Origin: Phycisphaeraceae bacterium
Lineage (GTDB): Bacteria; Planctomycetota; Phycisphaerae; Phycisphaerales; UBA1924
Direction of reading: 5' to 3'
DNA length: 64,000 nt
Assembly: GCA_021297895.1 (NCBI GenBank)
Contig: JAJTHN010000021.1
Span: 1-64,000, forward strand
The notes under the pieces are model-generated. The model saw nothing but the letters and a program-made list of their open reading frames with translations, ran no database searches and was not told where the DNA came from. Made by a program: the position numbers and the translations under genes. The stretch's first letter is position 1. Each line of letters opens with the position of its first letter. Of this stretch, positions 1 to 64,000 are shown piece by piece.

Positions 1-105
1 CCGCTCGGCCGACCGTGGCCCCCCGAACTCCGCCGTCACCAGGTCAACAAACCCCTTGGACGCATTCACTCGCTGGCTCATGCCCTTGTTTACCGCTTCG
101 TTCAT
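1..105 (-). CDS. Unknown protein, N-terminal fragment running off the left edge
   Basis: On the minus strand an ATG at 105 opens a frame with no stop to the window edge, giving 35 residues beginning MNEAVNKGMSQRVNASKGFV and continuing DLVTAEFGGPRSAER. The composition (Val, Asn, Lys, Glu, balanced charge) looks like real protein and unlike the Arg/Ser/Pro-rich shadow frames around it. A second ATG nine codons in is an alternative start. No clear ribosome binding site precedes either. It is divergent from the lipoprotein gene at 399. I do not recognise the family, and only the extreme N-terminus is visible. Confidence 0.35.
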   Translation of the reverse strand, partial: MNEAVNKGMSQRVNASKGFVDLVTAEFGGPRSAER

Positions 106-398
106 CGGACGTGGCGCAAATGGGGTTGTTCAGATGCTCCATTTGGCCACTTGCCCACCCGCCCCCTCCGCCGCGAAGACGCGGCATCTCCCCCGGTGGG
201 AACCGGGGGAGGAGCTGGAATATGCGTTTGTGCGGTCCGCGCGTGGGGATCTGATGAAGGAGCGGGGCGGGCTGATGACCACTCCTGCGGCCGTGCGATC
301 GCGAGATCGCGCGGCCGGTTTCGCTTCGACGCTGTGCCGCTGCGGCGTTGCGATCCGGTATGCTCATCGTCGGGATCCGTCCGCCCCAAGGAGCATCC
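106..398. other. Divergent intergenic region with two inverted repeats
   Basis: This 293-base stretch separates two divergent genes. I see no convincing coding frame. It holds a perfect 9-bp inverted repeat at 188-211 (arms CTCCCCCGG and CCGGGGGAG, 6-base loop). It also holds a 12-bp repeat with one G:T pair at 289-316 (arms GGCCGTGCGATC and GATCGCGCGGCC around GCGA). A TATGCT at 359-364 could be a -10 for the gene at 399, but no good -35 sits upstream. Neither hairpin is followed by a T-run, so they are more likely operators or leader structures than terminators. Confidence 0.4.
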
Positions 399-1325
399 AT
401 GGCCCAACGCTTGCACGCATCGTGTCGACTGTTACGCCCCGCCGCCGCCATCCTTCTGGCCGCCGCCGCGATCTCGGGCGCCGGGTGTGACGGTTCGGAG
501 CTCGAGCGGCTCCGCCAGCGGGCCGCCGCCGCGGAGGAACGCGCCGCGATTGCCGAGAAGGAACGCACCCAGGCCGACCGCAGCGCGCTCGACTGCGAAC
601 GCAGGCTCGCCGATTCCCAGCGAGCGCTCGCCGAGGCCCAGAAGCAGCGCGATGAGGCGGTCGTCCGGGCCGAGTCTGTCAGCGCCGAGACCGCGCGGAT
701 CATGCGCGAGTTCGAGGGACGCATCAGCGCCGCCGGCGGTGCGAACCCGGGGGCGGGGGCAGCGAACGCGGCGGCGGGGGCAGCGAACGCGGCGGCGGGG
801 GCAGCGAACGTGGCGGCGGGGGCAGCGAACGCGACCGTCGCCGGTGTCGATGGCGAGCTGCTGGTTCTGGAGATCCGCCGCGAGGGTGCGATCTACGCCC
901 TCGAGCAGGTCCGCCGCACCCCCGCCGGCGCGCTGGTCCGCCACGGAACCCGCACCCGCCTGCACGCCGGTGGCTCCGTCGCGATGACCGTTCGCTACGA
1001 CAACGGCCGAATTGCCGATCAGCGGCTCATCGCCGTCGATGAGAAGGGCGACCGTCTGCTCGAGGGCGAGGTGCGCGATCAGCGGCCCGATGGAGAATGG
1101 GTCTGGTCTCTCGCCGGCACGCCCATCGGCCGCGAAAGCTGGAGCCGCGGCGTGCTGACAGACATCTCGCTCCGCACACGCGATGGCGCGTGGACCACGC
1201 CCGACCCCGCGCAGCGTGCGCTGTGGCTCAACGATCGCAGATCATGGTTCGCCAGCATGCCCGAACTGCTCCGCGAGGCCCCGGAAGCTCCCGCGCGCAG
1301 CGAGCCAGCGCCCGCGCGCAGGTAG
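399..1325 (+). CDS. Coiled-coil lipoprotein with 7-residue tandem repeats
   Basis: A 308-residue predicted lipoprotein. The ATG at 399 is chosen because an AAGGAG box lies 5-6 bases upstream and the protein then opens with a signal peptide ending in a lipobox (ISGAGC). Residues about 30-110 are a charged Ala/Glu/Arg-rich coiled coil. Residues 115-149 are five 7-residue repeats of the ANAAAGA type. The remaining 160 residues are a beta-rich domain with phrases such as DGEWVWSLAG that recall MORN-like antitoxin or wall-associated modules. The C-terminus enters a second 7-residue array, xPAPARR, and stops at an amber codon lying inside that array. Likely envelope-anchored; function unknown. The divergent neighbour is unrelated. 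Confidence 0.75.
   Translation: MAQRLHASCRLLRPAAAILLAAAAISGAGCDGSELERLRQRAAAAEERAAIAEKERTQADRSALDCERRLADSQRALAEAQKQRDEAVVRAESVSAETARIMREFEGRISAAGGANPGAGAANAAAGAANAAAGAANVAAGAANATVAGVDGELLVLEIRREGAIYALEQVRRTPAGALVRHGTRTRLHAGGSVAMTVRYDNGRIADQRLIAVDEKGDRLLEGEVRDQRPDGEWVWSLAGTPIGRESWSRGVLTDISLRTRDGAWTTPDPAQRALWLNDRRSWFASMPELLREAPEAPARSEPAPARR
741..845 (+). repeat. Five tandem 21-bp repeats, in frame
   Basis: Units start at 741, 762, 783, 804 and 825. Each opens with GCGAAC. Three are nearly identical (GCGAACGCGGCGGCGGGGGC plus A). They encode ANPGAGA, ANAAAGA twice, ANVAAGA and ANATVAG. The unit length is a multiple of three, so copy-number change keeps the frame. Confidence 0.9.
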
Positions 1326-1438
1326 CCAGCTCCCGCACGCAGGCAGCCAGCCCAAGCGTGCAGGGAGCCGGCCCATATGCGCAGGGAGGCAGTTCCCGCG
1401 CGCAGGGCGTTCGGCCTCGCCCGCGGCGCGCAGGGCCT
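1292..1438 (+). repeat. Degenerate 21-bp tandem array spanning the stop codon
   Basis: Six clear 21-bp units start at 1292, 1313, 1334, 1355, 1376 and 1397, with a seventh decayed unit to 1438. All share a core of the form CGCAGGxAGCCAGC. In the frame of the upstream lipoprotein, the variable codon reads GAG, TAG, CAG, GAG, GAG in successive units. The gene therefore ends at 1325 because one unit carries TAG where its sisters encode Glu or Gln. The array continues in frame about 90 bases past the stop. Confidence 0.85.
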
Positions 1439-1509
1439 GATCCGCTCCCCGCGTGCCCGCCCGCGTGGGCGTTGGCGGATGTCCGGGCGGGCCGGTACCA
1501 TCATGGCCT

Positions 1510-3261
1510 ATGGCAAGGATGCTCTTTACTCGGCTTGCTCGTCGGTTCGGCCCGGCTCACGCCTCGACGGCCGGAGGAATCGACACATCACGGCGCGATG
1601 TCCTGGCCGCATCCATCGCCGCCGGCGCGGGCGCTGTGCTGCTGGCCGCGGGCGGAGCGATGGGCGGCCTGCGCACCCGGCAGGATGGCGCACCCTCGGC
1701 GGGAGATGCCGCAAAGACCGCCGCGGGCAAGGCACGCACGGTGCTTGTCATCGGCGCCGGGCTCGCGGGCCTCTCGTGCGCGTTCGAACTCTCGCAGCTC
1801 GGCTACCAGGTGCTCGTGCTCGAAGGCCGCAAGCGCCCGGGCGGGCGCGTGCTGACGCTCACCGACTTTGTTCAGGGCAAGGTCGTCGAGGGCGGTGGAG
1901 AGTTCATCGGGTCCAATCACCCGATCTTTCTGCAGTACGCCAAGCGCTTCGGACTTGAGATGCAGGAAGATGGGGATGTCGAGAACCTCTCCACGCCGGT
2001 GGTCCTCAACGGCAAGCGTCTGAGCGAAAGCGAGCTCGAAACCGTCTACAGCGAAATGGCCGGTGCGTACGCGTCCCTGAACGCCGACGCCGAGAGCGTC
2101 GATGCGGAGAAGCCGTGGGCCTCCGCCAGCGCCGCCGCGTGGGACAACCGCTCGATGAAGGATTGGCTCGACGGTCTGAGCCTCAGCGAAGCCGCACGCA
2201 CGCTCATCCGCACGGATCTTGAGACCAACAGCGGCGTGCGGCTGGACCGCATGTCGTACCTGGGCTTTGTCACCGTGCTCAAAGGTCACGGCGTGAGCAA
2301 GTTCTGGACCGAGACCGAGGTTTACCGAGTCCGCGGCGGCAACGCCCAACTTGCCCAGGCCTTCGTCGACGCCATCGGCCCCGACCGCGTGCTCTATGAG
2401 CAGGCCATCATCCGCGTGATCATCTCCCGCGGTAAGGCCGCGGCGGTGAACTCCGATGGTCAGCGATACGAGGCCGATCATGTCGTCGTCGCCGTGCCGC
2501 CCTCGGCGTGGCAGGCGATCGAGTTCTTCCCCGCCCTGCCGCGCGGCCTGCGCCCGCAGACCGGCACGACCATCAAAGTACTCGCCGGTGTCCAGCGGCG
2601 TTTCTGGCTCGAGAGCGACGATGCCGCCATCGGCCTGAGCAACGAGGATGTGTCGCTCACGTGGGAGGGAACCGCAGGCCAGCAGGGCGACACGGGCATC
2701 TGCCTGACGGGTTTCTCCGGCGGCCCGGGTGCCGATCGCCTCCGCGCCATGCCCAGCGACACCCGCCAGCGCGCGGTGCTGACCCAGATGGCCCGCGTGC
2801 ACACCGGCCTGACCTCGCAGAACGTCAGCGTTCGCATGATGGACTGGGCCGGCGACCGCTGGACCAAGTGCGGCTACTCGTTCCCCGCGCCCGGGCAGGT
2901 CACGACCATCGGCCCGCTCCTCCAGCAAGCCCGCGGCGTGCCCGGGTTGCTCCACTTCGCCGGTGAGCACTGCTGCTACCGCTTCGCCGGTTATATGGAA
3001 GGTGCGCTGACCAGCGGCGTCGAGACCGCGCGAAGAATCGCCGGAGCCGATGGCCTTTTGCCCCCGGCCGAGCCCGCTCCGGCCGGCGATCGACCGGAAA
3101 ACGCCCCCGCGACGGGCGAACCGATGGACGGTGAACCAGCCCAGGCTCCGGCCACGCCGGAAACGCCGACGTCGCCCCCTGCCAAGATCGAGATCGACAT
3201 CGAACCCGCCGGTGTCGGTGCCCCGGCCGGAACCGCCACGCCCGCAACGCCGAAGATGTGA
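1510..3261 (+). CDS. Tat-exported flavin amine oxidase
   Basis: A FAD-dependent amine oxidase of the MAO / phytoene desaturase superfamily, oxidising an unknown amine with release of aldehyde, ammonia and hydrogen peroxide. From the start used here, residues 27-31 (SRRDV) and the hydrophobic run after them form a twin-arginine signal. The dinucleotide-binding GxGxxG is at about 80-87 (VIGAGLAG), followed by the acidic end of beta-2 (VLEGRKRPGGRV). The C-terminal FAD contact FAGEHCCYRFAGYMEGAL closes the fold. A Pro/Ala-rich tail of about 70 residues follows and is probably disordered. The start is uncertain: GTG 1453 and ATG 1519 are in frame, and none has a good ribosome binding site. The substrate cannot be inferred. 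Confidence 0.85.
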   Translation: MARMLFTRLARRFGPAHASTAGGIDTSRRDVLAASIAAGAGAVLLAAGGAMGGLRTRQDGAPSAGDAAKTAAGKARTVLVIGAGLAGLSCAFELSQLGYQVLVLEGRKRPGGRVLTLTDFVQGKVVEGGGEFIGSNHPIFLQYAKRFGLEMQEDGDVENLSTPVVLNGKRLSESELETVYSEMAGAYASLNADAESVDAEKPWASASAAAWDNRSMKDWLDGLSLSEAARTLIRTDLETNSGVRLDRMSYLGFVTVLKGHGVSKFWTETEVYRVRGGNAQLAQAFVDAIGPDRVLYEQAIIRVIISRGKAAAVNSDGQRYEADHVVVAVPPSAWQAIEFFPALPRGLRPQTGTTIKVLAGVQRRFWLESDDAAIGLSNEDVSLTWEGTAGQQGDTGICLTGFSGGPGADRLRAMPSDTRQRAVLTQMARVHTGLTSQNVSVRMMDWAGDRWTKCGYSFPAPGQVTTIGPLLQQARGVPGLLHFAGEHCCYRFAGYMEGALTSGVETARRIAGADGLLPPAEPAPAGDRPENAPATGEPMDGEPAQAPATPETPTSPPAKIEIDIEPAGVGAPAGTATPATPKM

Positions 3262-3388
3262 GTGTGTTCCGCCGGATGCTCGCGTTGACGATCGCGGATG
3301 GATCGGCGGTGCGGTGCGGGTGATGGATCGGAGTGCGACGCGGACCTCGTGGGCTCCTTGACTCTTGATGATCGGAGCAGTTCTCGTG

Positions 3389-3874
3389 ATGCGTCACAAA
3401 ACGGCCAACGGCCTTTCGAAGAATGTCCGCGCTGAGGTGGTCGATCTGCTCGCGCCCCGCCTGGCCGATCTGATCGATCTGCACCTCCAGCTCAAGCAGG
3501 CCCACTGGACCGTTCGCGGTCCGAACTTCATCGCGAATCACGAACTCTTCGACAAACTCGCCGACGAGGTCGAGGAGTTTGCCGATGAGGTTGCCGAGCG
3601 GATCGGGCAGCTCGGCGGCCAGGTCGACGGCACGGCCCGCGCCACGGCCAAAGCCAGTACGCTCAAGGAGTACCCGTCGGGCATCGCCGGCGGCCGCGAG
3701 CACATCGAGGCGCTGACCCGCGTGATCAGCGATGCCGGCGCCAAGATGCGCAAGGCGATCGACAGCGCAACCAAGGCTGGCGACGCGGATACGGCGGACC
3801 TGTTCACCGGCATCAGCCGCGGGCTCGATAAGTCTCTGTGGTTCATTGAGTCGCACGCGCAGGCCAAAGACTGA
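3389..3874 (+). CDS. dps: Dps-family DNA-binding ferritin
   Basis: A 161-residue Dps protein, a dodecameric mini-ferritin that oxidises iron(II) with hydrogen peroxide, stores the iron and protects DNA. The inter-subunit ferroxidase signature is clear: HWTVRGPNF, then NHELFDKLADEVEEFADEV supplies the second His and the Asp/Glu ligands. The length is normal. The ATG at 3389 gives the usual short Lys/Arg-containing N-terminus. TTG 3365 and ATG 3368 in the same frame are less likely. It follows the amine oxidase by 127 bases. That enzyme generates peroxide, so the adjacency is suggestive, but no shared promoter is visible. Confidence 0.93.
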   Translation: MRHKTANGLSKNVRAEVVDLLAPRLADLIDLHLQLKQAHWTVRGPNFIANHELFDKLADEVEEFADEVAERIGQLGGQVDGTARATAKASTLKEYPSGIAGGREHIEALTRVISDAGAKMRKAIDSATKAGDADTADLFTGISRGLDKSLWFIESHAQAKD

Positions 3875-3949
3875 CACCGGCAGCGACTCGGCGGAGTTCG
3901 CGGGTACGGGTTTCGGGGACGTTGACGATCTTCAACGAAGGGGTTGAAC

Positions 3950-5032
3950 ATGAAGCGATCAGCAGTGTTTGCGGCGGTCTTTGGGCTTTCACTCGGCCTT
4001 TGCGGTTCGGTGGTCGTGGCCCAATCTCCGGGTGGCGGCTCGCCGGACTTCAAGGATGCGCCCTCGCCCGAAGCGCCCGCCACCAAGCCCGGCCGCAACA
4101 CCGTGCCCCGCGGCGACTCGATCAGCCTCCGCCCCAAGTGGGAGCTCGGCGAGGTCACGCGGTACACGCTCACACAGACCAGCACGACGAAGCTCCCAAG
4201 CCTCGATGATGCCGGCGCGCCCGTCGGCAATCAGACCATGGTTCAGCGCATCGGCCTGCAACTCACGCCGACGAAGGTGAACCCCGAGGGCGGCGCAACG
4301 GTGGAAATCAAGATCACCAGCGTGAAGATGAGCAGCAAGGGCGGGGTCATGGAGTTTGAGTTCGACTCCACCAAGCCGCCCGCGGCACCATCGACCCCCG
4401 CATCCCCCGGCTCCCCGCCCGCGGCTCCCGGACAGCCCGCCGCGCCGGCCGGACCTGACACGAGCGTCATCAACAAAATGCTCTCCCAGATGGTCGGCTC
4501 AACGATGGTCGCGGAGTTCGATCGCGACGGCAACATCACGAAGATGACCGGCGGCGAGGCGTTCGCCTCCGCGGCGACCATGGCGGGTGTCGGCGGCGGC
4601 GGCCCGTCGCTCTTCACCTCGCTGACCCCGCGTGTGACGGGCAACGGCCAGCCGAAGGTCGGCGAGACATGGAGCAACATCGCGGACCTGTCCACGCCGC
4701 TCACCGGCGCGGTGCGCATGGACGTGAAGCACACGCTGCGCTCGGCGACCCAGAAGGACGCGACAGTCGGCTTCGTCGGCACGATGCTCCCGCCCAGCGA
4801 AGGGACGATCAACACGGCCGACGCGGTCATTCGCTCGGCCAGCCAGCAGGGCACGTACGTCTGGGATCGCCAGCGCGGTCAGTTGCGATCGATGTCGATG
4901 GACATGCGGCTCGAGGCCCAGATCGCGCTCGTGGGCAATGCGCCGTTCACCAGCGCCACCACGACGACGATCGAACGCGTCGATGAGCCCGCTGGGCCTT
5001 CCCGGCCCGGCCCCGCACGACGCACGCCCTGA
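3950..5032 (+). CDS. Secreted conserved hypothetical protein (DUF6263-like)
   Basis: A 360-residue exported protein. The ATG at 3950 has a GAAGGGG box 8 bases upstream; an in-frame TTG at 3944 is possible. The signal peptide ends around VVVAQ. A Pro/Ser-rich linker follows, then a beta-rich region with the phrasing WELGEVTRYTLTQTSTT and later FDRDGNITKMTGG. This resembles planctomycete secreted proteins in which a property is computed over a lipocalin-like or DUF6263 fold. That family link is from memory and tentative. A second low-complexity Pro/Ala patch lies at about residues 143-170. No catalytic motif is visible. It converges with the threonine aldolase gene, with 24 bases between the ends. 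Confidence 0.7.
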   Translation: MKRSAVFAAVFGLSLGLCGSVVVAQSPGGGSPDFKDAPSPEAPATKPGRNTVPRGDSISLRPKWELGEVTRYTLTQTSTTKLPSLDDAGAPVGNQTMVQRIGLQLTPTKVNPEGGATVEIKITSVKMSSKGGVMEFEFDSTKPPAAPSTPASPGSPPAAPGQPAAPAGPDTSVINKMLSQMVGSTMVAEFDRDGNITKMTGGEAFASAATMAGVGGGGPSLFTSLTPRVTGNGQPKVGETWSNIADLSTPLTGAVRMDVKHTLRSATQKDATVGFVGTMLPPSEGTINTADAVIRSASQQGTYVWDRQRGQLRSMSMDMRLEAQIALVGNAPFTSATTTTIERVDEPAGPSRPGPARRTP

Positions 5033-5056
5033 CTCGCTCGCTCCGCCGCGGAGTGG

Positions 5057-6130
5057 TCAGTACGTCTGAACCGCAGAGGTCGCGGGCGCGATCGACGGGC
5101 TGGTTTCGGTCAGCAACGCGTGCATCGCCTCGATACAGCGATCAACCGCCTGCTCGTTCACGTCAAGGTGCGTGACGAAGCGAATCCGTCTGGGCTGATT
5201 GGGCAGCGCGAGCACGCCCGCAGCGCGGAGCCGCTCGCACACCGCCGCCGCGGGCGGATGCGGCGGATCGAGATCCACGAAGACCATGTTCGTGACCACC
5301 GGCATAGCGATTCGCACGCCCTTGATCTGCCGCAGTCCTGCTTCGAGCCGCCGCGCGTTGGCGTGGTCCTCGACGAGCCGCTCGCGATGATGCTCCAGCG
5401 CGTGCAACGCCGCCGCGGCGAGGATTCCGCTCTGTCGCATCGTGCCGCCGAAGAGTTTACGGAAGCGGTGCACCCGATCGATGACTTCTTTACTGCCGAC
5501 GACCGCCGAACCAACAGGGGCCCCGAGCCCCTTGCTGAAGCAGCACGAAATCGTGTCGAAGTGCCGGGCGTACTCCGCGGGCGAGATCCCCGTCGCGGCG
5601 CACGCGTTCCAGAGGCGTGCGCCGTCGAGGTGCGTTCGCAGCCCCGCCTCGCGTGCGGCATCAACGACGCTGCGCAGCCGCTGCATATCCCAGATCGAGC
5701 CGCCGCCGCGGTTGTGCGTGTTCTCGACAACCAGCAGTTTGCTCACGGCAAAGTGGTGCTGCCGCGGCCGGATCGCCCCGCGAACATCGGCCGCATCGAA
5801 CTGGCCGAGTTCGCCACGCAATGGCCGGATCATCACCCCCGAAAGCGCCGCGGGCGAACCGGTCTCGTAGTGAATGATGTGCGAGTCCTCGTGGCAGATG
5901 ACCTCGTCCCCCGGCTCGGTGTGGGCACGGATCGCCGTCTGATTCGCCATGCTGCCGCTGGGAACAAAGACCGCCGCGTCCTTGCCCATGATCTTCGCGA
6001 CCCGCTCCTGCAGCGCGATGATGGTCGGATCGTCGCCCAGAACATCATCGCCGACCTGTGCGTCGGCGATAGCCCTACGCATCGCTGGCGTCGGACGCGT
6101 GACCGTGTCGGAACGGAAGTCGAACGGCAT
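5057..6130 (-). CDS. ltaE: Low-specificity L-threonine aldolase
   Basis: A 357-residue PLP enzyme of the beta-eliminating lyase family, cleaving L-threonine or allo-threonine to glycine and acetaldehyde. The N-terminus FRSDTVTRPTPAMRRA and the GDDVLGDDP motif are diagnostic. THLDGARLWNA carries the Asp/Arg pair that contacts the cofactor. The Schiff-base lysine is K200 in CCFSKGLGAPVGS. The ATG at 6130 is preferred over 6142 because the conserved family start is MPFDFRSDT. It is divergent from the GH20 gene with only 73 bases between starts, so the two probably share a promoter region. Confidence 0.93.
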   Translation of the reverse strand: MPFDFRSDTVTRPTPAMRRAIADAQVGDDVLGDDPTIIALQERVAKIMGKDAAVFVPSGSMANQTAIRAHTEPGDEVICHEDSHIIHYETGSPAALSGVMIRPLRGELGQFDAADVRGAIRPRQHHFAVSKLLVVENTHNRGGGSIWDMQRLRSVVDAAREAGLRTHLDGARLWNACAATGISPAEYARHFDTISCCFSKGLGAPVGSAVVGSKEVIDRVHRFRKLFGGTMRQSGILAAAALHALEHHRERLVEDHANARRLEAGLRQIKGVRIAMPVVTNMVFVDLDPPHPPAAAVCERLRAAGVLALPNQPRRIRFVTHLDVNEQAVDRCIEAMHALLTETSPSIAPATSAVQTY

Positions 6131-6203
6131 GCTGCTGATCATGGCAGAAGGGTATGTCGTGGGCTTGGCGTGCGCGCTCGCCGGGCGTTACCCTCCGAGC
6201 ACT

Positions 6204-8069
6204 ATGCCCCCGACCGACGATCGCGATCTGCTCATCATCCCGACACCCAAGCGCGTGGAGTTCCTCGGCGGCGAAGTCGCCATGCCCGCGGACGGGCAGG
6301 TCACGGTCCGCGATGTTCGGCTGCCGGGAAGGCCGGATGAACGCAGCATCGCTGGCCAGGCGTACTCGCTGCGAGTCGTTGACCCCGCGAGCGACGGCAA
6401 CGGGAGACTCTTCGAGATCGCCACCGCCAGCCCCGCGGGGCGTCGGAACGCCGTCGCGACGATGCAGCAGTTGATGCGACGGTTCCCGAAGCGGATGCCA
6501 AGACTGGTCATTCACGATGAGCCTGCATTCGCGGTCCGGGGCGTGATGATGGACATCTCACGCGATCGCGTGCCGACCATGTCCGAGTTCGCCCGATGGG
6601 CCGAGCTCTTCGCGGTGCTCAAGATCAACCACCTGCAGTTGTACACCGAGCACACCTTTGCCTACGCCGGTCACGAGGACGTATGGCGCGGCTGGGGAGC
6701 GGTCACGCCGGATGAGGCACGCGAGATGTCCCGCATCTGCGCGGAACACGGCATCGAGCTCGCCGCGAATCAGAACTGCTTCGGCCACCTGGCCCATTGG
6801 CTCCGCATGCCGCGATACGCGGGGCTCGCCGAGACGCACGGCGACTGGATGTTCGATGTCTGGCCACGAAGCGGTCCGTTCTCGCTCTGCCCGATCGACC
6901 CGGCAAGCGATGCGCTCGTCAGCGACCTGCTCGGGCAACTTCTGCCGTGCTTCGACAGCCCGCTGGTGAACATCGGCGCCGATGAGACCTACGACATCGG
7001 CTGGGGCCGGAGCAAAGACGAGGTCGCTCGTCGGGGCAAGGGCGCCGTCTATGCCGACTTTGTCGCGCGTGTGTGCGCCATGGTCCGCGCCCGCGGCAAG
7101 CGCCCGCAGTTCTGGGCGGATATCGCCCTCTCGCACCCCGAAGCCCTCAGCCGCCTCCCCTCGGACCTGATCGCCCTGGCATGGGGCTACGAGCCCGACA
7201 GCAAGTTCGATGCGTGGTGCCGGGCCATCGCCGGCGCACCGGCGATCGACGGCGGCAGGATGGAAACGTGGGTCTGCCCCGGCACCAGCGCGTGGCGATC
7301 CATCACCGGTCGAACGAGCGAACGCCGCGGCAACCTTCACGCCGCCGCCGTCGCGGGTGTGCAGCACAATGCCCCGGGATTTCTCATCTGCAACTGGGGC
7401 GACATCGGTCACACCCAGCAGTGGCCGATCGAGGCCCACGCGATCGCCCACGGCGCGCACGCCGCGTGGACCGGCGAGGCGACGGCGTTCGATCATCGCG
7501 CGTGCTCCCTGCATGTCTTCGATGATGGCAGCCTGAGCGTCGGCGAGTACCTGGAGACCTTGGGCGATATCGACGAGCCGCTCCGGCGCATCAGCGGGCG
7601 GCTGAGCAAACCCGCAGAGCAGGGTGAGTTCCGGCTGCTGAACGCCACGGCGCTCTTTGCCGACATGCACAATCCTGAGACGCTCCATGACCGTGCCGAA
7701 GTCGGCAGCGTTGGGGCGTGGGAGGAGACGGCCTCCCGTCTCGCGGCGCACAAACCGCCGACGGATTCACGCATCCCGTCGCAGATCATGCTCGAACTGA
7801 TCCACTCATTCACGGAAGCCCGACTCGCCGCCGCGCGGGGTCTCACGCGCCGGCGTGCGCTGCGCGATGGGCGATGGCCCGGCGAGCGCGAACGCTTGGC
7901 GATCAGCGAGGAACTGGCGGACCACATGGAGCACCATCGCGTGCTGTGGCTCGGACGCAGCCGCGATGGGCTGGGGCTGGATGACTCGCTGGCTCGCTTC
8001 GAGCGTGTTCGGCGAATCACCTCGGCGCCGGAACCAGAATCAACCGCCAAGGAAGTGGGGCGGTCATGA
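6204..8069 (+). CDS. Glycoside hydrolase family 20-like beta-N-acetylhexosaminidase, cytoplasmic
   Basis: A 621-residue protein with the GH20 catalytic signature NIGADETYDIG, in which D260 and E261 are the substrate-assist Asp and the general acid. Upstream, RGVMMDISRDRVPTM and INHLQLYTEHTFAY match the start of the GH20 barrel (R-G-x-x-D, then x-x-N-x-L-x-x-Y). An N-terminal GH20b-like domain (LLIIPTPKRVEF) precedes it. There is no signal peptide, so it should act in the cytoplasm on GlcNAc-containing sugars. The frame is open further upstream over ltaE, but the ATG at 6204 is the first that leaves the divergent gene. Its stop overlaps the anmK start (ATGA), which points to translational coupling and to a role in muropeptide sugar recycling. 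Confidence 0.85.
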   Translation: MPPTDDRDLLIIPTPKRVEFLGGEVAMPADGQVTVRDVRLPGRPDERSIAGQAYSLRVVDPASDGNGRLFEIATASPAGRRNAVATMQQLMRRFPKRMPRLVIHDEPAFAVRGVMMDISRDRVPTMSEFARWAELFAVLKINHLQLYTEHTFAYAGHEDVWRGWGAVTPDEAREMSRICAEHGIELAANQNCFGHLAHWLRMPRYAGLAETHGDWMFDVWPRSGPFSLCPIDPASDALVSDLLGQLLPCFDSPLVNIGADETYDIGWGRSKDEVARRGKGAVYADFVARVCAMVRARGKRPQFWADIALSHPEALSRLPSDLIALAWGYEPDSKFDAWCRAIAGAPAIDGGRMETWVCPGTSAWRSITGRTSERRGNLHAAAVAGVQHNAPGFLICNWGDIGHTQQWPIEAHAIAHGAHAAWTGEATAFDHRACSLHVFDDGSLSVGEYLETLGDIDEPLRRISGRLSKPAEQGEFRLLNATALFADMHNPETLHDRAEVGSVGAWEETASRLAAHKPPTDSRIPSQIMLELIHSFTEARLAAARGLTRRRALRDGRWPGERERLAISEELADHMEHHRVLWLGRSRDGLGLDDSLARFERVRRITSAPEPESTAKEVGRS

Positions 8070-9193
8070 GCGGGAGTCATGACAGATTGGTCGCCGGGTG
8101 CATGACCGGAACCAGCATCGACGGGATCGATGCGGCGCTGGTGCGAGTCTCGGGGACCGGGCTGGCCATGCGAGCGTCATTCGTCCGCGGCGTGAGCAGA
8201 TCGCTCGGCGAACTGGCTGCGCCGCTGCGTGGATTGGCCGAGCAGGAGCCCATGACAGCGGGCGACATCGCGCGATTGTCACGCGACTTTGCGCTGCTTC
8301 ATGTTGAAGTGGTGCGCGAACTGGTCGGGGCCGATCCGCTGTCGATGATCAGCGCTCACGGGCAGACTGTCTTCCACGCCCCGCCGGCGAGTTGGCAGTT
8401 GCTCGATCCAACGCCGATCGCACTGGGGCTCCGCGTCCCGGTGGTTACCCATTTGCGCGGCGCGGATCTGGCCGCGGGCGGGCAGGGCGCGCCGATCACG
8501 CCACTGAGCGACTGGATCATGCTCCGCTCGCCCGGCGAGAGTCGGGCCGTGGTGAACCTCGGGGGCTTCTGCAACGTCACCCTGCTGCCGAGCGACGCGA
8601 CTGTCGCGAACGGCGACGCCGCGACGGGCCCGCTCGAAAGTGCGCGGCGTGTTTCCGGCTGCGATGTCTGTGCGTGCAATCACGTGCTCGATACCGTCGC
8701 GCGCAGGTGCTTGGCCGTTTCGTTCGATGAGAGCGGTCAGCGAGCACTCGCCGGCACTGTGCACGATGATGCCCTCGACGACCTGCGTTCTGTGCTCATG
8801 GTGCAGGCCAGCAGCAAACGCAGCCTTGGAACCGGCGATGAGGTCACGGGCTGGATCGGCCGCTATCGCACGACGTGCGACGGCGCCGACCTTGCGGCGA
8901 CCGCATGCGAGGCGATCGCCGAGATGATCGCGGCCAAGGTAGCTGGCGTTGATCGCGTGCTGCTTGCCGGCGGCGGAGTCATGAATCGCGCGTTGATCCG
9001 CGCGATCGCCTCCTGCTGCTCCGCGCCCGTGCAGACCACCACGGAGCACGGTCTTGATGGGCGCTACCGTGAAGCCGCCGCGATGGCGGTGCTCGGGGCG
9101 CTCTGTCAGGATGGTGTGCCGATCACGCTCAGCGCAGTCACACGTTGCCCGGGCCTTCCGCCGCGTGCCGGCGTGTGGGCGTACCCGATCTGA
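8066..9193 (+). CDS. anmK: Anhydro-N-acetylmuramic acid kinase
   Basis: A 375-residue AnmK, which opens the 1,6-anhydro bond of anhydroMurNAc and phosphorylates it to MurNAc-6-phosphate using ATP. The N-terminal phosphate-binding loop GCMTGTSIDGIDAALV is characteristic. ISAHGQTVFHAP and VVNLGGFCNVTLLP are the next two conserved blocks, and LLAGGGVMNRAL is the adenosine-binding segment. Length is normal (about 370). The ATG overlaps the stop of the GH20 gene by four bases, and murQ follows 63 bases later, giving substrate maker, kinase and etherase in order. Confidence 0.95.
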   Translation: MSGSHDRLVAGCMTGTSIDGIDAALVRVSGTGLAMRASFVRGVSRSLGELAAPLRGLAEQEPMTAGDIARLSRDFALLHVEVVRELVGADPLSMISAHGQTVFHAPPASWQLLDPTPIALGLRVPVVTHLRGADLAAGGQGAPITPLSDWIMLRSPGESRAVVNLGGFCNVTLLPSDATVANGDAATGPLESARRVSGCDVCACNHVLDTVARRCLAVSFDESGQRALAGTVHDDALDDLRSVLMVQASSKRSLGTGDEVTGWIGRYRTTCDGADLAATACEAIAEMIAAKVAGVDRVLLAGGGVMNRALIRAIASCCSAPVQTTTEHGLDGRYREAAAMAVLGALCQDGVPITLSAVTRCPGLPPRAGVWAYPI

Positions 9194-9256
9194 AGCGACC
9201 CGACTCCGACAGGATCAGCACGCAGCACGCCGCCGACTCCCTTCCTTGAGCAGACC

Positions 9257-10270
9257 ATGCCGACACGATCGACCCGCCGAAAGCCCTCCAAGAACGCAAA
9301 GGCCTCCGCGCCCGCGACACCCGGTCACGGCGCGACATCGGCTCATCCGCCCGACCGATCGCACATCGCCACCGAGCAGCGGAATCAGCGAACGCGCTCG
9401 CTGCATCGACTGAGCATCGCCCAGTGCGTGCGCGTGATCAATCAGGAGGACGCACAGGTCATCGCGGCCCTTCGTGCCGCCGCGCCGGCGATCACCCGGT
9501 TCATCGAGGCGGTTGAGCCCGGCTTCTGTGCAAAGCCGAGACCCGGCAAGCCCGCGGGCAGGCTCATCTACGTCGGTGCGGGCACCAGCGGCCGGCTCGG
9601 CGTACTCGACGCGAGCGAGGCTCCGCCGACATTCATGGTTCCGCCCGATCGCATCATCGGCATCATCGCCGGCGGCGACGGCGCGCTCCGCAAGAGCAGC
9701 GAAGGAATGGAGGACGACCCCGATGGCGCCCGCGCCGAGCTCCAGCGCCTGGCCCTTACGCCGCGCGACGCCGTTCTCGGCATCGCCGCCGGCGGCACCA
9801 CGCCGTATCCCAACGGCGCGCTGCTGATCGCCAAGGAACTCACCCGCGGCAAGTGCGTCACAGGCCTGCTGACCTGCTCAAAGGTGCCGCAGCCCGATCA
9901 CGCCGACCACCTCATCGTGCTGGCGACCGGACCGGAAGTGCTCACCGGCTCAACCCGCATGAAGGCCGGCACCGCGACCAAGCTGGCGCTGAACACCATC
10001 AGCACCACGCTCATGATCCGCTCGGGCCGCGTGTATCAGAACCTCATGGTCGACATGCGAGCGAGCAACAGCAAGCTCCGCGATCGCGCCGCGAGAATCG
10101 TCAGCACGCTGACAGGGCTTTCCCGTCCCGAGTCCTTCGAACTGCTCGCGAGCGCGGGTGACCACGTCAAGGTCGCCATCGTGATGCACCGCCTGGGCGT
10201 CAATGCCGGCAGGGCCCGCGCGCTCATCGATCGGGCCGACGGCAAACTGGGTGACGTTCTGCGCGACTGA
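9257..10270 (+). CDS. murQ: N-acetylmuramic acid 6-phosphate etherase
   Basis: A 337-residue MurQ with an SIS fold, cleaving the D-lactyl ether of MurNAc-6-P to give GlcNAc-6-P and D-lactate. YVGAGTSGRLGVLDASE (ending at E121) and SSEGMEDD (149-154) contain the two glutamates expected in the active site. AAGGTTPY and GPEVLTGSTRMKAGTATK are further family blocks. The conserved core begins at TEQRN (residue 39), so there is a basic, Lys/Arg/Pro-rich N-terminal extension of about 38 residues whose role is unknown. It completes the recycling set with the GH20 gene and anmK. Confidence 0.95.
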   Translation: MPTRSTRRKPSKNAKASAPATPGHGATSAHPPDRSHIATEQRNQRTRSLHRLSIAQCVRVINQEDAQVIAALRAAAPAITRFIEAVEPGFCAKPRPGKPAGRLIYVGAGTSGRLGVLDASEAPPTFMVPPDRIIGIIAGGDGALRKSSEGMEDDPDGARAELQRLALTPRDAVLGIAAGGTTPYPNGALLIAKELTRGKCVTGLLTCSKVPQPDHADHLIVLATGPEVLTGSTRMKAGTATKLALNTISTTLMIRSGRVYQNLMVDMRASNSKLRDRAARIVSTLTGLSRPESFELLASAGDHVKVAIVMHRLGVNAGRARALIDRADGKLGDVLRD

Positions 10271-10304
10271 TGCGCCGCGGCCTCGCCGCTTCTTCGGAGT
10301 GCTC

Positions 10305-11813
10305 ATGCCCGACAGACTCAAGTCCTCGGAACGCTGGGCGATCGGCGCGGTGCTGGCGCTCATGGTCGCCTTCGGCGGCATCGTGCTCAATCGCTCGGCG
10401 TTTCTCGAACTCCGCCGAACAGACGCCGACGTATTTTTCCGCGCAGGCTGGGCCGTGCGCACCGGTCACGACCTCTACGACACCGTCAGCGAGCGCGGCT
10501 GGAGTTACGTCTACCCGCAGTTCTTCGCGATGCTCATGACGCCGCTCGCCGATCCGCCAACGCCGCGGACCTTTGAAGTCAACGCGGCGGACATGCGCAC
10601 GCTCGGCCCGATGCGGGGCCTCACGCCCGAACAAGCCGAGCAGCGGGCCCTGGTTTACGAGCAGACCGGTCGCGACCTCTCGGGCCTGCTCTCGAGCGAT
10701 ACGCGCTGGTACATGCCCTTCGCCGTGAGCGTGGCGATCTGGTACGCCGTGTCGCTGGCAAGCCTTCTGCTCGCGGTGCACTTGGTCGCCAGCGCGTGCA
10801 CCATCGCGAACCCGCGACTGGCCGGACTGGGTCTGACCCCAGCGCATCGCGGCTGGTGGACGCTCCGACTCTGGCCGCTGATCTTCGCGCTTCCGAGCGC
10901 GGGCAACGCCCTCTCGCGCGGACAGGTCGATCTGCTCGTCCTGCTCGGCATCGCGATGCTGATCTTCGGCATGGTGCAGTGCCGCCGCTGGAGTGCGGGC
11001 ATCGGCCTGGCGCTGGCCGGCTGCGTAAAGGTCATCCCGGGCCTGCTGGCGATCGTCCCGCTCTGGCGGCGCGATTGGCGGCTGGTGGCCACCACCGCCG
11101 TCGGCGTGCTGATGATGCTCGTGGTCATCCCCGCCGCGGTGCGCGGACCGAGCGTCATGATCCAGGACAACATCCGCTGGGTGCAGACCACCGCTCTGCC
11201 CGCGTTCGGCCTCGGCAGCGATATCTCCCGCAAGGCCGAGCTCATCTCCATGACCGCCAACGACAGCCAGTCGTTCAAGAGCATCCTTCACAATTGGTCG
11301 CAGTGGGGCACCCCTCGCGGCGAGCGCGCGAGCGAGCCCGGACGCATTGTCCGCCTCGCCGCCATCGGCGCCTCGCTGCTCATGCTCGCGATCACCCTCT
11401 GGGCCGCCCGCTGGCGAGTGCCCGGCCTGCCGCGAGCCGCGGCGACCACGGTCGGCCCGATCCCGCTCCATCGCGACCCAACCGCTCCGCTACTCGTCGG
11501 CTGTGTGTGCTGCGTCATGATCGCCGCCTCGCCCATCAGCCACCTGCACTACTTCGTCTTCGCCCTTCCGCTGCTCATCACCCTCTGCGCCCGTCCCGTG
11601 GCCGACCACCCCGCTCAATCCCTGCCCGCGTGGCTCTGGCTCGTCGGCTTTGGGTATCTGGCGGCCTACGCAGTCCCTCGCTTGCCCGGCATGACCGCCG
11701 TCGTCGACATCGGCCTCATGATGATCGTTGGCGTCGCCCTGTGGGCATGGGGCATTGTCGAACTGCGTCGCCAGTCCCGTTCGGCGGCTGGGCTTGCACC
11801 CTGTTTGGGGTGA
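10305..11813 (+). CDS. GT87-like (DUF2029) integral membrane glycosyltransferase
   Basis: A 502-residue polytopic protein. The ATG at 10305 has a GGAG box 5-6 bases upstream. The first membrane segment is followed by a periplasmic loop opening DADVFFRAGWAVRTGHDLYD; this D-x-x-x-F/Y-R-A-G-x-x-x-x-x-x-x-L-Y-D phrase is typical of GT87 / DUF2029 polyprenyl-phosphate-sugar transferases. GQVDLLVLLGIAML and GCVKVIPGLLAIVPLWRRDW are the usual central motifs. About nine to eleven membrane helices are visible. It lies 34 bases after murQ and may be co-transcribed, but a recycling role is not implied by the family. The sugar and acceptor are unknown. Confidence 0.75.
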   Translation: MPDRLKSSERWAIGAVLALMVAFGGIVLNRSAFLELRRTDADVFFRAGWAVRTGHDLYDTVSERGWSYVYPQFFAMLMTPLADPPTPRTFEVNAADMRTLGPMRGLTPEQAEQRALVYEQTGRDLSGLLSSDTRWYMPFAVSVAIWYAVSLASLLLAVHLVASACTIANPRLAGLGLTPAHRGWWTLRLWPLIFALPSAGNALSRGQVDLLVLLGIAMLIFGMVQCRRWSAGIGLALAGCVKVIPGLLAIVPLWRRDWRLVATTAVGVLMMLVVIPAAVRGPSVMIQDNIRWVQTTALPAFGLGSDISRKAELISMTANDSQSFKSILHNWSQWGTPRGERASEPGRIVRLAAIGASLLMLAITLWAARWRVPGLPRAAATTVGPIPLHRDPTAPLLVGCVCCVMIAASPISHLHYFVFALPLLITLCARPVADHPAQSLPAWLWLVGFGYLAAYAVPRLPGMTAVVDIGLMMIVGVALWAWGIVELRRQSRSAAGLAPCLG

Positions 11814-12019
11814 TTGGTTCTCGGACCCGAACGCTCACCCAATTGTGAACTTAGGGCCTCCGGCCATGTTTGTGCCGACTTACACTATTAACAGAGCGGC
11901 TGTGCGCTCGCGGGCACGATGCCTGCGGTGCGCGCGGTCTTCTCCGCCGAGGCGGGTGGTCCCGGCTCGGTTGGCGGTTGTTTGTGGCTTGATCAGCAGA
12001 CCCGTTCATGGGAGCACGG

Positions 12020-14005
12020 ATGCAGCAGAACCACGCTGATGTTCACGGGAGTCTCAGGGCCGCGGCGCTGCACGCGCTCGGGCCGGCACTCGGGGCCGTC
12101 TCGCGCGCGGGCGCTCGCCGCGCGGTCGTGCTTGTTGCGCTGGCTGGCGGCGCCGCGGCGTGGGCCGCGCCGGAGATGGAACTCTCGACGGACATGCCAG
12201 TGGAACTGCCCGAGACACCCGAACTTCCGGCCAGTCCGCAGGAGCGCGGCTGGTTCTCCGTGACGCACTTCCTGGTCAGTTACCCGCGGCCTGACAACAC
12301 CCTTCCGGACCTGAACGAACTGGCCGACGTCAAGGTCACCCTTGGCGTCAGCGATGAGGGCTTCGTCGCGCCCACGCAGGGGCTGCCCACCAAGACGATG
12401 ACGCTGCAGGAACTCAACGACATGGGCGGCACGTTCGCCTGGTCGGCGATCGAGACGGTTTCGGCCGCGGTGGTCGGGCACCTGAACTCACGCGGGGTCG
12501 TTGCGCTCTTCGTCGCGCCCAGCGCGGCGGACATCGACGAGAACTACCGCGACCTGCGCAAGGAGCGCGGTCAGGGCGAACTGAACCTCTTCGTCTGGAC
12601 CGGCCGCGTTGAGGAGGTCCGCACCATTCGCGTTGGCGATGGAATCGATCCGATCGACGCGGTCAACGACGAGACCTCTCTCGCCCGCCGCGTGCGCGAC
12701 GGCTCGCCGATGCAGGTCGGCGACGTCGTGCGTCGCGATCAGCTCGACCGATTCCTGTACAAGCTCAATCGCCACCCCGGTCGGCGTGTCGATGCCTCGA
12801 TCGCCGCGGCCGATGTCGGCGAGCCCGGACGCGTTGCGCTGGACTATCGCATCGCCGAGAGCAAGCCCTGGACGATCTACGCCCAGACCAGCAACACCGG
12901 CACGCAGAGCACCAGCGAGTGGCGCCAGCGTTTCGGCTTCATCCACAACCAGCTCACCGGCAACGACGACATCCTCACGCTCGACTATTCCACCGCCAGC
13001 TTCGCTCAGAGCCACGGGCTCAGCGGCAGCTACGAGTTTCCGCTCTCGTACGACACGCTCCGCCTCCGTTTCTTCGGCGGCTGGAGCCGATACACCGCCA
13101 GCGATGTCGGATTCCCGGGGCTGAACTTCCGCGGCGAGGACTGGAGCTTCGGCGGCGAGGCCATCTGGAACTTCTACCAGCACCGCGACCTCTTCATCGA
13201 TGCCGTCGGCGGGGTGCGGTACGAGAACACGCGCGTCACGAATGAACTGCTCTCGAGCAAGGGTCGCGCGAGCCTGCTGATCCCCTCCGCCAGCCTTCGC
13301 GTGTCGCGAGATACCGATCAGAACAGCGCCTTCGGTGCGGTGACGCTCGAAGGGAACATGCTCAACAACAAGGTTGACGACCTCGAGCCGCTCGGCCGAA
13401 CCAGCCCCGATCGCTACTGGGTGAGCGTCAAGTGGCAGGGCGAATACGCGTTCTACCTCGAGCCGCTCCTGACCAACGGGCCCAAGACCCTCGCCCATGA
13501 GTTCAGCGTTGGCGTTCGTGGACAGTCGGCCCTCGGTCGCCGCGTCATTCCCACGCAGCAGCAGGTCATCGGCGGCTTCTTCAGCGTCCGCGGCTACGAC
13601 GAATCGATCGCTTCGGGCGACAACGTCGTCATCGGCACCGGCGAGTACCGCTTCCATCTGCCGCGGGCCTTTGGCACCAGCAACGACGCCGGCCCGCGCG
13701 AGCAGACGCTCTTTGGCCAGCCCTTCCGCACGCGCCCGACACAGGACTTCGGTCTGACCGACTGGGATCTGATCTTCCGCGCCTTTGCCGATGCCGGTCG
13801 CACGATCAACAACAAGCGGCTGAACTTCGAGAAGAACCAGACGCTCGTCGGGATGGGCGTCGGCGTGGAGTTCCAGCTCCGGCGAAACATTTCCGTTCGT
13901 GCCGACTGGGGGTTTGTGGTTGAGGAGGTCACGGACGTTACGGGCCGAAAACTCGCCGGCTCGGGCGATAACCGGCTCCACTTCATCACCACACTCGCAT
14001 TCTGA
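12020..14005 (+). CDS. TpsB outer-membrane transporter of a two-partner secretion system (ShlB/FhaC family)
   Basis: A 661-residue outer-membrane protein. The ATG at 12020 has GGAG 5 bases upstream; ATG 12008 is the in-frame alternative. After a signal peptide (VLVALAGGAAAWA) come an acidic linker and two POTRA-like domains (about 45-170 and about 190-270, the second containing TIRVGDGID and LYKLNRHPGRRVDASI). A 16-strand-type barrel follows, with alternating aromatic strands. The conserved Omp85/TpsB barrel motif appears as FFSVRGYDES, with the RGY that inserts into the pore, and the chain ends on Phe. The TpsA substrate is the next gene, 175 bases downstream. The 194-base gap upstream (11814-12007) is locally AT-rich near 11875-11893, the likeliest promoter site, but I cannot fix the elements. 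Confidence 0.88.
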   Translation: MQQNHADVHGSLRAAALHALGPALGAVSRAGARRAVVLVALAGGAAAWAAPEMELSTDMPVELPETPELPASPQERGWFSVTHFLVSYPRPDNTLPDLNELADVKVTLGVSDEGFVAPTQGLPTKTMTLQELNDMGGTFAWSAIETVSAAVVGHLNSRGVVALFVAPSAADIDENYRDLRKERGQGELNLFVWTGRVEEVRTIRVGDGIDPIDAVNDETSLARRVRDGSPMQVGDVVRRDQLDRFLYKLNRHPGRRVDASIAAADVGEPGRVALDYRIAESKPWTIYAQTSNTGTQSTSEWRQRFGFIHNQLTGNDDILTLDYSTASFAQSHGLSGSYEFPLSYDTLRLRFFGGWSRYTASDVGFPGLNFRGEDWSFGGEAIWNFYQHRDLFIDAVGGVRYENTRVTNELLSSKGRASLLIPSASLRVSRDTDQNSAFGAVTLEGNMLNNKVDDLEPLGRTSPDRYWVSVKWQGEYAFYLEPLLTNGPKTLAHEFSVGVRGQSALGRRVIPTQQQVIGGFFSVRGYDESIASGDNVVIGTGEYRFHLPRAFGTSNDAGPREQTLFGQPFRTRPTQDFGLTDWDLIFRAFADAGRTINNKRLNFEKNQTLVGMGVGVEFQLRRNISVRADWGFVVEEVTDVTGRKLAGSGDNRLHFITTLAF

Positions 14006-14180
14006 TCGGGTCTGTTTCCAGTTCTCTTGGCACAAGGGCTGGACGTATGGCAAAGTAGATGTGCAACCGGTCAGGGACGACCGCGAAGAGGCTTCCGGGG
14101 CCGCACACCTCGGATGTCCACAGCGGCGTGACCAGACCGGGTCGCGGTTCGCACATCGGAAGAAGGAAGAGGACGCACAC

Positions 14181-17100
14181 ATGCACAAGAACGCCCCCGC
14201 CCGCGCCGTTGTTTCGCGTCGGTCCCCCGCCGGCCCCGCTATGGGCCGGCTCGTCGCCATTTCCATGGCGCTCACCGCGGGCACCTGCCTTCCCGTCTGG
14301 GCGCAGAGCCCGACAGGCGGCCAGGTGGTCAACGGCTCGGCGACGATCGCTCAGAGCGGCGCGATGACGACCATCACCGCTGGCAACGGCGCGATCATCA
14401 ACTGGCAGTCGTTCTCGATCGGCCAGGGCCAGACCGTCCAGTTCATCCAGCCCGGCGCGACCAGCACGGTGCTGAACCGCGTTGTCACGCCCACGCCCTC
14501 GATCATCGACGGCAACCTCTTTGCCAACGGCCGAGTCTTCCTGGTCAACCCCGCGGGCGTCATGTTCGGCCAGAATGCCGTCGTCAATGTCGGCGGCCTC
14601 GTCGCCGGCGCGGCGTCGATGAGCGACAGCGACTTCCTCAGCGGCGACATCCGCTTCACCAACGCCTCGGGCACCGTCGTCAACAACGGCCAGATCAAGG
14701 GCGGCGAGGCCGTCCTCTTCGGGCGGAATGTCGAGAACAACGGCCTCATCGTCGCCGAGCAGGGCACCGTGATGCTCATGGCCGGTGATGAGATGTTCGT
14801 CGGCAAGGTCGACGGACAGGTTTTCGCCAAGGTCTCCTCCAAGGCCGACTCCGGCACCGACAAGCCCGGCGTGTCGAACACCGGCGTGATCGATGCCCGC
14901 GGCGGCAGCGTCCGTCTGGCCGCGACCGATGTCTTCGGTCAGGCCGTCTGGAATTCCGGCACCGTCCGTGCAAACGACGTAACCATCGAGGCCCAGCGCA
15001 CGGGCCACGGCCGCGAGGACTCCACCGTCACCGTCTCCGGCACCATCGACGCGACCAACGCGAGCGGCAAGGGCGGCAACGTCTCGATCACCGGCACCCG
15101 CGTGCTCATCGATGATGCCGACATCAACGCTTCCGGCAGCCAGGGCGGCGGCACGATCCGCATCGGCGGTGACTATCGCGGCCAGGGCTCCATGGCCCGG
15201 GCCGACCGCGTCGTGGTCTCCGATGACTCGTCCCTGACCGCCGACGCCACGGCGAACGGTCACGGCGGCACCATCATCGTCTGGTCGGAACTCTTCACGA
15301 ACTTCCAGGGTTCCGCGAGCGCCCGCGGCGGCGCGGAGGGCGGCGACGGCGGTCTGATCGAGACCTCCAGCCGTCAGAACGTCTACCTCAATCCCGTCGG
15401 CATCAACGCCTCCGCCGCCAAGGGCAAGAACGGCCTCTGGCTCATCGACCCCCGCAACATCACCATCGCCGCCAGTGCGAACGCCAACGGTGCGTTTGCC
15501 GGCACCGATCCGCTGACCTTCACGCCCACCGCCAACGACGCCGTGGTGAACGTCGCTTCCATCAACGACGCTCTGGCTCTCGGCACCAGCGTCACCATCA
15601 CCACCAGCGACCCGACCGGTGGTCAGCAGGGCAACATCCTTCTTGAAAGCGGCGCGACCATCACGCGCTCAACCGCAGGCAGCGCGACCATCACGCTCCT
15701 GGCCGCCAACGACATCACCCTCAACGGCAGCATCACCTCCACCAACGGTTCGACGCTCAACGTCGTCCTCAAGGCCGGCGACCCGGCTCAGCAGTCCGAG
15801 CCGAACAACGCGGGCAACGCGGCCCGCACCGGCACGCTGAACATCAGCACCGGCTTCATCGATGTCGATGCCGGGGACATTTACCTCCACGCTGGCAGCG
15901 GCGGCATCAACCTCGCCAACGCCGTCAATTCCGATGGTGTCGGTGCGACCATCCGGATGGTCACCGATGGCAACATCACGCAGACCGCCGGCGGCGTCTT
16001 CGCCACCAACCTGGGTATCCAGGCTTCGGGCAATGTCGACCTCATGGGCGTGAACAACCGGGTCGACGTGCTCGCGGCCGACGTTGGCGGCACGCTCCGC
16101 TTCCGCAACACCGTCGGGTTCACCGTCGGCTCGGTTCCCGCCTCGATCCTCGCCCCCGAGTATGTTCTGGTCGAGGGCATCACCAGCAGCAACGATGACG
16201 CGATGCTGATCGCCAGCAGCGGCTCGCTCACCCTGGCCAACAACATCAACCTCGGCACCGGCGTGCTCCGCCTCTCTGCTCAGGACGGCGTCTCGCAGAA
16301 CTCCACCAGCATCATCACCGCCAGCGGCCTTGCCGCCATCAATACCGCTACCAACGCGATCTCCCTGACCAGCGCCAACAACATCACCGGCGCGATCGCC
16401 GCGAAGAACTCCGCTGCGGGTGGCGAGGTCCGTCTCCGCAACAGCGTTGCGACCACGATCGGCAGCGTCGCCGCGGCCACAGGCTACAACGCCGATGCGG
16501 CACTCTCGGGCATCACGACGAACGTCGGCGACATCAACCTCAACACCGGCACGCTCTCGCTTGAGCAGGCGCTGAGCGCCGCGGACGCGGTCGTTCGCCT
16601 TCGCACCACCGGCGGCATCTCGCAGACCTCGTCGGGCATCATCACCGCAGCCAGCCTCGGCGTGATCAACACGCTCTCGGGCAATGTCGTGCTCGATGAC
16701 GCCAACAGCGTCGGGATCGTCGCCGGTGAGAACAACGTCGCCGACGGCACTTTCGTGCTCCGGTCGACGTCGAGCCTGACCGTCGGCTCGGTCTCCACGC
16801 TCACGGACTTCTTCCAGCGACCGGCCGAGTCGACCGCGCTGCTGGTCTCGGGCATCATGACGACGAATCCCGCCGCGGGAACGGGTGCCTCGAACAACAA
16901 CGTCACGCTCAGCAGCGCCGGCTCGCTGGCGCTCGAGCAGGCCATCACCGCCGGTCGCGCGACCGTGCGTCTGCAGTCGGCAACCGGCATGAGCCAGACC
17001 GCGGCGGGCATCATCTCCGCCCGCGCCCTTGGCCTGGTCAACTCCGACTCCGGCTCGATCGTGCTCGACAAGGCCAACGCCATCGTTGATGGCCTGGCCG

Positions 17101-20100
17101 CACTGAACAGGGCCAGCGGTGCGGAGGTTGTGTTCCTCAACACCGCCAGCAGCATCGCGCCGGGCACATCCGCGCTGAACATCACCGGCATTACCGGTGT
17201 CGCCAACCTCTTCTCCGCCGGCGACCTCAGCGCCGGGACGGATGTCGTCGGCGTCCGCACCACGGGCAACGGCAACGCGCTGCTCCGCACCAACGGCACG
17301 ATGAACATCGATGCGGTTGTCAACGTCGGCACGGGCGTCCTCCGCCTGCAGACCGGCTCGGGCGTCAACCAGGAGAGCGGCGCCGACGCGGCCATCACCG
17401 CGGGCTTCCTCGCCGCGTTCAACAGCAACCCCAACGGCGGCATCACCACCGGCCGCCTGGCGTTCTTCAACGACAACAACCAGGTCAGCGCCATCGCCGG
17501 TCGGAACAACAACGGCAACCATGCTCCGAACCAGGCCGGCGTCGGTGCGGACGTCTCGATCTTCACCATCCCCTCGCTGACCATCGGCGAGTTGACCACC
17601 ACCGACAGCCGGTTCGCCGACGGCGCGGTCATCAGCGGCATCAAGACCTTCGGGCCCAACGGCGGCTCGCAGATCATCAGCCGCACCGGCACCCTCACGC
17701 TCGAACGCGGCATCGATAACGGTGCCGGTGGCACGTACATCCAGGGCGGCACGGGCGTCATCCAGCTCTCCGGTGCCGGCATCATCTCGGGCACGCTTAT
17801 CGCCGCCAATCGCCACCAGACCGAGAGCCTCACGACCGGTGACGTTCTCCTCTTCGAAGAGAACAACATCGCCCGCTCGAACGGCCTGGGCCGCGTGGGC
17901 ATCACGAACCTGGCCAAGGGCGGGCTCCTTCGCTTCCGAAACATCTCGGGCTTCGAGACCAACGCCCAGAACAACCCCGGCCTGGTCCAGTCCAACGGCT
18001 TCGTGACGACCAACAACGACGCCGGGCCGTTCACCAACACGATGACCATCGTCGCCGGCGGCCAGATCCAGGTCCTCGAGCAGATCAACGCCGGCTCCGC
18101 AAACGTCTTCATGCAGGCCGCTGGCGGCATCAACGGTGATGCCCCGATCTCCGCGGGCACGCTCGCCCTGGTGAACAACATCTCCGGCGGGATCGACCTC
18201 CGCACCGCCGCCAACCGCGTGAGCACGCTGGCCATCCGCAACAACGTCGAGAGCGCCTTCATCGCTTTCCGCAACGAGGGTTCTCTCACGGTCGGTTCTA
18301 TCTCCGCCCCCGACAGTGACTTCAACAATGGTCTCGATGTCGTCGGTGTCTCGGGCAAGGGCAACACCGCCATCGGTCTGCACAGCCGCACGGGGTCGCT
18401 CACGCTCAATCAGGCCGTCAACGCCGGCTTCGGCGCGGTCTTCCTGCACGCCAATCGGGGCATCTCGCAGTCGTCCACCGGCCTGATCACCGCCGGGGCG
18501 CTCTCGGCGTACAACGGCACGTTCAACTCGACTGATCCCACGCCGGCCGGGAACATCGTGCTGGATCAGGCCAACGTTCTGGCGCTTGCCGGCACGACCG
18601 ACACCCCGATCCTCGCTCTGCGCAACGACGTCGCCGGCGCGAGCGTGATCTTCAAGTCCGTCGGCACGCAGGGCTTCGTCACCGACGCGTCCGATGCCAT
18701 CGACAACCTCATCAACGCCATCACCGGCGTGTCCACCGGCTCCGGCGGTCGCGTCAGTCTCATCTCGGCCGGCGGCTCGATGTTCCTGGGCAACGTTGTC
18801 TCGGCGCTCGGCGGCGATGTCCGTCTGACCGCGCTGACCAACGTCAACCAGGGTGGCAACGGCCGCATCTTCGCCGACCGCCTCGGCGTCGTCGTCACGG
18901 GTACGGGCGAGGGCTTCGTCACCCTCGGTGCGGAGAACCGCGTTGGATTCGTCGCCATCAGCAGCCGTGGCGACGGCAATGTCCAGTTCCGCTCGATCGA
19001 CAACCTGACCGTCGGCAAGCTCGCCGCGGAGACCGACTTCAACGCCGGCAACGAGCTCGTCGGCATCTCCACCCGCACCGGCCGCGACATCAACGTCTCG
19101 GGCAAGATCCTGACCATTAACGATGCGCCGCTCCGGACGAACCTGGGCAAGCTCACACTCACCGGTACCGAGAGGATTCTGCTCAACCAGAACCTGCTGT
19201 CCAACGGGGGCGACATCGTCGTCAATGGGCCGGTCGTTCTGGGTGGCAACATTCTTGTGTCCAGCCGCTTCAACGGCATCGGGACCTATGCCGGCGCGGG
19301 CTCGGTTCTGTTCAACGGCGACATTCTGGCCACCGGTTCGGATGCCTCCCGCACCTTGACGATCCTTACCCCCGTCGGTCCCGAAGTCGCCGCCGGCACG
19401 CTCTTCCCGCCGCGCGTCGTGTTCAACGGCACCCGCATCGGTACCCAGACGGAGCGTCTCGCCAGCGTGCTGATCAACGCCGACAACGCCCGCACCAACC
19501 TGCCCGGCGCGGCGACCATCGTCTTCGGGGCGTCGCGCAACATCGACACCCTCATCTACTCGCCCATCGCCGGTCACTCGATGCAGGTCTTTACCAGCGA
19601 CCAGTTCACCGCCGGCGCCCTGGAGCGCACGACGGCCCTTGGATCGCTCTCCTTCAACTCCGTCGCCAGCCGCTCGAACCAGCTCACCCTCGGTGATCTG
19701 ACCGTGCTGGGCGACCTCAACGTCTTCTCCAACGACTTCCGCCTCCAGCCTGGCGTCCCGATGAACGTCGTCGTCGGCGGCAATCTCGATCTCGGCGGCA
19801 CCGTTCCCGTCGCCTTCGGCGCCGGTCTTCCCGGTACCTTCAATATCTCCGACGCCGGCGTCTTCGGCATCGGCGCGTTCCCCGCCCTGACCATTCCCAC
19901 CACGCCCACCGCCGCCGACGTGATCGCCGAGAACGGCAGGACCATCATCACCCTCGGACGGATCGGCCGACTGGCCGTCGACCTGACCCAGACCTTCGCC
20001 GCCGGGACGCCGCTCGGTGCCGATGGTCTGATCATCCCCGGCGGCGGCCCGAACCTCGACGCCTTCGCCGGTCTGCTCGAAGAACTGGCCCTGCAGATCC

Positions 20101-20612
20101 GCGAGAGCGAGTTCGGCTCCGGCTTCACCTCCGACGTGCCCGAGGCCCGCGAAATCACCGCGGACAACATCCGCGTCTCTCGCGACCGCCTCAGCAACGC
20201 CAGCATCGACCGTCTTCTGAGCGTCTACAACGCCCTCTACACGATCGACGGCGACTCCATCGACCCCTCCGTCGATACCCGTCAGGCCATCGCGACGGCG
20301 CTCGAGCAGGCCTGGACGGAGTACGAGTCCGAGACGGGCATCAAGGCCGATGTCGACCCCATTGGCTTCCGCCTGTGGCTCGAGGCCCGCGAGCGTGACG
20401 CCAGCCTCACGCCCAGCCAGCGGCTCGCCCTGATCAGCCTCAACCGTGCCCGCGAGGTCTTCCGGGCTCTGGATCAGGCCGGCCTGACCCGTGTCGAGGC
20501 CTCGCGACCCCGCGGCGCTGTTCTCACCACTCTCGCCGCCGGCTGGCTCGAGCCCGCCGCGATCAGCAAGCTCGAGGTCGCGATCGAGGGCTTCGACCCG
20601 GCTCTGCAGTAA
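14181..20612 (+). CDS. TpsA-type filamentous haemagglutinin-like exoprotein
   Basis: A 2143-residue secreted protein. The ATG at 14181 follows a strong AAGGAAGAGG box. The signal peptide ends near LPVWAQ. The TPS secretion domain follows at once: ATIAQSGAMTTITAGNGAIINW, then INPAGVMFGQNA-like NPAGVMFGQNAVVNVGG, the segments that dock on the TpsB POTRA domains. The body is a predicted right-handed beta-helix rich in Gly, Asn, Ser and Thr with no cysteine after the signal. Residues about 560-1650 are imperfect repeats carrying S-L-T-V-G-S motifs. The last 220 residues are helical and acidic, with no recognisable toxin or VENN-type motif, so this looks like an adhesin and not a contact-dependent inhibition toxin. 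The upstream TpsB is its expected exporter. Confidence 0.87.
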   Translation: MHKNAPARAVVSRRSPAGPAMGRLVAISMALTAGTCLPVWAQSPTGGQVVNGSATIAQSGAMTTITAGNGAIINWQSFSIGQGQTVQFIQPGATSTVLNRVVTPTPSIIDGNLFANGRVFLVNPAGVMFGQNAVVNVGGLVAGAASMSDSDFLSGDIRFTNASGTVVNNGQIKGGEAVLFGRNVENNGLIVAEQGTVMLMAGDEMFVGKVDGQVFAKVSSKADSGTDKPGVSNTGVIDARGGSVRLAATDVFGQAVWNSGTVRANDVTIEAQRTGHGREDSTVTVSGTIDATNASGKGGNVSITGTRVLIDDADINASGSQGGGTIRIGGDYRGQGSMARADRVVVSDDSSLTADATANGHGGTIIVWSELFTNFQGSASARGGAEGGDGGLIETSSRQNVYLNPVGINASAAKGKNGLWLIDPRNITIAASANANGAFAGTDPLTFTPTANDAVVNVASINDALALGTSVTITTSDPTGGQQGNILLESGATITRSTAGSATITLLAANDITLNGSITSTNGSTLNVVLKAGDPAQQSEPNNAGNAARTGTLNISTGFIDVDAGDIYLHAGSGGINLANAVNSDGVGATIRMVTDGNITQTAGGVFATNLGIQASGNVDLMGVNNRVDVLAADVGGTLRFRNTVGFTVGSVPASILAPEYVLVEGITSSNDDAMLIASSGSLTLANNINLGTGVLRLSAQDGVSQNSTSIITASGLAAINTATNAISLTSANNITGAIAAKNSAAGGEVRLRNSVATTIGSVAAATGYNADAALSGITTNVGDINLNTGTLSLEQALSAADAVVRLRTTGGISQTSSGIITAASLGVINTLSGNVVLDDANSVGIVAGENNVADGTFVLRSTSSLTVGSVSTLTDFFQRPAESTALLVSGIMTTNPAAGTGASNNNVTLSSAGSLALEQAITAGRATVRLQSATGMSQTAAGIISARALGLVNSDSGSIVLDKANAIVDGLAALNRASGAEVVFLNTASSIAPGTSALNITGITGVANLFSAGDLSAGTDVVGVRTTGNGNALLRTNGTMNIDAVVNVGTGVLRLQTGSGVNQESGADAAITAGFLAAFNSNPNGGITTGRLAFFNDNNQVSAIAGRNNNGNHAPNQAGVGADVSIFTIPSLTIGELTTTDSRFADGAVISGIKTFGPNGGSQIISRTGTLTLERGIDNGAGGTYIQGGTGVIQLSGAGIISGTLIAANRHQTESLTTGDVLLFEENNIARSNGLGRVGITNLAKGGLLRFRNISGFETNAQNNPGLVQSNGFVTTNNDAGPFTNTMTIVAGGQIQVLEQINAGSANVFMQAAGGINGDAPISAGTLALVNNISGGIDLRTAANRVSTLAIRNNVESAFIAFRNEGSLTVGSISAPDSDFNNGLDVVGVSGKGNTAIGLHSRTGSLTLNQAVNAGFGAVFLHANRGISQSSTGLITAGALSAYNGTFNSTDPTPAGNIVLDQANVLALAGTTDTPILALRNDVAGASVIFKSVGTQGFVTDASDAIDNLINAITGVSTGSGGRVSLISAGGSMFLGNVVSALGGDVRLTALTNVNQGGNGRIFADRLGVVVTGTGEGFVTLGAENRVGFVAISSRGDGNVQFRSIDNLTVGKLAAETDFNAGNELVGISTRTGRDINVSGKILTINDAPLRTNLGKLTLTGTERILLNQNLLSNGGDIVVNGPVVLGGNILVSSRFNGIGTYAGAGSVLFNGDILATGSDASRTLTILTPVGPEVAAGTLFPPRVVFNGTRIGTQTERLASVLINADNARTNLPGAATIVFGASRNIDTLIYSPIAGHSMQVFTSDQFTAGALERTTALGSLSFNSVASRSNQLTLGDLTVLGDLNVFSNDFRLQPGVPMNVVVGGNLDLGGTVPVAFGAGLPGTFNISDAGVFGIGAFPALTIPTTPTAADVIAENGRTIITLGRIGRLAVDLTQTFAAGTPLGADGLIIPGGGPNLDAFAGLLEELALQIRESEFGSGFTSDVPEAREITADNIRVSRDRLSNASIDRLLSVYNALYTIDGDSIDPSVDTRQAIATALEQAWTEYESETGIKADVDPIGFRLWLEARERDASLTPSQRLALISLNRAREVFRALDQAGLTRVEASRPRGAVLTTLAAGWLEPAAISKLEVAIEGFDPALQ
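15840..19130 (+). repeat. Diverged protein-level repeats inside the TpsA shaft
   Basis: Each unit reads roughly: L-x-L-E-Q-A-I/V-x-A-G, V-x-L-R-x-x-x-G-I-S-Q-x-S-x-G-I-I-T-A-x-x-L, N-x-x-x-G-x-I-x-L, A-x-N-x-V, then F-R-N-x-x-S-L-T-V-G-S. TVG-type motifs occur at about residues 648, 759, 867, 1134, 1370 and 1610. The spacings are near 108-111 or about twice that, with degenerate copies between. The DNA is not a simple tandem repeat; conservation is at protein level. Confidence 0.7.
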
Positions 20613-20650
20613 GCCGAGCCCGGAGCGGCCGCCCACGAGTCGCCCAAGGC

Positions 20651-20686
20651 ACGAACCGTCCAAAACGCACGAACCGTCCAAAACGC
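20651..20686. repeat. Two tandem 18-bp direct repeats beside a terminator
   Basis: The 18-base unit ACGAACCGTCCAAAACGC occurs twice head to tail (20651-20668 and 20669-20686) and abuts the hairpin that separates tpsA from the convergent dockerin gene. It is non-coding. Confidence 0.9.
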
Positions 20687-20718
20687 ACAAGGGCCACCCC
20701 GTCGGGGTGGCCCTTGTG
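20686..20718. terminator. Bidirectional terminator hairpin between convergent genes
   Basis: A perfect 15-bp stem: arm CACAAGGGCCACCCC at 20686-20700, loop GTC, and the complementary arm at 20704-20718. It lies 74 bases after the tpsA stop and 26 bases after the stop of the minus-strand gene at 20744. On the minus strand a TTTT follows shortly after the stem; on the plus strand there is no T-run. Confidence 0.75.
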
Positions 20719-20743
20719 GCATTGGCGGTGTGTTGGAGCCGGC

Positions 20744-22810
20744 TCAGTTGCCGCAGCCGGAGAAGAAGCTCGCGAAGAATGCGGTGAAGTCGCCATTGTC
20801 GACCGATCCATCCTGCACCGGGTCGCCATCGGTGTTCGCAACGTCGGCCAGCAGACGGTTCGGCTCGCCGGGCAGTGCGAAGAACGCGGTGAAGAACGCC
20901 GCGAAGTCGCCGTTGTCGACTGCGCCGTCCGGGCCGGCATCGCCGTCGGTGTTGGCGATGTCCGCGAGGCACTCGGCGAACTCCGGATTGGTCGTCGTCT
21001 CAACGACGTTCCGCCACGCCGGGCCGTTGTACTCGGGCTTGTTCATGTTCGACCGCGAACGCTTGAGGTGGAGCAGCGGCCCCGCGGCGGCCCCGGCAAA
21101 GAGCGAGTCCGCCTTGCTGCTCCAGTTGCCCGTAGCATCGCGCTCGAACTCTCGCACCAGGCCACCGTCGACGAACACGAGCGTGCCCATGTCCGAAACC
21201 TGGACGCTCCTGGGCGTGCTGCCCGCGGGAAGCGTGATCGTGTCGATCGTCGTCAGCCCGCCGCCGGGGCCGGTCGGCAACGCGAACTTCCAGATGCTGC
21301 TTCCGCCCGTGCAGACGACCACATTCCCGTCCGGCGCCTCGGCGATCGAGAAGTCGCCCACGCCCGGCACGAACGGCGGGCACGGATCCGTGTTCACCGG
21401 CGTCGCCAGGTTCATCGGATCGAACCGCCCGATCGTGCATCCGCGGCCGTCGGCGGTCATCACCGCCAGCCGATCCTGTCGATCCAGGTACGTCATCGCC
21501 ACCGGGTTGATCACCGGGCCGACCGAGCCGAGCGTCCACGATCCCGGCGCAACCGGGTCGAACCGCTTGATGCTCCCGGAATCGATCACGAAGATGTGAC
21601 CATCGGGATTGCACACCACCGGCCCGCTGGGGTTGGTCAGCGTGGCGATCGTCGTCCACTCTTCGCCGCCGATGGTGAAGGCCATCAGCTTCGCCGAGCC
21701 CGGAACGCCCGTGCCCTGCGTGACCATGAACGACCGCACACCCAGCGCGTCATTGGTCAGACCGATGATCGGACCGCTGTTGGGACCGGTGTGCGTCAAG
21801 GGCGGCTTGCCGAAACTCAGGCCGAGCGGCCGGATGTACTGCATCGCCGTGTCCTGGCCCGGCGTCGCCGGCACGCTCATGGCCTCGACAGGGCTGATGG
21901 CGAAGATGCCATCCATGTACCGCTGTGTGGCGTCGGTGTCGGGCTGAAAGTCGGCCATCCTCGTGAGGAAGCGGTTGGAGTACGTGTACGAACCCTCGAG
22001 CCCGCCACGAACGAGACCCGCGCGGATCGGCGTGCCCGTCGTCGCGATCTTGCGGGCGGACTGCGAGAAGCGATTGCCATCGGTCCACGGATCGAGAATG
22101 CCCAGTTGCGTCGGCAACGGGTCGGTCGGGCCGGTGCACGCGTTGTAGATGTGCCGCACGGTCACGCAGTGGCCGCCGTCGCGGTAGATCGCGTCGGCAA
22201 CGTCCGCATCGGGCTTGTAGAAACCGTAACAGACGGTCACCAGGTTGCCCTGACGCATGAGTTCGAGAACGTCCGTCGCAAAGGGGCCGAACATCCCGTT
22301 GACAGCGAAGCTCGTGACGATGAACTTGCCCGGCTCGAACTCGTTGAGGTAGCTGGTCAGACCGTTGTTGTGACCGGTCGCGCCCGTTCCATCCTCCGGA
22401 TGCGTGCCCATCCGCTGTCCAAGATCGAACAGAGCCAGCGTGACCTGGTTGTACGTGGCAAGGTCCGCCGAGTGCCAGTCGTTGGGGCCGCCGAGGAAGT
22501 TGAACCCCTGGTTGGCCAGGTACGCGATGTTGTTCATCATCGCGGTCGGCAGGCAGTACATGTTGCCGCCCCCGGGCAGGCCGAGCAGGAACTGGGACGC
22601 GTCCGGCGATCGACGCTGGTCAAGGTCGGGCAGCCCCGCCCGGAACACGCTGCACTGCGCCTGGGCCGGGGCGCTCAAGCCGGCGCTGAGCATCAGCCCC
22701 GCGATCACCAGACCGGAGGCGTTCAGCCGGCCGGTGCCGCGGCTCGGGGCCACGGAAGTGGTGGGGGTGATGCGGTCGCGGGTCACATTGGTGTCTGTCG
22801 TCGTCTTCAT
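20744..22810 (-). CDS. Secreted papain-like (C39-type) cysteine peptidase-like protein with C-terminal GC-type dockerin repeats
   Basis: A 688-residue exported protein. The ATG at 22810 has AAAGGGAGT upstream, and the signal peptide ends near APAQAQ (about 51). Residues 80-250 carry a plausible C/H/D triad: C86 in MYCLPTAMMN, H214 in GGHCVTVRH and D240 in LDPWTDG. These match the pattern of bacterial C39-like transglutaminase/peptidase folds. A beta-propeller-like domain follows (repeated P-D-G-x-I/V phrases such as VVCNPDGHIFVIDSGSIKRF). The end has two dockerin-like repeats, DIANTDGD...DNGDFAAFFTAFF and DVANTDGD...DNGDFTAFFASFF, with SGCGN as the terminus. Likely a surface or secreted enzyme; catalysis is inferred from the triad only. 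Confidence 0.72.
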   Translation of the reverse strand: MKTTTDTNVTRDRITPTTSVAPSRGTGRLNASGLVIAGLMLSAGLSAPAQAQCSVFRAGLPDLDQRRSPDASQFLLGLPGGGNMYCLPTAMMNNIAYLANQGFNFLGGPNDWHSADLATYNQVTLALFDLGQRMGTHPEDGTGATGHNNGLTSYLNEFEPGKFIVTSFAVNGMFGPFATDVLELMRQGNLVTVCYGFYKPDADVADAIYRDGGHCVTVRHIYNACTGPTDPLPTQLGILDPWTDGNRFSQSARKIATTGTPIRAGLVRGGLEGSYTYSNRFLTRMADFQPDTDATQRYMDGIFAISPVEAMSVPATPGQDTAMQYIRPLGLSFGKPPLTHTGPNSGPIIGLTNDALGVRSFMVTQGTGVPGSAKLMAFTIGGEEWTTIATLTNPSGPVVCNPDGHIFVIDSGSIKRFDPVAPGSWTLGSVGPVINPVAMTYLDRQDRLAVMTADGRGCTIGRFDPMNLATPVNTDPCPPFVPGVGDFSIAEAPDGNVVVCTGGSSIWKFALPTGPGGGLTTIDTITLPAGSTPRSVQVSDMGTLVFVDGGLVREFERDATGNWSSKADSLFAGAAAGPLLHLKRSRSNMNKPEYNGPAWRNVVETTTNPEFAECLADIANTDGDAGPDGAVDNGDFAAFFTAFFALPGEPNRLLADVANTDGDPVQDGSVDNGDFTAFFASFFSGCGN

Positions 22811-22912
22811 CGGTACTCCCTTTCGGTGTGGGTTCTGTGTCCGCCGGGTCCTGAGCCCGGCTCTGTAGACCCAATTGCGCCCAGCCGAAGTGGTGTGACA
22901 GAAAACCAAATG

Positions 22913-22943
22913 AAAAAAGGCCCCGGCGTGGTGCCGGGGCCTT
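22913..22943 (-). terminator. Intrinsic terminator of the pyrophosphatase gene
   Basis: Read on the minus strand, an 11-bp perfect stem (AAGGCCCCGGC, 5-base loop, GCCGGGGCCTT) runs straight into a T6 tract at 22913-22918. It starts 41 bases after the hppA stop. It is the most canonical rho-independent terminator in the window. Confidence 0.9.
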
Positions 22944-22983
22944 CTGGAACTCAATTCGGCTGATCTGGATCAGCCCGCCGGGC

Positions 22984-25872
<2,889 letters not shown>

Positions 25873-26130
25873 GGCTGTTCTCCCTGGAGCAGATGCGAAA
25901 AGTTGTCTGCGGTGATATGAAGTTCTCGCCTGGAAGCCCGATGCGGAACCGCACCTGCAAGAACGTTTGGTCGCGCTGGGAACCGGAATCCGATCGCCCG
26001 TGGCCGCGACTCTGTGGCGGCTCGATCGCCCGCCGCGAGCCGGGGCGCATCGCCGCGCTCGCCGGCACATCTCAAAGACCGCGCACAAGCCCGCTTGGGC
26101 TCGCGCCGGCCACTTTTCCTCTATCGGTCA

Positions 26131-26355
26131 TCACCCCTTGGCAACGCGAGTGCGCTCGATCGGTCCATCCGTCGACTCGCGAACCCGGCGTGCAACGCTC
26201 TTGCGCGAGCTGCGGCGGTTCCGCTCGGAGGGCTTCTCGTAGTATTCCTTCCGCTTGATGTCCTTGATCAAGCCTTCCTTCTCGCACAGCTTCTTGAACC
26301 GACGCTGCATCTGCTCCACCGACTCGCCGCTGCGCGCCTTGACTCGAATCGCCAT
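26131..26355 (-). CDS. rpsU: Small-subunit ribosomal protein bS21
   Basis: A 74-residue bS21, the late-binding 30S subunit protein near the anti-Shine-Dalgarno region of 16S rRNA. The sequence is highly basic, with the family core FKKLCEKEGLIKDIKRKEYYEKPSERNRR. Length is normal. A GAGG lies 9 bases before the ATG. It has its own well-formed promoter upstream and is followed on the same strand by hppA after 258 bases. Confidence 0.96.
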   Translation of the reverse strand: MAIRVKARSGESVEQMQRRFKKLCEKEGLIKDIKRKEYYEKPSERNRRSSRKSVARRVRESTDGPIERTRVAKG

Positions 26356-26451
26356 GTTCGTTCAACCTCGTTGTTGGACCGACTATCTCTTCTTCAACCG
26401 TTCCCGCCACGGGACGACCCCCCGATCGCGTACGCTCCGCTCGGGGTTGCT

Positions 26452-26480
26452 AGTAAAGCACCCCCGAGCATCACTTTCAA
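26452..26480 (-). promoter_or_regulatory. Sigma-70-type promoter of rpsU, overlapping a palindrome
   Basis: On the minus strand, TTGAAA (26475-26480) and TTTACT (26452-26457) are separated by exactly 17 bases, leaving a leader of about 90 bases before the rpsU start. The -35 sits at the centre of a palindrome, CACTT-GA-AAGTG, flanked by CGAG and CTCG, which could be an operator. The rest of the 292-base gap between rpsU and the gene at 26648 shows nothing else I can name. Confidence 0.6.
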
Positions 26481-26647
26481 GTGCTCGGCAGGGCTCTGTT
26501 TGGAGACTTCCTCCGCACTTTCGCATCTACGCTCCCCAAATCCTCCCACGATCCTGACAGAGCCCGATCAGGCTGTCCGCCCAAGTTGGCCCTCGCTGAT
26601 CCCAGACACCCCCGCACCCAAACTCATCCGCTCGCCGCCGACGCCCC

Positions 26648-27529
26648 ATGCTCCTCATCGATGCCTTCAACGTGCTGCATGTCACCGGCGTGCTCCCGCC
26701 TCACCTGGCCGGGCTCGATGTCCAAGGCCTTGTCCGCCTGATCGGCATCAGTCGCTACGCGCGGCGAAAGCTGCTTCTGGTTTGTGACGGCGCTCCGCCG
26801 CGTCAGCACGCCGCCCGCGCCGCCCACTCCGACGACCCGCGCATCATCTACGCCGGCACGAGACTCAAAGCCGACGACCTCATTCGCGATCGACTCGCAT
26901 CGCTTCCGCGATCCCAGAACGTGCTGCTGATCTCCAGCGACCGCGAACTCGTTCGCGACGCCCGCAAGCGTCGTTTCGACACACGATCCAGCGACATGTT
27001 CCTGCGGCACCTGGCGCACGATGAGGCGCAAAGCGCTCGCAACTCCGCCGCGCCCCGATCCGCCCGCCCGCCATTCGCGTATGAGGTTCCCCTCGACCGC
27101 GCAAGCCAGGAAATCTGGGAGCGGCTGCTCGGTGTGGTGAGCGCAAGCCGCGCGCGAGCCACTGACGAGAAGCCTGCCGTCGCGCCCGCGGCTCGCACCG
27201 ACGCCGAGGCGATTCTCGATGCCGATGCGATGGCAGAAATCGAGTCGCGACTTCGGCACCTGTTGGCCAATCGCCACCCGAGCCCCGGTCCGGCGAGCAT
27301 CCGCCCCGTCAACGACGCCCGAGCGAGCCGTTCGTCTTCACGCCCCGCTGCATCGCCAACCCCCGGGGCAAACGCTTCCAAATCGCTCGCCGGCGTTGCC
27401 CCACCCGGCCCGGATATCGATCCTGCGCTGCTGGCTCTGCTGAAGGACTTGAGCCCGGACCTCTCTCTCGCCGACATAGACATGGAGGCGGTGCTCCGCA
27501 AGCGCCCGCCGCAAGGACCACGCACATGA
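26648..27529 (+). CDS. NYN (YacP-like) ribonuclease-domain protein
   Basis: A 293-residue protein. The N-terminal 125 residues match the NYN/YacP PIN-like nuclease fold: MLLIDAFNVLH supplies the first Asp, LLLVCDGAPPR the second, and LISSDRELVRDARKRRFDTRSS the third acidic site. The second half is Ala/Pro/Ser-rich and probably disordered, ending in a short conserved-looking helix (DPALLALLKDLSPDLSLADIDMEAVLRKR). Its stop overlaps the next start (ATGA at 27526), so it is coupled to the small lipoprotein. An RNA target is likely but not identifiable. Confidence 0.8.
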   Translation: MLLIDAFNVLHVTGVLPPHLAGLDVQGLVRLIGISRYARRKLLLVCDGAPPRQHAARAAHSDDPRIIYAGTRLKADDLIRDRLASLPRSQNVLLISSDRELVRDARKRRFDTRSSDMFLRHLAHDEAQSARNSAAPRSARPPFAYEVPLDRASQEIWERLLGVVSASRARATDEKPAVAPAARTDAEAILDADAMAEIESRLRHLLANRHPSPGPASIRPVNDARASRSSSRPAASPTPGANASKSLAGVAPPGPDIDPALLALLKDLSPDLSLADIDMEAVLRKRPPQGPRT

Positions 27530-27966
27530 ACTCACCCCACGCAAGGCGATCCGCAGTCCTTCGCACAGGGCTCGCCCTGCTCGCGACAATGTGCGTGATC
27601 TTCTCCCCTGGCTGCGTCGCCCAGTCCGTACCCGTCGGCCGCGGCGAACTCGTTGGCCAGTACGCCGGCGGCACGCTCGCGTTCGATCTGCCCTCCGGCC
27701 CGAATGCCGTGCCCGTTCTCACCGCCGCCGCCGCCGCGGAACGCGCGCTCACCGCCCGCGGCTACACGATCGTCGGCCGAACCACCAGCGAGCACGAGAG
27801 CCGCGTCGAAGGCCGCTACCCGCAACCCACCGCCCTGACCAACGCGGTCGTCCTCGCGTTCACCGATGTCCGCGGCACACGCGTGAGTATCCGCATCGGC
27901 GGGTTCGGCGACCTGCCCGAGAGCCAGGCCATCGCCAACGACATGCTCGCGCTGATCGGCCGCTGA
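27526..27966 (+). CDS. Small predicted lipoprotein
   Basis: A 146-residue exported protein with signal peptide and lipobox (FSPGC). The mature part has an alpha/beta pattern: RALTARGYTIVGRTTS, then VVLAFTDVRGTRVSIRIGGFGD. This resembles small envelope lipoproteins of the DUF3568 type, in which a residue-modifying enzyme is not implied. The resemblance is weak. Its start overlaps the NYN gene by four bases, and it ends 28 bases before a terminator hairpin. Confidence 0.7.
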   Translation: MNSPHARRSAVLRTGLALLATMCVIFSPGCVAQSVPVGRGELVGQYAGGTLAFDLPSGPNAVPVLTAAAAAERALTARGYTIVGRTTSEHESRVEGRYPQPTALTNAVVLAFTDVRGTRVSIRIGGFGDLPESQAIANDMLALIGR

Positions 27967-27993
27967 GCGCGCCCGCGATGCACCAAAAGTACA

Positions 27994-28022
27994 AAGGGCC
28001 GGCGAACGGATCGCCGGCCCTT
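27994..28022. terminator. Bidirectional terminator hairpin
   Basis: A perfect 12-bp stem, AAGGGCCGGCGA, then a 5-base loop, then TCGCCGGCCCTT. It lies between the convergent lipoprotein and citrate synthase genes, 28 bases from each stop. On the minus strand it is followed by TTGTACTTTTGG, so it best serves gltA. Confidence 0.75.
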
Positions 28023-28050
28023 GTCAATCGTGAGTATCCGTCGTGATCGC

Positions 28051-29181
28051 TCAGCGAGCGCTCATCGGCGTGTACTTCACGCCGTGGGGGCCCTTGTAGT
28101 CCACATCCGGACGGAACAGCCGGTTGTCGCTCATCTGCTCGATCACGTGCGCCGCCCACCCGCCGACGCGGGCGATCACGAACACCGGGGTGAACAAGTC
28201 CAGCGGCAGACCGATGCAGTGATACGTCGTCGCGCTGTAGAAGTCGACATTGGGATAGATTCCCTTGGCCGCGACCGCCGTGGCCATCACGTCCTCGATC
28301 TTCTTGCTCTTCTCGAACAGCGACGAGTTGCCCGTTTCGGCCGCCAGGTCCTTGGCCAGCACCTGCAGGTGCGTCGCCCGCGGGTCGTAGGACTTGTAGA
28401 TCCGATGGCCGAAGCCCATGATCTTGTCCTTCTTGGCGAGCTTGTCGAGTACGTACTTCTCCGTCGCCTCAAGGCTCGGGATCTCGTTGAGCATTACCAT
28501 CACACCCTCGTTCGCGCCGCCGTGGAGCGGACCCTTCAGGCTGCCGATCGCGGCGGTGATCGCCGAGTACATGTCGCTCTGCGTGCTCATCAGAACGCGG
28601 GCCGTGAACGTCGAGTTGTTGAAACCGTGGTCGGCGTGCAGCACAAGACACACGTCAAGCGCCTTGGCCATCGTCGGCTTGGCCCGCTCGCCGTTGAGCA
28701 TGTACAGGAAGTTCTCCGCCACGCTCAGGTTCACGTCGGGCCGAACCAGCGGCATGCCGCTGCGATACCGGTGGAAGTACGCCAGCAGCGTCGGCACGCG
28801 TGCCAGGATGTTCAGCGCCTTGCTCCGCAGGCTCGGGATGTCATTCGCATCTGGCGTGTGGTCGTGCATCGACAGCGCCGACACCATCGTCCGGATCATG
28901 TGCATCGGCTTGGCATCGCGGGGCAGCGCCAGCAGCCGCTGCTCCATCCCCGCCGGCAACTCGTACCGCTTGCGGATCTCGGCCGTGAACGCCGCGAGTT
29001 CCGCCTTGTTCGGCAGTCGCCCGTTCCACAGCAGGAACACCGTTTCCTCGAACGTCGAATGCGACGCCAACTCCCCGATCGGGATCCCGATGTACTCCAG
29101 AACCCCCTTCTCGCCATCGATGAACGAGATCTTGGTCTCCGCGGCGACGATCCCTTCAAGGCCCTTGGATGCCATCGGCAT
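28051..29181 (-). CDS. gltA: Citrate synthase
   Basis: A 376-residue citrate synthase condensing oxaloacetate and acetyl-CoA, the entry step of the TCA cycle. The catalytic residues are visible in context: LHADHGFNNSTFTARV (first His), GPLHGGANEGVMVML (second His), GFGHRIYKSYDPRA (substrate His/Arg) and NVDFYSATTYHCIGLP (Asp). It is the short Gram-positive-like/archaeal type lacking the N-terminal extension of E. coli GltA. ATG 29181 has an AGGAACG box upstream. It is divergent from the rhomboid gene. Confidence 0.96.
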   Translation of the reverse strand: MPMASKGLEGIVAAETKISFIDGEKGVLEYIGIPIGELASHSTFEETVFLLWNGRLPNKAELAAFTAEIRKRYELPAGMEQRLLALPRDAKPMHMIRTMVSALSMHDHTPDANDIPSLRSKALNILARVPTLLAYFHRYRSGMPLVRPDVNLSVAENFLYMLNGERAKPTMAKALDVCLVLHADHGFNNSTFTARVLMSTQSDMYSAITAAIGSLKGPLHGGANEGVMVMLNEIPSLEATEKYVLDKLAKKDKIMGFGHRIYKSYDPRATHLQVLAKDLAAETGNSSLFEKSKKIEDVMATAVAAKGIYPNVDFYSATTYHCIGLPLDLFTPVFVIARVGGWAAHVIEQMSDNRLFRPDVDYKGPHGVKYTPMSAR

Positions 29182-29291
29182 AGACGTTCCTTCCGAGTTC
29201 GTTTCTGAGGTGGCGTTCGGGGCCGATGATAGCAGCACAACCGCGCCAATTCCGCCCCGCTCTCGCCCCGGAGCACGATTACCATCCGACC

Positions 29292-30476
29292 GTGATCATC
29301 CCCCTCGGCACCGACCGCCCACTCCGCCACCGTCCCGTCGTCACCACGACGCTTATCGGCCTGAACGTCCTCGTCGCCATCACCCTGCTCGCCTTCAGCG
29401 TCACCAACCCCCAACTCGCAGAACGCATCCGCGACGCCGGCGCTCTCGACCCCACCGCCCCGAATCCCATCACCTTCATTTCCTACCAGTTCCTCCACGC
29501 CGGATTCTGGCATCTGTTCGGAAACATGCTTGTCCTCTGGGCTTTCGGCCCGAACCTTGAAGATCGCCTCCGCTGGTTCGGCTTTTTGGCCTTTTACCTC
29601 GCCTCCGGCGTCATCGCCGGACTCGTTCATACGCTGCTCGAATTCAATCCGTGCATCGGCGCATCCGGCGCCGTCGCCGGCGTCACCGGCGCATCCATCA
29701 TCCTCTTCCCGCGGACCAGCGTCCGCTGCTTCATCCTCTTCATCTACGTCGGCATCTTCATGCTCCCGGCGTGGTGGTTCATCGGGTTCAGCATCGCCAA
29801 AGACCTGTTCCTCACGATCACCGACCGCGCCGGAAACGTCGCCACCTGGGCCCACCTAGGCGGGTACGCCTCGGGCATCCTCGCGATGGTCATCCTCCGC
29901 CTGACCGGGCTGCTGAGCATGGAGGATTACGACCTGCTCGCCCTTATCCGCCAGCGACGCCGCCGCCGCGAGATCGAGCAGGCCGTGCGTGCGAACGACA
30001 TCGCCCTGCGACATCGCGCCGAGGCGGCGCTCTCGCCGGAAGATCAGGCCTGGGCCGCGCGGCGTGCCATGATCACATCGAGCCTCGCCGCGGGCAAAGC
30101 CCTCGACGCCGGACGAGCCTGGGCCGCGCTGGCACGCGATGCCGATGCCCTCGCTCGCCCCGATACCGAGCGTCGCCCCGTGGCGCTTTCGCCGCGGCAG
30201 CAACTGGACGTTGCCAACGCCCTTTTCGCCGCGGGCGAGCACGCATCCGCGGCCAGAGCGTACGACGCGTACGCCACGGCCTATCCGCGCGAAGGCGAGA
30301 CGCCGCGAGCCCTGCTCATGCTCGCGCTCATCTCCGCCCGCCACCTCGCCGAGCCCGCCCGCGCCGCCTCGGCACTCGCCCGAGTTTCCTCGCGATTCAC
30401 CGATCCCGCGCTCGATCAACTGGCCACCGAACTCGCCCGCGAGTGCGCAGGTGCCAAAGCTCCGGACCAGCCATAG
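29292..30476 (+). CDS. Rhomboid intramembrane serine protease with C-terminal TPR-like region
   Basis: About 394 residues. The first 215 are a rhomboid: FLHAGFWHLFGNM gives the HxxxHxxxxN motif of TM2, GASGAVAGV carries the nucleophilic Ser in TM4, and WAHLGGYASG carries the catalytic His in TM6. The rest is soluble, Ala/Arg-rich and helical, with TPR-like phrasing (ANALFAAGEHASAARAYDAYATAYP). GTG 29292 gives the common planctomycete start M-I-I-P-L-G-T-D; ATG 29226 in the same frame would add 22 residues, and no ribosome binding site decides. It ends with TAG. Substrates are unknown. Confidence 0.88.
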   Translation: MIIPLGTDRPLRHRPVVTTTLIGLNVLVAITLLAFSVTNPQLAERIRDAGALDPTAPNPITFISYQFLHAGFWHLFGNMLVLWAFGPNLEDRLRWFGFLAFYLASGVIAGLVHTLLEFNPCIGASGAVAGVTGASIILFPRTSVRCFILFIYVGIFMLPAWWFIGFSIAKDLFLTITDRAGNVATWAHLGGYASGILAMVILRLTGLLSMEDYDLLALIRQRRRRREIEQAVRANDIALRHRAEAALSPEDQAWAARRAMITSSLAAGKALDAGRAWAALARDADALARPDTERRPVALSPRQQLDVANALFAAGEHASAARAYDAYATAYPREGETPRALLMLALISARHLAEPARAASALARVSSRFTDPALDQLATELARECAGAKAPDQP

Positions 30477-30551
30477 ACCGGCGAACCCGCCGCGCCCCGA
30501 CTCGCTCCGCCGGCACCATCCGAACGAGGCCTGTCCGATCCCCACGCGGCC

Positions 30552-31109
30552 CTATTCGCCGCGCACGGCGCTGAGCACTCGCTCCGCCACGCCCCGCGCA
30601 TCCAGCCCCGGCTCATCGACCCGCACGACCGCATTGGCAAGCGCGGCGTAGAGCCCGTCCCGCCGCGAGAGCAGTTCGCTCACTTCCGCCACCGGATCGC
30701 TCCCGAGCAGCGCCGGACGCTGAGCAGGGTCCGACCTTCGCAGGCGATCGGCAAGCGTCTCCGCCGATGCGCGCAGATAAACCAGCATCGCCCGACCGCT
30801 CGATCGCTCGCGTTCAAGAAGCACCCGGCTCGCGTCCCACGTCGGCGTGCCGCCTCCCAGCGCCAGCACGCCGCACGCGTCGATACTCATCCCGAGCACC
30901 CGATCCAGACTCGCGCGTTCCCGCTCGCGGAACCCGGCTTCGCCCAGCGAGCGCAGCACATCCCCCGCGCGGGCCGCGCCGCTGTCTCGCGCAAGTTCAT
31001 CATCAAGATCGACGAACACCGTCCCGAGCGCCGCCGCGACCATGGGTCCGACCGTGCTCTTGCCGCTGGCCCGCAGACCGAGCAGGATGACCCGTCGCGA
31101 GTCCGTCAT
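30552..31109 (-). CDS. aroK: Shikimate kinase
   Basis: A 185-residue shikimate kinase, phosphorylating shikimate at O3 with ATP in aromatic amino-acid synthesis. The P-loop GLRASGKST is at residues 11-19. VFVDLDDELA gives the substrate-binding Asp, AGFRERE the conserved Arg and Glu, and LALGGGTP the GGG motif. Length is normal. A second step of the same pathway, aroC, is also in the window about 18 kb away, so the genes are dispersed. It ends in TAG, and EF-P follows upstream on the same strand with 48 bases between. Confidence 0.93.
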   Translation of the reverse strand: MTDSRRVILLGLRASGKSTVGPMVAAALGTVFVDLDDELARDSGAARAGDVLRSLGEAGFRERERASLDRVLGMSIDACGVLALGGGTPTWDASRVLLERERSSGRAMLVYLRASAETLADRLRRSDPAQRPALLGSDPVAEVSELLSRRDGLYAALANAVVRVDEPGLDARGVAERVLSAVRGE

Positions 31110-31157
31110 CGCGTTCTCATCTCAACGAGGGCCTGATCGCCGCATCGGCGCGTCGGA

Positions 31158-31718
31158 TCACTCCTTGGAGCGGCTCAAGTAGCTGCCGTCCTCGGTGCTG
31201 ATCCGCAGCGTCTCGCCGATGGCGATGAAGTCGGGCACACGGGTCATCAGGCCCGTCTCCATCTCGGCGTCCTTCATCACGTTGGTGACCGTCGCGTTCC
31301 GCACGCCGGGCGCGCAGTCCTTGACCTTCAGTTCCACCGACGCGGGCAGTTCCACCAGAACGGGCCGACCCTCGCTGAACAGCACGACCGTCGTCGCATT
31401 GGGGCGCAGGTACTTGAGCGTGTCGCCCAGCACGTTCTTGCCCAGCGTGACCTGGTCGTAGTTCTCCGAGTCCATGAACACGCCGTCTTCGCCCTCGGGG
31501 TACAGGTACTCCATCGGGCGACGGTCCAGATCCACCACATCCAGATCCTCGCTCGGCTGGAAGCGCTTCTCGACCACGCCGCCGCGCTGGATGTCCTTGA
31601 TCTTCAGGTTCACGAACGACCGCAGGTTCCCGGGGTTCCGGAACTCATGCCCAACGATCACGCACAGCTTGCCATCAAGCTTCACACCAACGCCGGGACG
31701 GATGTCGATCGCCTTCAT
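31158..31718 (-). CDS. efp: Translation elongation factor P
   Basis: A 186-residue EF-P with the three beta-barrel domains in order; it relieves ribosome stalling at polyproline. A GGAG box lies 8 bases before the ATG. The N-terminal domain is clear (AIDIRPGVGVKLDGKLCVIV), as are the OB-fold domains (ATTVVLFSEGRPVLVELP and the C-terminal TGLMTRVPDFIAIGETLRIS). The modification loop reads RNPGNLRSF, so the tip is N31 where E. coli has lysine and Pseudomonas arginine. Many window proteins are Pro-rich, so an EF-P substrate load is plausible. Confidence 0.95.
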   Translation of the reverse strand: MKAIDIRPGVGVKLDGKLCVIVGHEFRNPGNLRSFVNLKIKDIQRGGVVEKRFQPSEDLDVVDLDRRPMEYLYPEGEDGVFMDSENYDQVTLGKNVLGDTLKYLRPNATTVVLFSEGRPVLVELPASVELKVKDCAPGVRNATVTNVMKDAEMETGLMTRVPDFIAIGETLRISTEDGSYLSRSKE

Positions 31719-31866
31719 TGTGAACGCTCCGGAATACCAATCAGATCGGGGAAAAACCAGTCAAAACCCTATCAGAACCACGCACGCCTGACGCGTGCAC
31801 ACGATTCTTCGCGGGGGCCAAGTTTAGGCAGCATCGACCTCGTCGGACGACGTTCGGCAACGTGCC

Positions 31867-34686
31867 TCACCACACCCGCTTCGGCGCTCCCGTCACGTCA
31901 ACTTCCTCGACCTTCTCAAGACCCAGGTCCTTCAGCGACTCGATCTGCGGCATGATCCGCTCGCGATCGCCCACCAGCACGATCAGTGCACGATCAATCC
32001 CCATCATCGGCCCCGTCATCGCGTTCAGTTCCGCCAGCGTCACGGCCGACGCCTCGCGCAGATCCGCGTTGATCGTCTCCCACGCCGAGTTCACTTCGCT
32101 CAGCGCCGCCGCGGTCGACACCACGCCCTCAAGGGTCTCGAGGCGCTGGATCGTCTCGGCCCGATAAGTCTGCCGCGCTTTGCCCAGTTCGCCCTCGCTG
32201 ATGTCGCCTCGCTCACCCGCTAGGCGCCGCAACTCCACGACGAACTCTCGCAGGGCCGCGCCGGTCACGGGCGTCTGCACATCGCTGCTGGCCGTGAAGT
32301 AGCCCGTCCGCGCGTCCATGACGAATCGTGACCCGGCCCCGTACGTGAAGCCGTTCTTCTCGCGAAGGTTCTGGTTGAGTCGGCTCGTGAACGATCCGCC
32401 GAGAATGATGTTCGCCAGGCGGCGCTCCACGCGGGACGCATCACCAAACGCCGCGCCCGGGCTGTACACGCGGATCGTCGTCTGCACCGCATCGGGACGA
32501 TTGACCACCAGCACCTGCGGCCCGCCGCCCACGCGCTGCGCCGGCTCGATGTTCGCTTCAATCGCCGCACGCACGGTCTCCTGCTCCTTGGTCATCGCCG
32601 GGCCATCAGCGCTCCAGCCGCCGATCGCCGCCTCGAGCATCGTCCGTGCCTGATCCGCGCTCATGCCGCCGGCCATCAGCACCACCGCACGATCGGGACG
32701 CAGCGTGCCGCGTGCGTGCTCGCCGATCGTCTCGAGCGTCAACGCGTCGACCGTGTGGACCGTGCCGCTCGCCGGCCAGGCATATGCCGATGCGTCGCCG
32801 TAGAGGTTCCGCATCCCGACCCGCGCCGCGATCACCGCGGGTTCATCGAGCGACTGGCGGATGCCCTCGATGGCGATGGCTTTGACCCGTTCGAACTCGT
32901 CCTGTTGCAATCGCGGTGTGCGGATCACCTCGCCCCAGAGCTCCAGCGCGCGGCCGAAGTTCCGCTCGATTCCCGACACGCTCACCGAAAGCGACGTCAG
33001 GTCGCCGCCCGCCCGAGCGCTGGCTCCGAGCGCCTGCATCTGCTGCGAGAACTCCGCCGCGCTCAGGCGCGCCGTGCCCTCGTTGAGCATGTCCGCCAGC
33101 AGCGATGTGCGCCCGCTGAACTTCGGCGCATCCATCGGCCCGCCATCGGAGACCACCAGCGTCGCCGACGCGAGCCCCGCCCCGGCTCGCTCCCAGTACT
33201 TCACGCGCACGCCGTTGCTCAGCGTCATCTCCGTCGGCGCTGGCACCGTAAAGCCCGTCCCCTCCGACTTTGCCAGCGTGCTCGGCAGGCTCTCCGGCTT
33301 GACATCCCGCGGCGAATCGCCCGCTCCCGGCGTCGCCGCCTCGGCCGGCAACACGCGGATCGTCGCGCGATGCCGCGGCTCGCTCGCGGTCCCGAACATC
33401 GCTCGGGCCGCCTTGGTCACACCCGCCGGCGTCGCGTTTCGCGAGCGATCCAGATCATCCTTCAGCGCATCGGCCTTGCCGAAGGCCATGAGGTACTCGT
33501 TGATCTTGTCCGCCCGGGCCGCGATCGACTGCAGCGATGAGAGCATGCCCACCTCGATGCTCATCGCCCGCTGCCGCACTTCGGCATCCGTCGGCCCGCT
33601 TTCGCTGAGCCGAAACAACTCCTCGTCGATCGCCTTCTCCACGCTCGACAGATCCGCGTCGGGCTTGACCATGGCCTCGATGATCAGCAGCGATCCCAGG
33701 CGTGCCCCCGCGACTCCCGCGCTCACTTCGACACACGTCTGGTCGCGCACAACAAGCCGCTCGTACAGCCGTCCGGCCTGCCCGTCGCCCAGGATCATCG
33801 CCGCGATGTTCGCCTCCGCATCACCCGTGCGATACAGCCCCGGCGCGTGGTACACATACATGACCTTGCGCAACTGCACTTTGTCGAGCATGTTCAGCAC
33901 CGCGGGCCGATCCAGCGTCGGGATCAACTCCGCCGGCACTTTGGGCAGCACCGGCGCGCTCGCCCGCGGCAGGGTGCCGAAAAGATCCTTGATCAGCCCC
34001 TTCGTCGGCTCCGGGTCAAAGTCCCCCGCAACGACCAGCGTCGCGTTCGTCGGCGTGTAGAACGACGCGAAGAAGTCCTGCACATCCAGCACCGTCGCCG
34101 CCTGAAGATCCTCGTGAGTGCCATAGACCGCGTTGTGGTACGGATGGTCCTTCGGGTACATCAGCCGGTACATCGCCTCGTACGCGCGGCCGTACGGCGT
34201 GTTCTCAACGTTCTGCCGAATCTCGTTGCGCACAACGTCGCGTTGGCGGTCGAGCTTCTCCTGCGTCATCGTCGCGCCGAGCGCTTCCAACCTGTCGGCG
34301 TCCAGCCACAGCAGCGTCGGCAGCAGCTCCGCCGGGCCGGTGCTGAAGTAGTTCGTGCGATCAAGGCTCGTGCTGGCGTTGTTGCTCCCGCCGCCGGCTT
34401 CCATCAGGTTGTCAAAGTCGCTCCCCGGCACGCGAGCGGTGCCCATGAACATCAGGTGCTCGAACAGGTGCGCAAAGCCGCTCCGCCCCTCCGGCTCGTT
34501 GGCCGCGCCGACCTTGTACCACAGGTTCACGCTCACGACCGGAAGCGCCGCATCTCGGTGCAGCACGACCGTCATGCCGTTGTCCAAAGTCATCACTTCG
34601 GACTGCAGGCTCTGAGCGCCGGCAAGAGTACAGAGCGAAAGAACCAGCGCCGCCGGGGCGCACATCGGGAGCATGTCTTTGAACAT
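31867..34686 (-). CDS. Secreted two-domain M16 zinc peptidase (pitrilysin family)
   Basis: A 939-residue exported peptidase. The signal peptide is at residues 1-24. The inverted zinc motif is HLFEH at 73-77 (GFAHLFEHLMFMG), with the third ligand Glu in the later NTPYGRAYEAMYR segment. It holds two tandem M16 units: the active N-terminal one, and a C-terminal one (from about 480, TEMTLSNGVRVKYWER) that lacks HxxEH, as usual for the pair. It cleaves peptides enclosed in the clam-shell chamber; the specific substrate is unknown. ATG at residue 5 is an alternative start. It lies 88 bases downstream of tpiA on the same strand. Confidence 0.9.
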   Translation of the reverse strand: MFKDMLPMCAPAALVLSLCTLAGAQSLQSEVMTLDNGMTVVLHRDAALPVVSVNLWYKVGAANEPEGRSGFAHLFEHLMFMGTARVPGSDFDNLMEAGGGSNNASTSLDRTNYFSTGPAELLPTLLWLDADRLEALGATMTQEKLDRQRDVVRNEIRQNVENTPYGRAYEAMYRLMYPKDHPYHNAVYGTHEDLQAATVLDVQDFFASFYTPTNATLVVAGDFDPEPTKGLIKDLFGTLPRASAPVLPKVPAELIPTLDRPAVLNMLDKVQLRKVMYVYHAPGLYRTGDAEANIAAMILGDGQAGRLYERLVVRDQTCVEVSAGVAGARLGSLLIIEAMVKPDADLSSVEKAIDEELFRLSESGPTDAEVRQRAMSIEVGMLSSLQSIAARADKINEYLMAFGKADALKDDLDRSRNATPAGVTKAARAMFGTASEPRHRATIRVLPAEAATPGAGDSPRDVKPESLPSTLAKSEGTGFTVPAPTEMTLSNGVRVKYWERAGAGLASATLVVSDGGPMDAPKFSGRTSLLADMLNEGTARLSAAEFSQQMQALGASARAGGDLTSLSVSVSGIERNFGRALELWGEVIRTPRLQQDEFERVKAIAIEGIRQSLDEPAVIAARVGMRNLYGDASAYAWPASGTVHTVDALTLETIGEHARGTLRPDRAVVLMAGGMSADQARTMLEAAIGGWSADGPAMTKEQETVRAAIEANIEPAQRVGGGPQVLVVNRPDAVQTTIRVYSPGAAFGDASRVERRLANIILGGSFTSRLNQNLREKNGFTYGAGSRFVMDARTGYFTASSDVQTPVTGAALREFVVELRRLAGERGDISEGELGKARQTYRAETIQRLETLEGVVSTAAALSEVNSAWETINADLREASAVTLAELNAMTGPMMGIDRALIVLVGDRERIMPQIESLKDLGLEKVEEVDVTGAPKRVW

Positions 34687-34774
34687 GCCGCCATGCTACC
34701 CGTGCGCATAGCACAAAGCGCCGCGGCGATCGCCCGCGTGACAATTCCCGCGATTGGGTTGAGTCGGATCTCGC

Positions 34775-35542
34775 TCAGCCGCCCGCGGCCTTGCAGATCG
34801 CCACAAAGTCATCGGGCTTGAGGCTCGCGCCGCCGACCAGCGCACCGTCGACCTCCGGCTGCTTCATCAACTCCGCGGCGTTCGCCGCGGTCACGCTGCC
34901 GCCGTACTGAATACGGATCTTCGCCGCGGCGTCGTTCCCGAACAGGTCCGCCAGCACCGCGCGGATATGCGAATGCGCATTCTGCGCATCGGCCGGCGTC
35001 GCCGTCTTGCCCGTGCCGATGGCCCACACCGGCTCGTACGCGATGACCAGCCGATCCAGATGCGCCGCCGTCACCCCGCGAAGCCCCGCCCGCAACTGCC
35101 GCTCGTTGATGTGGTCGGTCTCGTTCACCTCGCGCTGGTGCAGCGTTTCGCCCACGCACAGCGTGCAGATCAGCCCGCCGTTCAGCGCCGCGAGCGTCTT
35201 CATGTTGATCAGATCGTCCCCCTCGTGCAGCACGTGCCGGCGCTCGCTGTGCCCCGTCAGCACCGCGCGGCAGCCGACATCCTTGAGCATCGCAACCGAC
35301 ACCTCGCCCGTAAACGCACCCTTCTCCGCGTGATACACGTCCTGGGCGCCGAGGATCACCTGGCTGCCGGTCGCGCACAGCGCCTCGCTGATCAGCGGCA
35401 GATACGGAAACGGCGGGTAAATCGCCACCTCCGACTTGGTTCCGGTGCTCACGCCCGCTGCGACGGCCTTGGCCAGCGCCAGACCCGCCGCCCGATCCGT
35501 GTTCATCTTCCAGTTGCCGCCGATAATGGGAGTTCGCGTCAT
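34775..35542 (-). CDS. tpiA: Triosephosphate isomerase
   Basis: A 255-residue TIM-barrel enzyme interconverting dihydroxyacetone phosphate and glyceraldehyde-3-phosphate. Active-site residues are all in place: K12 in GGNWKMN, His in LTGHSERR, and Glu in AYEPVWAIGTGKTA, whose last part is the flexible loop 6. The phosphate-binding YGGSV and GGASL are also present. Length is normal. Confidence 0.97.
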   Translation of the reverse strand: MTRTPIIGGNWKMNTDRAAGLALAKAVAAGVSTGTKSEVAIYPPFPYLPLISEALCATGSQVILGAQDVYHAEKGAFTGEVSVAMLKDVGCRAVLTGHSERRHVLHEGDDLINMKTLAALNGGLICTLCVGETLHQREVNETDHINERQLRAGLRGVTAAHLDRLVIAYEPVWAIGTGKTATPADAQNAHSHIRAVLADLFGNDAAAKIRIQYGGSVTAANAAELMKQPEVDGALVGGASLKPDDFVAICKAAGG

Positions 35543-35704
35543 GCCGCCACAGTAGCGGGTGCGATCCTCGTCGTTCGACGCTGCGGCACCGCGGGACAGG
35601 CACGTTTCGTAAAAACCCTCAGAGCCCGAGCCTTGTTCGGATCTTGTATGGATCTCAGATCGATTCTGAGCGTTCGCACGGAGTTCTCAGTTCAAGCACC
35701 CAAG

Positions 35705-35727
35705 AAACAGACTGCGAGTCTGTTTTT
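35705..35727 (+). terminator. Terminator-like hairpin with T-run in a promoter region
   Basis: A perfect 9-bp stem (AAACAGACT, loop GCG, AGTCTGTTT) ends in TTTTT. It sits in the 239-base gap between the divergent tpiA and PDZ genes, 55 bases before the PDZ start. No plus-strand gene lies just upstream that it could end. It may be a leader attenuator or the end of a small RNA. Confidence 0.6.
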
Positions 35728-35781
35728 CCCACGTCGATCCTCGCCAACCTTCCGTCAACCCGGCGGTACACTGATGGAACT

Positions 35782-36987
35782 GTGAAGTCCTGCATCTCGA
35801 TTCTGACGGCTCTTGCTGTGTCCGCCGCGGCGTTTGGCGCATCGCCGTTGCCCGATGCGGCGCCGGTGTCGCTCGATGCGCTCATCGCGCAACTCGGCAG
35901 CTCGGACTTCGCCTCACGCGAGGCGGCGCACGCGCGGCTGGAGGCGCGGACCGACCTGACCCTGACGGATGTTCAGGCGCGACTGAGTGATCCGGGACTG
36001 AACGCCGAGGCCAAGACTCGGCTTCTGGCGGTGGCCAAAGAGATTTTCATGCGAACACCGCGCGCGGCCATCGGCGTGCGATTCGGCGGGGGCTTTGGTG
36101 CCCCGGCGGGCAGCAGGCCCAACACGGTGCAGGACGTGATCGCCGGTTTTCCGGCCCTGGGCGTTCTGCAGCCGGGTGACGCAATCGTCGCGATCGACGG
36201 CGTCTCCGTCGGGCAGGACTTCGGCATGGGCACGGGCATGAGCAGCAGTGTCCGACCGCAGATCGTCAGCCGCGACCCGGGCGATGTCGTCGACATGCAG
36301 GTCTGGCGCAACGGCGAACTGCTGGACCTTCGCGTTCCGCTCGGTAAGTTCGCGGATCTTCGCGGCGGGCCGAACAGTCTCTCGCCGGACGACTACGAGC
36401 AGGCCTGGCGCGTCCGCCGCGCCGCGATGCAGGCCGCGGCCCGGGGCGGGCCTTCGCAGCAGACGCCCGCGGGTTTCGAGCAGATCCGCGCGAGCATGTC
36501 CATGATCAACGATGGCCTGGCGGCGGCGCGCAGCATGGGCTGGCGATCGAGCCAGACCATGACCCGCGGCGATGTGCTGGCGGGCGGCCAACCCGGCATG
36601 GGCAACGCGGGGTTGCGCAGCGGGATGGTGGACCAACAGGCCAGCCGCGTCTGGAGCGATAACGGTGGGGGCCAGCGTCTTGCTGGCGGCCGCGTGGCGA
36701 TCCAGATCGGACCGGGCGGGCAGGTGGTGGGGGGGCAGCGACTCGATGGCCGCGTGGCGGGCGGGCAGGTGCTCATCGAGCCGCGGCTTCAGAACATCAA
36801 TCCCGTGGTCGACCCGTTGACCCTGCAGTTGGAGGCGTTGCGCATGCAGGAGCGGATGTTCGTGGACATGCTCCGCGACGCCGACCTTCCGCCGGAGGTC
36901 GCCAAGGCGATCCAGCAGAATCTCGATGCGGCGCGGCGTGAGGCTCATGAATTGGAGTTGCAGATCCGCCGACGCCAGCAGCCTTGA
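35782..36987 (+). CDS. Exported PDZ-domain protein
   Basis: A 401-residue protein. The GTG at 35782 opens a normal signal peptide (ILTALAVSAAAFGA). Residues 30-90 resemble a HEAT-like helical segment (LIAQLGSSDFASREAAHARLEA) common in planctomycete proteins. Residues about 95-190 are a PDZ domain, with VIAGFPALGVLQPGDAIVAIDGVSV as the ligand-groove strand. No protease domain accompanies it. The middle is Gly/Gln/Met-rich, with repeated GQR/GG phrases, and the C-terminus is an amphipathic helix. It probably binds protein C-termini in the envelope. The long frame upstream of 35782 is unlikely to be translated. Confidence 0.7.
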   Translation: MKSCISILTALAVSAAAFGASPLPDAAPVSLDALIAQLGSSDFASREAAHARLEARTDLTLTDVQARLSDPGLNAEAKTRLLAVAKEIFMRTPRAAIGVRFGGGFGAPAGSRPNTVQDVIAGFPALGVLQPGDAIVAIDGVSVGQDFGMGTGMSSSVRPQIVSRDPGDVVDMQVWRNGELLDLRVPLGKFADLRGGPNSLSPDDYEQAWRVRRAAMQAAARGGPSQQTPAGFEQIRASMSMINDGLAAARSMGWRSSQTMTRGDVLAGGQPGMGNAGLRSGMVDQQASRVWSDNGGGQRLAGGRVAIQIGPGGQVVGGQRLDGRVAGGQVLIEPRLQNINPVVDPLTLQLEALRMQERMFVDMLRDADLPPEVAKAIQQNLDAARREAHELELQIRRRQQP

Positions 36988-37047
36988 TCGAGAAATTGGG
37001 TCTTTGGGGCGGCGGGGCGTTCCGGTCCCCGGCGGTTCGGGCCACCT

Positions 37048-37053
37048 ATACTC
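37048..37053 (+). promoter_or_regulatory. Candidate -10 element upstream of secG
   Basis: TATACT stands out in a GC-rich 158-base gap, about 93 bases before the secG start. No good -35 is found at 16-18 bases upstream, so this is tentative. Confidence 0.4.
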
Positions 37054-37145
37054 CCCCCCTTGATGCGGCGCTCCCGAGAATTCGGGTGTGTGCGGGCCCG
37101 TCGGTCCGTGATTGCCGCGGCGAGTGAACTGTGCAGGAGTCAGCC

Positions 37146-37688
37146 TTGTCCGACCTGATTGTTCCGCTTGTGCTGGGTGTGACATGGTGGCAGATGCTGC
37201 TGACCATGGGGTTTCTGATCGTCAGCATCATCATGATCCTGGTCGTGCTGGTGCAGAAGCCGCAGGGCGGCGGGCTGGCCGGTGCGTTCGGTTCAGGCGC
37301 GGGTTCGGGCCAGACGGTCTTCGGCTCGCGAACGGGTGATGCGCTGACGATCGCGACGATCTCGGTGTTTGTAGTCTTTATCGTCTCGGCGATGGCGATG
37401 ACGATCTTGTCGCGTCCCGTTGCGCCGACGCCGGTGCCCACCGAAGTGAACAACGCGGCACCGGTCGACGGCACGGCCACGCCGGCAACGGCCCCCGCGA
37501 CGGCCACGCCCACGACCCCCGCCCCTGCGCAGCCCGCTGGTGCGACCGGCCTGCCCGCGACGACGACGGCCGTTCCCGCCGCGCCGGTGACCCCGGCGCC
37601 CGCGGCGCCGACGACGCCCGACAACGCGGCTCCCGCTCCGGCTCCCGCTCCGGCCCCCGCTCCGGCTCCCGCTCCGGCTCAGCCCTGA
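37146..37688 (+). CDS. secG: SecG preprotein translocase subunit with a long Pro/Ala tail
   Basis: A 180-residue protein. The first about 85 residues are SecG: two membrane helices flanking the cytoplasmic loop LVVLVQKPQGGGLAGAFGSG, then GQTVFGSRTGDALT. SecG assists SecYE in protein export. The TTG at 37146 is chosen because AGGAG lies 6 bases upstream; GTG 37131 is in frame. The last about 95 residues are a Pro/Ala/Thr-rich tail ending in a run of Ala-Pro pairs encoded by a 12-bp GCTCCGGCTCCC-type repeat. Most SecG proteins are 70-130 residues, so the tail is unusual, though such extensions occur in this phylum. Confidence 0.88.
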   Translation: MSDLIVPLVLGVTWWQMLLTMGFLIVSIIMILVVLVQKPQGGGLAGAFGSGAGSGQTVFGSRTGDALTIATISVFVVFIVSAMAMTILSRPVAPTPVPTEVNNAAPVDGTATPATAPATATPTTPAPAQPAGATGLPATTTAVPAAPVTPAPAAPTTPDNAAPAPAPAPAPAPAPAPAQP

Positions 37689-37725
37689 GGACAGGTCCCG
37701 TCGCCCTTCTTGATCGGAGGATGCG

Positions 37726-38646
37726 TTGATTCGCAGCATGACCGGCTTCGGCGAGGCGTCGGGTACATTCGAGGGAACGCACTACTTCCTCGAGGTCCGG
37801 TCGCTCAACAACCGCTACTTCAAGGCCACGATCCGTCTTCCCGATGTTTTTCAGGGCCTTGAGGCCGAGATCGAGGCGGCACTGCGCCGTCGCATCGCCC
37901 GCGGCTCCATCACCGTCGTGGCGACGTGTACGGACGAGTCCGCGGACGCGGCGTACAGCGTGAATCACCGTGCGCTCTCGTCGTACATCGAGCAGGTGCT
38001 GCGTACGCCGCAGGTTGCCTCGGGGCAGGTTCGGTTGGACCTCGGCCCGCTGCTGAGCCTTCCCGGCGTGCTGCAGCAGCCGAGCAACGAAGAGTCCCGA
38101 CTTGTCAAGGCCCGCGCCGCGTACACGACGTTGCTGGACAAGGCGGTCGACGGAATGCTCGCCATGCGTGCGCGAGAGGGGCAGGCGCTGCTGAAGGATC
38201 TCATCGCCCAGCGGGATGTCATCGCCGAGCAGCTCGAAACGGTGCGGGAGCGGTCGCCGCAGGTTGTGCAGGAGTATGAACTGCGGCTCAAGGGCCGAAT
38301 CGAGATGATGATCAAGGACGCGGAGTTGAAGCTCCAGCCGGTGGACCTGATCCGAGAGATCGCGGTGTACGCCGAGCGTTCGGACATCAGCGAGGAGATC
38401 ATGCGGCTCGGCGAGCACATTCGCCAGTACACCGAGATGATCACCGGCACCGGCGGTCACGCGCCCAAGCCGGGCGAGGCGGGCGATCGGCCCGTCGGGC
38501 GCACGCTGGACTTCCTGGCCCAGGAGATGCTCCGCGAGGCGAACACGATGGCCAGCAAGTCGGCCGACAGCGTGATCAGCCGGTGCATTGTTGAGGTCAA
38601 GGGCGCGATCGACCGGATCAAGGAACAGGTGCAGAACGTCGAGTGA
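37726..38646 (+). CDS. YicC/YloC-family endoribonuclease
   Basis: A 306-residue YicC-family protein, a metal-dependent endoribonuclease acting in RNA turnover. The family N-terminus [12 protein letters not shown] and [18 protein letters not shown] are exact hallmarks. The C-terminus has the conserved [21 protein letters not shown] and the [28 protein letters not shown] helix. The TTG at 37726 is used because GGAGG lies 5 bases upstream. In many bacteria yicC neighbours gmk or rpoZ, but not here. Confidence 0.93.
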
Positions 38647-38666
38647 CGTTCGTCTGCAGGGCGTTC

Positions 38667-39419
38667 ATGCGATGGACCGAGCCAACACGGTGCGTGCGCG
38701 TTGCGTGGCCGCGGGGCCTGCGGGCGTTCACGCTGATCGAACTGCTGGTGGTCATCGCGATCATCGCGATTCTGATCGCGGTGCTGCTGCCGGCGCTCTC
38801 GGCGGCTCGAGAGGTCAGCAGGTCGGCGGTGTGCCTGAACAACCAGCGTCAGATCTTCCTGATCTGCCGCGCGTACGCCAACGACTACAAGGGCCTCGGC
38901 CCCGCGGTCGGTCAGCCTTATGCGGCGTTTCCGAACTGGGCGTTTGTCGTGCAGAGCGAGACCCGCCAGGGGACGACCGCGGCGCAGGTCTTCAGCGAGA
39001 ACTCTGTTCTGGTGTGTCCGACCATTCGCGGGCGACTCGGCCCGCAGATGCAACGGACGTACGCGATGAACGCGACGGGGCGAGCCCGGAGCGTGTTCCC
39101 GGGCGATCCGGATGACTATGACGCGGCCCCGGTTCATGTGAACTACGACAAGATCACCGATCCGTCGAGCACGCTGGCGCTGGTCGATAGCCAGGCTGCG
39201 CCCGTCGGGCCGGACCAGCCCCCTGCAACGCGAACGGCGAGCGTGCTGGACTTTCGTCAGGAGCCTCACGTCAGCGGCAGGCTGTGGTTTGCGCACAATG
39301 CCGGTCGCGGTGCCGCGGCGGGTGCGGGCGGAGGTCGATCGTTCGCGGCCGGGCGGTTCGACGGTTCGGCGGGAACGTATTCGGAAGTGCTGCCCGCGCA
39401 CCTCTCGTTGCTGCGATAG
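38667..39419 (+). CDS. Prepilin-type N-terminal methylation protein
   Basis: A 250-residue pseudopilin-like protein. The leader and helix [20 protein letters not shown] is a class III signal cleaved after G/A before F by prepilin peptidase. The periplasmic part contains CPTIRGRLG and an FAHN...RFDGS stretch that is a degenerate version of the H-X9-DG C-terminus typical of planctomycete pseudopilins. No T2SS or type IV pilus genes are nearby. GTG 38643, which overlaps the yicC stop, is an alternative start. It ends in TAG. Confidence 0.82.
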
Positions 39420-39703
39420 CGGCCCGGCAACACGCGGCCGGACGGTAGGGGGCTGGGCGGTATCTGAGATCCGAACCGCGGGCCGACGGACGGGCGGGGA
39501 TGGCCGAACGCAATAACTTTGAAGGGGCTGGGCTCGATTTCCGAGCGTTGGGCGGGGGTCGCGATCACTTTTTGCGCGCCGGGCGGCATTTTCGGTGGCT
39601 TGCGTTAGACTGGTTTCTCCGAATGTGCGACCGTTGCCCACCGGTGTGCCGCTTCGGGAACCCAAATGCCCAACGACTCTGCCGCTCGCAGAGGGAGATC
39701 ATC
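39420..39703. other. Intergenic region before the giant dockerin gene
   Basis: No convincing gene is seen in these 284 bases. A TTAGACT at 39605-39611 could be a -10 but lacks a clear -35. A 6-bp hairpin (CTCTGC at 39677-39682, GCAGAG at 39688-39693) abuts the GGGAG ribosome binding site of the next gene and could modulate its access. Confidence 0.4.
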
Positions 39704-42700
39704 ATGAAGTGTATGAACGGTCGAGGTCTGGTTCGTCTGTTGAGCGGATCGATGGCGCTGGTTCTGGCGTCGTCGGCGTGTTTCGGGCAGACGTCGACGT
39801 GGAGCGTGGCGGGGCCGGGGTCGTGGAGCGACGCTGCGCGGTGGTCGGCGGGTGTTCCTGGTGCGGGGACGCTGGCGGTGTTCGATGTGGTGACGACACC
39901 GAGCACCAACGTGGTCCAAGTGCCTTTGTCGCAGGCGGGCTCGCCGCCGGCGGGAATCGCCACGTGGCACGGAACCATCGCGCTGCGGTTTGATGCGACG
40001 ACGAACTGGACGCTCACGCAGCCGTTGGTGGTCTCTTCTCCGAGCACGGGCACGGAGCCGAACCCGCTGGTGTACATCGGCGCGGTTGACGGATCGACGG
40101 TTCAGTTGAACGTTCCGGGGTTGCAGGTCGCGACGCTCTCGGACCGCCCGTCGTCCCTGGCGATCGACAGCGGGGCGGATATTCGCGTGGGCACTCCGGC
40201 GGCGCCCGTCGAAGTGGTTGTCGGATCCCAAGGGAGCGGGTACCTGGGAGTGGGACGCTACGGCCTTGCGGGCGGGTTCAACGCGGCGGCGCCGGCGTTG
40301 ACGATCAACGGATCGCTTCGGATCGGCGGGACGGTGCCCAACTCGTTCCCCTTCGGACAGGTGGAGGTGTTCACCGGAAGCATGAGCGTCACGGGCGCGA
40401 TCAATGTCGGCGCGCCCGACAGCACCGGCACCTTCTGCGGCGGCGGCGGGACGATCGGAGTCAGGCAGGGTGCGGTGTTGAACGCGGCGTCGATCAATCT
40501 GCTGCCGGCATGCTCGGGTTCGGTCGGCGTCGTCGGCGACGGAACGATCAACGCGACGATCACCGGCGCCGGCCCGATCCAGCCGGTCGCGTCGAGTTCG
40601 CCGTTGACCGTGAACGGCTCGATCAGCATGACTTCAACGCAGCTCCAAGTAGCCCAGTCGCAGGCTCAACCCACTTCGGTCTCGCGGCTTGTGGTCAATG
40701 GCGCGTGCGATCTGGGCACGTTCGGGATCTCGTGGACGGAGTTTGACTTCAGCGTTTCGCCGCCCGCGCCGTATCTCCCGCCGCCGGGAACATCGATCCG
40801 GCTTGTGCAGGCGACGACTTTCAGCGGGACCTATGTCGAGACTACGCCGTTGCCGGCGTTTCCGGACAGCCGTCAGTGGCAGGTCGTTGTGGACTCGACG
40901 GGCGTGACGCTCAACGTCATCGGCGGCGTGGTGCCGACGCTGTCCGTGTCGCCGTCGAGTGTTGTGATGAACCTGAATCAGACGCGGGCGTTCGGGGCGT
41001 TCTTCGGCGTGCCGGGTGCGCAGGTCGATGTGACCGGGCAGTGTGTCTTTGGCGAGACGAACGGACTTCTCAGCCCGGTGAGTTCTTCGGGCGAGTCGCC
41101 GTTCCTGTTTCTGGCCGTGGCGACGGGTCAGACGACAATCGACATCACGGGCGGCGGACCGGCCGCGGGACGGACGGCGACGGTGCCGGTGCGTGTGGTC
41201 GATGCGAGCCAGATCCGAATCACGCCGGAGTTCCCGGATGTTTCGCTCGTCGGACAGACGATCTTGTTGCGAGCGGAGATCTTCGATGAGACCGAGCAGG
41301 CGTGGGTCGATGTGACCGGCCAGGTGCTGTGGGAGAGCGCCAACACATCGCTGGCGACGGTGAATCAGGGCCAGGTGACGTTCGTCGCCGAAGGTTCGAC
41401 GGACATCTTCGTCACCTTCGACACGCTGAGCACGTCGGTTGGCGTCGAGGCCGTGGTGCCAACTTCGCTGATCGTTCAGGGCCCCAGCAACGTCATCGGA
41501 CGGGGGGTGACGCGTCAGCTTTCGGCCCTTGCGTACTCGGCATCGGGGTTCGCGGTGGATGTCACCAATTTCGTGACGTGGTCCAGCACCGATCCGGCGA
41601 GTGTCAGCGTGGATGCGAGCGGGCGGATCACGGGTGTTTCAACGGCCGGCGCAACGCCGGTGGGCGTGACGATCGAGGCGGGTTTCGGTGCGTTGTCAGC
41701 GACGTTCGGTGTGACGCTTCTGGACGTGCAGTTCGTTCGGCTGGAGCCGAGTGCCGCGTTGCTGAGCGAGAGCGGCGTGTTCTCCGGCAGCCGTCACGAT
41801 GCCATTGTGCGGTATGGGAACGGGATTGAGGAGTTTGTGACCAGCGAGGCGACACTCGCGACAGAGAACCCGTCGGTGGCGGCGTTCAACCCGATGAACC
41901 CGGGGCTGCTGGTCGCCGCCGCGGCGGGGCAGACGACGATGAGCGTGACCTACGGACAGAGCACATCTTCTGGCAACCCGGTGACGGTGGTCGCAGGTCT
42001 CGCGACGCTGAGCGTGTCGCCGTCGACGGTTCAGATCGGCGCGGGCTACGCGACGCGACTGCGGGCGATCGTGACGTTCGGCAACGGCTCCACGCGCGAC
42101 GTGACGGACGAGTCGTTCTGGCAATCGTCGACTCCGTCGATCGTGAACCTTGCGCGCGGGCGGGTGCGTGTCGACGCGAACGCGAGCTCGCAGACCGCCA
42201 CGGTGACGGCGCTGGTCGCGACTGAGTCGGCATCGGCGAGCGTTTCGGTGGTCGCGAGCCCGCCGCCGAGCACGCACGAGCTGATCTCGGTGACGACGGG
42301 GAATCCCGGCACACGGGCCAATGCCGCATCGGTCGCGCCGAGCATGAGCGCGGACGGGAACATCGTGGCGTTCATGAGCCGCGCATCGAATCTGGCGGAC
42401 TTCACGTTCGCCGGACTCTGGCAGGTGTATGTGCGCGACCGCGCGGCGGGAACCACGACCCTGATCTCGCGTCGCGGGCCGCTGGAGCCGGGGAACGGGG
42501 ATTCGTTCGGACCGTTCGTTTCGCCCAACGGTCGGTATGTGGCGTTCCTTTCCGACGCGACGAACCTCGTGCTGGGCGATACCAATGGCGGGACGGATGC
42601 GTTCGTGTTCGATCGGGTGACGCAGACGCTCTCGCGCGTGAGCACGCGAGCGAATGGGCAGGAGGCTGCCGCGCAGCGGCTCTCGGCGCTGGCCGCTGAC

Positions 42701-43858
42701 GGCCAGCCGCTGCGTCCGATCAGCATCAGCGATGACGGGCAGATCGTGGCCTTCAGGATGTGGTCGTCGAACATCGTGAGCAATCTGACCCCAAGTGCGC
42801 CGGCGATCTTCGTGAAGAACCGTGCGACCCAGGAGGTCATCGCGGTGCCGACGACGCTCGCGGGCGTACCGATCCAGGACTTTGTCAGCGCCGAGCCGCT
42901 GCTGTCTCCTGATGGGCTGTCGCTCGCGTTCGTTTCCGGCCTGAACACGTGGACGGGCACCTCTGGCGGCGGGCAGCAGGTGTTCGCGGTCTCCATCCAG
43001 CGCACGCCGACCCTCGCGGCACTGAACCGGACGCGCGTGTCGGTGAACAGCGCGGGCGTTTTCGCCAACGGGCTGTTCAGCGACGGAACGGGATTGACGG
43101 CCGACGGACGCTTCGTGGCGTTCACGTCCGACGCGACGAACCTTCTGCCGGGCTACACCAACGATGATCCGGATCTGCCGGGTGTCAACGGCGTGCCGAC
43201 GATCTACTCGTTCGATCGGCTGGATGGCACGATCCGTGCCATCTCGAGCCTGCCGAATGGTGCTCAGCCGGATCGGCGGTCGTTCTACGCGACGCTGACA
43301 CCCAGCGGCTCGCATGCGGCGTTCTACTCGCGTGCCAGCGGCCTCCAGCCGGGGATCCTCGACAACGGGTTCCGTCAGGTGTACGTGCGCGGACTCTCGG
43401 GCGGCGCGGGGATCGGCGCTTCGCAGGTGATGAGCATCAACAGCCTGGGCCAGATGGGCGACGATGAGTCGTCGCTGAGCCAGTATGTGCAGCTCAACAC
43501 CGACGCGACGATCGTGGTGTACGCCAGCAAGGCGGACAATCTCGTGCCCGGCGATGGAAACGGGTACATGGAGGTCTTCCTGACACGACGGACCAATGGC
43601 CCGGTTACGCCGGGTTGCAGCCCGGCGGATGTGGCCAACACCGACGGCGACCCCATTCCGGATGACGCGATCGACAACGGTGACTTCTCGACCTTCTTCA
43701 CGGCGTTCTTCGCGGCCGAGGGTGACCCCTTCCGGCTGGTCGCGGACATTGCCAACACCGACGGCGAGACGATCGTCGAGGGCGGAGGTCCCGACGGGGT
43801 TGTCGACAACGGCGACTTCGCGGCGTTCTTCGTGTACTTCTTCCAGGGCTGCCCTTGA
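39704..43858 (+). CDS. Giant secreted protein: G8/beta-helix-like N-terminus, Big domains, beta-propeller, GC-type dockerin repeats
   Basis: A 1384-residue exported protein. The ATG at 39704 follows GGGAG. The signal peptide ends at SACFG. Residues 25-400 are beta-rich with autotransporter-like phrasing (STWSVAGPGSWSDAARWSAG). Residues about 410-865 hold four or five Ig-like Big domains, seen as LSVSPSSVVMNLNQTRAF, SLIVQGPSNVIGRGVTRQLSA and LSVSPSTVQIGAGYATRLRAI. Residues about 870-1300 are a TolB/PD40-like propeller (S-P-D/N-G-x-x-V-A-F repeats). The end has two dockerin-like EF-hand repeats, DVANTDGD...DNGDFSTFFTAFF and DIANTDGE...DNGDFAAFFVYFF, ending QGCP. A surface or biofilm structural role is likely; no enzyme motif is seen. 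Confidence 0.8.
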   Translation: MKCMNGRGLVRLLSGSMALVLASSACFGQTSTWSVAGPGSWSDAARWSAGVPGAGTLAVFDVVTTPSTNVVQVPLSQAGSPPAGIATWHGTIALRFDATTNWTLTQPLVVSSPSTGTEPNPLVYIGAVDGSTVQLNVPGLQVATLSDRPSSLAIDSGADIRVGTPAAPVEVVVGSQGSGYLGVGRYGLAGGFNAAAPALTINGSLRIGGTVPNSFPFGQVEVFTGSMSVTGAINVGAPDSTGTFCGGGGTIGVRQGAVLNAASINLLPACSGSVGVVGDGTINATITGAGPIQPVASSSPLTVNGSISMTSTQLQVAQSQAQPTSVSRLVVNGACDLGTFGISWTEFDFSVSPPAPYLPPPGTSIRLVQATTFSGTYVETTPLPAFPDSRQWQVVVDSTGVTLNVIGGVVPTLSVSPSSVVMNLNQTRAFGAFFGVPGAQVDVTGQCVFGETNGLLSPVSSSGESPFLFLAVATGQTTIDITGGGPAAGRTATVPVRVVDASQIRITPEFPDVSLVGQTILLRAEIFDETEQAWVDVTGQVLWESANTSLATVNQGQVTFVAEGSTDIFVTFDTLSTSVGVEAVVPTSLIVQGPSNVIGRGVTRQLSALAYSASGFAVDVTNFVTWSSTDPASVSVDASGRITGVSTAGATPVGVTIEAGFGALSATFGVTLLDVQFVRLEPSAALLSESGVFSGSRHDAIVRYGNGIEEFVTSEATLATENPSVAAFNPMNPGLLVAAAAGQTTMSVTYGQSTSSGNPVTVVAGLATLSVSPSTVQIGAGYATRLRAIVTFGNGSTRDVTDESFWQSSTPSIVNLARGRVRVDANASSQTATVTALVATESASASVSVVASPPPSTHELISVTTGNPGTRANAASVAPSMSADGNIVAFMSRASNLADFTFAGLWQVYVRDRAAGTTTLISRRGPLEPGNGDSFGPFVSPNGRYVAFLSDATNLVLGDTNGGTDAFVFDRVTQTLSRVSTRANGQEAAAQRLSALAADGQPLRPISISDDGQIVAFRMWSSNIVSNLTPSAPAIFVKNRATQEVIAVPTTLAGVPIQDFVSAEPLLSPDGLSLAFVSGLNTWTGTSGGGQQVFAVSIQRTPTLAALNRTRVSVNSAGVFANGLFSDGTGLTADGRFVAFTSDATNLLPGYTNDDPDLPGVNGVPTIYSFDRLDGTIRAISSLPNGAQPDRRSFYATLTPSGSHAAFYSRASGLQPGILDNGFRQVYVRGLSGGAGIGASQVMSINSLGQMGDDESSLSQYVQLNTDATIVVYASKADNLVPGDGNGYMEVFLTRRTNGPVTPGCSPADVANTDGDPIPDDAIDNGDFSTFFTAFFAAEGDPFRLVADIANTDGETIVEGGGPDGVVDNGDFAAFFVYFFQGCP

Positions 43859-43904
43859 AGCTCGCGAGCGGATTGGTGGTTGCGATCTGGTTTCAGGGCT
43901 TGGG

Positions 43905-43926
43905 CGTATCGATGACGATCGATACG
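43905..43926. promoter_or_regulatory. 22-bp palindrome upstream of the RND efflux genes
   Basis: Perfect 9-bp arms CGTATCGAT and ATCGATACG flank GACG. It lies 46 bases after the dockerin stop and about 70 bases before a TATAGT -10. No T-run follows, so an operator for a TetR/MarR-type repressor is more likely than a terminator. No regulator gene is adjacent. Confidence 0.5.
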
Positions 43927-43994
43927 TAATTCACCTGTGTCGACTGAGATGGTGTGAAGATCTTGCGCGCGTCGGGTTGATGACTCGCATCGCG

Positions 43995-44000
43995 TATAGT
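43995..44000 (+). promoter_or_regulatory. Candidate -10 of the RND adaptor gene
   Basis: TATAGT occurs in an otherwise GC-rich leader, 126 bases before the adaptor start. A -35 at the usual distance is poor, which would fit an activator-dependent or weak promoter. Confidence 0.4.
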
Positions 44001-44042
44001 GCGCTGGATGAACGGAGCGCGGCGCGGATGCGCAGCGCATTG

Positions 44043-44076
44043 CGGCCGCTGTGTCGGTGTGACACAGGTGGCCGCG
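44043..44076 (+). promoter_or_regulatory. Strong leader hairpin before the RND adaptor
   Basis: GCGGCC (44043-44048) pairs with GGCCGC (44071-44076), and CTGTGTC (44050-44056) pairs with GACACAG (44062-44068) around GGTGT. This gives 13 bp with a small internal bulge. It would form in the 5' leader if transcription starts after the TATAGT. Confidence 0.45.
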
Positions 44077-44126
44077 TGCGGTGCGGAAACGCGGCGATGT
44101 GAACTCGTTCGTTCAGCGAGGCGTGT

Positions 44127-45278
44127 ATGCGTGCAGGTGTGAAGTCGTGGGTGGCTCGGTCGGTCGTGGTGTCGGGCGCGATGGCGTGCTTGGCGATGCT
44201 TGGTTGCGAGCGCCAGCGGGCGGCGTTTGTGCCGCCGCCACCGCCGGAGGTCACGGTTGAGTCGCCGACGCGTCAGCGCGTTGCCGATGCGATGGAGTTC
44301 ACGGGAACGACGCGAGGGTACGAGACGGTCGAGATCCGCGCGCGGGTGCGCGGGTTCCTCGAGAAGAAGCATGTTCAGGACGGCAAGCGTGTGCAGCAGG
44401 GAGACCTGCTCTTTACCATCGACCCGCGCACGTTCGAGGCGGCGGTGGAGCAGGCGCGTGCGGAACTGGCGACGCGCGAGTCGGAACTGAAGCTGGCGAT
44501 CGTGACGCTCGAGCGGACCAGTGCCGCGGCGGCGACCAACGCGGTATCCAAGCAGGAAGTGGACAGGGCGGCGGCGCAGCGGGATGGGGCGATCGCGCAG
44601 GTGGATCTGGCCAAGGCGCGGCTGCGTGCGGCGGAGTTGGACCTTGAGTTCACGAACGTGCGATCGCCGATTACCGGTCGGATCGGGTTCATCCGTGTGT
44701 AGGAGGGCGAGTTGGTCGGCGCTTCGGAGCCGACACTGCTGGCGACGGTGATCAACGACTCGAAGGTCTATGCGACGTACGACATGGACGAGCGAGTGAT
44801 TCTGGAACTTCGACGCGGCAACCAGAACAAACGGCCGGGGGAGGATGGCCGGGCCGAACTGGTCGTGCGGATGGCGATGGCCAATGAGGAAGGCTGGCCG
44901 CACGTGGGGCGATTCGAGCGGGCGGACAACACGGTCAACAGCGCCACGGGCACGCTGCGGGTTGAATCGATCTTTGAGAACCCCGACGGCGCGATCGTGC
45001 CGGGAACGTTCGTGCGTGTGCGGCCCGAGTTCGGCGAGAAGGACGTGCTGACGGTGCCGGATGTGGCGGTGATGGCCGACCAGCGGGGCCGGTATGTGCT
45101 GGTCGTCGCGGGGGCAGGGGCGGAGGGAAGTGTCGAGCGGCGCGACGTGACCGTGGGGGAGGTGGTCGAGCGTCGGCGGGTGATCATGTCCGGCCTGACC
45201 GAGGCCGATCGCGTGATCACCAACGGCGTGCAGCGTGCTCGGCCGGGTGGCACGGTGAAGGTGGGCGGCGGGAAGTAG
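44127..45278 (+). pseudogene. RND efflux periplasmic adaptor, interrupted by an in-frame amber codon
   Basis: The 44127 frame encodes a membrane-fusion protein (HlyD/AcrA type): lipobox LAMLGC, the barrel-sandwich start VTVESPTRQRVADAMEFTGT, lipoyl half-motif EIRARVRGFLEKKHVQDGKRVQQGD, a coiled-coil hairpin, then RSPITGRIGFIRV. There TAG stands at 44700-44702. The same frame resumes at once with EGELVGASEPTLLATV, the exact continuation of the family, and runs on through the beta-barrel and membrane-proximal domains to TAG at 45276. With the amber read as an amino acid the protein would be about 383 residues, a normal length. TTG 44712 could restart translation but would give a fragment without the signal. 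It is a nonsense mutation, a suppressed codon or a sequencing error. Confidence 0.8.
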
Positions 45279-45398
45279 CGGCCGCGGGGCGGGCGGATAC
45301 GTCGGCCGGGGGCGGCCGGGGGTGTTGATCGTGTCGGGACGAGGTTCACGAGTTTCCGCGAGCGTCTGTTGGCGGTCGCGATCAGCCTGGAAGTGCAC

Positions 45399-48300
45399 AT
45401 GCTCAGCCAGTTCTTCATCCGACGCCCGGTCTTTGCGTGCGTCATCTCGATCCTGATCACGCTGCTGGGTGGCATCGCGGCGTCCCTGCTGCCGACGGCG
45501 CAGTACCCCGAGCTCGCGCCGCCCGTGGTGCGTGTCGAGGCGACGTATCCGGGCGCGAGCGCGCAGACGATCGCGGACACGGTGGCGTCGCCGCTCGAGC
45601 AGGAGGTCAACGGTGTGGACGGCATGCTGTACATGCAGTCCAACAGCTCCGATGGGCGCTACGGGCTGGACGTGACCTTCGAAGTCGGAACGGATATCGA
45701 CATGGCCGCGGTGCTGGTGCAGAACCGCGTGAGCATCGCGCTGGCCAAGCTGCCCGACGAGGTGCGGCGCCAGGGCGTGACGACACGCAAGCAGTCGACG
45801 AATCTCGCCGGCGTGGTGAGCCTGTCGTCGGATCTGAATGCCGATGGCACGCCGATGAACGATGACCTGTTCCTGGCGAACTACCTGGCGATCAACTGGC
45901 GTGACGAGTTCTCGCGTGTGCCGGGCGTCGGGGCGATCACGATTCTGCCGGCGAAGGACTACGGCATGCGGATCTGGCTTGATCCGCGCAAACTGCGGGC
46001 GCGTCAGTTGACGGTCAACGATGTGATCAACGCGGTGCGCGAGCAGAACGTCCAGGTCGCCGCGGGACGCATCGGCTCCGAGCCGGCGCCGGAGGGGACG
46101 GACTTTGAACTGACCATCACGGCCCGCGGGCGTCTTACGGATCCGGCGGAGTTCGCCCGCGTGATCATCAAGAGCGACAACGGGCGCATCGTGCGGATCG
46201 AGGATGTCGCGCGTGTCGAGCTCGGCGCGCGGGATTACGGAACGCTGGCGACATTCAACGGCCGCCCGAACGCGGTGCTGGTGGTGTACCAGTTGCCCGG
46301 GGCGAATCTGGTCGCGCTCGCGGAGGCGGTGCAGGCGAAGCTCGATGAACTCACGCCGCGGCTGGCGGCGGGGGTGCAGGCGAGATTCTTCTACGACTCG
46401 TCGATGTTCATCAAGGCCTCGCTGGAAGAGGTCATCAAGACGCTCATCGAGGCGTTCGTCCTCGTGTTCGTGGTGGTGCTGATCTTCCTTCAGAGCTTCC
46501 GGGCGACACTGATCCCGGCGCTGACGATCCCCATTTCGCTGGTGGGCACGTTCCTGTTCATGGCCGCTCTGGGCTTCAGCATCAACATGCTGACGATGTT
46601 CGGCATGGTGCTGGCGATCGGCATCGTCGTTGACGACGCGATCGTCGTCGTCGAGAATGTCGAGCGAAACATGACCGAGCACAAGCTCGGCGCGTTCGAC
46701 GCGACGGTGCGTGCGATGCACGAGATCACCGGCGCGGTCATCGCGATCACGCTGGTGCTCATGAGCGTGTTCGTGCCCGCGGCGGCTCTGCCCGGGATCA
46801 CCGGCGAGATGTATCGGCAGTTCGCGCTGACGATCGCCGCGAGCACGGCGCTCTCGGCCGTCTGCGCCCTGACGCTCAGCCCCGCGCTGTGCGCGATTCT
46901 GCTCAAGGGCGCTCACGCGGCGGGGCACGATGGCCCGGCCAAGGGCTTTATCCTCTTCCGGCCGCTGGTCTGGGCCGGGCGAGCGTTCAACCGGGTATTT
47001 GATCGGATTACGGCGGTGTATGTTCTGATCGCACGCGGGACGACACGGGTTGCCGCGGTGATGGTGCTGCTGCTTGTCGGCGTGATGGGGCTGACGGCGG
47101 TGGTGTACTCCCGAGTCCCGACGGGCTTTGTGCCGAACGAGGACCTTGGCTTTGCGGTGGTGGCGGCTCAGTTGCCCGACGGCGCTTCTCTGCAGCGCTC
47201 CCGCGATGTGATCGACAAGGTGCGCGTGCAGTTGCTGGGTGACGGCAAGAGCTTGCAGGGGATCGAGGGCATCGCCGATGTCGTGACGCTCTCGGGCTTC
47301 AGCGTGCTCGACGGCAACGGCTCGAACCTTGCCAACGCGTGGATCGTGCTCAAGCCGTGGGACGAGCGGGCCAGAACCGGGCGCTCGGTCAACGCGATCA
47401 TCGGCGACATCAACGCGCGGGTGCAGCAGATTCAGGAAGCGCAGATGCTGGTCTTCTCGCTGCCGGCGATCCCCGGCCTGGGCAACGCCAGCGCGATCGA
47501 TATGCGCGTTCAGGACCGCGGCAACCTGGGGCGGGACTCGCTGGCGCAGGCGACGAACGAGACGATCGGTGCGATTATGGGGCAGCAGCCGCGGACGATC
47601 GCTTTCGCGTTCAGTTCGTACCGGGCCGGCGTGCCGCAATTGCTGGTGGATATCGATCGTGAGAAGGTGATCAAGCTGGATGTTCCGTTGCAGACGGTGT
47701 TCGACACCCTTCAGGCGTCGCTGGGATCGGCGTATGTGAACGACTTCAACCAGTTCGGGCGGACGTGGCAGGTGAGCGTGCAGGCCGATGCGCCGTTCCG
47801 GCTGAGTCCGGTGGACATCACGCGGCTTGAGGTTCGCTCGCGGCGGGGCAACATGATTCCGCTCGGCTCGCTGCTGACTGTTCGCGACACGGTCGGGCCG
47901 GAGCGTGTGGCGAGGTACAACATGTACACGTCGTCGACGATCAACGGCATCCCGCTGCCGGGCGTCAGCAGCGGCGCGGGTATGGCGACGATGCTGGCCG
48001 CGGCCAAGAGCACGCTGCCGCCGGAGATGGGTGTCGAGTGGTCGGGGCTCTCGTACCAAGAGTCGCGTGTCGGCAACCAGGGTCTGCTCGTCTTCGGGCT
48101 GGCGATTCTGCTGGTGTACCTGATTCTGGCGGCGCAGTACGAGAGCTTCGCGACGCCGATCGCGGTGGTGCTGAGCGTGCCGCTGGTGATCATCGGGGCG
48201 ATGCTGGCGCTGTCGTGGCGTGATCTTGACAACAACGTGTTCACGCAGATCGGGCTGGTGCTGCTGGTGGGCCTCGGGGCGAAGAACGCGATCCTCATCG

Positions 48301-48653
48301 TTGAGTTTGCGCGCGAGAACCGTGCCCGGGGCGTGCCGATCCGTCAGGCGGCGATCGACGCGGCACGGACGCGTTTCCGCCCGATCATCATGACGTCGCT
48401 GGCGTTCATCCTCGGCGTTGTGCCGCTGCTGTTTGCGACCGGCGCGGGCGCGGCGAGCCGGCAGGCTCTTGGCACCGCGGTGTTCGGCGGCATGATCGGC
48501 AACACGCTGCTCGGGCTCGTGTTCACGCCGGCGATGTACGTGGTGGTGCAGACCATGGCCGAGTGGGTCCGGCCCATGAAGCCCGCCGCGACGACGGGCT
48601 CATCGGGCCCGGGGCCGGCGGCGCCGGCGGTACAGACCGCCGCGGCCCATTGA
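45399..48653 (+). CDS. RND multidrug efflux pump, inner-membrane subunit (HAE1/AcrB family)
   Basis: A 1084-residue proton-driven transporter. The start MLSQFFIRRPVFACVISI is the family signature (start at 45399, GGAAG box 6 bases upstream). The TM4 proton relay is present as GMVLAIGIVVDDAIVVVENVER, with the paired Asp. Two repeats, each of six TM helices plus a large periplasmic porter/docking loop, are complete through the final TM block GAGAASRQALGTAVFGGMIGNT. It should form a trimer and export drugs or lipophilic compounds through an adaptor and a TolC-like channel. The adaptor lies directly upstream but carries a nonsense codon. No TolC-like gene is adjacent. Confidence 0.95.
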   Translation: MLSQFFIRRPVFACVISILITLLGGIAASLLPTAQYPELAPPVVRVEATYPGASAQTIADTVASPLEQEVNGVDGMLYMQSNSSDGRYGLDVTFEVGTDIDMAAVLVQNRVSIALAKLPDEVRRQGVTTRKQSTNLAGVVSLSSDLNADGTPMNDDLFLANYLAINWRDEFSRVPGVGAITILPAKDYGMRIWLDPRKLRARQLTVNDVINAVREQNVQVAAGRIGSEPAPEGTDFELTITARGRLTDPAEFARVIIKSDNGRIVRIEDVARVELGARDYGTLATFNGRPNAVLVVYQLPGANLVALAEAVQAKLDELTPRLAAGVQARFFYDSSMFIKASLEEVIKTLIEAFVLVFVVVLIFLQSFRATLIPALTIPISLVGTFLFMAALGFSINMLTMFGMVLAIGIVVDDAIVVVENVERNMTEHKLGAFDATVRAMHEITGAVIAITLVLMSVFVPAAALPGITGEMYRQFALTIAASTALSAVCALTLSPALCAILLKGAHAAGHDGPAKGFILFRPLVWAGRAFNRVFDRITAVYVLIARGTTRVAAVMVLLLVGVMGLTAVVYSRVPTGFVPNEDLGFAVVAAQLPDGASLQRSRDVIDKVRVQLLGDGKSLQGIEGIADVVTLSGFSVLDGNGSNLANAWIVLKPWDERARTGRSVNAIIGDINARVQQIQEAQMLVFSLPAIPGLGNASAIDMRVQDRGNLGRDSLAQATNETIGAIMGQQPRTIAFAFSSYRAGVPQLLVDIDREKVIKLDVPLQTVFDTLQASLGSAYVNDFNQFGRTWQVSVQADAPFRLSPVDITRLEVRSRRGNMIPLGSLLTVRDTVGPERVARYNMYTSSTINGIPLPGVSSGAGMATMLAAAKSTLPPEMGVEWSGLSYQESRVGNQGLLVFGLAILLVYLILAAQYESFATPIAVVLSVPLVIIGAMLALSWRDLDNNVFTQIGLVLLVGLGAKNAILIVEFARENRARGVPIRQAAIDAARTRFRPIIMTSLAFILGVVPLLFATGAGAASRQALGTAVFGGMIGNTLLGLVFTPAMYVVVQTMAEWVRPMKPAATTGSSGPGPAAPAVQTAAAH

Positions 48654-48711
48654 TTCGGGCACCCGTCGCTCGCCGAGACCGCGTCAGTGGCGCCGCTGCA
48701 AGACGAGAGGT

Positions 48712-49122
48712 TCAGAGCTCCATGCGTTCCCAATCGCCGGCGTCGGCGATCGTGCCGCGCGTCGCGGGCTCGAACCAGCAGCGAAAGAGCGCGATCGCGT
48801 CGTGGAGCTGATCGTGCTCGGGGCGGTCATCGCCGTCGGCCTCGGGGTCGATGATCAGGGGACCATCGGCGAGCATGAAGTGCTCATCAGGGCTGGGCGT
48901 GTGGTGCTCCACGATGAGGCCTTCCTCGATCAGCGCGGCCTGAATGTAGTCGTTTGTGCCGGCGCGGAGAATGACGAACCCGCCGGGCTCGCTGCGAGAG
49001 AGGTGCTCGACGATCGCGCGGACGTCATCCCACGTCGGGGATTGCACGATGCCGTTTGTCGGCTCGAGCGTGAGATCGGCCCATTCGAGTTCGAGGCTGC
49101 CGCCTGAGTGTTTCGTGCTCAT
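48712..49122 (-). CDS. Unknown small acidic protein
   Basis: A 136-residue soluble acidic protein. The visible phrasing is SGGSLELEWADLTLEPTNG, then WDDVRAIVEHLSRSEPGGFVILRAGTNDYIQAA, then an Asp/Glu-rich half with PEHDQLHDAIALFRCWF. The layout (helix, then beta hairpin, then acidic C-terminus) is faintly like small immunity or SMI1-type proteins, but I do not recognise it. It sits 28 bases upstream of aroC's stop on the same strand, after aroC in transcription order, so it may be the last gene of an aroC transcript. Confidence 0.65.
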   Translation of the reverse strand: MSTKHSGGSLELEWADLTLEPTNGIVQSPTWDDVRAIVEHLSRSEPGGFVILRAGTNDYIQAALIEEGLIVEHHTPSPDEHFMLADGPLIIDPEADGDDRPEHDQLHDAIALFRCWFEPATRGTIADAGDWERMEL

Positions 49123-49150
49123 GATGAGGATTCGGGACTCGGGTTGTTGA

Positions 49151-50341
49151 TCAGTGGTCCTGGTCGGGCGATTCCAGCGGCAGGGCTCGCGCGTGGGTCA
49201 GGAAGCGGGCGTATTGATCGCGGGCTTCGGTCAGTGAATCGCCGGCGAACTTCTCGCGAAGAACGCGGGCGACCTCGAACGCGACGACGTTCTCAAGAAC
49301 GACGCTCGCGGCGGAGACGGCGCAGATGTCGCTGCGCTCGTAGTCGCTCTGCGCGGCGGCCTTTGTGTTGAGGTTGACACTGGGCATGCCGCGGAGGAGC
49401 GTGGAGATGGGCTTCATCGCGGCGCGGACGATGATGGGGCTGCCGTTGGTCATGCCGCCTTCGGTACCGCCAGCGTTGTTGGTGGTGCGGACGAAGCCGA
49501 GGCTGGGGGTGTCCTTTCGAGCAGGGTCGAAGGCGATGGGGTCGTGGACCTCGTGGCCCCAGCGGTCGGCGCAGGCGAAGCCCAGGCCCATTTCGACGCC
49601 CTTGATCGCCTGAATGCCCATGACGGCCTGCGCGATGCGGGAGTCGAGTTTGTCCCGATAGTCCATCGTCGAGCCGAGGCCGGGCGGGCAATTGAAGACG
49701 TGGCACTCAATCAGGCCGCCGACGGTGGTCTTGTCGATTTTGGCCTGGCGGATGATGTCGTGCTGGGCGCTGGTCGCGGCGGGGTCGGGGCAGTAGGTGT
49801 CGCTGGCGTCGCGGTCGGCCTTGTGGCGGGCCAGATGCTCGGCGGTGATGGCCACGTTCGTGCGGACCTGATGGATCGAACGGACGAAGCCGAACGCCTC
49901 GATGTCGAACTGCTTGAGAAGACAGCGGGCCAGAGCGCCGGCGGCGACCCGCGCTGCGGTCTCGCGGGCGCTGGCGCGTTCGAGTGTTTCGCGGCAGTCG
50001 GTGGTGAGGTACTTGATGCTGCCGGCAAGGTCGGCGTGGCCGGGCCGCGGCGTGTGAACGGGGGGGGTGCGCGTGGTGTCGTCCAGCCGCGAGTCGCGAT
50101 TGGGGATTCGCAGGGTGATGGGCGAGCCGATGGACTTGCCCAGTCGGATACCGGAGAGGACCTCGGCACGGTCGGTCTCGATGTTCTGACGCCCGCCGCG
50201 GCCGTAGCCGCCCTGGCGGCGTTCGAGTTCGGCGTTGATGAAGTCCAGGTCGATCGGGACGCCGGCGGGCATGCCGACGATGGTGGCCAGGAGTGCGGGG
50301 CCGTGGGATTCGCCTGCGGTCTGGTAGGAGAGTTGGGACAT
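49151..50341 (-). CDS. aroC: Chorismate synthase
   Basis: A 396-residue FMN-dependent enzyme making chorismate from 5-enolpyruvylshikimate-3-phosphate, the last common aromatic step. The family signature TAGESHGPALLATIVGMPAG begins at residue 7. Later blocks RPGHADLAGSIKY, RASARETAARVAAGALAR and TNNAGGTEGGMTNGSPI are all conserved, including the FMN-binding and active-site His/Asp. ATG 50341 is selected because the conserved core starts seven residues later. It is divergent from the HAD gene (start 50376), leaving only 34 bases between them. Confidence 0.96.
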   Translation of the reverse strand: MSQLSYQTAGESHGPALLATIVGMPAGVPIDLDFINAELERRQGGYGRGGRQNIETDRAEVLSGIRLGKSIGSPITLRIPNRDSRLDDTTRTPPVHTPRPGHADLAGSIKYLTTDCRETLERASARETAARVAAGALARCLLKQFDIEAFGFVRSIHQVRTNVAITAEHLARHKADRDASDTYCPDPAATSAQHDIIRQAKIDKTTVGGLIECHVFNCPPGLGSTMDYRDKLDSRIAQAVMGIQAIKGVEMGLGFACADRWGHEVHDPIAFDPARKDTPSLGFVRTTNNAGGTEGGMTNGSPIIVRAAMKPISTLLRGMPSVNLNTKAAAQSDYERSDICAVSAASVVLENVVAFEVARVLREKFAGDSLTEARDQYARFLTHARALPLESPDQDH

Positions 50342-50375
50342 CGCCGTAGGGTAGGTCGGCGCTATGCTCCGCCCC

Positions 50376-51137
50376 ATGCCCGGCACGCTTCCGCTGCGAC
50401 AGTACGACCTGGTGATCGCCGACATCGACGGATGCCTGGTGAGCGAAACGACCGCGCCGTTTGACCTGGAGTCTCTGGCCACAGTTCGGCGGTACAACGA
50501 GCTGGCGCTGGAGCGCGGGGATCGGCCGATTGTGACCCTGTGCAGCGGACGGCCGCAGCCGTTTGCGGAGAGCATCTGTCGGCTGATCGGGAACACGACG
50601 ATGCCGTGCGTGTGCGAGATGGGTGTGTGGACCTATCACCCGGGAACGAATCGTTACGAGATGGACCCGGCGATCACGCCGTCGCACCTGCGAGCGGTGG
50701 GGGAGTTGTCGGCATGGGCGGCGAGTGAGTTCGGCGGCATCGGCGTGACGCAGCAGCCGGGCAAGAACGCGAGTGTGACGCTCTGGCATCCGGATACCCG
50801 ACGGCTCCGTGAGGAGATCTTCCCGGCGGTCGAGAAGCGGATACGCGAGTCGGGCTGGCCGTTTCGCGTGTCGATGACGTGGTACTACATCAACTGCGAT
50901 CTGGCGCACGTGTCAAAGGGTTCGGGGATCGACCGGCTGTTGAAGATGACCGGTCTCTCGCGGGCTCGGCTGGCGGGGATCGGCGACACGACCGGGGACA
51001 AGTGCATCGCTGAACGCGTGGCGTTCTTCGCGTGCCCGAGCAATGCGCAGGCGGGGATCAAGGAACACGCGCACTACATCGCGAGCAAGCCGGAGGCCGA
51101 AGGCGTTGTGGAGATTCTCGAGCGGCTGATCGGCTGA
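50376..51137 (+). CDS. HAD-superfamily (Cof/SPP-like) phosphatase
   Basis: A 253-residue HAD hydrolase. Motif I is VIADIDGCLV (nucleophile D and acid D), motif II CSGRPQ, motif III K in HVSKGSGIDRLL, motif IV GIGDTTGDKCIA. The cap is type C2B-like, as in Cof and sucrose- or mannosyl-phosphate phosphatases. Many such proteins are annotated as phosphoglycolate phosphatase-like. Start 50376 is preferred over 50364. It is divergent from aroC with 34 bases between. The substrate is not inferable. Confidence 0.87.
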   Translation: MPGTLPLRQYDLVIADIDGCLVSETTAPFDLESLATVRRYNELALERGDRPIVTLCSGRPQPFAESICRLIGNTTMPCVCEMGVWTYHPGTNRYEMDPAITPSHLRAVGELSAWAASEFGGIGVTQQPGKNASVTLWHPDTRRLREEIFPAVEKRIRESGWPFRVSMTWYYINCDLAHVSKGSGIDRLLKMTGLSRARLAGIGDTTGDKCIAERVAFFACPSNAQAGIKEHAHYIASKPEAEGVVEILERLIG

Positions 51138-51224
51138 GGCTTGGAGTGCTGCGCGGCGGCGGGCGGGGATGGCAAAGCGTGAATCGCTGAGCGTGACCGT
51201 CGCCCGATCATCATCGCTGAGCAC

Positions 51225-52460
51225 TTAGAGAACGAGCATCGCGTCGCCGAAGGAGTAGAACCGGTAGTTGCTGCTCAGCGCGGCGGCGTACGCGGCCTGC
51301 AGGCGGGCGACGCCGCGGCTGGGGATATCGGCCGTACCGGGCGTGCTGTCCAGCAGCGACGCGATCATGGCCATGAGCGTGCTGCGGGGCAGATGGAAGT
51401 TGGTCAGCATGCTGTCAAGGTGCTTCCAGCGGTGGCCGGGGGTGATGAGGAGTTTGGTCCAGTGCTCGAGCGGCGTGCCGTCGAGCGCGGGCTGCAAGGT
51501 TGGGAAGGATTCGAGCGTGCGGGCGCTGGTGGTGCCGACTGCCACGACTCGGCGGCCCTGAGCACGAGCACGCGCGATGACTCTCGCTGAGTCGGGCGGG
51601 ATGGTGCACCATTCGCTGTGCATGGGGTGCTGTTCAACGAACTCGCACTCGACGGGCTTGAAGGTGCCGGTTCCGACGTGAAGCGTGACATCGACGCGGT
51701 GCACGCCGCGGGCGGCGAGGCGGCCCAGGAGTTCGGGCGTGAAGTGCAGTCCGGCGGTTGGCGCGGCGATGGAGCCGGCCGCGCCGTGGCTCGCGTTGGT
51801 ACCGCTGCCGGGGCCAGCAGGGCCGGCGGGGCCGGTCGAGGGCTGGTCCGCTCGGGCGTAGACGGTCTGATACGTCGCGCGGTCGTCGCGTTCGCTGGGC
51901 GTAGGAGCGTCGGCGTGGCGCTTGCGGGCGGCGAGGATGTAGGGGGGCAGCGGGGTGCTGCCGACGCGGTCCAGAAGCGCGATCGCGCCCAGGGCCAGCA
52001 GATCGGCGGGGCCATCGGGCGAGCAGATCCACGCGCCGGCCTCGCCCTGGCTTTCTGAGCGATGGTGAAGGATGAGCGAGAGTTGCGTGGGCTGGCCGTC
52101 GGCGTCGTAGAGCGCGATGCGGGCATTCTCGCGCATGCGTCGCCCCTTGAGCATCACGCGCCAGCGGCTCGGGTCGGATTCAACGGGGCCGAGGTACAGG
52201 CCCTCGACCTTGCCCATCGTGTCGGCGCGCACGCCCTGGATCCGCGCGGGGATGACGCGAGAGGTGTTGACGACCAGCACGTCACCGGGAGAGAGATACT
52301 CCGGCAGATCCCGCACTTGGCGGTGCTCGATGAACTCGGGGTCGGCCCGGCGGAGCACGAGCATGCGAGCCGAGTCGCGCGGCGAAACCGGCGCGGTCGC
52401 GATGCGGTCTTCGGGCAGCGTGTAATCGAGCGCAGCAGTCGGAAGCACCAAGTTCTCCAC
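51225..52460 (-). CDS. queA: S-adenosylmethionine:tRNA ribosyltransferase-isomerase
   Basis: A 411-residue QueA, which transfers the ribosyl moiety of SAM to preQ1 at tRNA position 34 in queuosine synthesis. Conserved blocks: DYTLPEDRIATAPVSPRDSARML, VVNTSRVIPARIQG, AAPTAGLHFTPELL, VDVTLHVGTGTFKPV and LTNFHLPRSTLMAMIASL. An insertion of Gly/Pro/Ser-rich residues (about 205-235) sits before the AAPTAGLHF motif. Length is otherwise typical. The start is GTG. Confidence 0.95.
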   Translation of the reverse strand: MENLVLPTAALDYTLPEDRIATAPVSPRDSARMLVLRRADPEFIEHRQVRDLPEYLSPGDVLVVNTSRVIPARIQGVRADTMGKVEGLYLGPVESDPSRWRVMLKGRRMRENARIALYDADGQPTQLSLILHHRSESQGEAGAWICSPDGPADLLALGAIALLDRVGSTPLPPYILAARKRHADAPTPSERDDRATYQTVYARADQPSTGPAGPAGPGSGTNASHGAAGSIAAPTAGLHFTPELLGRLAARGVHRVDVTLHVGTGTFKPVECEFVEQHPMHSEWCTIPPDSARVIARARAQGRRVVAVGTTSARTLESFPTLQPALDGTPLEHWTKLLITPGHRWKHLDSMLTNFHLPRSTLMAMIASLLDSTPGTADIPSRGVARLQAAYAAALSSNYRFYSFGDAMLVL

Positions 52461-52628
52461 GGGCGGTCGGCGATCGTTGACGCCCCAGCACCCGGGGTCC
52501 AGTTGATGCTCGGGGTGTTGCCTGCGGGCAACACGTGGCGATCGGGAAACACCGAGAACCGAACGAGAGCCTCAAATTGGGGCCGAAATACCAGGGATTC
52601 TCGGGCATTTCGGGGCCGGAAACGTCTG

Positions 52629-52657
52629 GCATGCGGATCGTTGGATGTTCCGCATGC
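52629..52657 (+). promoter_or_regulatory. Inverted repeat enclosing a start codon
   Basis: Perfect 9-bp arms GCATGCGGA (52629-52637) and TCCGCATGC (52649-52657) with an 11-base loop containing the ATG at 52645. The second in-frame ATG at 52654 lies in the right arm. The hairpin could hide or present the start. Confidence 0.5.
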
Positions 52658-53142
52658 GCATCGGAGACCTCGTCAAACAAGCGACACTTCCCTACACCCT
52701 TGCGTCGCTGCTGAGCCAGCAACAGCAGGCCGCGGGGGTCATTCCCGGGCTGACGCAGCCGACGGGAGCACCGGCGGCGGGAGGTGCGTCGACGACGAGC
52801 GGTCGGCAGCGTGCGGCGTCAGCGCCGACGCAGACGTTTCGATTCAGCGAGCCGGTTGATGTGGTGGACCTGTCACCGGCGGTGCGTTCGGGGCTTGCGC
52901 GTCAGGCGTCGCGGAGCAGCGCTCAGCGTCGGGACGAAGGCGGGGCCGCGGGCGATGAGTTTGCGAGCGATGGCGCGATGGGATTGCTCGAGACGCTTGT
53001 GCGTGAGCGACAGGTGATGAACGTGACGATTCCCGGCCGCGGCCGGTCTTCGCCGACGGTGAACCTGATGTTCGAGACCGAGTCGGTCTATCGCCTGATC
53101 CAGCCTGTGAACACGGGTCAGTTGGTCGACGCGCAGGCCTGA
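52645..53142 (+). CDS. Unknown small protein
   Basis: A 165-residue soluble protein with no recognised family. Order along the chain: short N-terminal helix (MRIGDLVKQATLPYTLASLL), a Gln/Ala/Gly/Thr-rich linker, FRFSEPVDVVDLSPAVRSGLAR, then a Ser/Arg/Gly patch, and a compact alpha/beta C-terminus (LLETLVRERQVMNVTIPGRG, NLMFETESVYRLIQPVNTGQ). It could be a small flagellar- or phage-like assembly protein, but nothing proves this. ATG 52645 and 52654 are both in frame. It is divergent from queA. Confidence 0.55.
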   Translation: MFRMRIGDLVKQATLPYTLASLLSQQQQAAGVIPGLTQPTGAPAAGGASTTSGRQRAASAPTQTFRFSEPVDVVDLSPAVRSGLARQASRSSAQRRDEGGAAGDEFASDGAMGLLETLVRERQVMNVTIPGRGRSSPTVNLMFETESVYRLIQPVNTGQLVDAQA

Positions 53143-53403
53143 TGGCCAGCGGCGTGGCGGAGAGGTTCGGCTCGAGTTCTCGGGCTTCCCCTGAACCTGC
53201 GCCATGTGGGGACCAGGGACTGACCTCAATGGGGTGGAATCAAGGGTGTGTGCGGTGCAGAACGCGTGCAGATGCGTGCGTTTGTGCGGCGTTTTTGTAG
53301 AATGAGATTCCCGGTGAGCGCCAGGGCCTCGTCGCTCGGGCGCGGGCCGGGCGACGCAGATTTGCGTCGCCCCTTTGACGGCCTTTGCAGGAGAATCTCG
53401 ATC

Positions 53404-55482
53404 ATGGCCACCTTCCCCACCGCCCAGATTCGAAACGTGGTGCTGACCGGACACCTTGGCAGCGGCAAGACGACGATTGTTGAGCGGCTCTTGTTCGACA
53501 CGCACGCGATCGGGAAGATGGGCTCGGTGGGTGACGGATCGACGGTGAGCGACTTTGAGGCTGAAGAGAAGCATCACAAGCACTCGCTGTACTCGTCGCT
53601 GGTGCACTTTGTGCACAACCGCACACTGGTGAACGTGATCGACACGCCGGGGAGCCCGGACTTCATCGGTCAGGCGGTGAGCGTGCTCGCGCCGGCGGAG
53701 ATGGTCGTCGTGGTGATCGACGCGGCGCGGGGGATCGAGGTGACGACGCGGCGGGTGATGAAGGTCGCGGGGGAGTTGGGAATGCCTCGGCTGGTGCTGG
53801 TGAACAAGATCGATCATGAGGAGAAGGACCTTCCCGGGCTGCTCGAGGAGATTCGCGAGGCATTCGGCAAGGAGTGCCTGGCGATCAACCTGCCGGTGCG
53901 GAGCGGGACGGATGTGATCGATGTGTTCGACCATGCCACGCCGCAGGCCGGAGCGGGCGGCGGGATCGAGGCGGACTTTTCGAGTGTCGCCGCGGCCCAT
54001 CAGGCGATCATCGAGCAGGTGGTCGAGATGGATGAGGAACTGACGGGCGAGTACTTCGAGAAGGGCGACCATCTCGATCCGATCAAGTTGCGCGGAGCGT
54101 TCGAGTCGGCGATGCGTGCGGGCCACCTGGTGCCGGTTGCGTTCTGTTCGGCGCGGACGGGAGCGGGGATCGGCGACCTGCTGCACATCATCACGGATCT
54201 GTGCCCGACGCCGCTGCACGAGACGCCGCCGGCGCTGATGCAGGCGGACGCTGACGGGAAGAAGACGATTTACGATCCGGAGGTTGATCCGAGCAAGCCG
54301 GCCGTTGCGCACGTCTTCAAGATCGTCAACGATCCGTTCAAGGGCAAACTCGCGGTGTTCCGGGTGATTCAGGGCACGGTCAAGGCCAAGAGCGAGTTGT
54401 TCCACAACGAGGACAAGAAGCCGGTGCGAATCGGGCACTTGTTCAAGATCCGCGGCGCCGAGCACACAGAGGTGGATCACCTGACGACGGGCGACATCGG
54501 GTGCGTTGCGAAGGTGGATGAACTCAAGTACAACAGCGTGCTGCACGCGGATGCGAGCCTGCACCTGCATGCTCCGGAGGTCCCGCTGCCGCGGCCGCTT
54601 TACGGCGTGGCGGTGGAGCTGAAGAACCATGCCGACGAGACAAAGTTCACCAACGCGATGCACAAGTTGATGGAGGAGGATCCGTGCTTCGCGATGGAGC
54701 GTGTCGCGGCGACGGGCCAGACGGTGCTGCGTGGGCAGGGTGAGCTGCACCTGCGGATGATGCTCGAGCGGCTCAAGACCCGGTACAACATCGAACTGAC
54801 CACGCAGCCGACGAAGATCGCGTACAAGGAGACGATCACGGCCAAGGCCGAGGGGCACCATCGCCACAAGAAGCAGACGGGCGGCGCGGGGCAGTTCGGC
54901 GAGGTGTTCCTGAGGGTCGAGCCGCTGCCGGCAGATCACGAGACTGGCTTCGAGTTTGTCAACGCGACGGTCGGCGGATCGATTCCGCGGCAGTTCATGC
55001 CCGCGGTGGAGAAGGGCTGCCGCCAGGTGCTGACGATGGGCGCGATCGCGGGGTATCCGCTGACGGGCGTCCGCGTCGAGGTGTACGACGGCAAGTACCA
55101 CGATGTGGACAGCAAAGAAGTCGCGTTCGTCGCGGCGGGAAAGAAGGCGTTCATGGACGCCGTCGCCAAGGCCCGGCCCGCCCTGATGGAGCCGTGGGTG
55201 CTGCTCGAAGTCACCGCACCCGCGGCGAAGATGGGCGACCTGACGGCGGACATTTCGGGCAAGCGTGGACGGGTGCAAAGCAGCGACATTGATGGCAGCG
55301 ATCAGTGCGTTATCCGAGCACACGTGCCGCTGAGTGAACTGGCCAACTACACCAGCCAACTCAAGAGCATGACCGGCGGTCAGGGCTCGTACACGCTGGA
55401 GTACAGCCACGATGAGCGAGCGCCGAGCGAGGTGCAGGCGAAGGTTGTGGCGGCGTTCAAGCCGAAGGATGAGGACGACTGA
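53404..55482 (+). CDS. EF-G-like GTPase paralogue
   Basis: A 692-residue translational GTPase of the EF-G/FusA2 group. The domains are in EF-G order: G1 is GHLGSGKTT at residues 16-24 (canonical AHIDAGKTT), G3 DTPGSPDF, G4 NKID. Then come domain II, domain III, domain IV (KKQTGGAGQFGEVFLRVEP) and domain V (GYPLTGVRVEVYDGKYHDVDSKEVAF). G2 lacks the RGIT threonine (HHKHSLYSS instead), and the catalytic His after PG is Ser. Both occur in EF-G-like paralogues, which are usually slow or atypical GTPases. An AGGAG box precedes the start; a TAGAAT at 53298 is a candidate -10. The canonical fusA is presumably elsewhere. Confidence 0.88.
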   Translation: MATFPTAQIRNVVLTGHLGSGKTTIVERLLFDTHAIGKMGSVGDGSTVSDFEAEEKHHKHSLYSSLVHFVHNRTLVNVIDTPGSPDFIGQAVSVLAPAEMVVVVIDAARGIEVTTRRVMKVAGELGMPRLVLVNKIDHEEKDLPGLLEEIREAFGKECLAINLPVRSGTDVIDVFDHATPQAGAGGGIEADFSSVAAAHQAIIEQVVEMDEELTGEYFEKGDHLDPIKLRGAFESAMRAGHLVPVAFCSARTGAGIGDLLHIITDLCPTPLHETPPALMQADADGKKTIYDPEVDPSKPAVAHVFKIVNDPFKGKLAVFRVIQGTVKAKSELFHNEDKKPVRIGHLFKIRGAEHTEVDHLTTGDIGCVAKVDELKYNSVLHADASLHLHAPEVPLPRPLYGVAVELKNHADETKFTNAMHKLMEEDPCFAMERVAATGQTVLRGQGELHLRMMLERLKTRYNIELTTQPTKIAYKETITAKAEGHHRHKKQTGGAGQFGEVFLRVEPLPADHETGFEFVNATVGGSIPRQFMPAVEKGCRQVLTMGAIAGYPLTGVRVEVYDGKYHDVDSKEVAFVAAGKKAFMDAVAKARPALMEPWVLLEVTAPAAKMGDLTADISGKRGRVQSSDIDGSDQCVIRAHVPLSELANYTSQLKSMTGGQGSYTLEYSHDERAPSEVQAKVVAAFKPKDEDD

Positions 55483-55485
55483 AGA

Positions 55486-55513
55486 CTCGTTTCACACGAG
55501 CCCGAAAGCGGGC
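55486..55513. terminator. Adjacent small hairpins between convergent genes
   Basis: In the 35-base spacer between the EF-G-like and ddl stops, CTCGT/ACGAG (55486-55500) is directly followed by GCCCG/CGGGC around AAAG (55500-55513). Neither has a T-run, so termination is only suggested. Confidence 0.35.
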
Positions 55514-55517
55514 GTGA

Positions 55518-56507
55518 TCAGGCGCGGTCGCGCATAGCCATTCGGACGAGTCCTTCGCAGAGCGAAGGCGTGCTGACACCCGCGTGGCGCGCGGCTTTGG
55601 GGACCAGAGAGTGGTCCGTAAAGCCGGGTGTGGTGTTGATCTCCAGCAGCCAGGCGACGGGCCCGCCCGCCGCGTGTTCGAGCATGAAGTCGACGCGGGC
55701 GATGTGCCGGCAGCCAAGCTCGCGGGCCAGGGCGACGCTCTGCGACTTGATTCGCTCGGCGATTCCCGCGGGCAGGTCGGGGTCGAGGATGTAGCGGGTG
55801 TCGTCGCGGTTGTACTTGGCCTCGAAGTCGTAGAGGCCCTGGGCCGGGCCGATCTCGATGATCGGCAGTGCGTGGCCATCGATCACGCCGACCGTCAGTT
55901 CTCGCCCGGGGACCTTGCGTTCGACGATGTACGAGCGATCGGGATTCGACGCACGTTCGGCACGGATCGCGGCGATCGCGGCGATCGCGGCGGCGTACTG
56001 CTGCGCGGTGTCGCAGACGTGCAGACCGATGGTGCTGCCCTCGTGAATGGGCTTGATGATCGCCGGAAGACCCGCGGGACATGTCGGGTCGGCGGGATTG
56101 AGGACGAAGCCATCGGGCGTGGGAATGCCAAGACGGCTTGCCGCGAACTTGGTCGCGACCTTGTCCATCGCCAGCCGCGCCGCACGGGGGCCCGAGCCGA
56201 CGAACGGTCGGCCGTCCTGAACGAGAAGATCCTGCAGCGGGCCGCCCTCGCCATAGGGGCCGTGAAGGTACGGAAAGATGGCCTCACCGGGCAGTGCGCG
56301 CAGTTGGTCGAGGCTTAGGCGGTCGATGATCTCAAGATGGACCGCGAGTTTGCCGGTGGAGCGGAGCGCCTCGGCGATGCCATTGGACGACTTGATGGAG
56401 ACGGGCCGTTCGCTGTCCGGGCCGCCGCCAAGGACCAGCACGCTTGCGGGGAGCGGGCCGATGGTGCGGTCCTGAGCATCAAAGCGTGAGGCGAGTTCGC
56501 TCGGCAT
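55518..56507 (-). CDS. ddl: D-alanine--D-alanine ligase
   Basis: A 329-residue ATP-grasp ligase that makes D-Ala-D-Ala for peptidoglycan. VLVLGGGPDSERPVSIKSS is the N-terminal domain start. PAIIKPIHEGSTIGLHV is the ATP-grasp phosphate loop and YIVERKVPGRELTVGVIDG the central block. LLEINTTPGFTDHSLVPKAA carries the Mg-binding Glu/Asn (usually LEVNTxPGMT). The ATG at 56507 is the first that fits; the frame stays open far upstream over murB. It follows murB by 62 bases and completes a murC-murB-ddl run. Confidence 0.95.
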   Translation of the reverse strand: MPSELASRFDAQDRTIGPLPASVLVLGGGPDSERPVSIKSSNGIAEALRSTGKLAVHLEIIDRLSLDQLRALPGEAIFPYLHGPYGEGGPLQDLLVQDGRPFVGSGPRAARLAMDKVATKFAASRLGIPTPDGFVLNPADPTCPAGLPAIIKPIHEGSTIGLHVCDTAQQYAAAIAAIAAIRAERASNPDRSYIVERKVPGRELTVGVIDGHALPIIEIGPAQGLYDFEAKYNRDDTRYILDPDLPAGIAERIKSQSVALARELGCRHIARVDFMLEHAAGGPVAWLLEINTTPGFTDHSLVPKAARHAGVSTPSLCEGLVRMAMRDRA

Positions 56508-56569
56508 GAGGTGGGCTCGGCGGGGAAGGTTCGCGGCAAGAGCGTTCGGGGGCGGCTGAAACTGGTGAA

Positions 56570-57571
56570 TCAGAGGTGATGTGCGTCGGTAGCGGGCGGT
56601 GTGCTCGCGGGGCTTGCGCCCCAGACGGCGACCTCGGGCACGAGCCACAGGCCGAACGTGGACTGGACCCGTTCCTGCACCTGGCGCATGAGCGACAGCA
56701 CATCCGCGGCGCGGGCGGTGGGGCTGGGGGTGACGGTGAAAAAGTTGGCGTGCTGGGGGCTGACGGTCGCGCAGCCGACGCGCAAGCCCTTGCAGCCGGC
56801 CTTGTCGATGAGCATGCCCGCGGAGACCTTGCTGCCGGCGACGGCGATACCGGGTAGGTCTCGCTGGAGGATGGGGTTCTTGAACGCGCAGCCGGCGGAG
56901 TGCTCGGCCATTGGCTGCGAGGCGCTCTTGGCGGCCATGATGTCCTTGAGTTTCTTGCGGATGGCCTCGGCATCGCCCCGGCGGAGCTTGAACTCCACGC
57001 TGGTGACGATGAACTCTCTGCTTTTGGCGGGGTTGCCGGGGAAGAAGTTGGTGGAGCGGTAGGTGAACTCGATCTGGTTTCGCTTGAGGGTTAGAAGGTC
57101 GCCGCCGCGGGTCAGGCCGGTGACGGAGTGGAGACAGTCGCCGGTCTGGCCGTAGGTACCGCCGGCGTTCATGACGCACGCGCCGCCGACGGTGGCGGGG
57201 ATCCCGCCGAGGGTCTCAAGCCCGGCCAGACCGCGACGGGCACACTCGGTGATGAGTTGCGGGAGTTTGGCCGCGGCACCGGCGCGAACGATGACGCTCG
57301 GCGTGCCCAGCCCCGCCGCGGAGGGAGCATCGATGAACTCGACGCCGGCAAAGTCACCCTCGAGCGCAACGACCAGTTCGCGGACACCCTCATCGGCGAC
57401 GAGCAGATTCGCGCCATCGCCGAGGATGCGCAGGGAGCGGTCGAGTTCCAGGCACGCCCGGAGTTGATCCATCGAGCGGGCGCGGGCGAAGCGGTCGGCG
57501 GTGCCGCCGACGTTGAACCATGTGACGATCGGGTGGTTGGTGGCGATGTCGACGGTGGGGGCCACGATCAT
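56570..57571 (-). CDS. murB: UDP-N-acetylenolpyruvoylglucosamine reductase
   Basis: A 333-residue FAD/NADPH-dependent enzyme making UDP-MurNAc. The FAD domain is clear (TWFNVGGTADRFARA, LGDGANLLVADEG, GGIPATVGGACVMNAGG). The C-terminal proton donor region reads FTYRSTNFF where the family has YRxS, so Thr is at the catalytic Ser position. The catalytic Glu (VPEVAVWG) is kept. GGAGAG lies just before the ATG at 57571. It lies 85 bases downstream of murC on the same strand. Confidence 0.93.
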   Translation of the reverse strand: MIVAPTVDIATNHPIVTWFNVGGTADRFARARSMDQLRACLELDRSLRILGDGANLLVADEGVRELVVALEGDFAGVEFIDAPSAAGLGTPSVIVRAGAAAKLPQLITECARRGLAGLETLGGIPATVGGACVMNAGGTYGQTGDCLHSVTGLTRGGDLLTLKRNQIEFTYRSTNFFPGNPAKSREFIVTSVEFKLRRGDAEAIRKKLKDIMAAKSASQPMAEHSAGCAFKNPILQRDLPGIAVAGSKVSAGMLIDKAGCKGLRVGCATVSPQHANFFTVTPSPTARAADVLSLMRQVQERVQSTFGLWLVPEVAVWGASPASTPPATDAHHL

Positions 57572-57656
57572 GCTCTCTCCGATCACCCGCGAGCGGAACG
57601 CGGATGGGGCGGTGCGGTGTTGACAGAGTGAACGGCAGGGATGGCCGGGCGGGCGA

Positions 57657-59318
57657 TCAGGCGTTGCTCGCGCGAGCGAGGAACTGCTGGCCGATCTGGT
57701 AAACGGGGCCGGCACCCATGACGAGCACAACGTCGTTCGGTCGGCAGATGACCTCGAGTTGCTCGACGATGGCCTCGAACGGGTAGAGGTGCATGGCAAA
57801 GACGCCGCGTTTGCGGAGTTCATCGACCAGGTCGCCGGCCGTGACCTTGGACTTTTCTTCCTGGCTGTCGCGGACGAAGTAGATGTGCGGAACGATGACG
57901 ACGTCGGCCTCGCTGAAGGCGACGGCGAACTCCTGCATGAGGTGTCGCGTGCGGCTGTGCTGGTGAGGCTGGAAGATGCAGATCAGCCGGCCACCGTTCT
58001 TCTGGGGTTGCTCGAAGTGCCGGATGGCGCGGAGGGTGGCGTCGCACTCGGTGGGATGGTGGCCGTAGTCGTCGTAGACCCGGACGCTGCCGCCTGTGGG
58101 CAGGGGGCGGGTGCCGAGGAGTTGGGCCCTGCGATCGACGCCGCGGAAGGCCGAGAGACTGCGTGAGATGCTCTCCGGTGCCGCACCCAGGTGCAGCGCG
58201 AGGGTCGCGGCGAAGGCGGCGTTCATCGCGTTGTGCTCGCCGGGCATGAGCATGGTCCATTCCAGGACGACCTTCTGCTCGGGCGAGACGAGGCTGGCGG
58301 TGCGGGAAGCGCGGTCGTAGCGGACGCTCCAGTCGGCATCGGGCGAGAAGCCGATGGTCGCGACACGCGCGGCGACGCCCGCGGTGACCTCTCGACGGTG
58401 GGCGTTGTCGTGCGCGATAAGCAGAAGTCCGCCGTCGCGCTCCGGGGCGACCAGGCGGGCGAAGTGCTGGAAACTCTCGACGACCGCATCGAGCGAGCCG
58501 TAGATGTCCAGATGGTCGGCCTCGACGCTGGTGATGCACGCGACGCTGGGGTGGTAGTTGTGGAACGAGCGGTTGAACTCGCAGGCCTCGGCGAGCAGGA
58601 TGCCCGGACGGCCGCTGAGCGGGCCGACCGGAAGGCTCTCCTGACCCAGCACGAAGCCGGGGCTGTGTGCGCTGCTCGCGGGTGCGGGGGCTTTCGTGCC
58701 GGCGAGTTGGGCGCAGGTTGCGCCGACGATCGCGGTGGAGGCCAGGCCGGCATCGCTGAGGATGCACGAGAGCATGCTGGTTGTGGTGCTCTTGCCGTGG
58801 GTGCCGGCGATCGCGACGCCGGTGCGGCCGATCATGCAGCGGCCCAGAGCCTCGGCGTAGGTCAGGTGCTCGATGCCGCGGCGGACGGCCTCGAGGAGTT
58901 GCGGATGGTCGGGCTTGATCGCGGCGGAGCAAACGACCAGATCGCAGCGATCGGTGGAGTCTGTGCCGGGGAGCCACTGGCGTGATTGGTCAAAGTCAAC
59001 GCTGATGCCGTCGTCGGCAAGTGCGTCGGTCGCCTCGCTCTGGGACATATCGCTGCCGCGGACGATCGCGCCGCGAGCGCGGAGCATGCGGGCCAGGCCG
59101 CTCATGCCGCAGCCGCCGATGCCGATCATGTAGACGTACCGGCCCTTGAGGTTCCATGCCTGCTGATTCGACCAGTCGTGGGCGAGCGTGGTGGCGGGGG
59201 GCATGGGTGCGGGCCTGCTTGAGATTGCGGGAGCCGCGGGCTGGGTGTTCGATGCGCCAGCGGGGCTGGCGGTCTGAACGGGCGTGAGGTTCGACGGCGA
59301 GGTGACGATCGGGCTCAT
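57657..59318 (-). CDS. murC: UDP-N-acetylmuramate--L-alanine ligase
   Basis: A 553-residue Mur ligase adding L-Ala to UDP-MurNAc, the first step of the stem peptide. GIGGCGMSGLARMLRARG binds the UDP moiety, IAGTHGKSTTT is the P-loop, ACEFNRSFHNYHPSVACITSVEADHLDIYGS gives the Mg and substrate contacts, and DDYGHHPTECDATLRAI is the C-terminal conserved block. A low-complexity Ala/Pro/Ser N-terminal extension of about 50 residues precedes the core (which starts at GRYVYMIGIGG), so the true start could be later. Confidence 0.96.
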   Translation of the reverse strand: MSPIVTSPSNLTPVQTASPAGASNTQPAAPAISSRPAPMPPATTLAHDWSNQQAWNLKGRYVYMIGIGGCGMSGLARMLRARGAIVRGSDMSQSEATDALADDGISVDFDQSRQWLPGTDSTDRCDLVVCSAAIKPDHPQLLEAVRRGIEHLTYAEALGRCMIGRTGVAIAGTHGKSTTTSMLSCILSDAGLASTAIVGATCAQLAGTKAPAPASSAHSPGFVLGQESLPVGPLSGRPGILLAEACEFNRSFHNYHPSVACITSVEADHLDIYGSLDAVVESFQHFARLVAPERDGGLLLIAHDNAHRREVTAGVAARVATIGFSPDADWSVRYDRASRTASLVSPEQKVVLEWTMLMPGEHNAMNAAFAATLALHLGAAPESISRSLSAFRGVDRRAQLLGTRPLPTGGSVRVYDDYGHHPTECDATLRAIRHFEQPQKNGGRLICIFQPHQHSRTRHLMQEFAVAFSEADVVIVPHIYFVRDSQEEKSKVTAGDLVDELRKRGVFAMHLYPFEAIVEQLEVICRPNDVVLVMGAGPVYQIGQQFLARASNA

Positions 59319-59459
59319 CGGGGCAATATCGGCATCGCGGCGCGTGGCGGGCCAAGTTTCCGCGGTGCACTTTCGCGTCCCGCCGCGGCGTTGGAGTCGC
59401 GGCGGCGGGAACGCCCGCGAGCGCGGGTGCCAGGGCCGGACCGCGCCGGTCGGCGCTGG

Positions 59460-60830
59460 TCAGCGCCGCGGCCCCTCGCGGACGGACTGCATCTGCCTGC
59501 GGACCATTTCTCGCATGCGCTGGGCGTCCACGGCGGACATTCCGGCGGCCTTGAAGTCCACGGTGATCGCATCGATCCAGCGTTCTTCGACGAACGTCAG
59601 GCCCAGGCGGGAGACCAGTTCGGTCTCCAAGCCGGCCATATGCCCGGCTCCGTAGAACGCCGCGATGGACCGGACGGCGGGCTCATCGCGAATGATCCTG
59701 GCGATGTCGTTCATCACGACCTCGTTGCGGTCGTGGAGGATCACCTTCATCATGGGGGCCATGGCGGCCATCGGGCCGGTGCCGGAACGGGCGGCCTGAT
59801 CGAGCATTGTGTCGGAGGATGCGAGGACCTCGACCATCATGACCTTGACGGTGGTGGACATGGTCTTGCTCATGCCGATGAGTCGGAGCATGAGGCCCAT
59901 GGCGCGGGCGCCGAGGCTCTGGCCGCTGAGGGTGTTCAGGAGCATTCCGGGGTCGCCGCCGTTGGCCTCGATTCGTTCGGCGACCTCGTCGGCGGACATG
60001 TCGCTGTTGCGCCAGTTGGGTTTGGATGTGTTGACGTGATCGAGTTGGAACTCAAGGCCAAGGGCATCGGCGAGTTGCTTCTGGATGCCTTCGGGCTCGG
60101 CGGCTTTGTTCGGCGTGATGGACTGCGTGAAGACGATGTTGTCGTCTGCGGTAGAGGTGCTGGGGCCGTCGGAGGTGATGATCGCGCCGAGAGCGGTGCG
60201 TGCCGCGGCGGGGGCGCCGTCGGGCTTCGCGTCGGGCTGGGCTGTGGCGGTGGGGGTCGGGGTGTAGGTCAGTGGACGGCCCCAGCCGTCGCTCATCATG
60301 CCCTGGGCGATTCGGTCGACTCGGGCGTTGCCGTCGGCGACTTCCGCGAGCGAGGCGGGGAGGCGGTTGTGCTTTCCGGCGTAGCGGGAAAGCAGCGTGG
60401 TGAGAAACTCAACGCGGCGGCGCGTGATCTTCTCGCGCGTTTCGTCGCTGGCATCGGCGGGAAGATCACGTGCCCCGGGCGGGCGGACGCCTTCGTACAG
60501 CACAACGTCGTGCGGGTCCAGAAAGTTCTGGCAGGCCTCGTAGAATGCCTTGTCGGCGATGTGGACCGCGCCGGCCAGGTGGATGACCGGACCGGTGCCG
60601 TCGGCCTTCTTGAGCGTGCGGACGGCGATCTGGAGCGTCATCGACTGTGTGTCTTTGCCGTCGATGATGCGGATGTAGTTCGCGCTGGTCGCCGCCGCCG
60701 GAGTGGTGGGCTGGGCGTCGTCATCCTGCATGAGGGGAGGAGGGGAGACGATCGCGCCCACCGCCGCGGCGGTGAGTGCGATGACTGAGAAAACTGAGAG
60801 TGAGCGGCGGGCGAGGGCGGATGCGGACAT
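59460..60830 (-). CDS. TraB-family protein with an inserted GspG-like domain
   Basis: A 456-residue exported protein. The ATG at 60830 has a GGAG box 6 bases upstream, then a signal-like helix (residues 10-29). The TraB/GumN/Tiki fold is seen as IHLAGAVHIADKAFYEACQNFL with H90, LYEGVRPPG with E113, and the later AAFYGAGHMAGLE with the second His; these bind metal in the family. Between the first two and the third, residues about 139-234 carry LLSRYAGKHNRLPASLAEV, SDGWGRPLTYTP and GAIITSDGP...TADD, the pattern of the GspG pseudopilin C-terminus. Function is unknown. It lies 28 bases after the prepilin-like gene on the same strand. Confidence 0.75.
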   Translation of the reverse strand: MSASALARRSLSVFSVIALTAAAVGAIVSPPPLMQDDDAQPTTPAAATSANYIRIIDGKDTQSMTLQIAVRTLKKADGTGPVIHLAGAVHIADKAFYEACQNFLDPHDVVLYEGVRPPGARDLPADASDETREKITRRRVEFLTTLLSRYAGKHNRLPASLAEVADGNARVDRIAQGMMSDGWGRPLTYTPTPTATAQPDAKPDGAPAAARTALGAIITSDGPSTSTADDNIVFTQSITPNKAAEPEGIQKQLADALGLEFQLDHVNTSKPNWRNSDMSADEVAERIEANGGDPGMLLNTLSGQSLGARAMGLMLRLIGMSKTMSTTVKVMMVEVLASSDTMLDQAARSGTGPMAAMAPMMKVILHDRNEVVMNDIARIIRDEPAVRSIAAFYGAGHMAGLETELVSRLGLTFVEERWIDAITVDFKAAGMSAVDAQRMREMVRRQMQSVREGPRR

Positions 60831-60858
60831 GGTCGGCTCCGGAGATGGGCGACGGCGG

Positions 60859-61638
60859 TCAAGGCACGGGGAGGAAGGTGTAGTCGACGGTCGTGTTCTG
60901 CACGCCGGGGGGAACGGTGACGGGGCCCGCGACATGCAGGTCAAGGTAGAGGATGGTGGCGGCGACCGTTCGCTGGTTGTACCACTGGATCATGCCGCGG
61001 TCGCCGGATTCCTGGTAGTTGTAGATCGGGTGGGGGGCGATGACCCAGGTTTTGTCGGGGCGAAGGACGAAGGGGAGTCGCCCGCCGGAAGGAGGAATGA
61101 GTGTGGAGAATGCGTCGCCACGGAGATCGTGGTCGTTGAGGGCGTAACTGGAACCGAGCAAGTTGTACATGGATTCGACGCGGCCGATGAAGGGGATGTC
61201 GCCGCCGCGATCGCAAGGCGAGCGGAACGGTTCGGCGGTCTGCGGCTCGCTGGATGCGTCGGGCGGGAATGGGTTGATGTTCAGGTACTGGTTGAGCGGT
61301 CGTCGCTCGACGCCGAACTCATTGATGCCGAAGGCGGGAAGCGAACCCTTCTTGCCGCCGAAGAGTGACGCGATGACGCGTTGCTCGCCGTCGGACTGGA
61401 TGACGACCTGAGGGAGGTGATCCTTGAAGTCGGTGAGATAGCCCTGAAGCGCGACGCCCAATTGCTGGAGCCGCGCGGCGCAGGCGGTGTTGCGAGCGGC
61501 CTGTCGAGCGCCGGCGAGGGCGGGCAGGAGGATGCCGACAAGCAGCGCGACGATGGCGATGACCACCAGCAGTTCGATGAGCGTGAAGCCGTGCGGACGA
61601 ATCCCGCGGGAGGCGTGTCGTGGCGCTCGGTGGATCAC
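60859..61638 (-). CDS. Prepilin-type N-terminal methylation protein
   Basis: A 259-residue pseudopilin-like protein. The leader [31 protein letters not shown] has Gly-Phe at the cleavage site. The globular part includes [10 protein letters not shown] and CDRGGDIP. The start is GTG 61638, which overlaps the phosphatase stop (GTGA), so translation of the two is coupled. It belongs to the dispersed single-pseudopilin class seen elsewhere in the window, with no secretion machinery nearby. Confidence 0.85.
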
Positions 61639-62135
61639 AGATCTTCTCCACGCTGGTGGCGATCGAGCATCCCCTGCACGGCGCGGCTGAGCATGTCGAC
61701 GACGGGCTGAAAGCCGTCGTCGTCGGTGTATGGGTCGGGCACGTCCAGCTCATGATCCGGGCGGCCAGCCAGAGCCGGATCGTACATGCGGATGAGGCGG
61801 AGGCGGTCCTGCGGTGCGCCGCGCTGCAGCATGGTGCGGACGTTGGCTCGGTCCATGGCGATGAGCAGGTCGAGAGTGTCGAAGTCGCCGCCGGGGCGAT
61901 CGCTGTTGAGTTGGCGAGCGGTGTGCGAGAAGGGGATGCTGTTGGCCTGTGCGATGGCGATAGTCCGCGGGTCGGCGGGCTGGCCGACGTGCCAGTGGCC
62001 CGTGCCGCAGGAGTCGACGCGGAAGCGGTCGAGCACGCCGCGGCGTTCGGCGGCCTGCAAAAAGATGACCTTGGCCAGGGGCGAACGGCAGATGTTGCCA
62101 AGGCAAACAAAGAGCACGCCGATGCGATCAGGCAT
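61635..62135 (-). CDS. Low-molecular-weight protein tyrosine phosphatase
   Basis: A 166-residue LMW-PTP. The P-loop CxxxxxR(S/T) is at residues 11-18 (CLGNICRS), and the general acid is in DVPDPYTDD near the C-terminus. These are the two diagnostic elements. In other bacteria such enzymes dephosphorylate Wzc-type kinases or act as arsenate reductases. No kinase is adjacent, but a glycosyltransferase-like gene overlaps its start by 8 bases, which fits polysaccharide control. The next gene overlaps its stop by four bases. Confidence 0.9.
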
Positions 62136-63420
62136 GGGCGAGTTCTCCGTGCGAGTGCACGCTGGTGCCCGATCGCGGCTCTGCAAGACCCAGTTTGCGG
62201 GCGAGGGTGTCGACGAAGTTGCTCGGCGCGGCAAGGTGCGAGGCCAGACGCTGACCGACCGCCGCGCGGCGATGAGGATCGCTGAGCAGCGGAACGGCAC
62301 ACGCGCCCAGTGCGGGCATTGTCGCGGCCGTGGCGAGCAGCTCCGGGGCGATCGTGCCGAGGAACTCATCGCTCGCGGGGTCGATGGGCGAGAAGACGGG
62401 CACGCCATGACGTGCTGCCATCATCGCCGAGAGCAGACCCGCCCCCCCCGCCGGGCCGCGTGGCGGAACATCCATGCCCGCCACGCGCGAGGGATCAACG
62501 TTCCACATGACCAGATCCGCGGCCGGCAGCGCGGCGGCGGGCGGGCCGTCGAACGCGATGACCTCCCAGTGACGGCCGTGCAAACGGATGTACCGAGCGG
62601 CGCGCTGGAGTTGGCTCGACGCGTGAGCGCAAATGCCGACGGCCCGGATACCTGCTACTTGAAGAAGGCCCGTGACCCATGCGAATCGTCGAGCATCCCC
62701 GTCGCGGACCGGATCGCTCAGGAGCGAAATGACGACCTCGTCCGCACCGATGCGCAGCGCGGTCCGCGTGTCCTGCCGGCGGGCGAGCCACTCGCCGTCG
62801 CTGAGCAGGTCGTAGGGAGGTGTGAGCACGGCGACCTGATGCCCGTGGGTGCGCCAGGCGCTGGCGATCGCGTTGCAGAACGCGATCGCCGGCGTGCGGT
62901 GCAGATCCGTCGTTCGGATGTCGCGGGAGTCCAGCAGTACGGCGGCGGCGATGGGAATCCGCAGCGCGCGGGCGATGTCGAGTGTGGGCGTGCCCCAGCA
63001 AAGCACCTGTGCGCTGGCATCGAGGCGATTGGCGTGAGGCATCATCGCGCCGCCGGGTCGGACAAGGCGTGCGATCGGGCCGAGATTGGCCGCGCGGGGA
63101 GAGAATCGGGCGGAGATTCTCAGGCCAAGCGAGCGAGCGTCGCGTTCATCGCGCGTGTTGCCGATGAGCCAGACGAGGTGATGCACGTTCGGAATCTCGC
63201 ACGCGGCCCTGCAGGCGAGGAGTTCATCCTGGCCGCTCGCGCCGGGGCGCAGCAGGTGCACGAGTGTCGGGAACGATCCGGGTTGTGCGCGTCGATGGAT
63301 CGTCACGTGCTCAGTCGCGGGTCGAGGGCTTCGGAGAATCAACGGGGACGGAACGCCGTGCGCATCACTGACGAACGTCGCGAACGCGGTTGCCGGGGGC
63401 GGCCAACGCGCGCTCAACAT
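62128..63420 (-). CDS. Glycosyltransferase-like protein (GT-B fold, GT4-type)
   Basis: A 430-residue protein. The C-terminal half has the GT4-type alternation: RIGADEVVISLLSDPVRDGD (start of the donor domain), RFAWVTGLLQVAGIRAVGIC, a mid region, then ADLVMWNVDPSRVAG and a Gly/Ala-rich stretch at the usual E-x7-E position. No canonical GPG or KFN motif is obvious, so the sugar donor is unclear. The N-terminus is uncertain: the start at 63420 overlaps the upstream lipoprotein by 56 bases, and in-frame TTG codons further in could be used. Probably cytoplasmic and envelope-related. Confidence 0.55.
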   Translation of the reverse strand: MLSARWPPPATAFATFVSDAHGVPSPLILRSPRPATEHVTIHRRAQPGSFPTLVHLLRPGASGQDELLACRAACEIPNVHHLVWLIGNTRDERDARSLGLRISARFSPRAANLGPIARLVRPGGAMMPHANRLDASAQVLCWGTPTLDIARALRIPIAAAVLLDSRDIRTTDLHRTPAIAFCNAIASAWRTHGHQVAVLTPPYDLLSDGEWLARRQDTRTALRIGADEVVISLLSDPVRDGDARRFAWVTGLLQVAGIRAVGICAHASSQLQRAARYIRLHGRHWEVIAFDGPPAAALPAADLVMWNVDPSRVAGMDVPPRGPAGGAGLLSAMMAARHGVPVFSPIDPASDEFLGTIAPELLATAATMPALGACAVPLLSDPHRRAAVGQRLASHLAAPSNFVDTLARKLGLAEPRSGTSVHSHGELAHA

Positions 63421-64000
63421 CGTAAAACAGGCGGGCGAGTTGGATGCCGGTCCAATGGGCCAGGTCCGTCTGAATCGAGACGATTTGCGTCTGGCTCGTC
63501 GGCGCCGTGGCGGCGGCGGAGGGGAGCGAGACGGTCAGCGGGTACCAGTCCAGTTCACCCGGTGGCGGCAGCAGCCGCTGCTCGCTCTGAGCGTCGATCA
63601 CCTTCACGCGGAGCACCGCGGTGGGCGCGAGCGACTGGCCGTCGACGGTCAATGAGAAGGAGTCGACGGTCGCGTAGATGATCACGTCCGCCTTGACGGC
63701 GCGGGCGACCTCGATGATGCTCATCGGCGCCCCGAAGCGCTCGCCGCGGACCTGTGCCGCGGCGATGCGGGACTGAACCATGTCCTTGACGACCTCCTTT
63801 GTCAGCAGGGCCTGCTCGGCGGTGGTGCCGATGAGTTCACGGAGATTCCGGCTGGGAAGGACGCTGCGCCGGTCGTCGATGAGAATGACGTGGGTGCGTT
63901 CCTTGTCGAGCTTGAGCTTCGCCTCGATCTTGGGCGGACCCTGAGCGATCATCAGCGCCGGGGCGACGATGTTGCACCCGGCGGGAACGACGCACGCGAC
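63365..64000 (-). CDS. Predicted lipoprotein, 5' end outside the window
   Basis: The frame is open from the right edge to TGA at 63365. Its first visible residues VACVVPAGCNIVAPALMIAQ show a lipobox (PAGC) and the phrase GPPKIEA that marks a family of planctomycete lipoproteins. The body is alpha/beta with RTHVILIDDRRSVLPSRNL and a C-terminal segment (IQLARLFYDVERALAAPG). The start codon lies beyond 64000; an internal ATG at 63952 is not it. It heads the minus-strand run that includes the phosphatase and mur genes. Confidence 0.75.
   Translation of the reverse strand, partial: VACVVPAGCNIVAPALMIAQGPPKIEAKLKLDKERTHVILIDDRRSVLPSRNLRELIGTTAEQALLTKEVVKDMVQSRIAAAQVRGERFGAPMSIIEVARAVKADVIIYATVDSFSLTVDGQSLAPTAVLRVKVIDAQSEQRLLPPPGELDWYPLTVSLPSAAATAPTSQTQIVSIQTDLAHWTGIQLARLFYDVERALAAPGNRVRDVRQ

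Follow-up and report, generated by a model that had tools for sequence, protein, structure and literature searches.

A GH20 hexosaminidase encoded with anmK and murQ as a probable substitute for NagZ in planctomycete peptidoglycan recycling

A 64,000-nucleotide stretch of Phycisphaeraceae DNA (the window) carries a gene for a GH20 hexosaminidase directly ahead of anmK and murQ. We consider it quite probable that the three genes constitute a cytoplasmic module for recycling peptidoglycan sugars, in which GH20 does the job of the GH3 enzyme NagZ, and that GH20 and GH3 have been exchanged within the cluster. The GH20 enzyme most likely removes GlcNAc from imported GlcNAc-anhydroMurNAc. That GH20 replaces NagZ had been proposed in a sequence-only reading of the window, and the proposal is now strongly supported by comparative genomics: a GH3 gene is found in the same cluster of sister genera, and the two enzymes come close to excluding each other across the class.

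Contig C20, on which the window is located, belongs to a 3.48 Mb genome that is 97% complete. All three genes are on the plus strand. The GH20 gene, encoding a putative exo-beta-N-acetylglucosaminidase and proposed functional replacement of NagZ, spans positions 6204-8069 (621 aa). It is followed by anmK, encoding an anhydro-N-acetylmuramic acid kinase of variant type A (8066-9193, 375 aa), and by murQ, encoding N-acetylmuramic acid 6-phosphate etherase (9257-10270, 337 aa). The GH20 stop codon TGA (8067-8069) overlaps the anmK start codon ATG at 8066 in the sequence ATGA. This overlap, with murQ as the next gene, was part of the sequence-only reading and is borne out by the coordinates and by the Pfam and NCBIfam identities of the products. 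MurQ scores 311.8 bits against TIGR00274, above the equivalog cut-off of 302, and 343.9 bits against NF003915. Its homology begins only near residue 34, and the true murQ start may therefore lie downstream of the annotated one.

The GH20 protein matches Pfam PF00728 at 45.7 bits (cut-off 22.3). This is its sole domain, and the GH3 catalytic domain PF00933 is absent from it. An Asp260-Glu261 pair (encoded at 6981-6986, plus strand) is invariant across 17 homologs and lines up with the catalytic residues of Vibrio harveyi Nag2, in which D437, the counterpart of D260, is the residue mutated in 6ezt. An AlphaFold2 model of the protein (pLDDT 87.7, pTM 0.91) aligns with GH20 structures across about 280-527 residues, with Z scores of 27-34. 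The closest folds are those of Streptococcus pneumoniae GH20C and S. gordonii GcnA, which superimpose over nearly the whole length (Z 34.0, rmsd 3.8, 527 residues, 15% identity). GH20 enzymes use the N-acetyl group of the substrate itself in catalysis, a substrate-assisted mechanism that suits a non-reducing GlcNAc.

The GH20 enzyme is likely, though not proven, to be cytoplasmic. Translated from the start at 6204, its N-terminus reads MPPTDDRDLLIIPTP and begins a few residues before a conserved LLxPTP motif, as in homologs; in an alignment with these homologs, no conserved or supported signal peptide is seen at this start. An in-frame ATG upstream at 6129 would prepend a hydrophobic stretch, MLLIMAEGYVVGLACALAGR. 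We judge a hidden signal peptide of this origin unlikely because the extension overlaps the 5' end of a divergent aldolase gene and is not common to homologs. The earlier claim that the enzyme lacks a signal peptide thus probably holds, and its start position matches that of its relatives.

AnmK is assigned by PF03702 (168.7 bits, cut-off 24) and by matches to solved AnmK structures. It falls below the NCBIfam AnmK equivalog cut-offs, with a best score of 198.4 bits versus 387. The catalytic Asp, residue 182 in Pseudomonas AnmK, is retained: its aligned counterpart is D200, which pairs with residue 182 in the solved 3qbw chain. The active-site loop is altered: DVCACN (8663-8680, plus strand) stands in the alignment in place of DTGPGN. 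Every type-A AnmK aligned has D[VIL]CxCN at this position, with both Cys residues retained throughout, and every type-B AnmK aligned has DTGPGN or DTGPGC. Type-A AnmK proteins have this loop with a GH20 partner, with a GH3 partner, and with no such partner; judged from these alignments, the loop is a marker of the AnmK clade and not of the type of glucosaminidase. Because the loop is altered, the substrate of type-A AnmK may perhaps be other than the classical anhydroMurNAc.

The gene order is conserved. Sixteen GH20 relatives were taken from genome contigs, the best segments being 45-56% identical to the window's enzyme; their source genomes are named as Phycisphaerales and other planctomycetes. 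GH20 stands immediately before anmK in 13 of the 16, with murQ next in 8 of those 13. A second, diverged version of the GH20-anmK-murQ cluster, often followed by an SSF sodium:solute symporter gene, occurs in families f12, f22, f23, and f25; its GH20 and AnmK proteins are approximately 30% and 26% identical, respectively, to those of the window, and several of these diverged copies have overlapping or touching reading frames. A chance neighbourhood of GH20 and anmK is ruled out by the order shared among the 13 relatives and by the diverged copies. The AnmK tree splits type A from type B with full support, and the GH20 enzymes of type-A clusters form one clade (22 rows, support 100). Many GH20 homologs of families f7, f8, and f10 are located away from anmK.

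The distribution of GH20 and GH3 suggests that the two were swapped within the same cluster during planctomycete evolution. The window's own family is represented by 15 sampled genomes, and GH20 is found only in the window's genome and in G234. Eight genomes of the same family (G003, G013, G032, G090, G096, G197, G209, and G217) instead have an anmK-murQ-SSF-GH3 cluster without GH20. Two of these eight GH3 proteins were scanned; the best model for both was NagZ NF003740, at 168-172 bits, under the cut-off of 207. The cluster GH3 of G032 (L063, C1:2889561-2890532) has one in-frame TAG across its NagZ match. In G031, which belongs to a different family and has a type-B AnmK, anmK-murQ is directly followed by a GH3 gene scoring above the NagZ cut-off. 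Both cluster types, A and B, therefore occur with GH20 and with GH3.

The same pattern extends across the class. Among 248 sampled genomes, 156 have AnmK. With GH20 counted at 300 bits or more, 74 of these 156 have GH20 only, 29 have a NagZ-like GH3 only, 1 has both, and 52 have neither (Fisher p of about 6e-9, in a test that ignores shared ancestry). A stricter GH20 limit of 400 bits gives 32 with GH20 only, 29 with NagZ only, 1 with both, and 94 with neither, and a Fisher p of about 0.006, again ignoring shared ancestry. At the level of the order, the 39 anmK-bearing genomes comprise 8 with GH20 only, 22 with NagZ only, none with both, and 9 with neither (p of about 4e-4, shared ancestry likewise ignored). 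On the AnmK tree, in which many forks are poorly resolved, the labels GH20, GH3, and none change 7 times versus a mean of 12.9 when shuffled; the labels are thus clustered yet have changed several times.

The gene content of the window's genome agrees with replacement. The sequence-only reading had called for a genome-wide look for a GH3 NagZ, and none was found in the 97% complete genome: PF00933 has no match anywhere, and NF003740 finds no NagZ at E 1e-25. The replacement claim survives this check. A genome-wide family search returned a single GH20. The AmpG permease model TIGR00901 also has no match in this genome, and a clear NagA was not found there, the partial matches being weak (best 28.5 bits versus a cut-off of 225.65). 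Of the two lytic transglycosylase families covered, the GH23 SLT domain PF01464 and MltG PF02618, neither was found in the genome; three Amidase_2 proteins are present. With some 3% of the genome possibly missing, each of these absences is likely but not certain.

A candidate transporter is linked to the cluster. In many relatives an SSF symporter gene lies just upstream of GH20, making it a recurrent fourth member. The window's genome encodes its own SSF on contig C84, separate from GH20-anmK-murQ; it is 52% identical to the L005 copy. Because it nests in a tree among cluster-linked symporters, the C84 protein is probably the relocated cluster partner. Four loci (L061, L062, L064, and L065) have SSF, anmK, and murQ clustered without an adjoining GH20 or GH3; these clusters possibly serve monosaccharide import or work with another glucosaminidase.

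These observations allow a pathway to be proposed. Periplasmic enzymes would free peptide-free GlcNAc-1,6-anhydroMurNAc, and the SSF-family sodium symporter, rather than AmpG, would import this disaccharide, as its linkage to the cluster suggests. GH20, which has the appropriate fold and catalytic residues, would then cut off the non-reducing GlcNAc by substrate-assisted catalysis. AnmK, a member of the kinase family with a variant loop, would open the anhydro ring and phosphorylate the sugar to give MurNAc-6-phosphate, which MurQ, as its family assignment predicts, would split into GlcNAc-6-phosphate and D-lactate. We lean slightly toward the fuller proposal that the class has an AmpG- and NagZ-independent module in which an SSF symporter imports GlcNAc-anhydroMurNAc and works with GH20, a D[VIL]CxCN AnmK, and MurQ, GH20 and GH3 having been exchanged at least 2 times. 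Several observations weigh against the recycling assignment. The AnmK loop is altered, no GH23 SLT or MltG was found that could supply anhydroMurNAc, and no clear NagA was found for the GlcNAc-6-phosphate that MurQ would yield. In addition, 9 of the 39 order genomes with anmK have neither glucosaminidase, and many GH20 homologs elsewhere in the class lie apart from anmK.

The module could also serve for scavenging, with fragments from other bacteria imported as a source of carbon and nitrogen and the GH20 reaction unchanged. The presence of an SSF symporter in place of AmpG fits this role, as does the failure to find GH23 SLT or MltG in the genome. A MurNAc uptake operon of Tannerella forsythia likewise combines murQ and a kinase gene with MurT, a transporter of the sodium-symporter superfamily (PMC5790795). 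However, planctomycetes build their own peptidoglycan (title of Jeske et al. 2015, cited in PMC5061867), and the enzyme chemistry is the same in both roles, so genome data cannot separate scavenging from recycling. We regard scavenging as the less probable role, although it is the one among the alternatives to be taken most seriously.

The other alternatives concern substrates. The DVCACN AnmK might act on another sugar, such as plain MurNAc released by hydrolases, in which case GH20 would cut a non-anhydro disaccharide. The altered loop in all type-A AnmK proteins, the best score of 198 of 387 bits against the NCBIfam AnmK equivalogs, and the failure to find SLT and MltG are consistent with this possibility, but the aligned catalytic Asp is retained, the AnmK adjoining GH20 in type-B clusters is of the classical DTGPGN kind, and the search for lytic transglycosylases covered the SLT and MltG families only. 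We consider another AnmK substrate improbable. It is still less probable that the substrates of GH20 are other oligosaccharides with beta-GlcNAc or GalNAc, such as chitobiose or glycan fragments, and that the enzyme is only co-regulated with amino-sugar genes. Its nearest structures, GH20C and GcnA, are streptococcal exo-beta-hexosaminidases, and pneumococcal GH20C is in a glycan-processing locus; nevertheless, anmK and murQ are muramic-acid genes, and the cluster contains either GH20 or NagZ, two enzymes that almost never co-occur.

The favoured assignment, GlcNAc removal during recycling, resembles the NagZ-AnmK-MurQ route of E. coli and other Gram-negative bacteria in its AnmK and MurQ steps and in the proposed cytoplasmic step that would strip GlcNAc from GlcNAc-anhydroMurNAc. 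It differs from the E. coli route in that the glucosaminidase belongs to GH20 instead of GH3, AmpG was not found, the linked transporter is an SSF, and the AnmK loop is a variant. The streptococcal enzymes GH20C and GcnA share the nearest solved fold with the window's GH20; unlike the latter, pneumococcal GH20C does not sit among muramic-acid genes. In Tannerella forsythia a single operon, murT-murK-murQ, encodes a transporter of the sodium-symporter superfamily together with a sugar kinase and MurQ (PMC5790795), but this bacterium is a MurNAc auxotroph, its kinase is MurK, and no AnmK or GH20 is named in the operon. Recycling without AmpG, by way of another transporter, is described for Agrobacterium YejBEF-YepA (PMC9790009); that system is an ABC transporter, in contrast to the SSF linked to the GH20 cluster.

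The recycling pathway itself is known; the enzyme swap within it appears to be new. In the literature searched, with subscription journals largely outside it, no paper was found that ties GH20 to anmK or to planctomycete peptidoglycan recycling. Planctomycete peptidoglycan has long been disputed, and its recycling is hardly described in that literature. If GH20 carries out the NagZ step, this would clearly exemplify non-orthologous replacement, the sister genera would serve as natural before-and-after pairs, and annotation that seeks only NagZ and AmpG would overlook recycling in planctomycetes. GH20 and GH3 hexosaminidases have different mechanisms, and inhibitors therefore offer a testable prediction. 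Inhibitors selective for NagZ are treated in PMC3920638.

A search for further conserved neighbours of the cluster, apart from SSF, yielded only lineage-specific genes, such as an aminotransferase gene 3' of murQ in four loci. The L012 contig bears the name of a cyanobacterium, Leptolyngbya sp. PLA1, but falls among planctomycetes in the GH20 tree and probably comes from a mislabelled planctomycete bin. Elsewhere in the window, positions 12008-20612 hold a two-partner secretion pair, in which a ShlB/FhaC-like secretion protein (PF03865) precedes a protein of 2237 aa that carries a TPS secretion domain (PF05860).

Follow-up and report, generated by a model that had tools for sequence, protein, structure and literature searches.

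An in-frame TAG codon interrupts the adaptor gene of an HAE-1-type RND pump in a Phycisphaeraceae bacterium

Periplasmic adaptors of HAE-1-type RND pumps, such as AcrA, MexA and MexE, are described by the model TIGR01730. Natural loss of an RND adaptor is known from the gonococcal gene mtrC, for which loss-of-function alleles are reported in 185 isolates; most of these alleles carry a deletion of 2 bp in a GC repeat, and they occur in many isolates and are accompanied by a measured phenotype (PMC7431566). The same gene is also treated in PMC12872460. The adaptor gene described here would resemble the mtrC alleles in being truncated in nature, and differs from them in that a single stop codon is responsible, in one draft genome, and is known from sequence alone. 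We found no literature on RND efflux in Phycisphaerales.

The DNA that was analysed, referred to below as the window, is a stretch of 64,000 nucleotides comprising bases 1-64000 of an 81,811-bp contig, from a genome of 3.48 Mb in 84 contigs with an estimated completeness of 97%. The features of the pump locus are as follows.

44127..44702, + strand: adaptor part 1, 191 aa, with a lipobox-like MLGC (Cys27), the first lipoyl half, an alpha-hairpin and the greater part of the second lipoyl half, a layout deduced from an alignment with AcrA and the familiar anatomy of that protein
44700..44702, + strand: premature in-frame TAG, at a position occupied by Asp or Glu in relatives
44703..45278, + strand: adaptor part 2, in the same frame, conserved, comprising by homology the beta-barrel and membrane-proximal regions and ending in TAG 45276-45278
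45399..48653, + strand: HAE-1 RND permease, intact (PF00873, with NF000282 and TIGR00915 above cut-off)

Translation from ATG 44127 yields 191 residues before the TAG at 44700-44702, and translation of 44127-45281 shows that the same frame continues for 191 further codons to the TAG at 45276-45278. When the internal TAG was read as X, the whole frame from 44127 to 45278 matched TIGR01730 with 256 bits against a cut-off of 94.9, covering positions 1-321 of the 322 in the profile, and a profile built from the adaptor and 15 relatives matched AcrA and MexC-like chains from end to end. Cys27 is invariant in the 16-row alignment of adaptors. Judged by its sequence, then, 44127-45278 encodes an HAE-1-type RND periplasmic adaptor, and the two sides of the TAG are one gene, in agreement with the original prediction of an amber codon splitting a single reading frame. 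The locus has the full-length TIGR01730 match and the pairing with an HAE-1 permease directly downstream that characterise the family, and lacks an uninterrupted frame; it is an interrupted copy of an HAE-1 RND adaptor gene. The TAG lies in the motif of the second lipoyl half, and the sequence after it we take, from the anatomy of AcrA, to be the beta-barrel and the membrane-proximal domain.

The permease also proved to be intact, as had been proposed: PF00873 matches residues 3-1050 with 1078 bits. An OEP (TolC-like) gene was likewise correctly reported to be missing from the vicinity, and no OEP match was found anywhere on the contig that carries the adaptor. Genes of this type are present elsewhere in the genome, on contigs C38, C54, C74 and C83. 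In the four relatives with long flanking sequences, the five reading frames beside the pump are QueC, MreB, a sigma-factor-like gene, a glycosyl hydrolase 20 and one ORF that has no Pfam match, and thus no OEP gene was recognised by Pfam next after the pump in any of them. An unlinked outer-membrane partner therefore appears to be usual here, and the absent TolC neighbour was dropped as a possible defect. Just upstream of the adaptor, at 39500-43858 of the window, lies an ORF of 1452 aa that ends in a repeated 'DNGDF.AFF' motif.

To compare the interrupted codon with its counterparts, we aligned 29 distinct relatives (loci L007-L035, the best-scoring loci of the searches rather than all matches; a further locus, L005, duplicates L012). 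The position corresponding to TAG 44700-44702 was Asp in 24 of these and Glu in five, and was a stop in none; the AcrA chain in structure 5v5s has Thr190 there. The comparison with related genomes that the original prediction had called for thus returned a sense codon in every aligned relative. In a wider search of the family, 161 of 163 genomes contained an adaptor match at E ≤ 0.001, the weaker matches being other adaptor types, and among the matches listed an internal stop was seen only in the adaptor of the source genome, which is the sole representative of its genus in the comparison.

The sequence downstream of the stop shows no decay. At columns that are invariant in 11 close relatives, the gene departs from the consensus at one of 42 positions before the stop and at none of 44 after it, while in intact relatives subjected to the same test the departures number 0-3 of 41-44 positions before the stop and 0-4 of 44-48 beyond it. 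For the second half, relative-rate counts with four outgroups for each sister gave ratios of unique changes between this gene and its sister L007 of 22:19, 14:21, 19:12 and 13:19, and between this gene and its sister L008 of 22:20, 14:23, 20:10 and 19:15, so that neither sister revealed a consistent rate excess. These invariant columns and relative rates reject an old pseudogene. As conservation of the second half matches that seen in intact relatives, the stop is either young or not real.

The explanation that we consider likely is that an ordinary adaptor gene of the AcrA/MexA/MexE type has acquired a nonsense mutation in a single codon, recently and in the assembled lineage. Of the origins first suggested for the stop, this is the one favoured by its absence from relatives, by the lack of decay and by the lack of any sign of recoding. 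The base was read in a single genome of the species; we infer that it is real in the cells.

The main rival of a true mutation is an error of sequencing or assembly, or a minority variant that entered the consensus, the gene being intact in most or all cells. We regard this as unlikely, yet far from negligible. Only one codon deviates in an otherwise well-conserved gene that has no second lesion, and an undecayed second half is just as much to be expected from a sequence error. The assembly is a draft of 84 contigs, possibly derived from a metagenome. Against this, single-base nonsense errors are rare in short-read consensus sequences, and no other in-frame interruption was confirmed in about 0.24 Mb of the genome, so false stops are not a general feature of the assembly. 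The sequencing error raised in the original prediction accordingly keeps its place as the foremost competitor, although a generally faulty assembly finds no support.

The survey of about 0.24 Mb on which this comparison relies covered 812 stops flanked in both directions by 60 or more open codons and ranked them by a two-sided coding score, overlaps between loci not being removed, and TAG 44700 took rank 2. Ranks 1 and 3 are boundaries between separate genes according to Pfam; the lower ranks were checked by family in part, and several of them score better in another frame. Since the neighbouring ranks are gene boundaries, other interrupted genes were discarded as evidence for recoding or for a poor assembly. 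A coding-like run on the + strand at 24.2-25.2 kb was also set aside, being antisense to a minus-strand ORF at 22984-26088.

Full-length adaptor could still be made if a suppressor tRNA read through the TAG or if the codon were reassigned. The fully conserved second half would be expected of a gene whose translation continues in this way, and the necessary tRNA gene could sit in an assembly gap, given that the genome is 97% complete and that a leucine tRNA with anticodon UAG is also unseen. However, the search of the draft genome for a suppressor, proposed as a check, found no CUA anticodon among 45 tRNA genes. A protein resembling release factor 1 is present: it carries the PAT motif, and its best match, NF001859, scored 308.8 bits, below the cut-off of 400. 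A second release factor in the genome carries the SPF motif, both motifs being read in their accepted sense for release factors. TAG moreover ends three of the other 40 coding stretches called on the contig (the two adaptor halves excluded), namely the rhomboid gene at 29226-30476 (PF01694), the prepilin-like gene at 38643-39419 (PF07963) and a third without a Pfam match; the rhomboid and prepilin genes had already been cited as using TAG as a normal stop. Neither a CUA tRNA nor the loss of release factor 1 or disuse of TAG, the marks of a genome that recodes this codon, was therefore found. No other TAG interruption was confirmed in the 0.24 Mb, and every aligned relative has an acidic residue in this column, with no hint of a special residue. 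We found no sign of TAG recoding, and the statement that TAG is not reassigned is supported by these results and by the failure to find PylS in the genome, which also rejects pyrrolysine. Readthrough or reassignment is accordingly very improbable, and the suppressor tRNA listed among the first suggestions is not borne out.

Two features of the translation machinery are recorded here in their own right. The release factor 1-like protein, encoded at L097:500-1627 on the minus strand, scores below the curated cut-off of each of the two RF1 models, and a run of glycines precedes its PAT motif. The tRNA-Leu with anticodon UAG, absent from the 45 tRNA genes, may be missing from the genome or lie in an assembly gap; there are no CTA codons in the genes counted.

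Translation might instead stop at the TAG and begin again at TTG 44712, producing an adaptor in two pieces. The sequence around the stop contains one element that bears on this.

44701..44707, + strand: AGGAGGG, Shine-Dalgarno-like, overlapping the TAG and ending 4 bases before TTG 44712

The spacing of this element makes a restart, one of the options originally offered, physically plausible, and the arrangement AGGAGG-N4..8-start occurs in the window five times on the + strand and never on the − strand. The leucine at this position is encoded by CTN in all 29 distinct relatives, and TTG is found among them only in the source genome; the conserved second half would again be consistent with continued translation. 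On the other hand, the purine-rich run consists of Glu and Gly codons that are also present here in some relatives, and TTG encodes other leucines in these genes, for instance 7 of the 119 in the pump. Folding of the RNA near the stop is ordinary (z -0.11), and structure beyond chance was discounted at this site. The restart product would have 188 aa and begin MVGASEPTLL, with no export signal visible by eye at its start. A working adaptor in two pieces is hence unlikely, because the first is the precursor of a lipoprotein and the second has no visible export signal, which would place them in different compartments. We give a stop and restart of this kind as little credence as readthrough, and slightly less still to the specific proposal that TAG and AGGAGGG-N4-TTG form a working signal through which the RND adaptor is produced in this lineage as two chains.

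Under the preferred reading, a recent nonsense mutation, translation would end after 191 residues, inside the second lipoyl half, and the resulting shortened lipoprotein would lack the domains that dock on the pump, namely the beta-barrel and the membrane-proximal domain. The intact permease encoded downstream would then have no dedicated adaptor. Only one other adaptor match was found in the genome, on contig C54; it has 27% identity and belongs to a MacA/MacB-like cluster, and contig C74 encodes a CusA/CzcA-type permease with its own neighbours. Because no spare HAE-1 adaptor was found in the source genome, the pump is probably non-functional if the stop is real.

For annotation, the locus should be treated as one interrupted adaptor gene and not as two genes, and beyond annotation the finding is of little importance. 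If the stop is real, it would be a further natural case in which an RND adaptor has been lost, as has been described before for Neisseria mtrC (PMC7431566).
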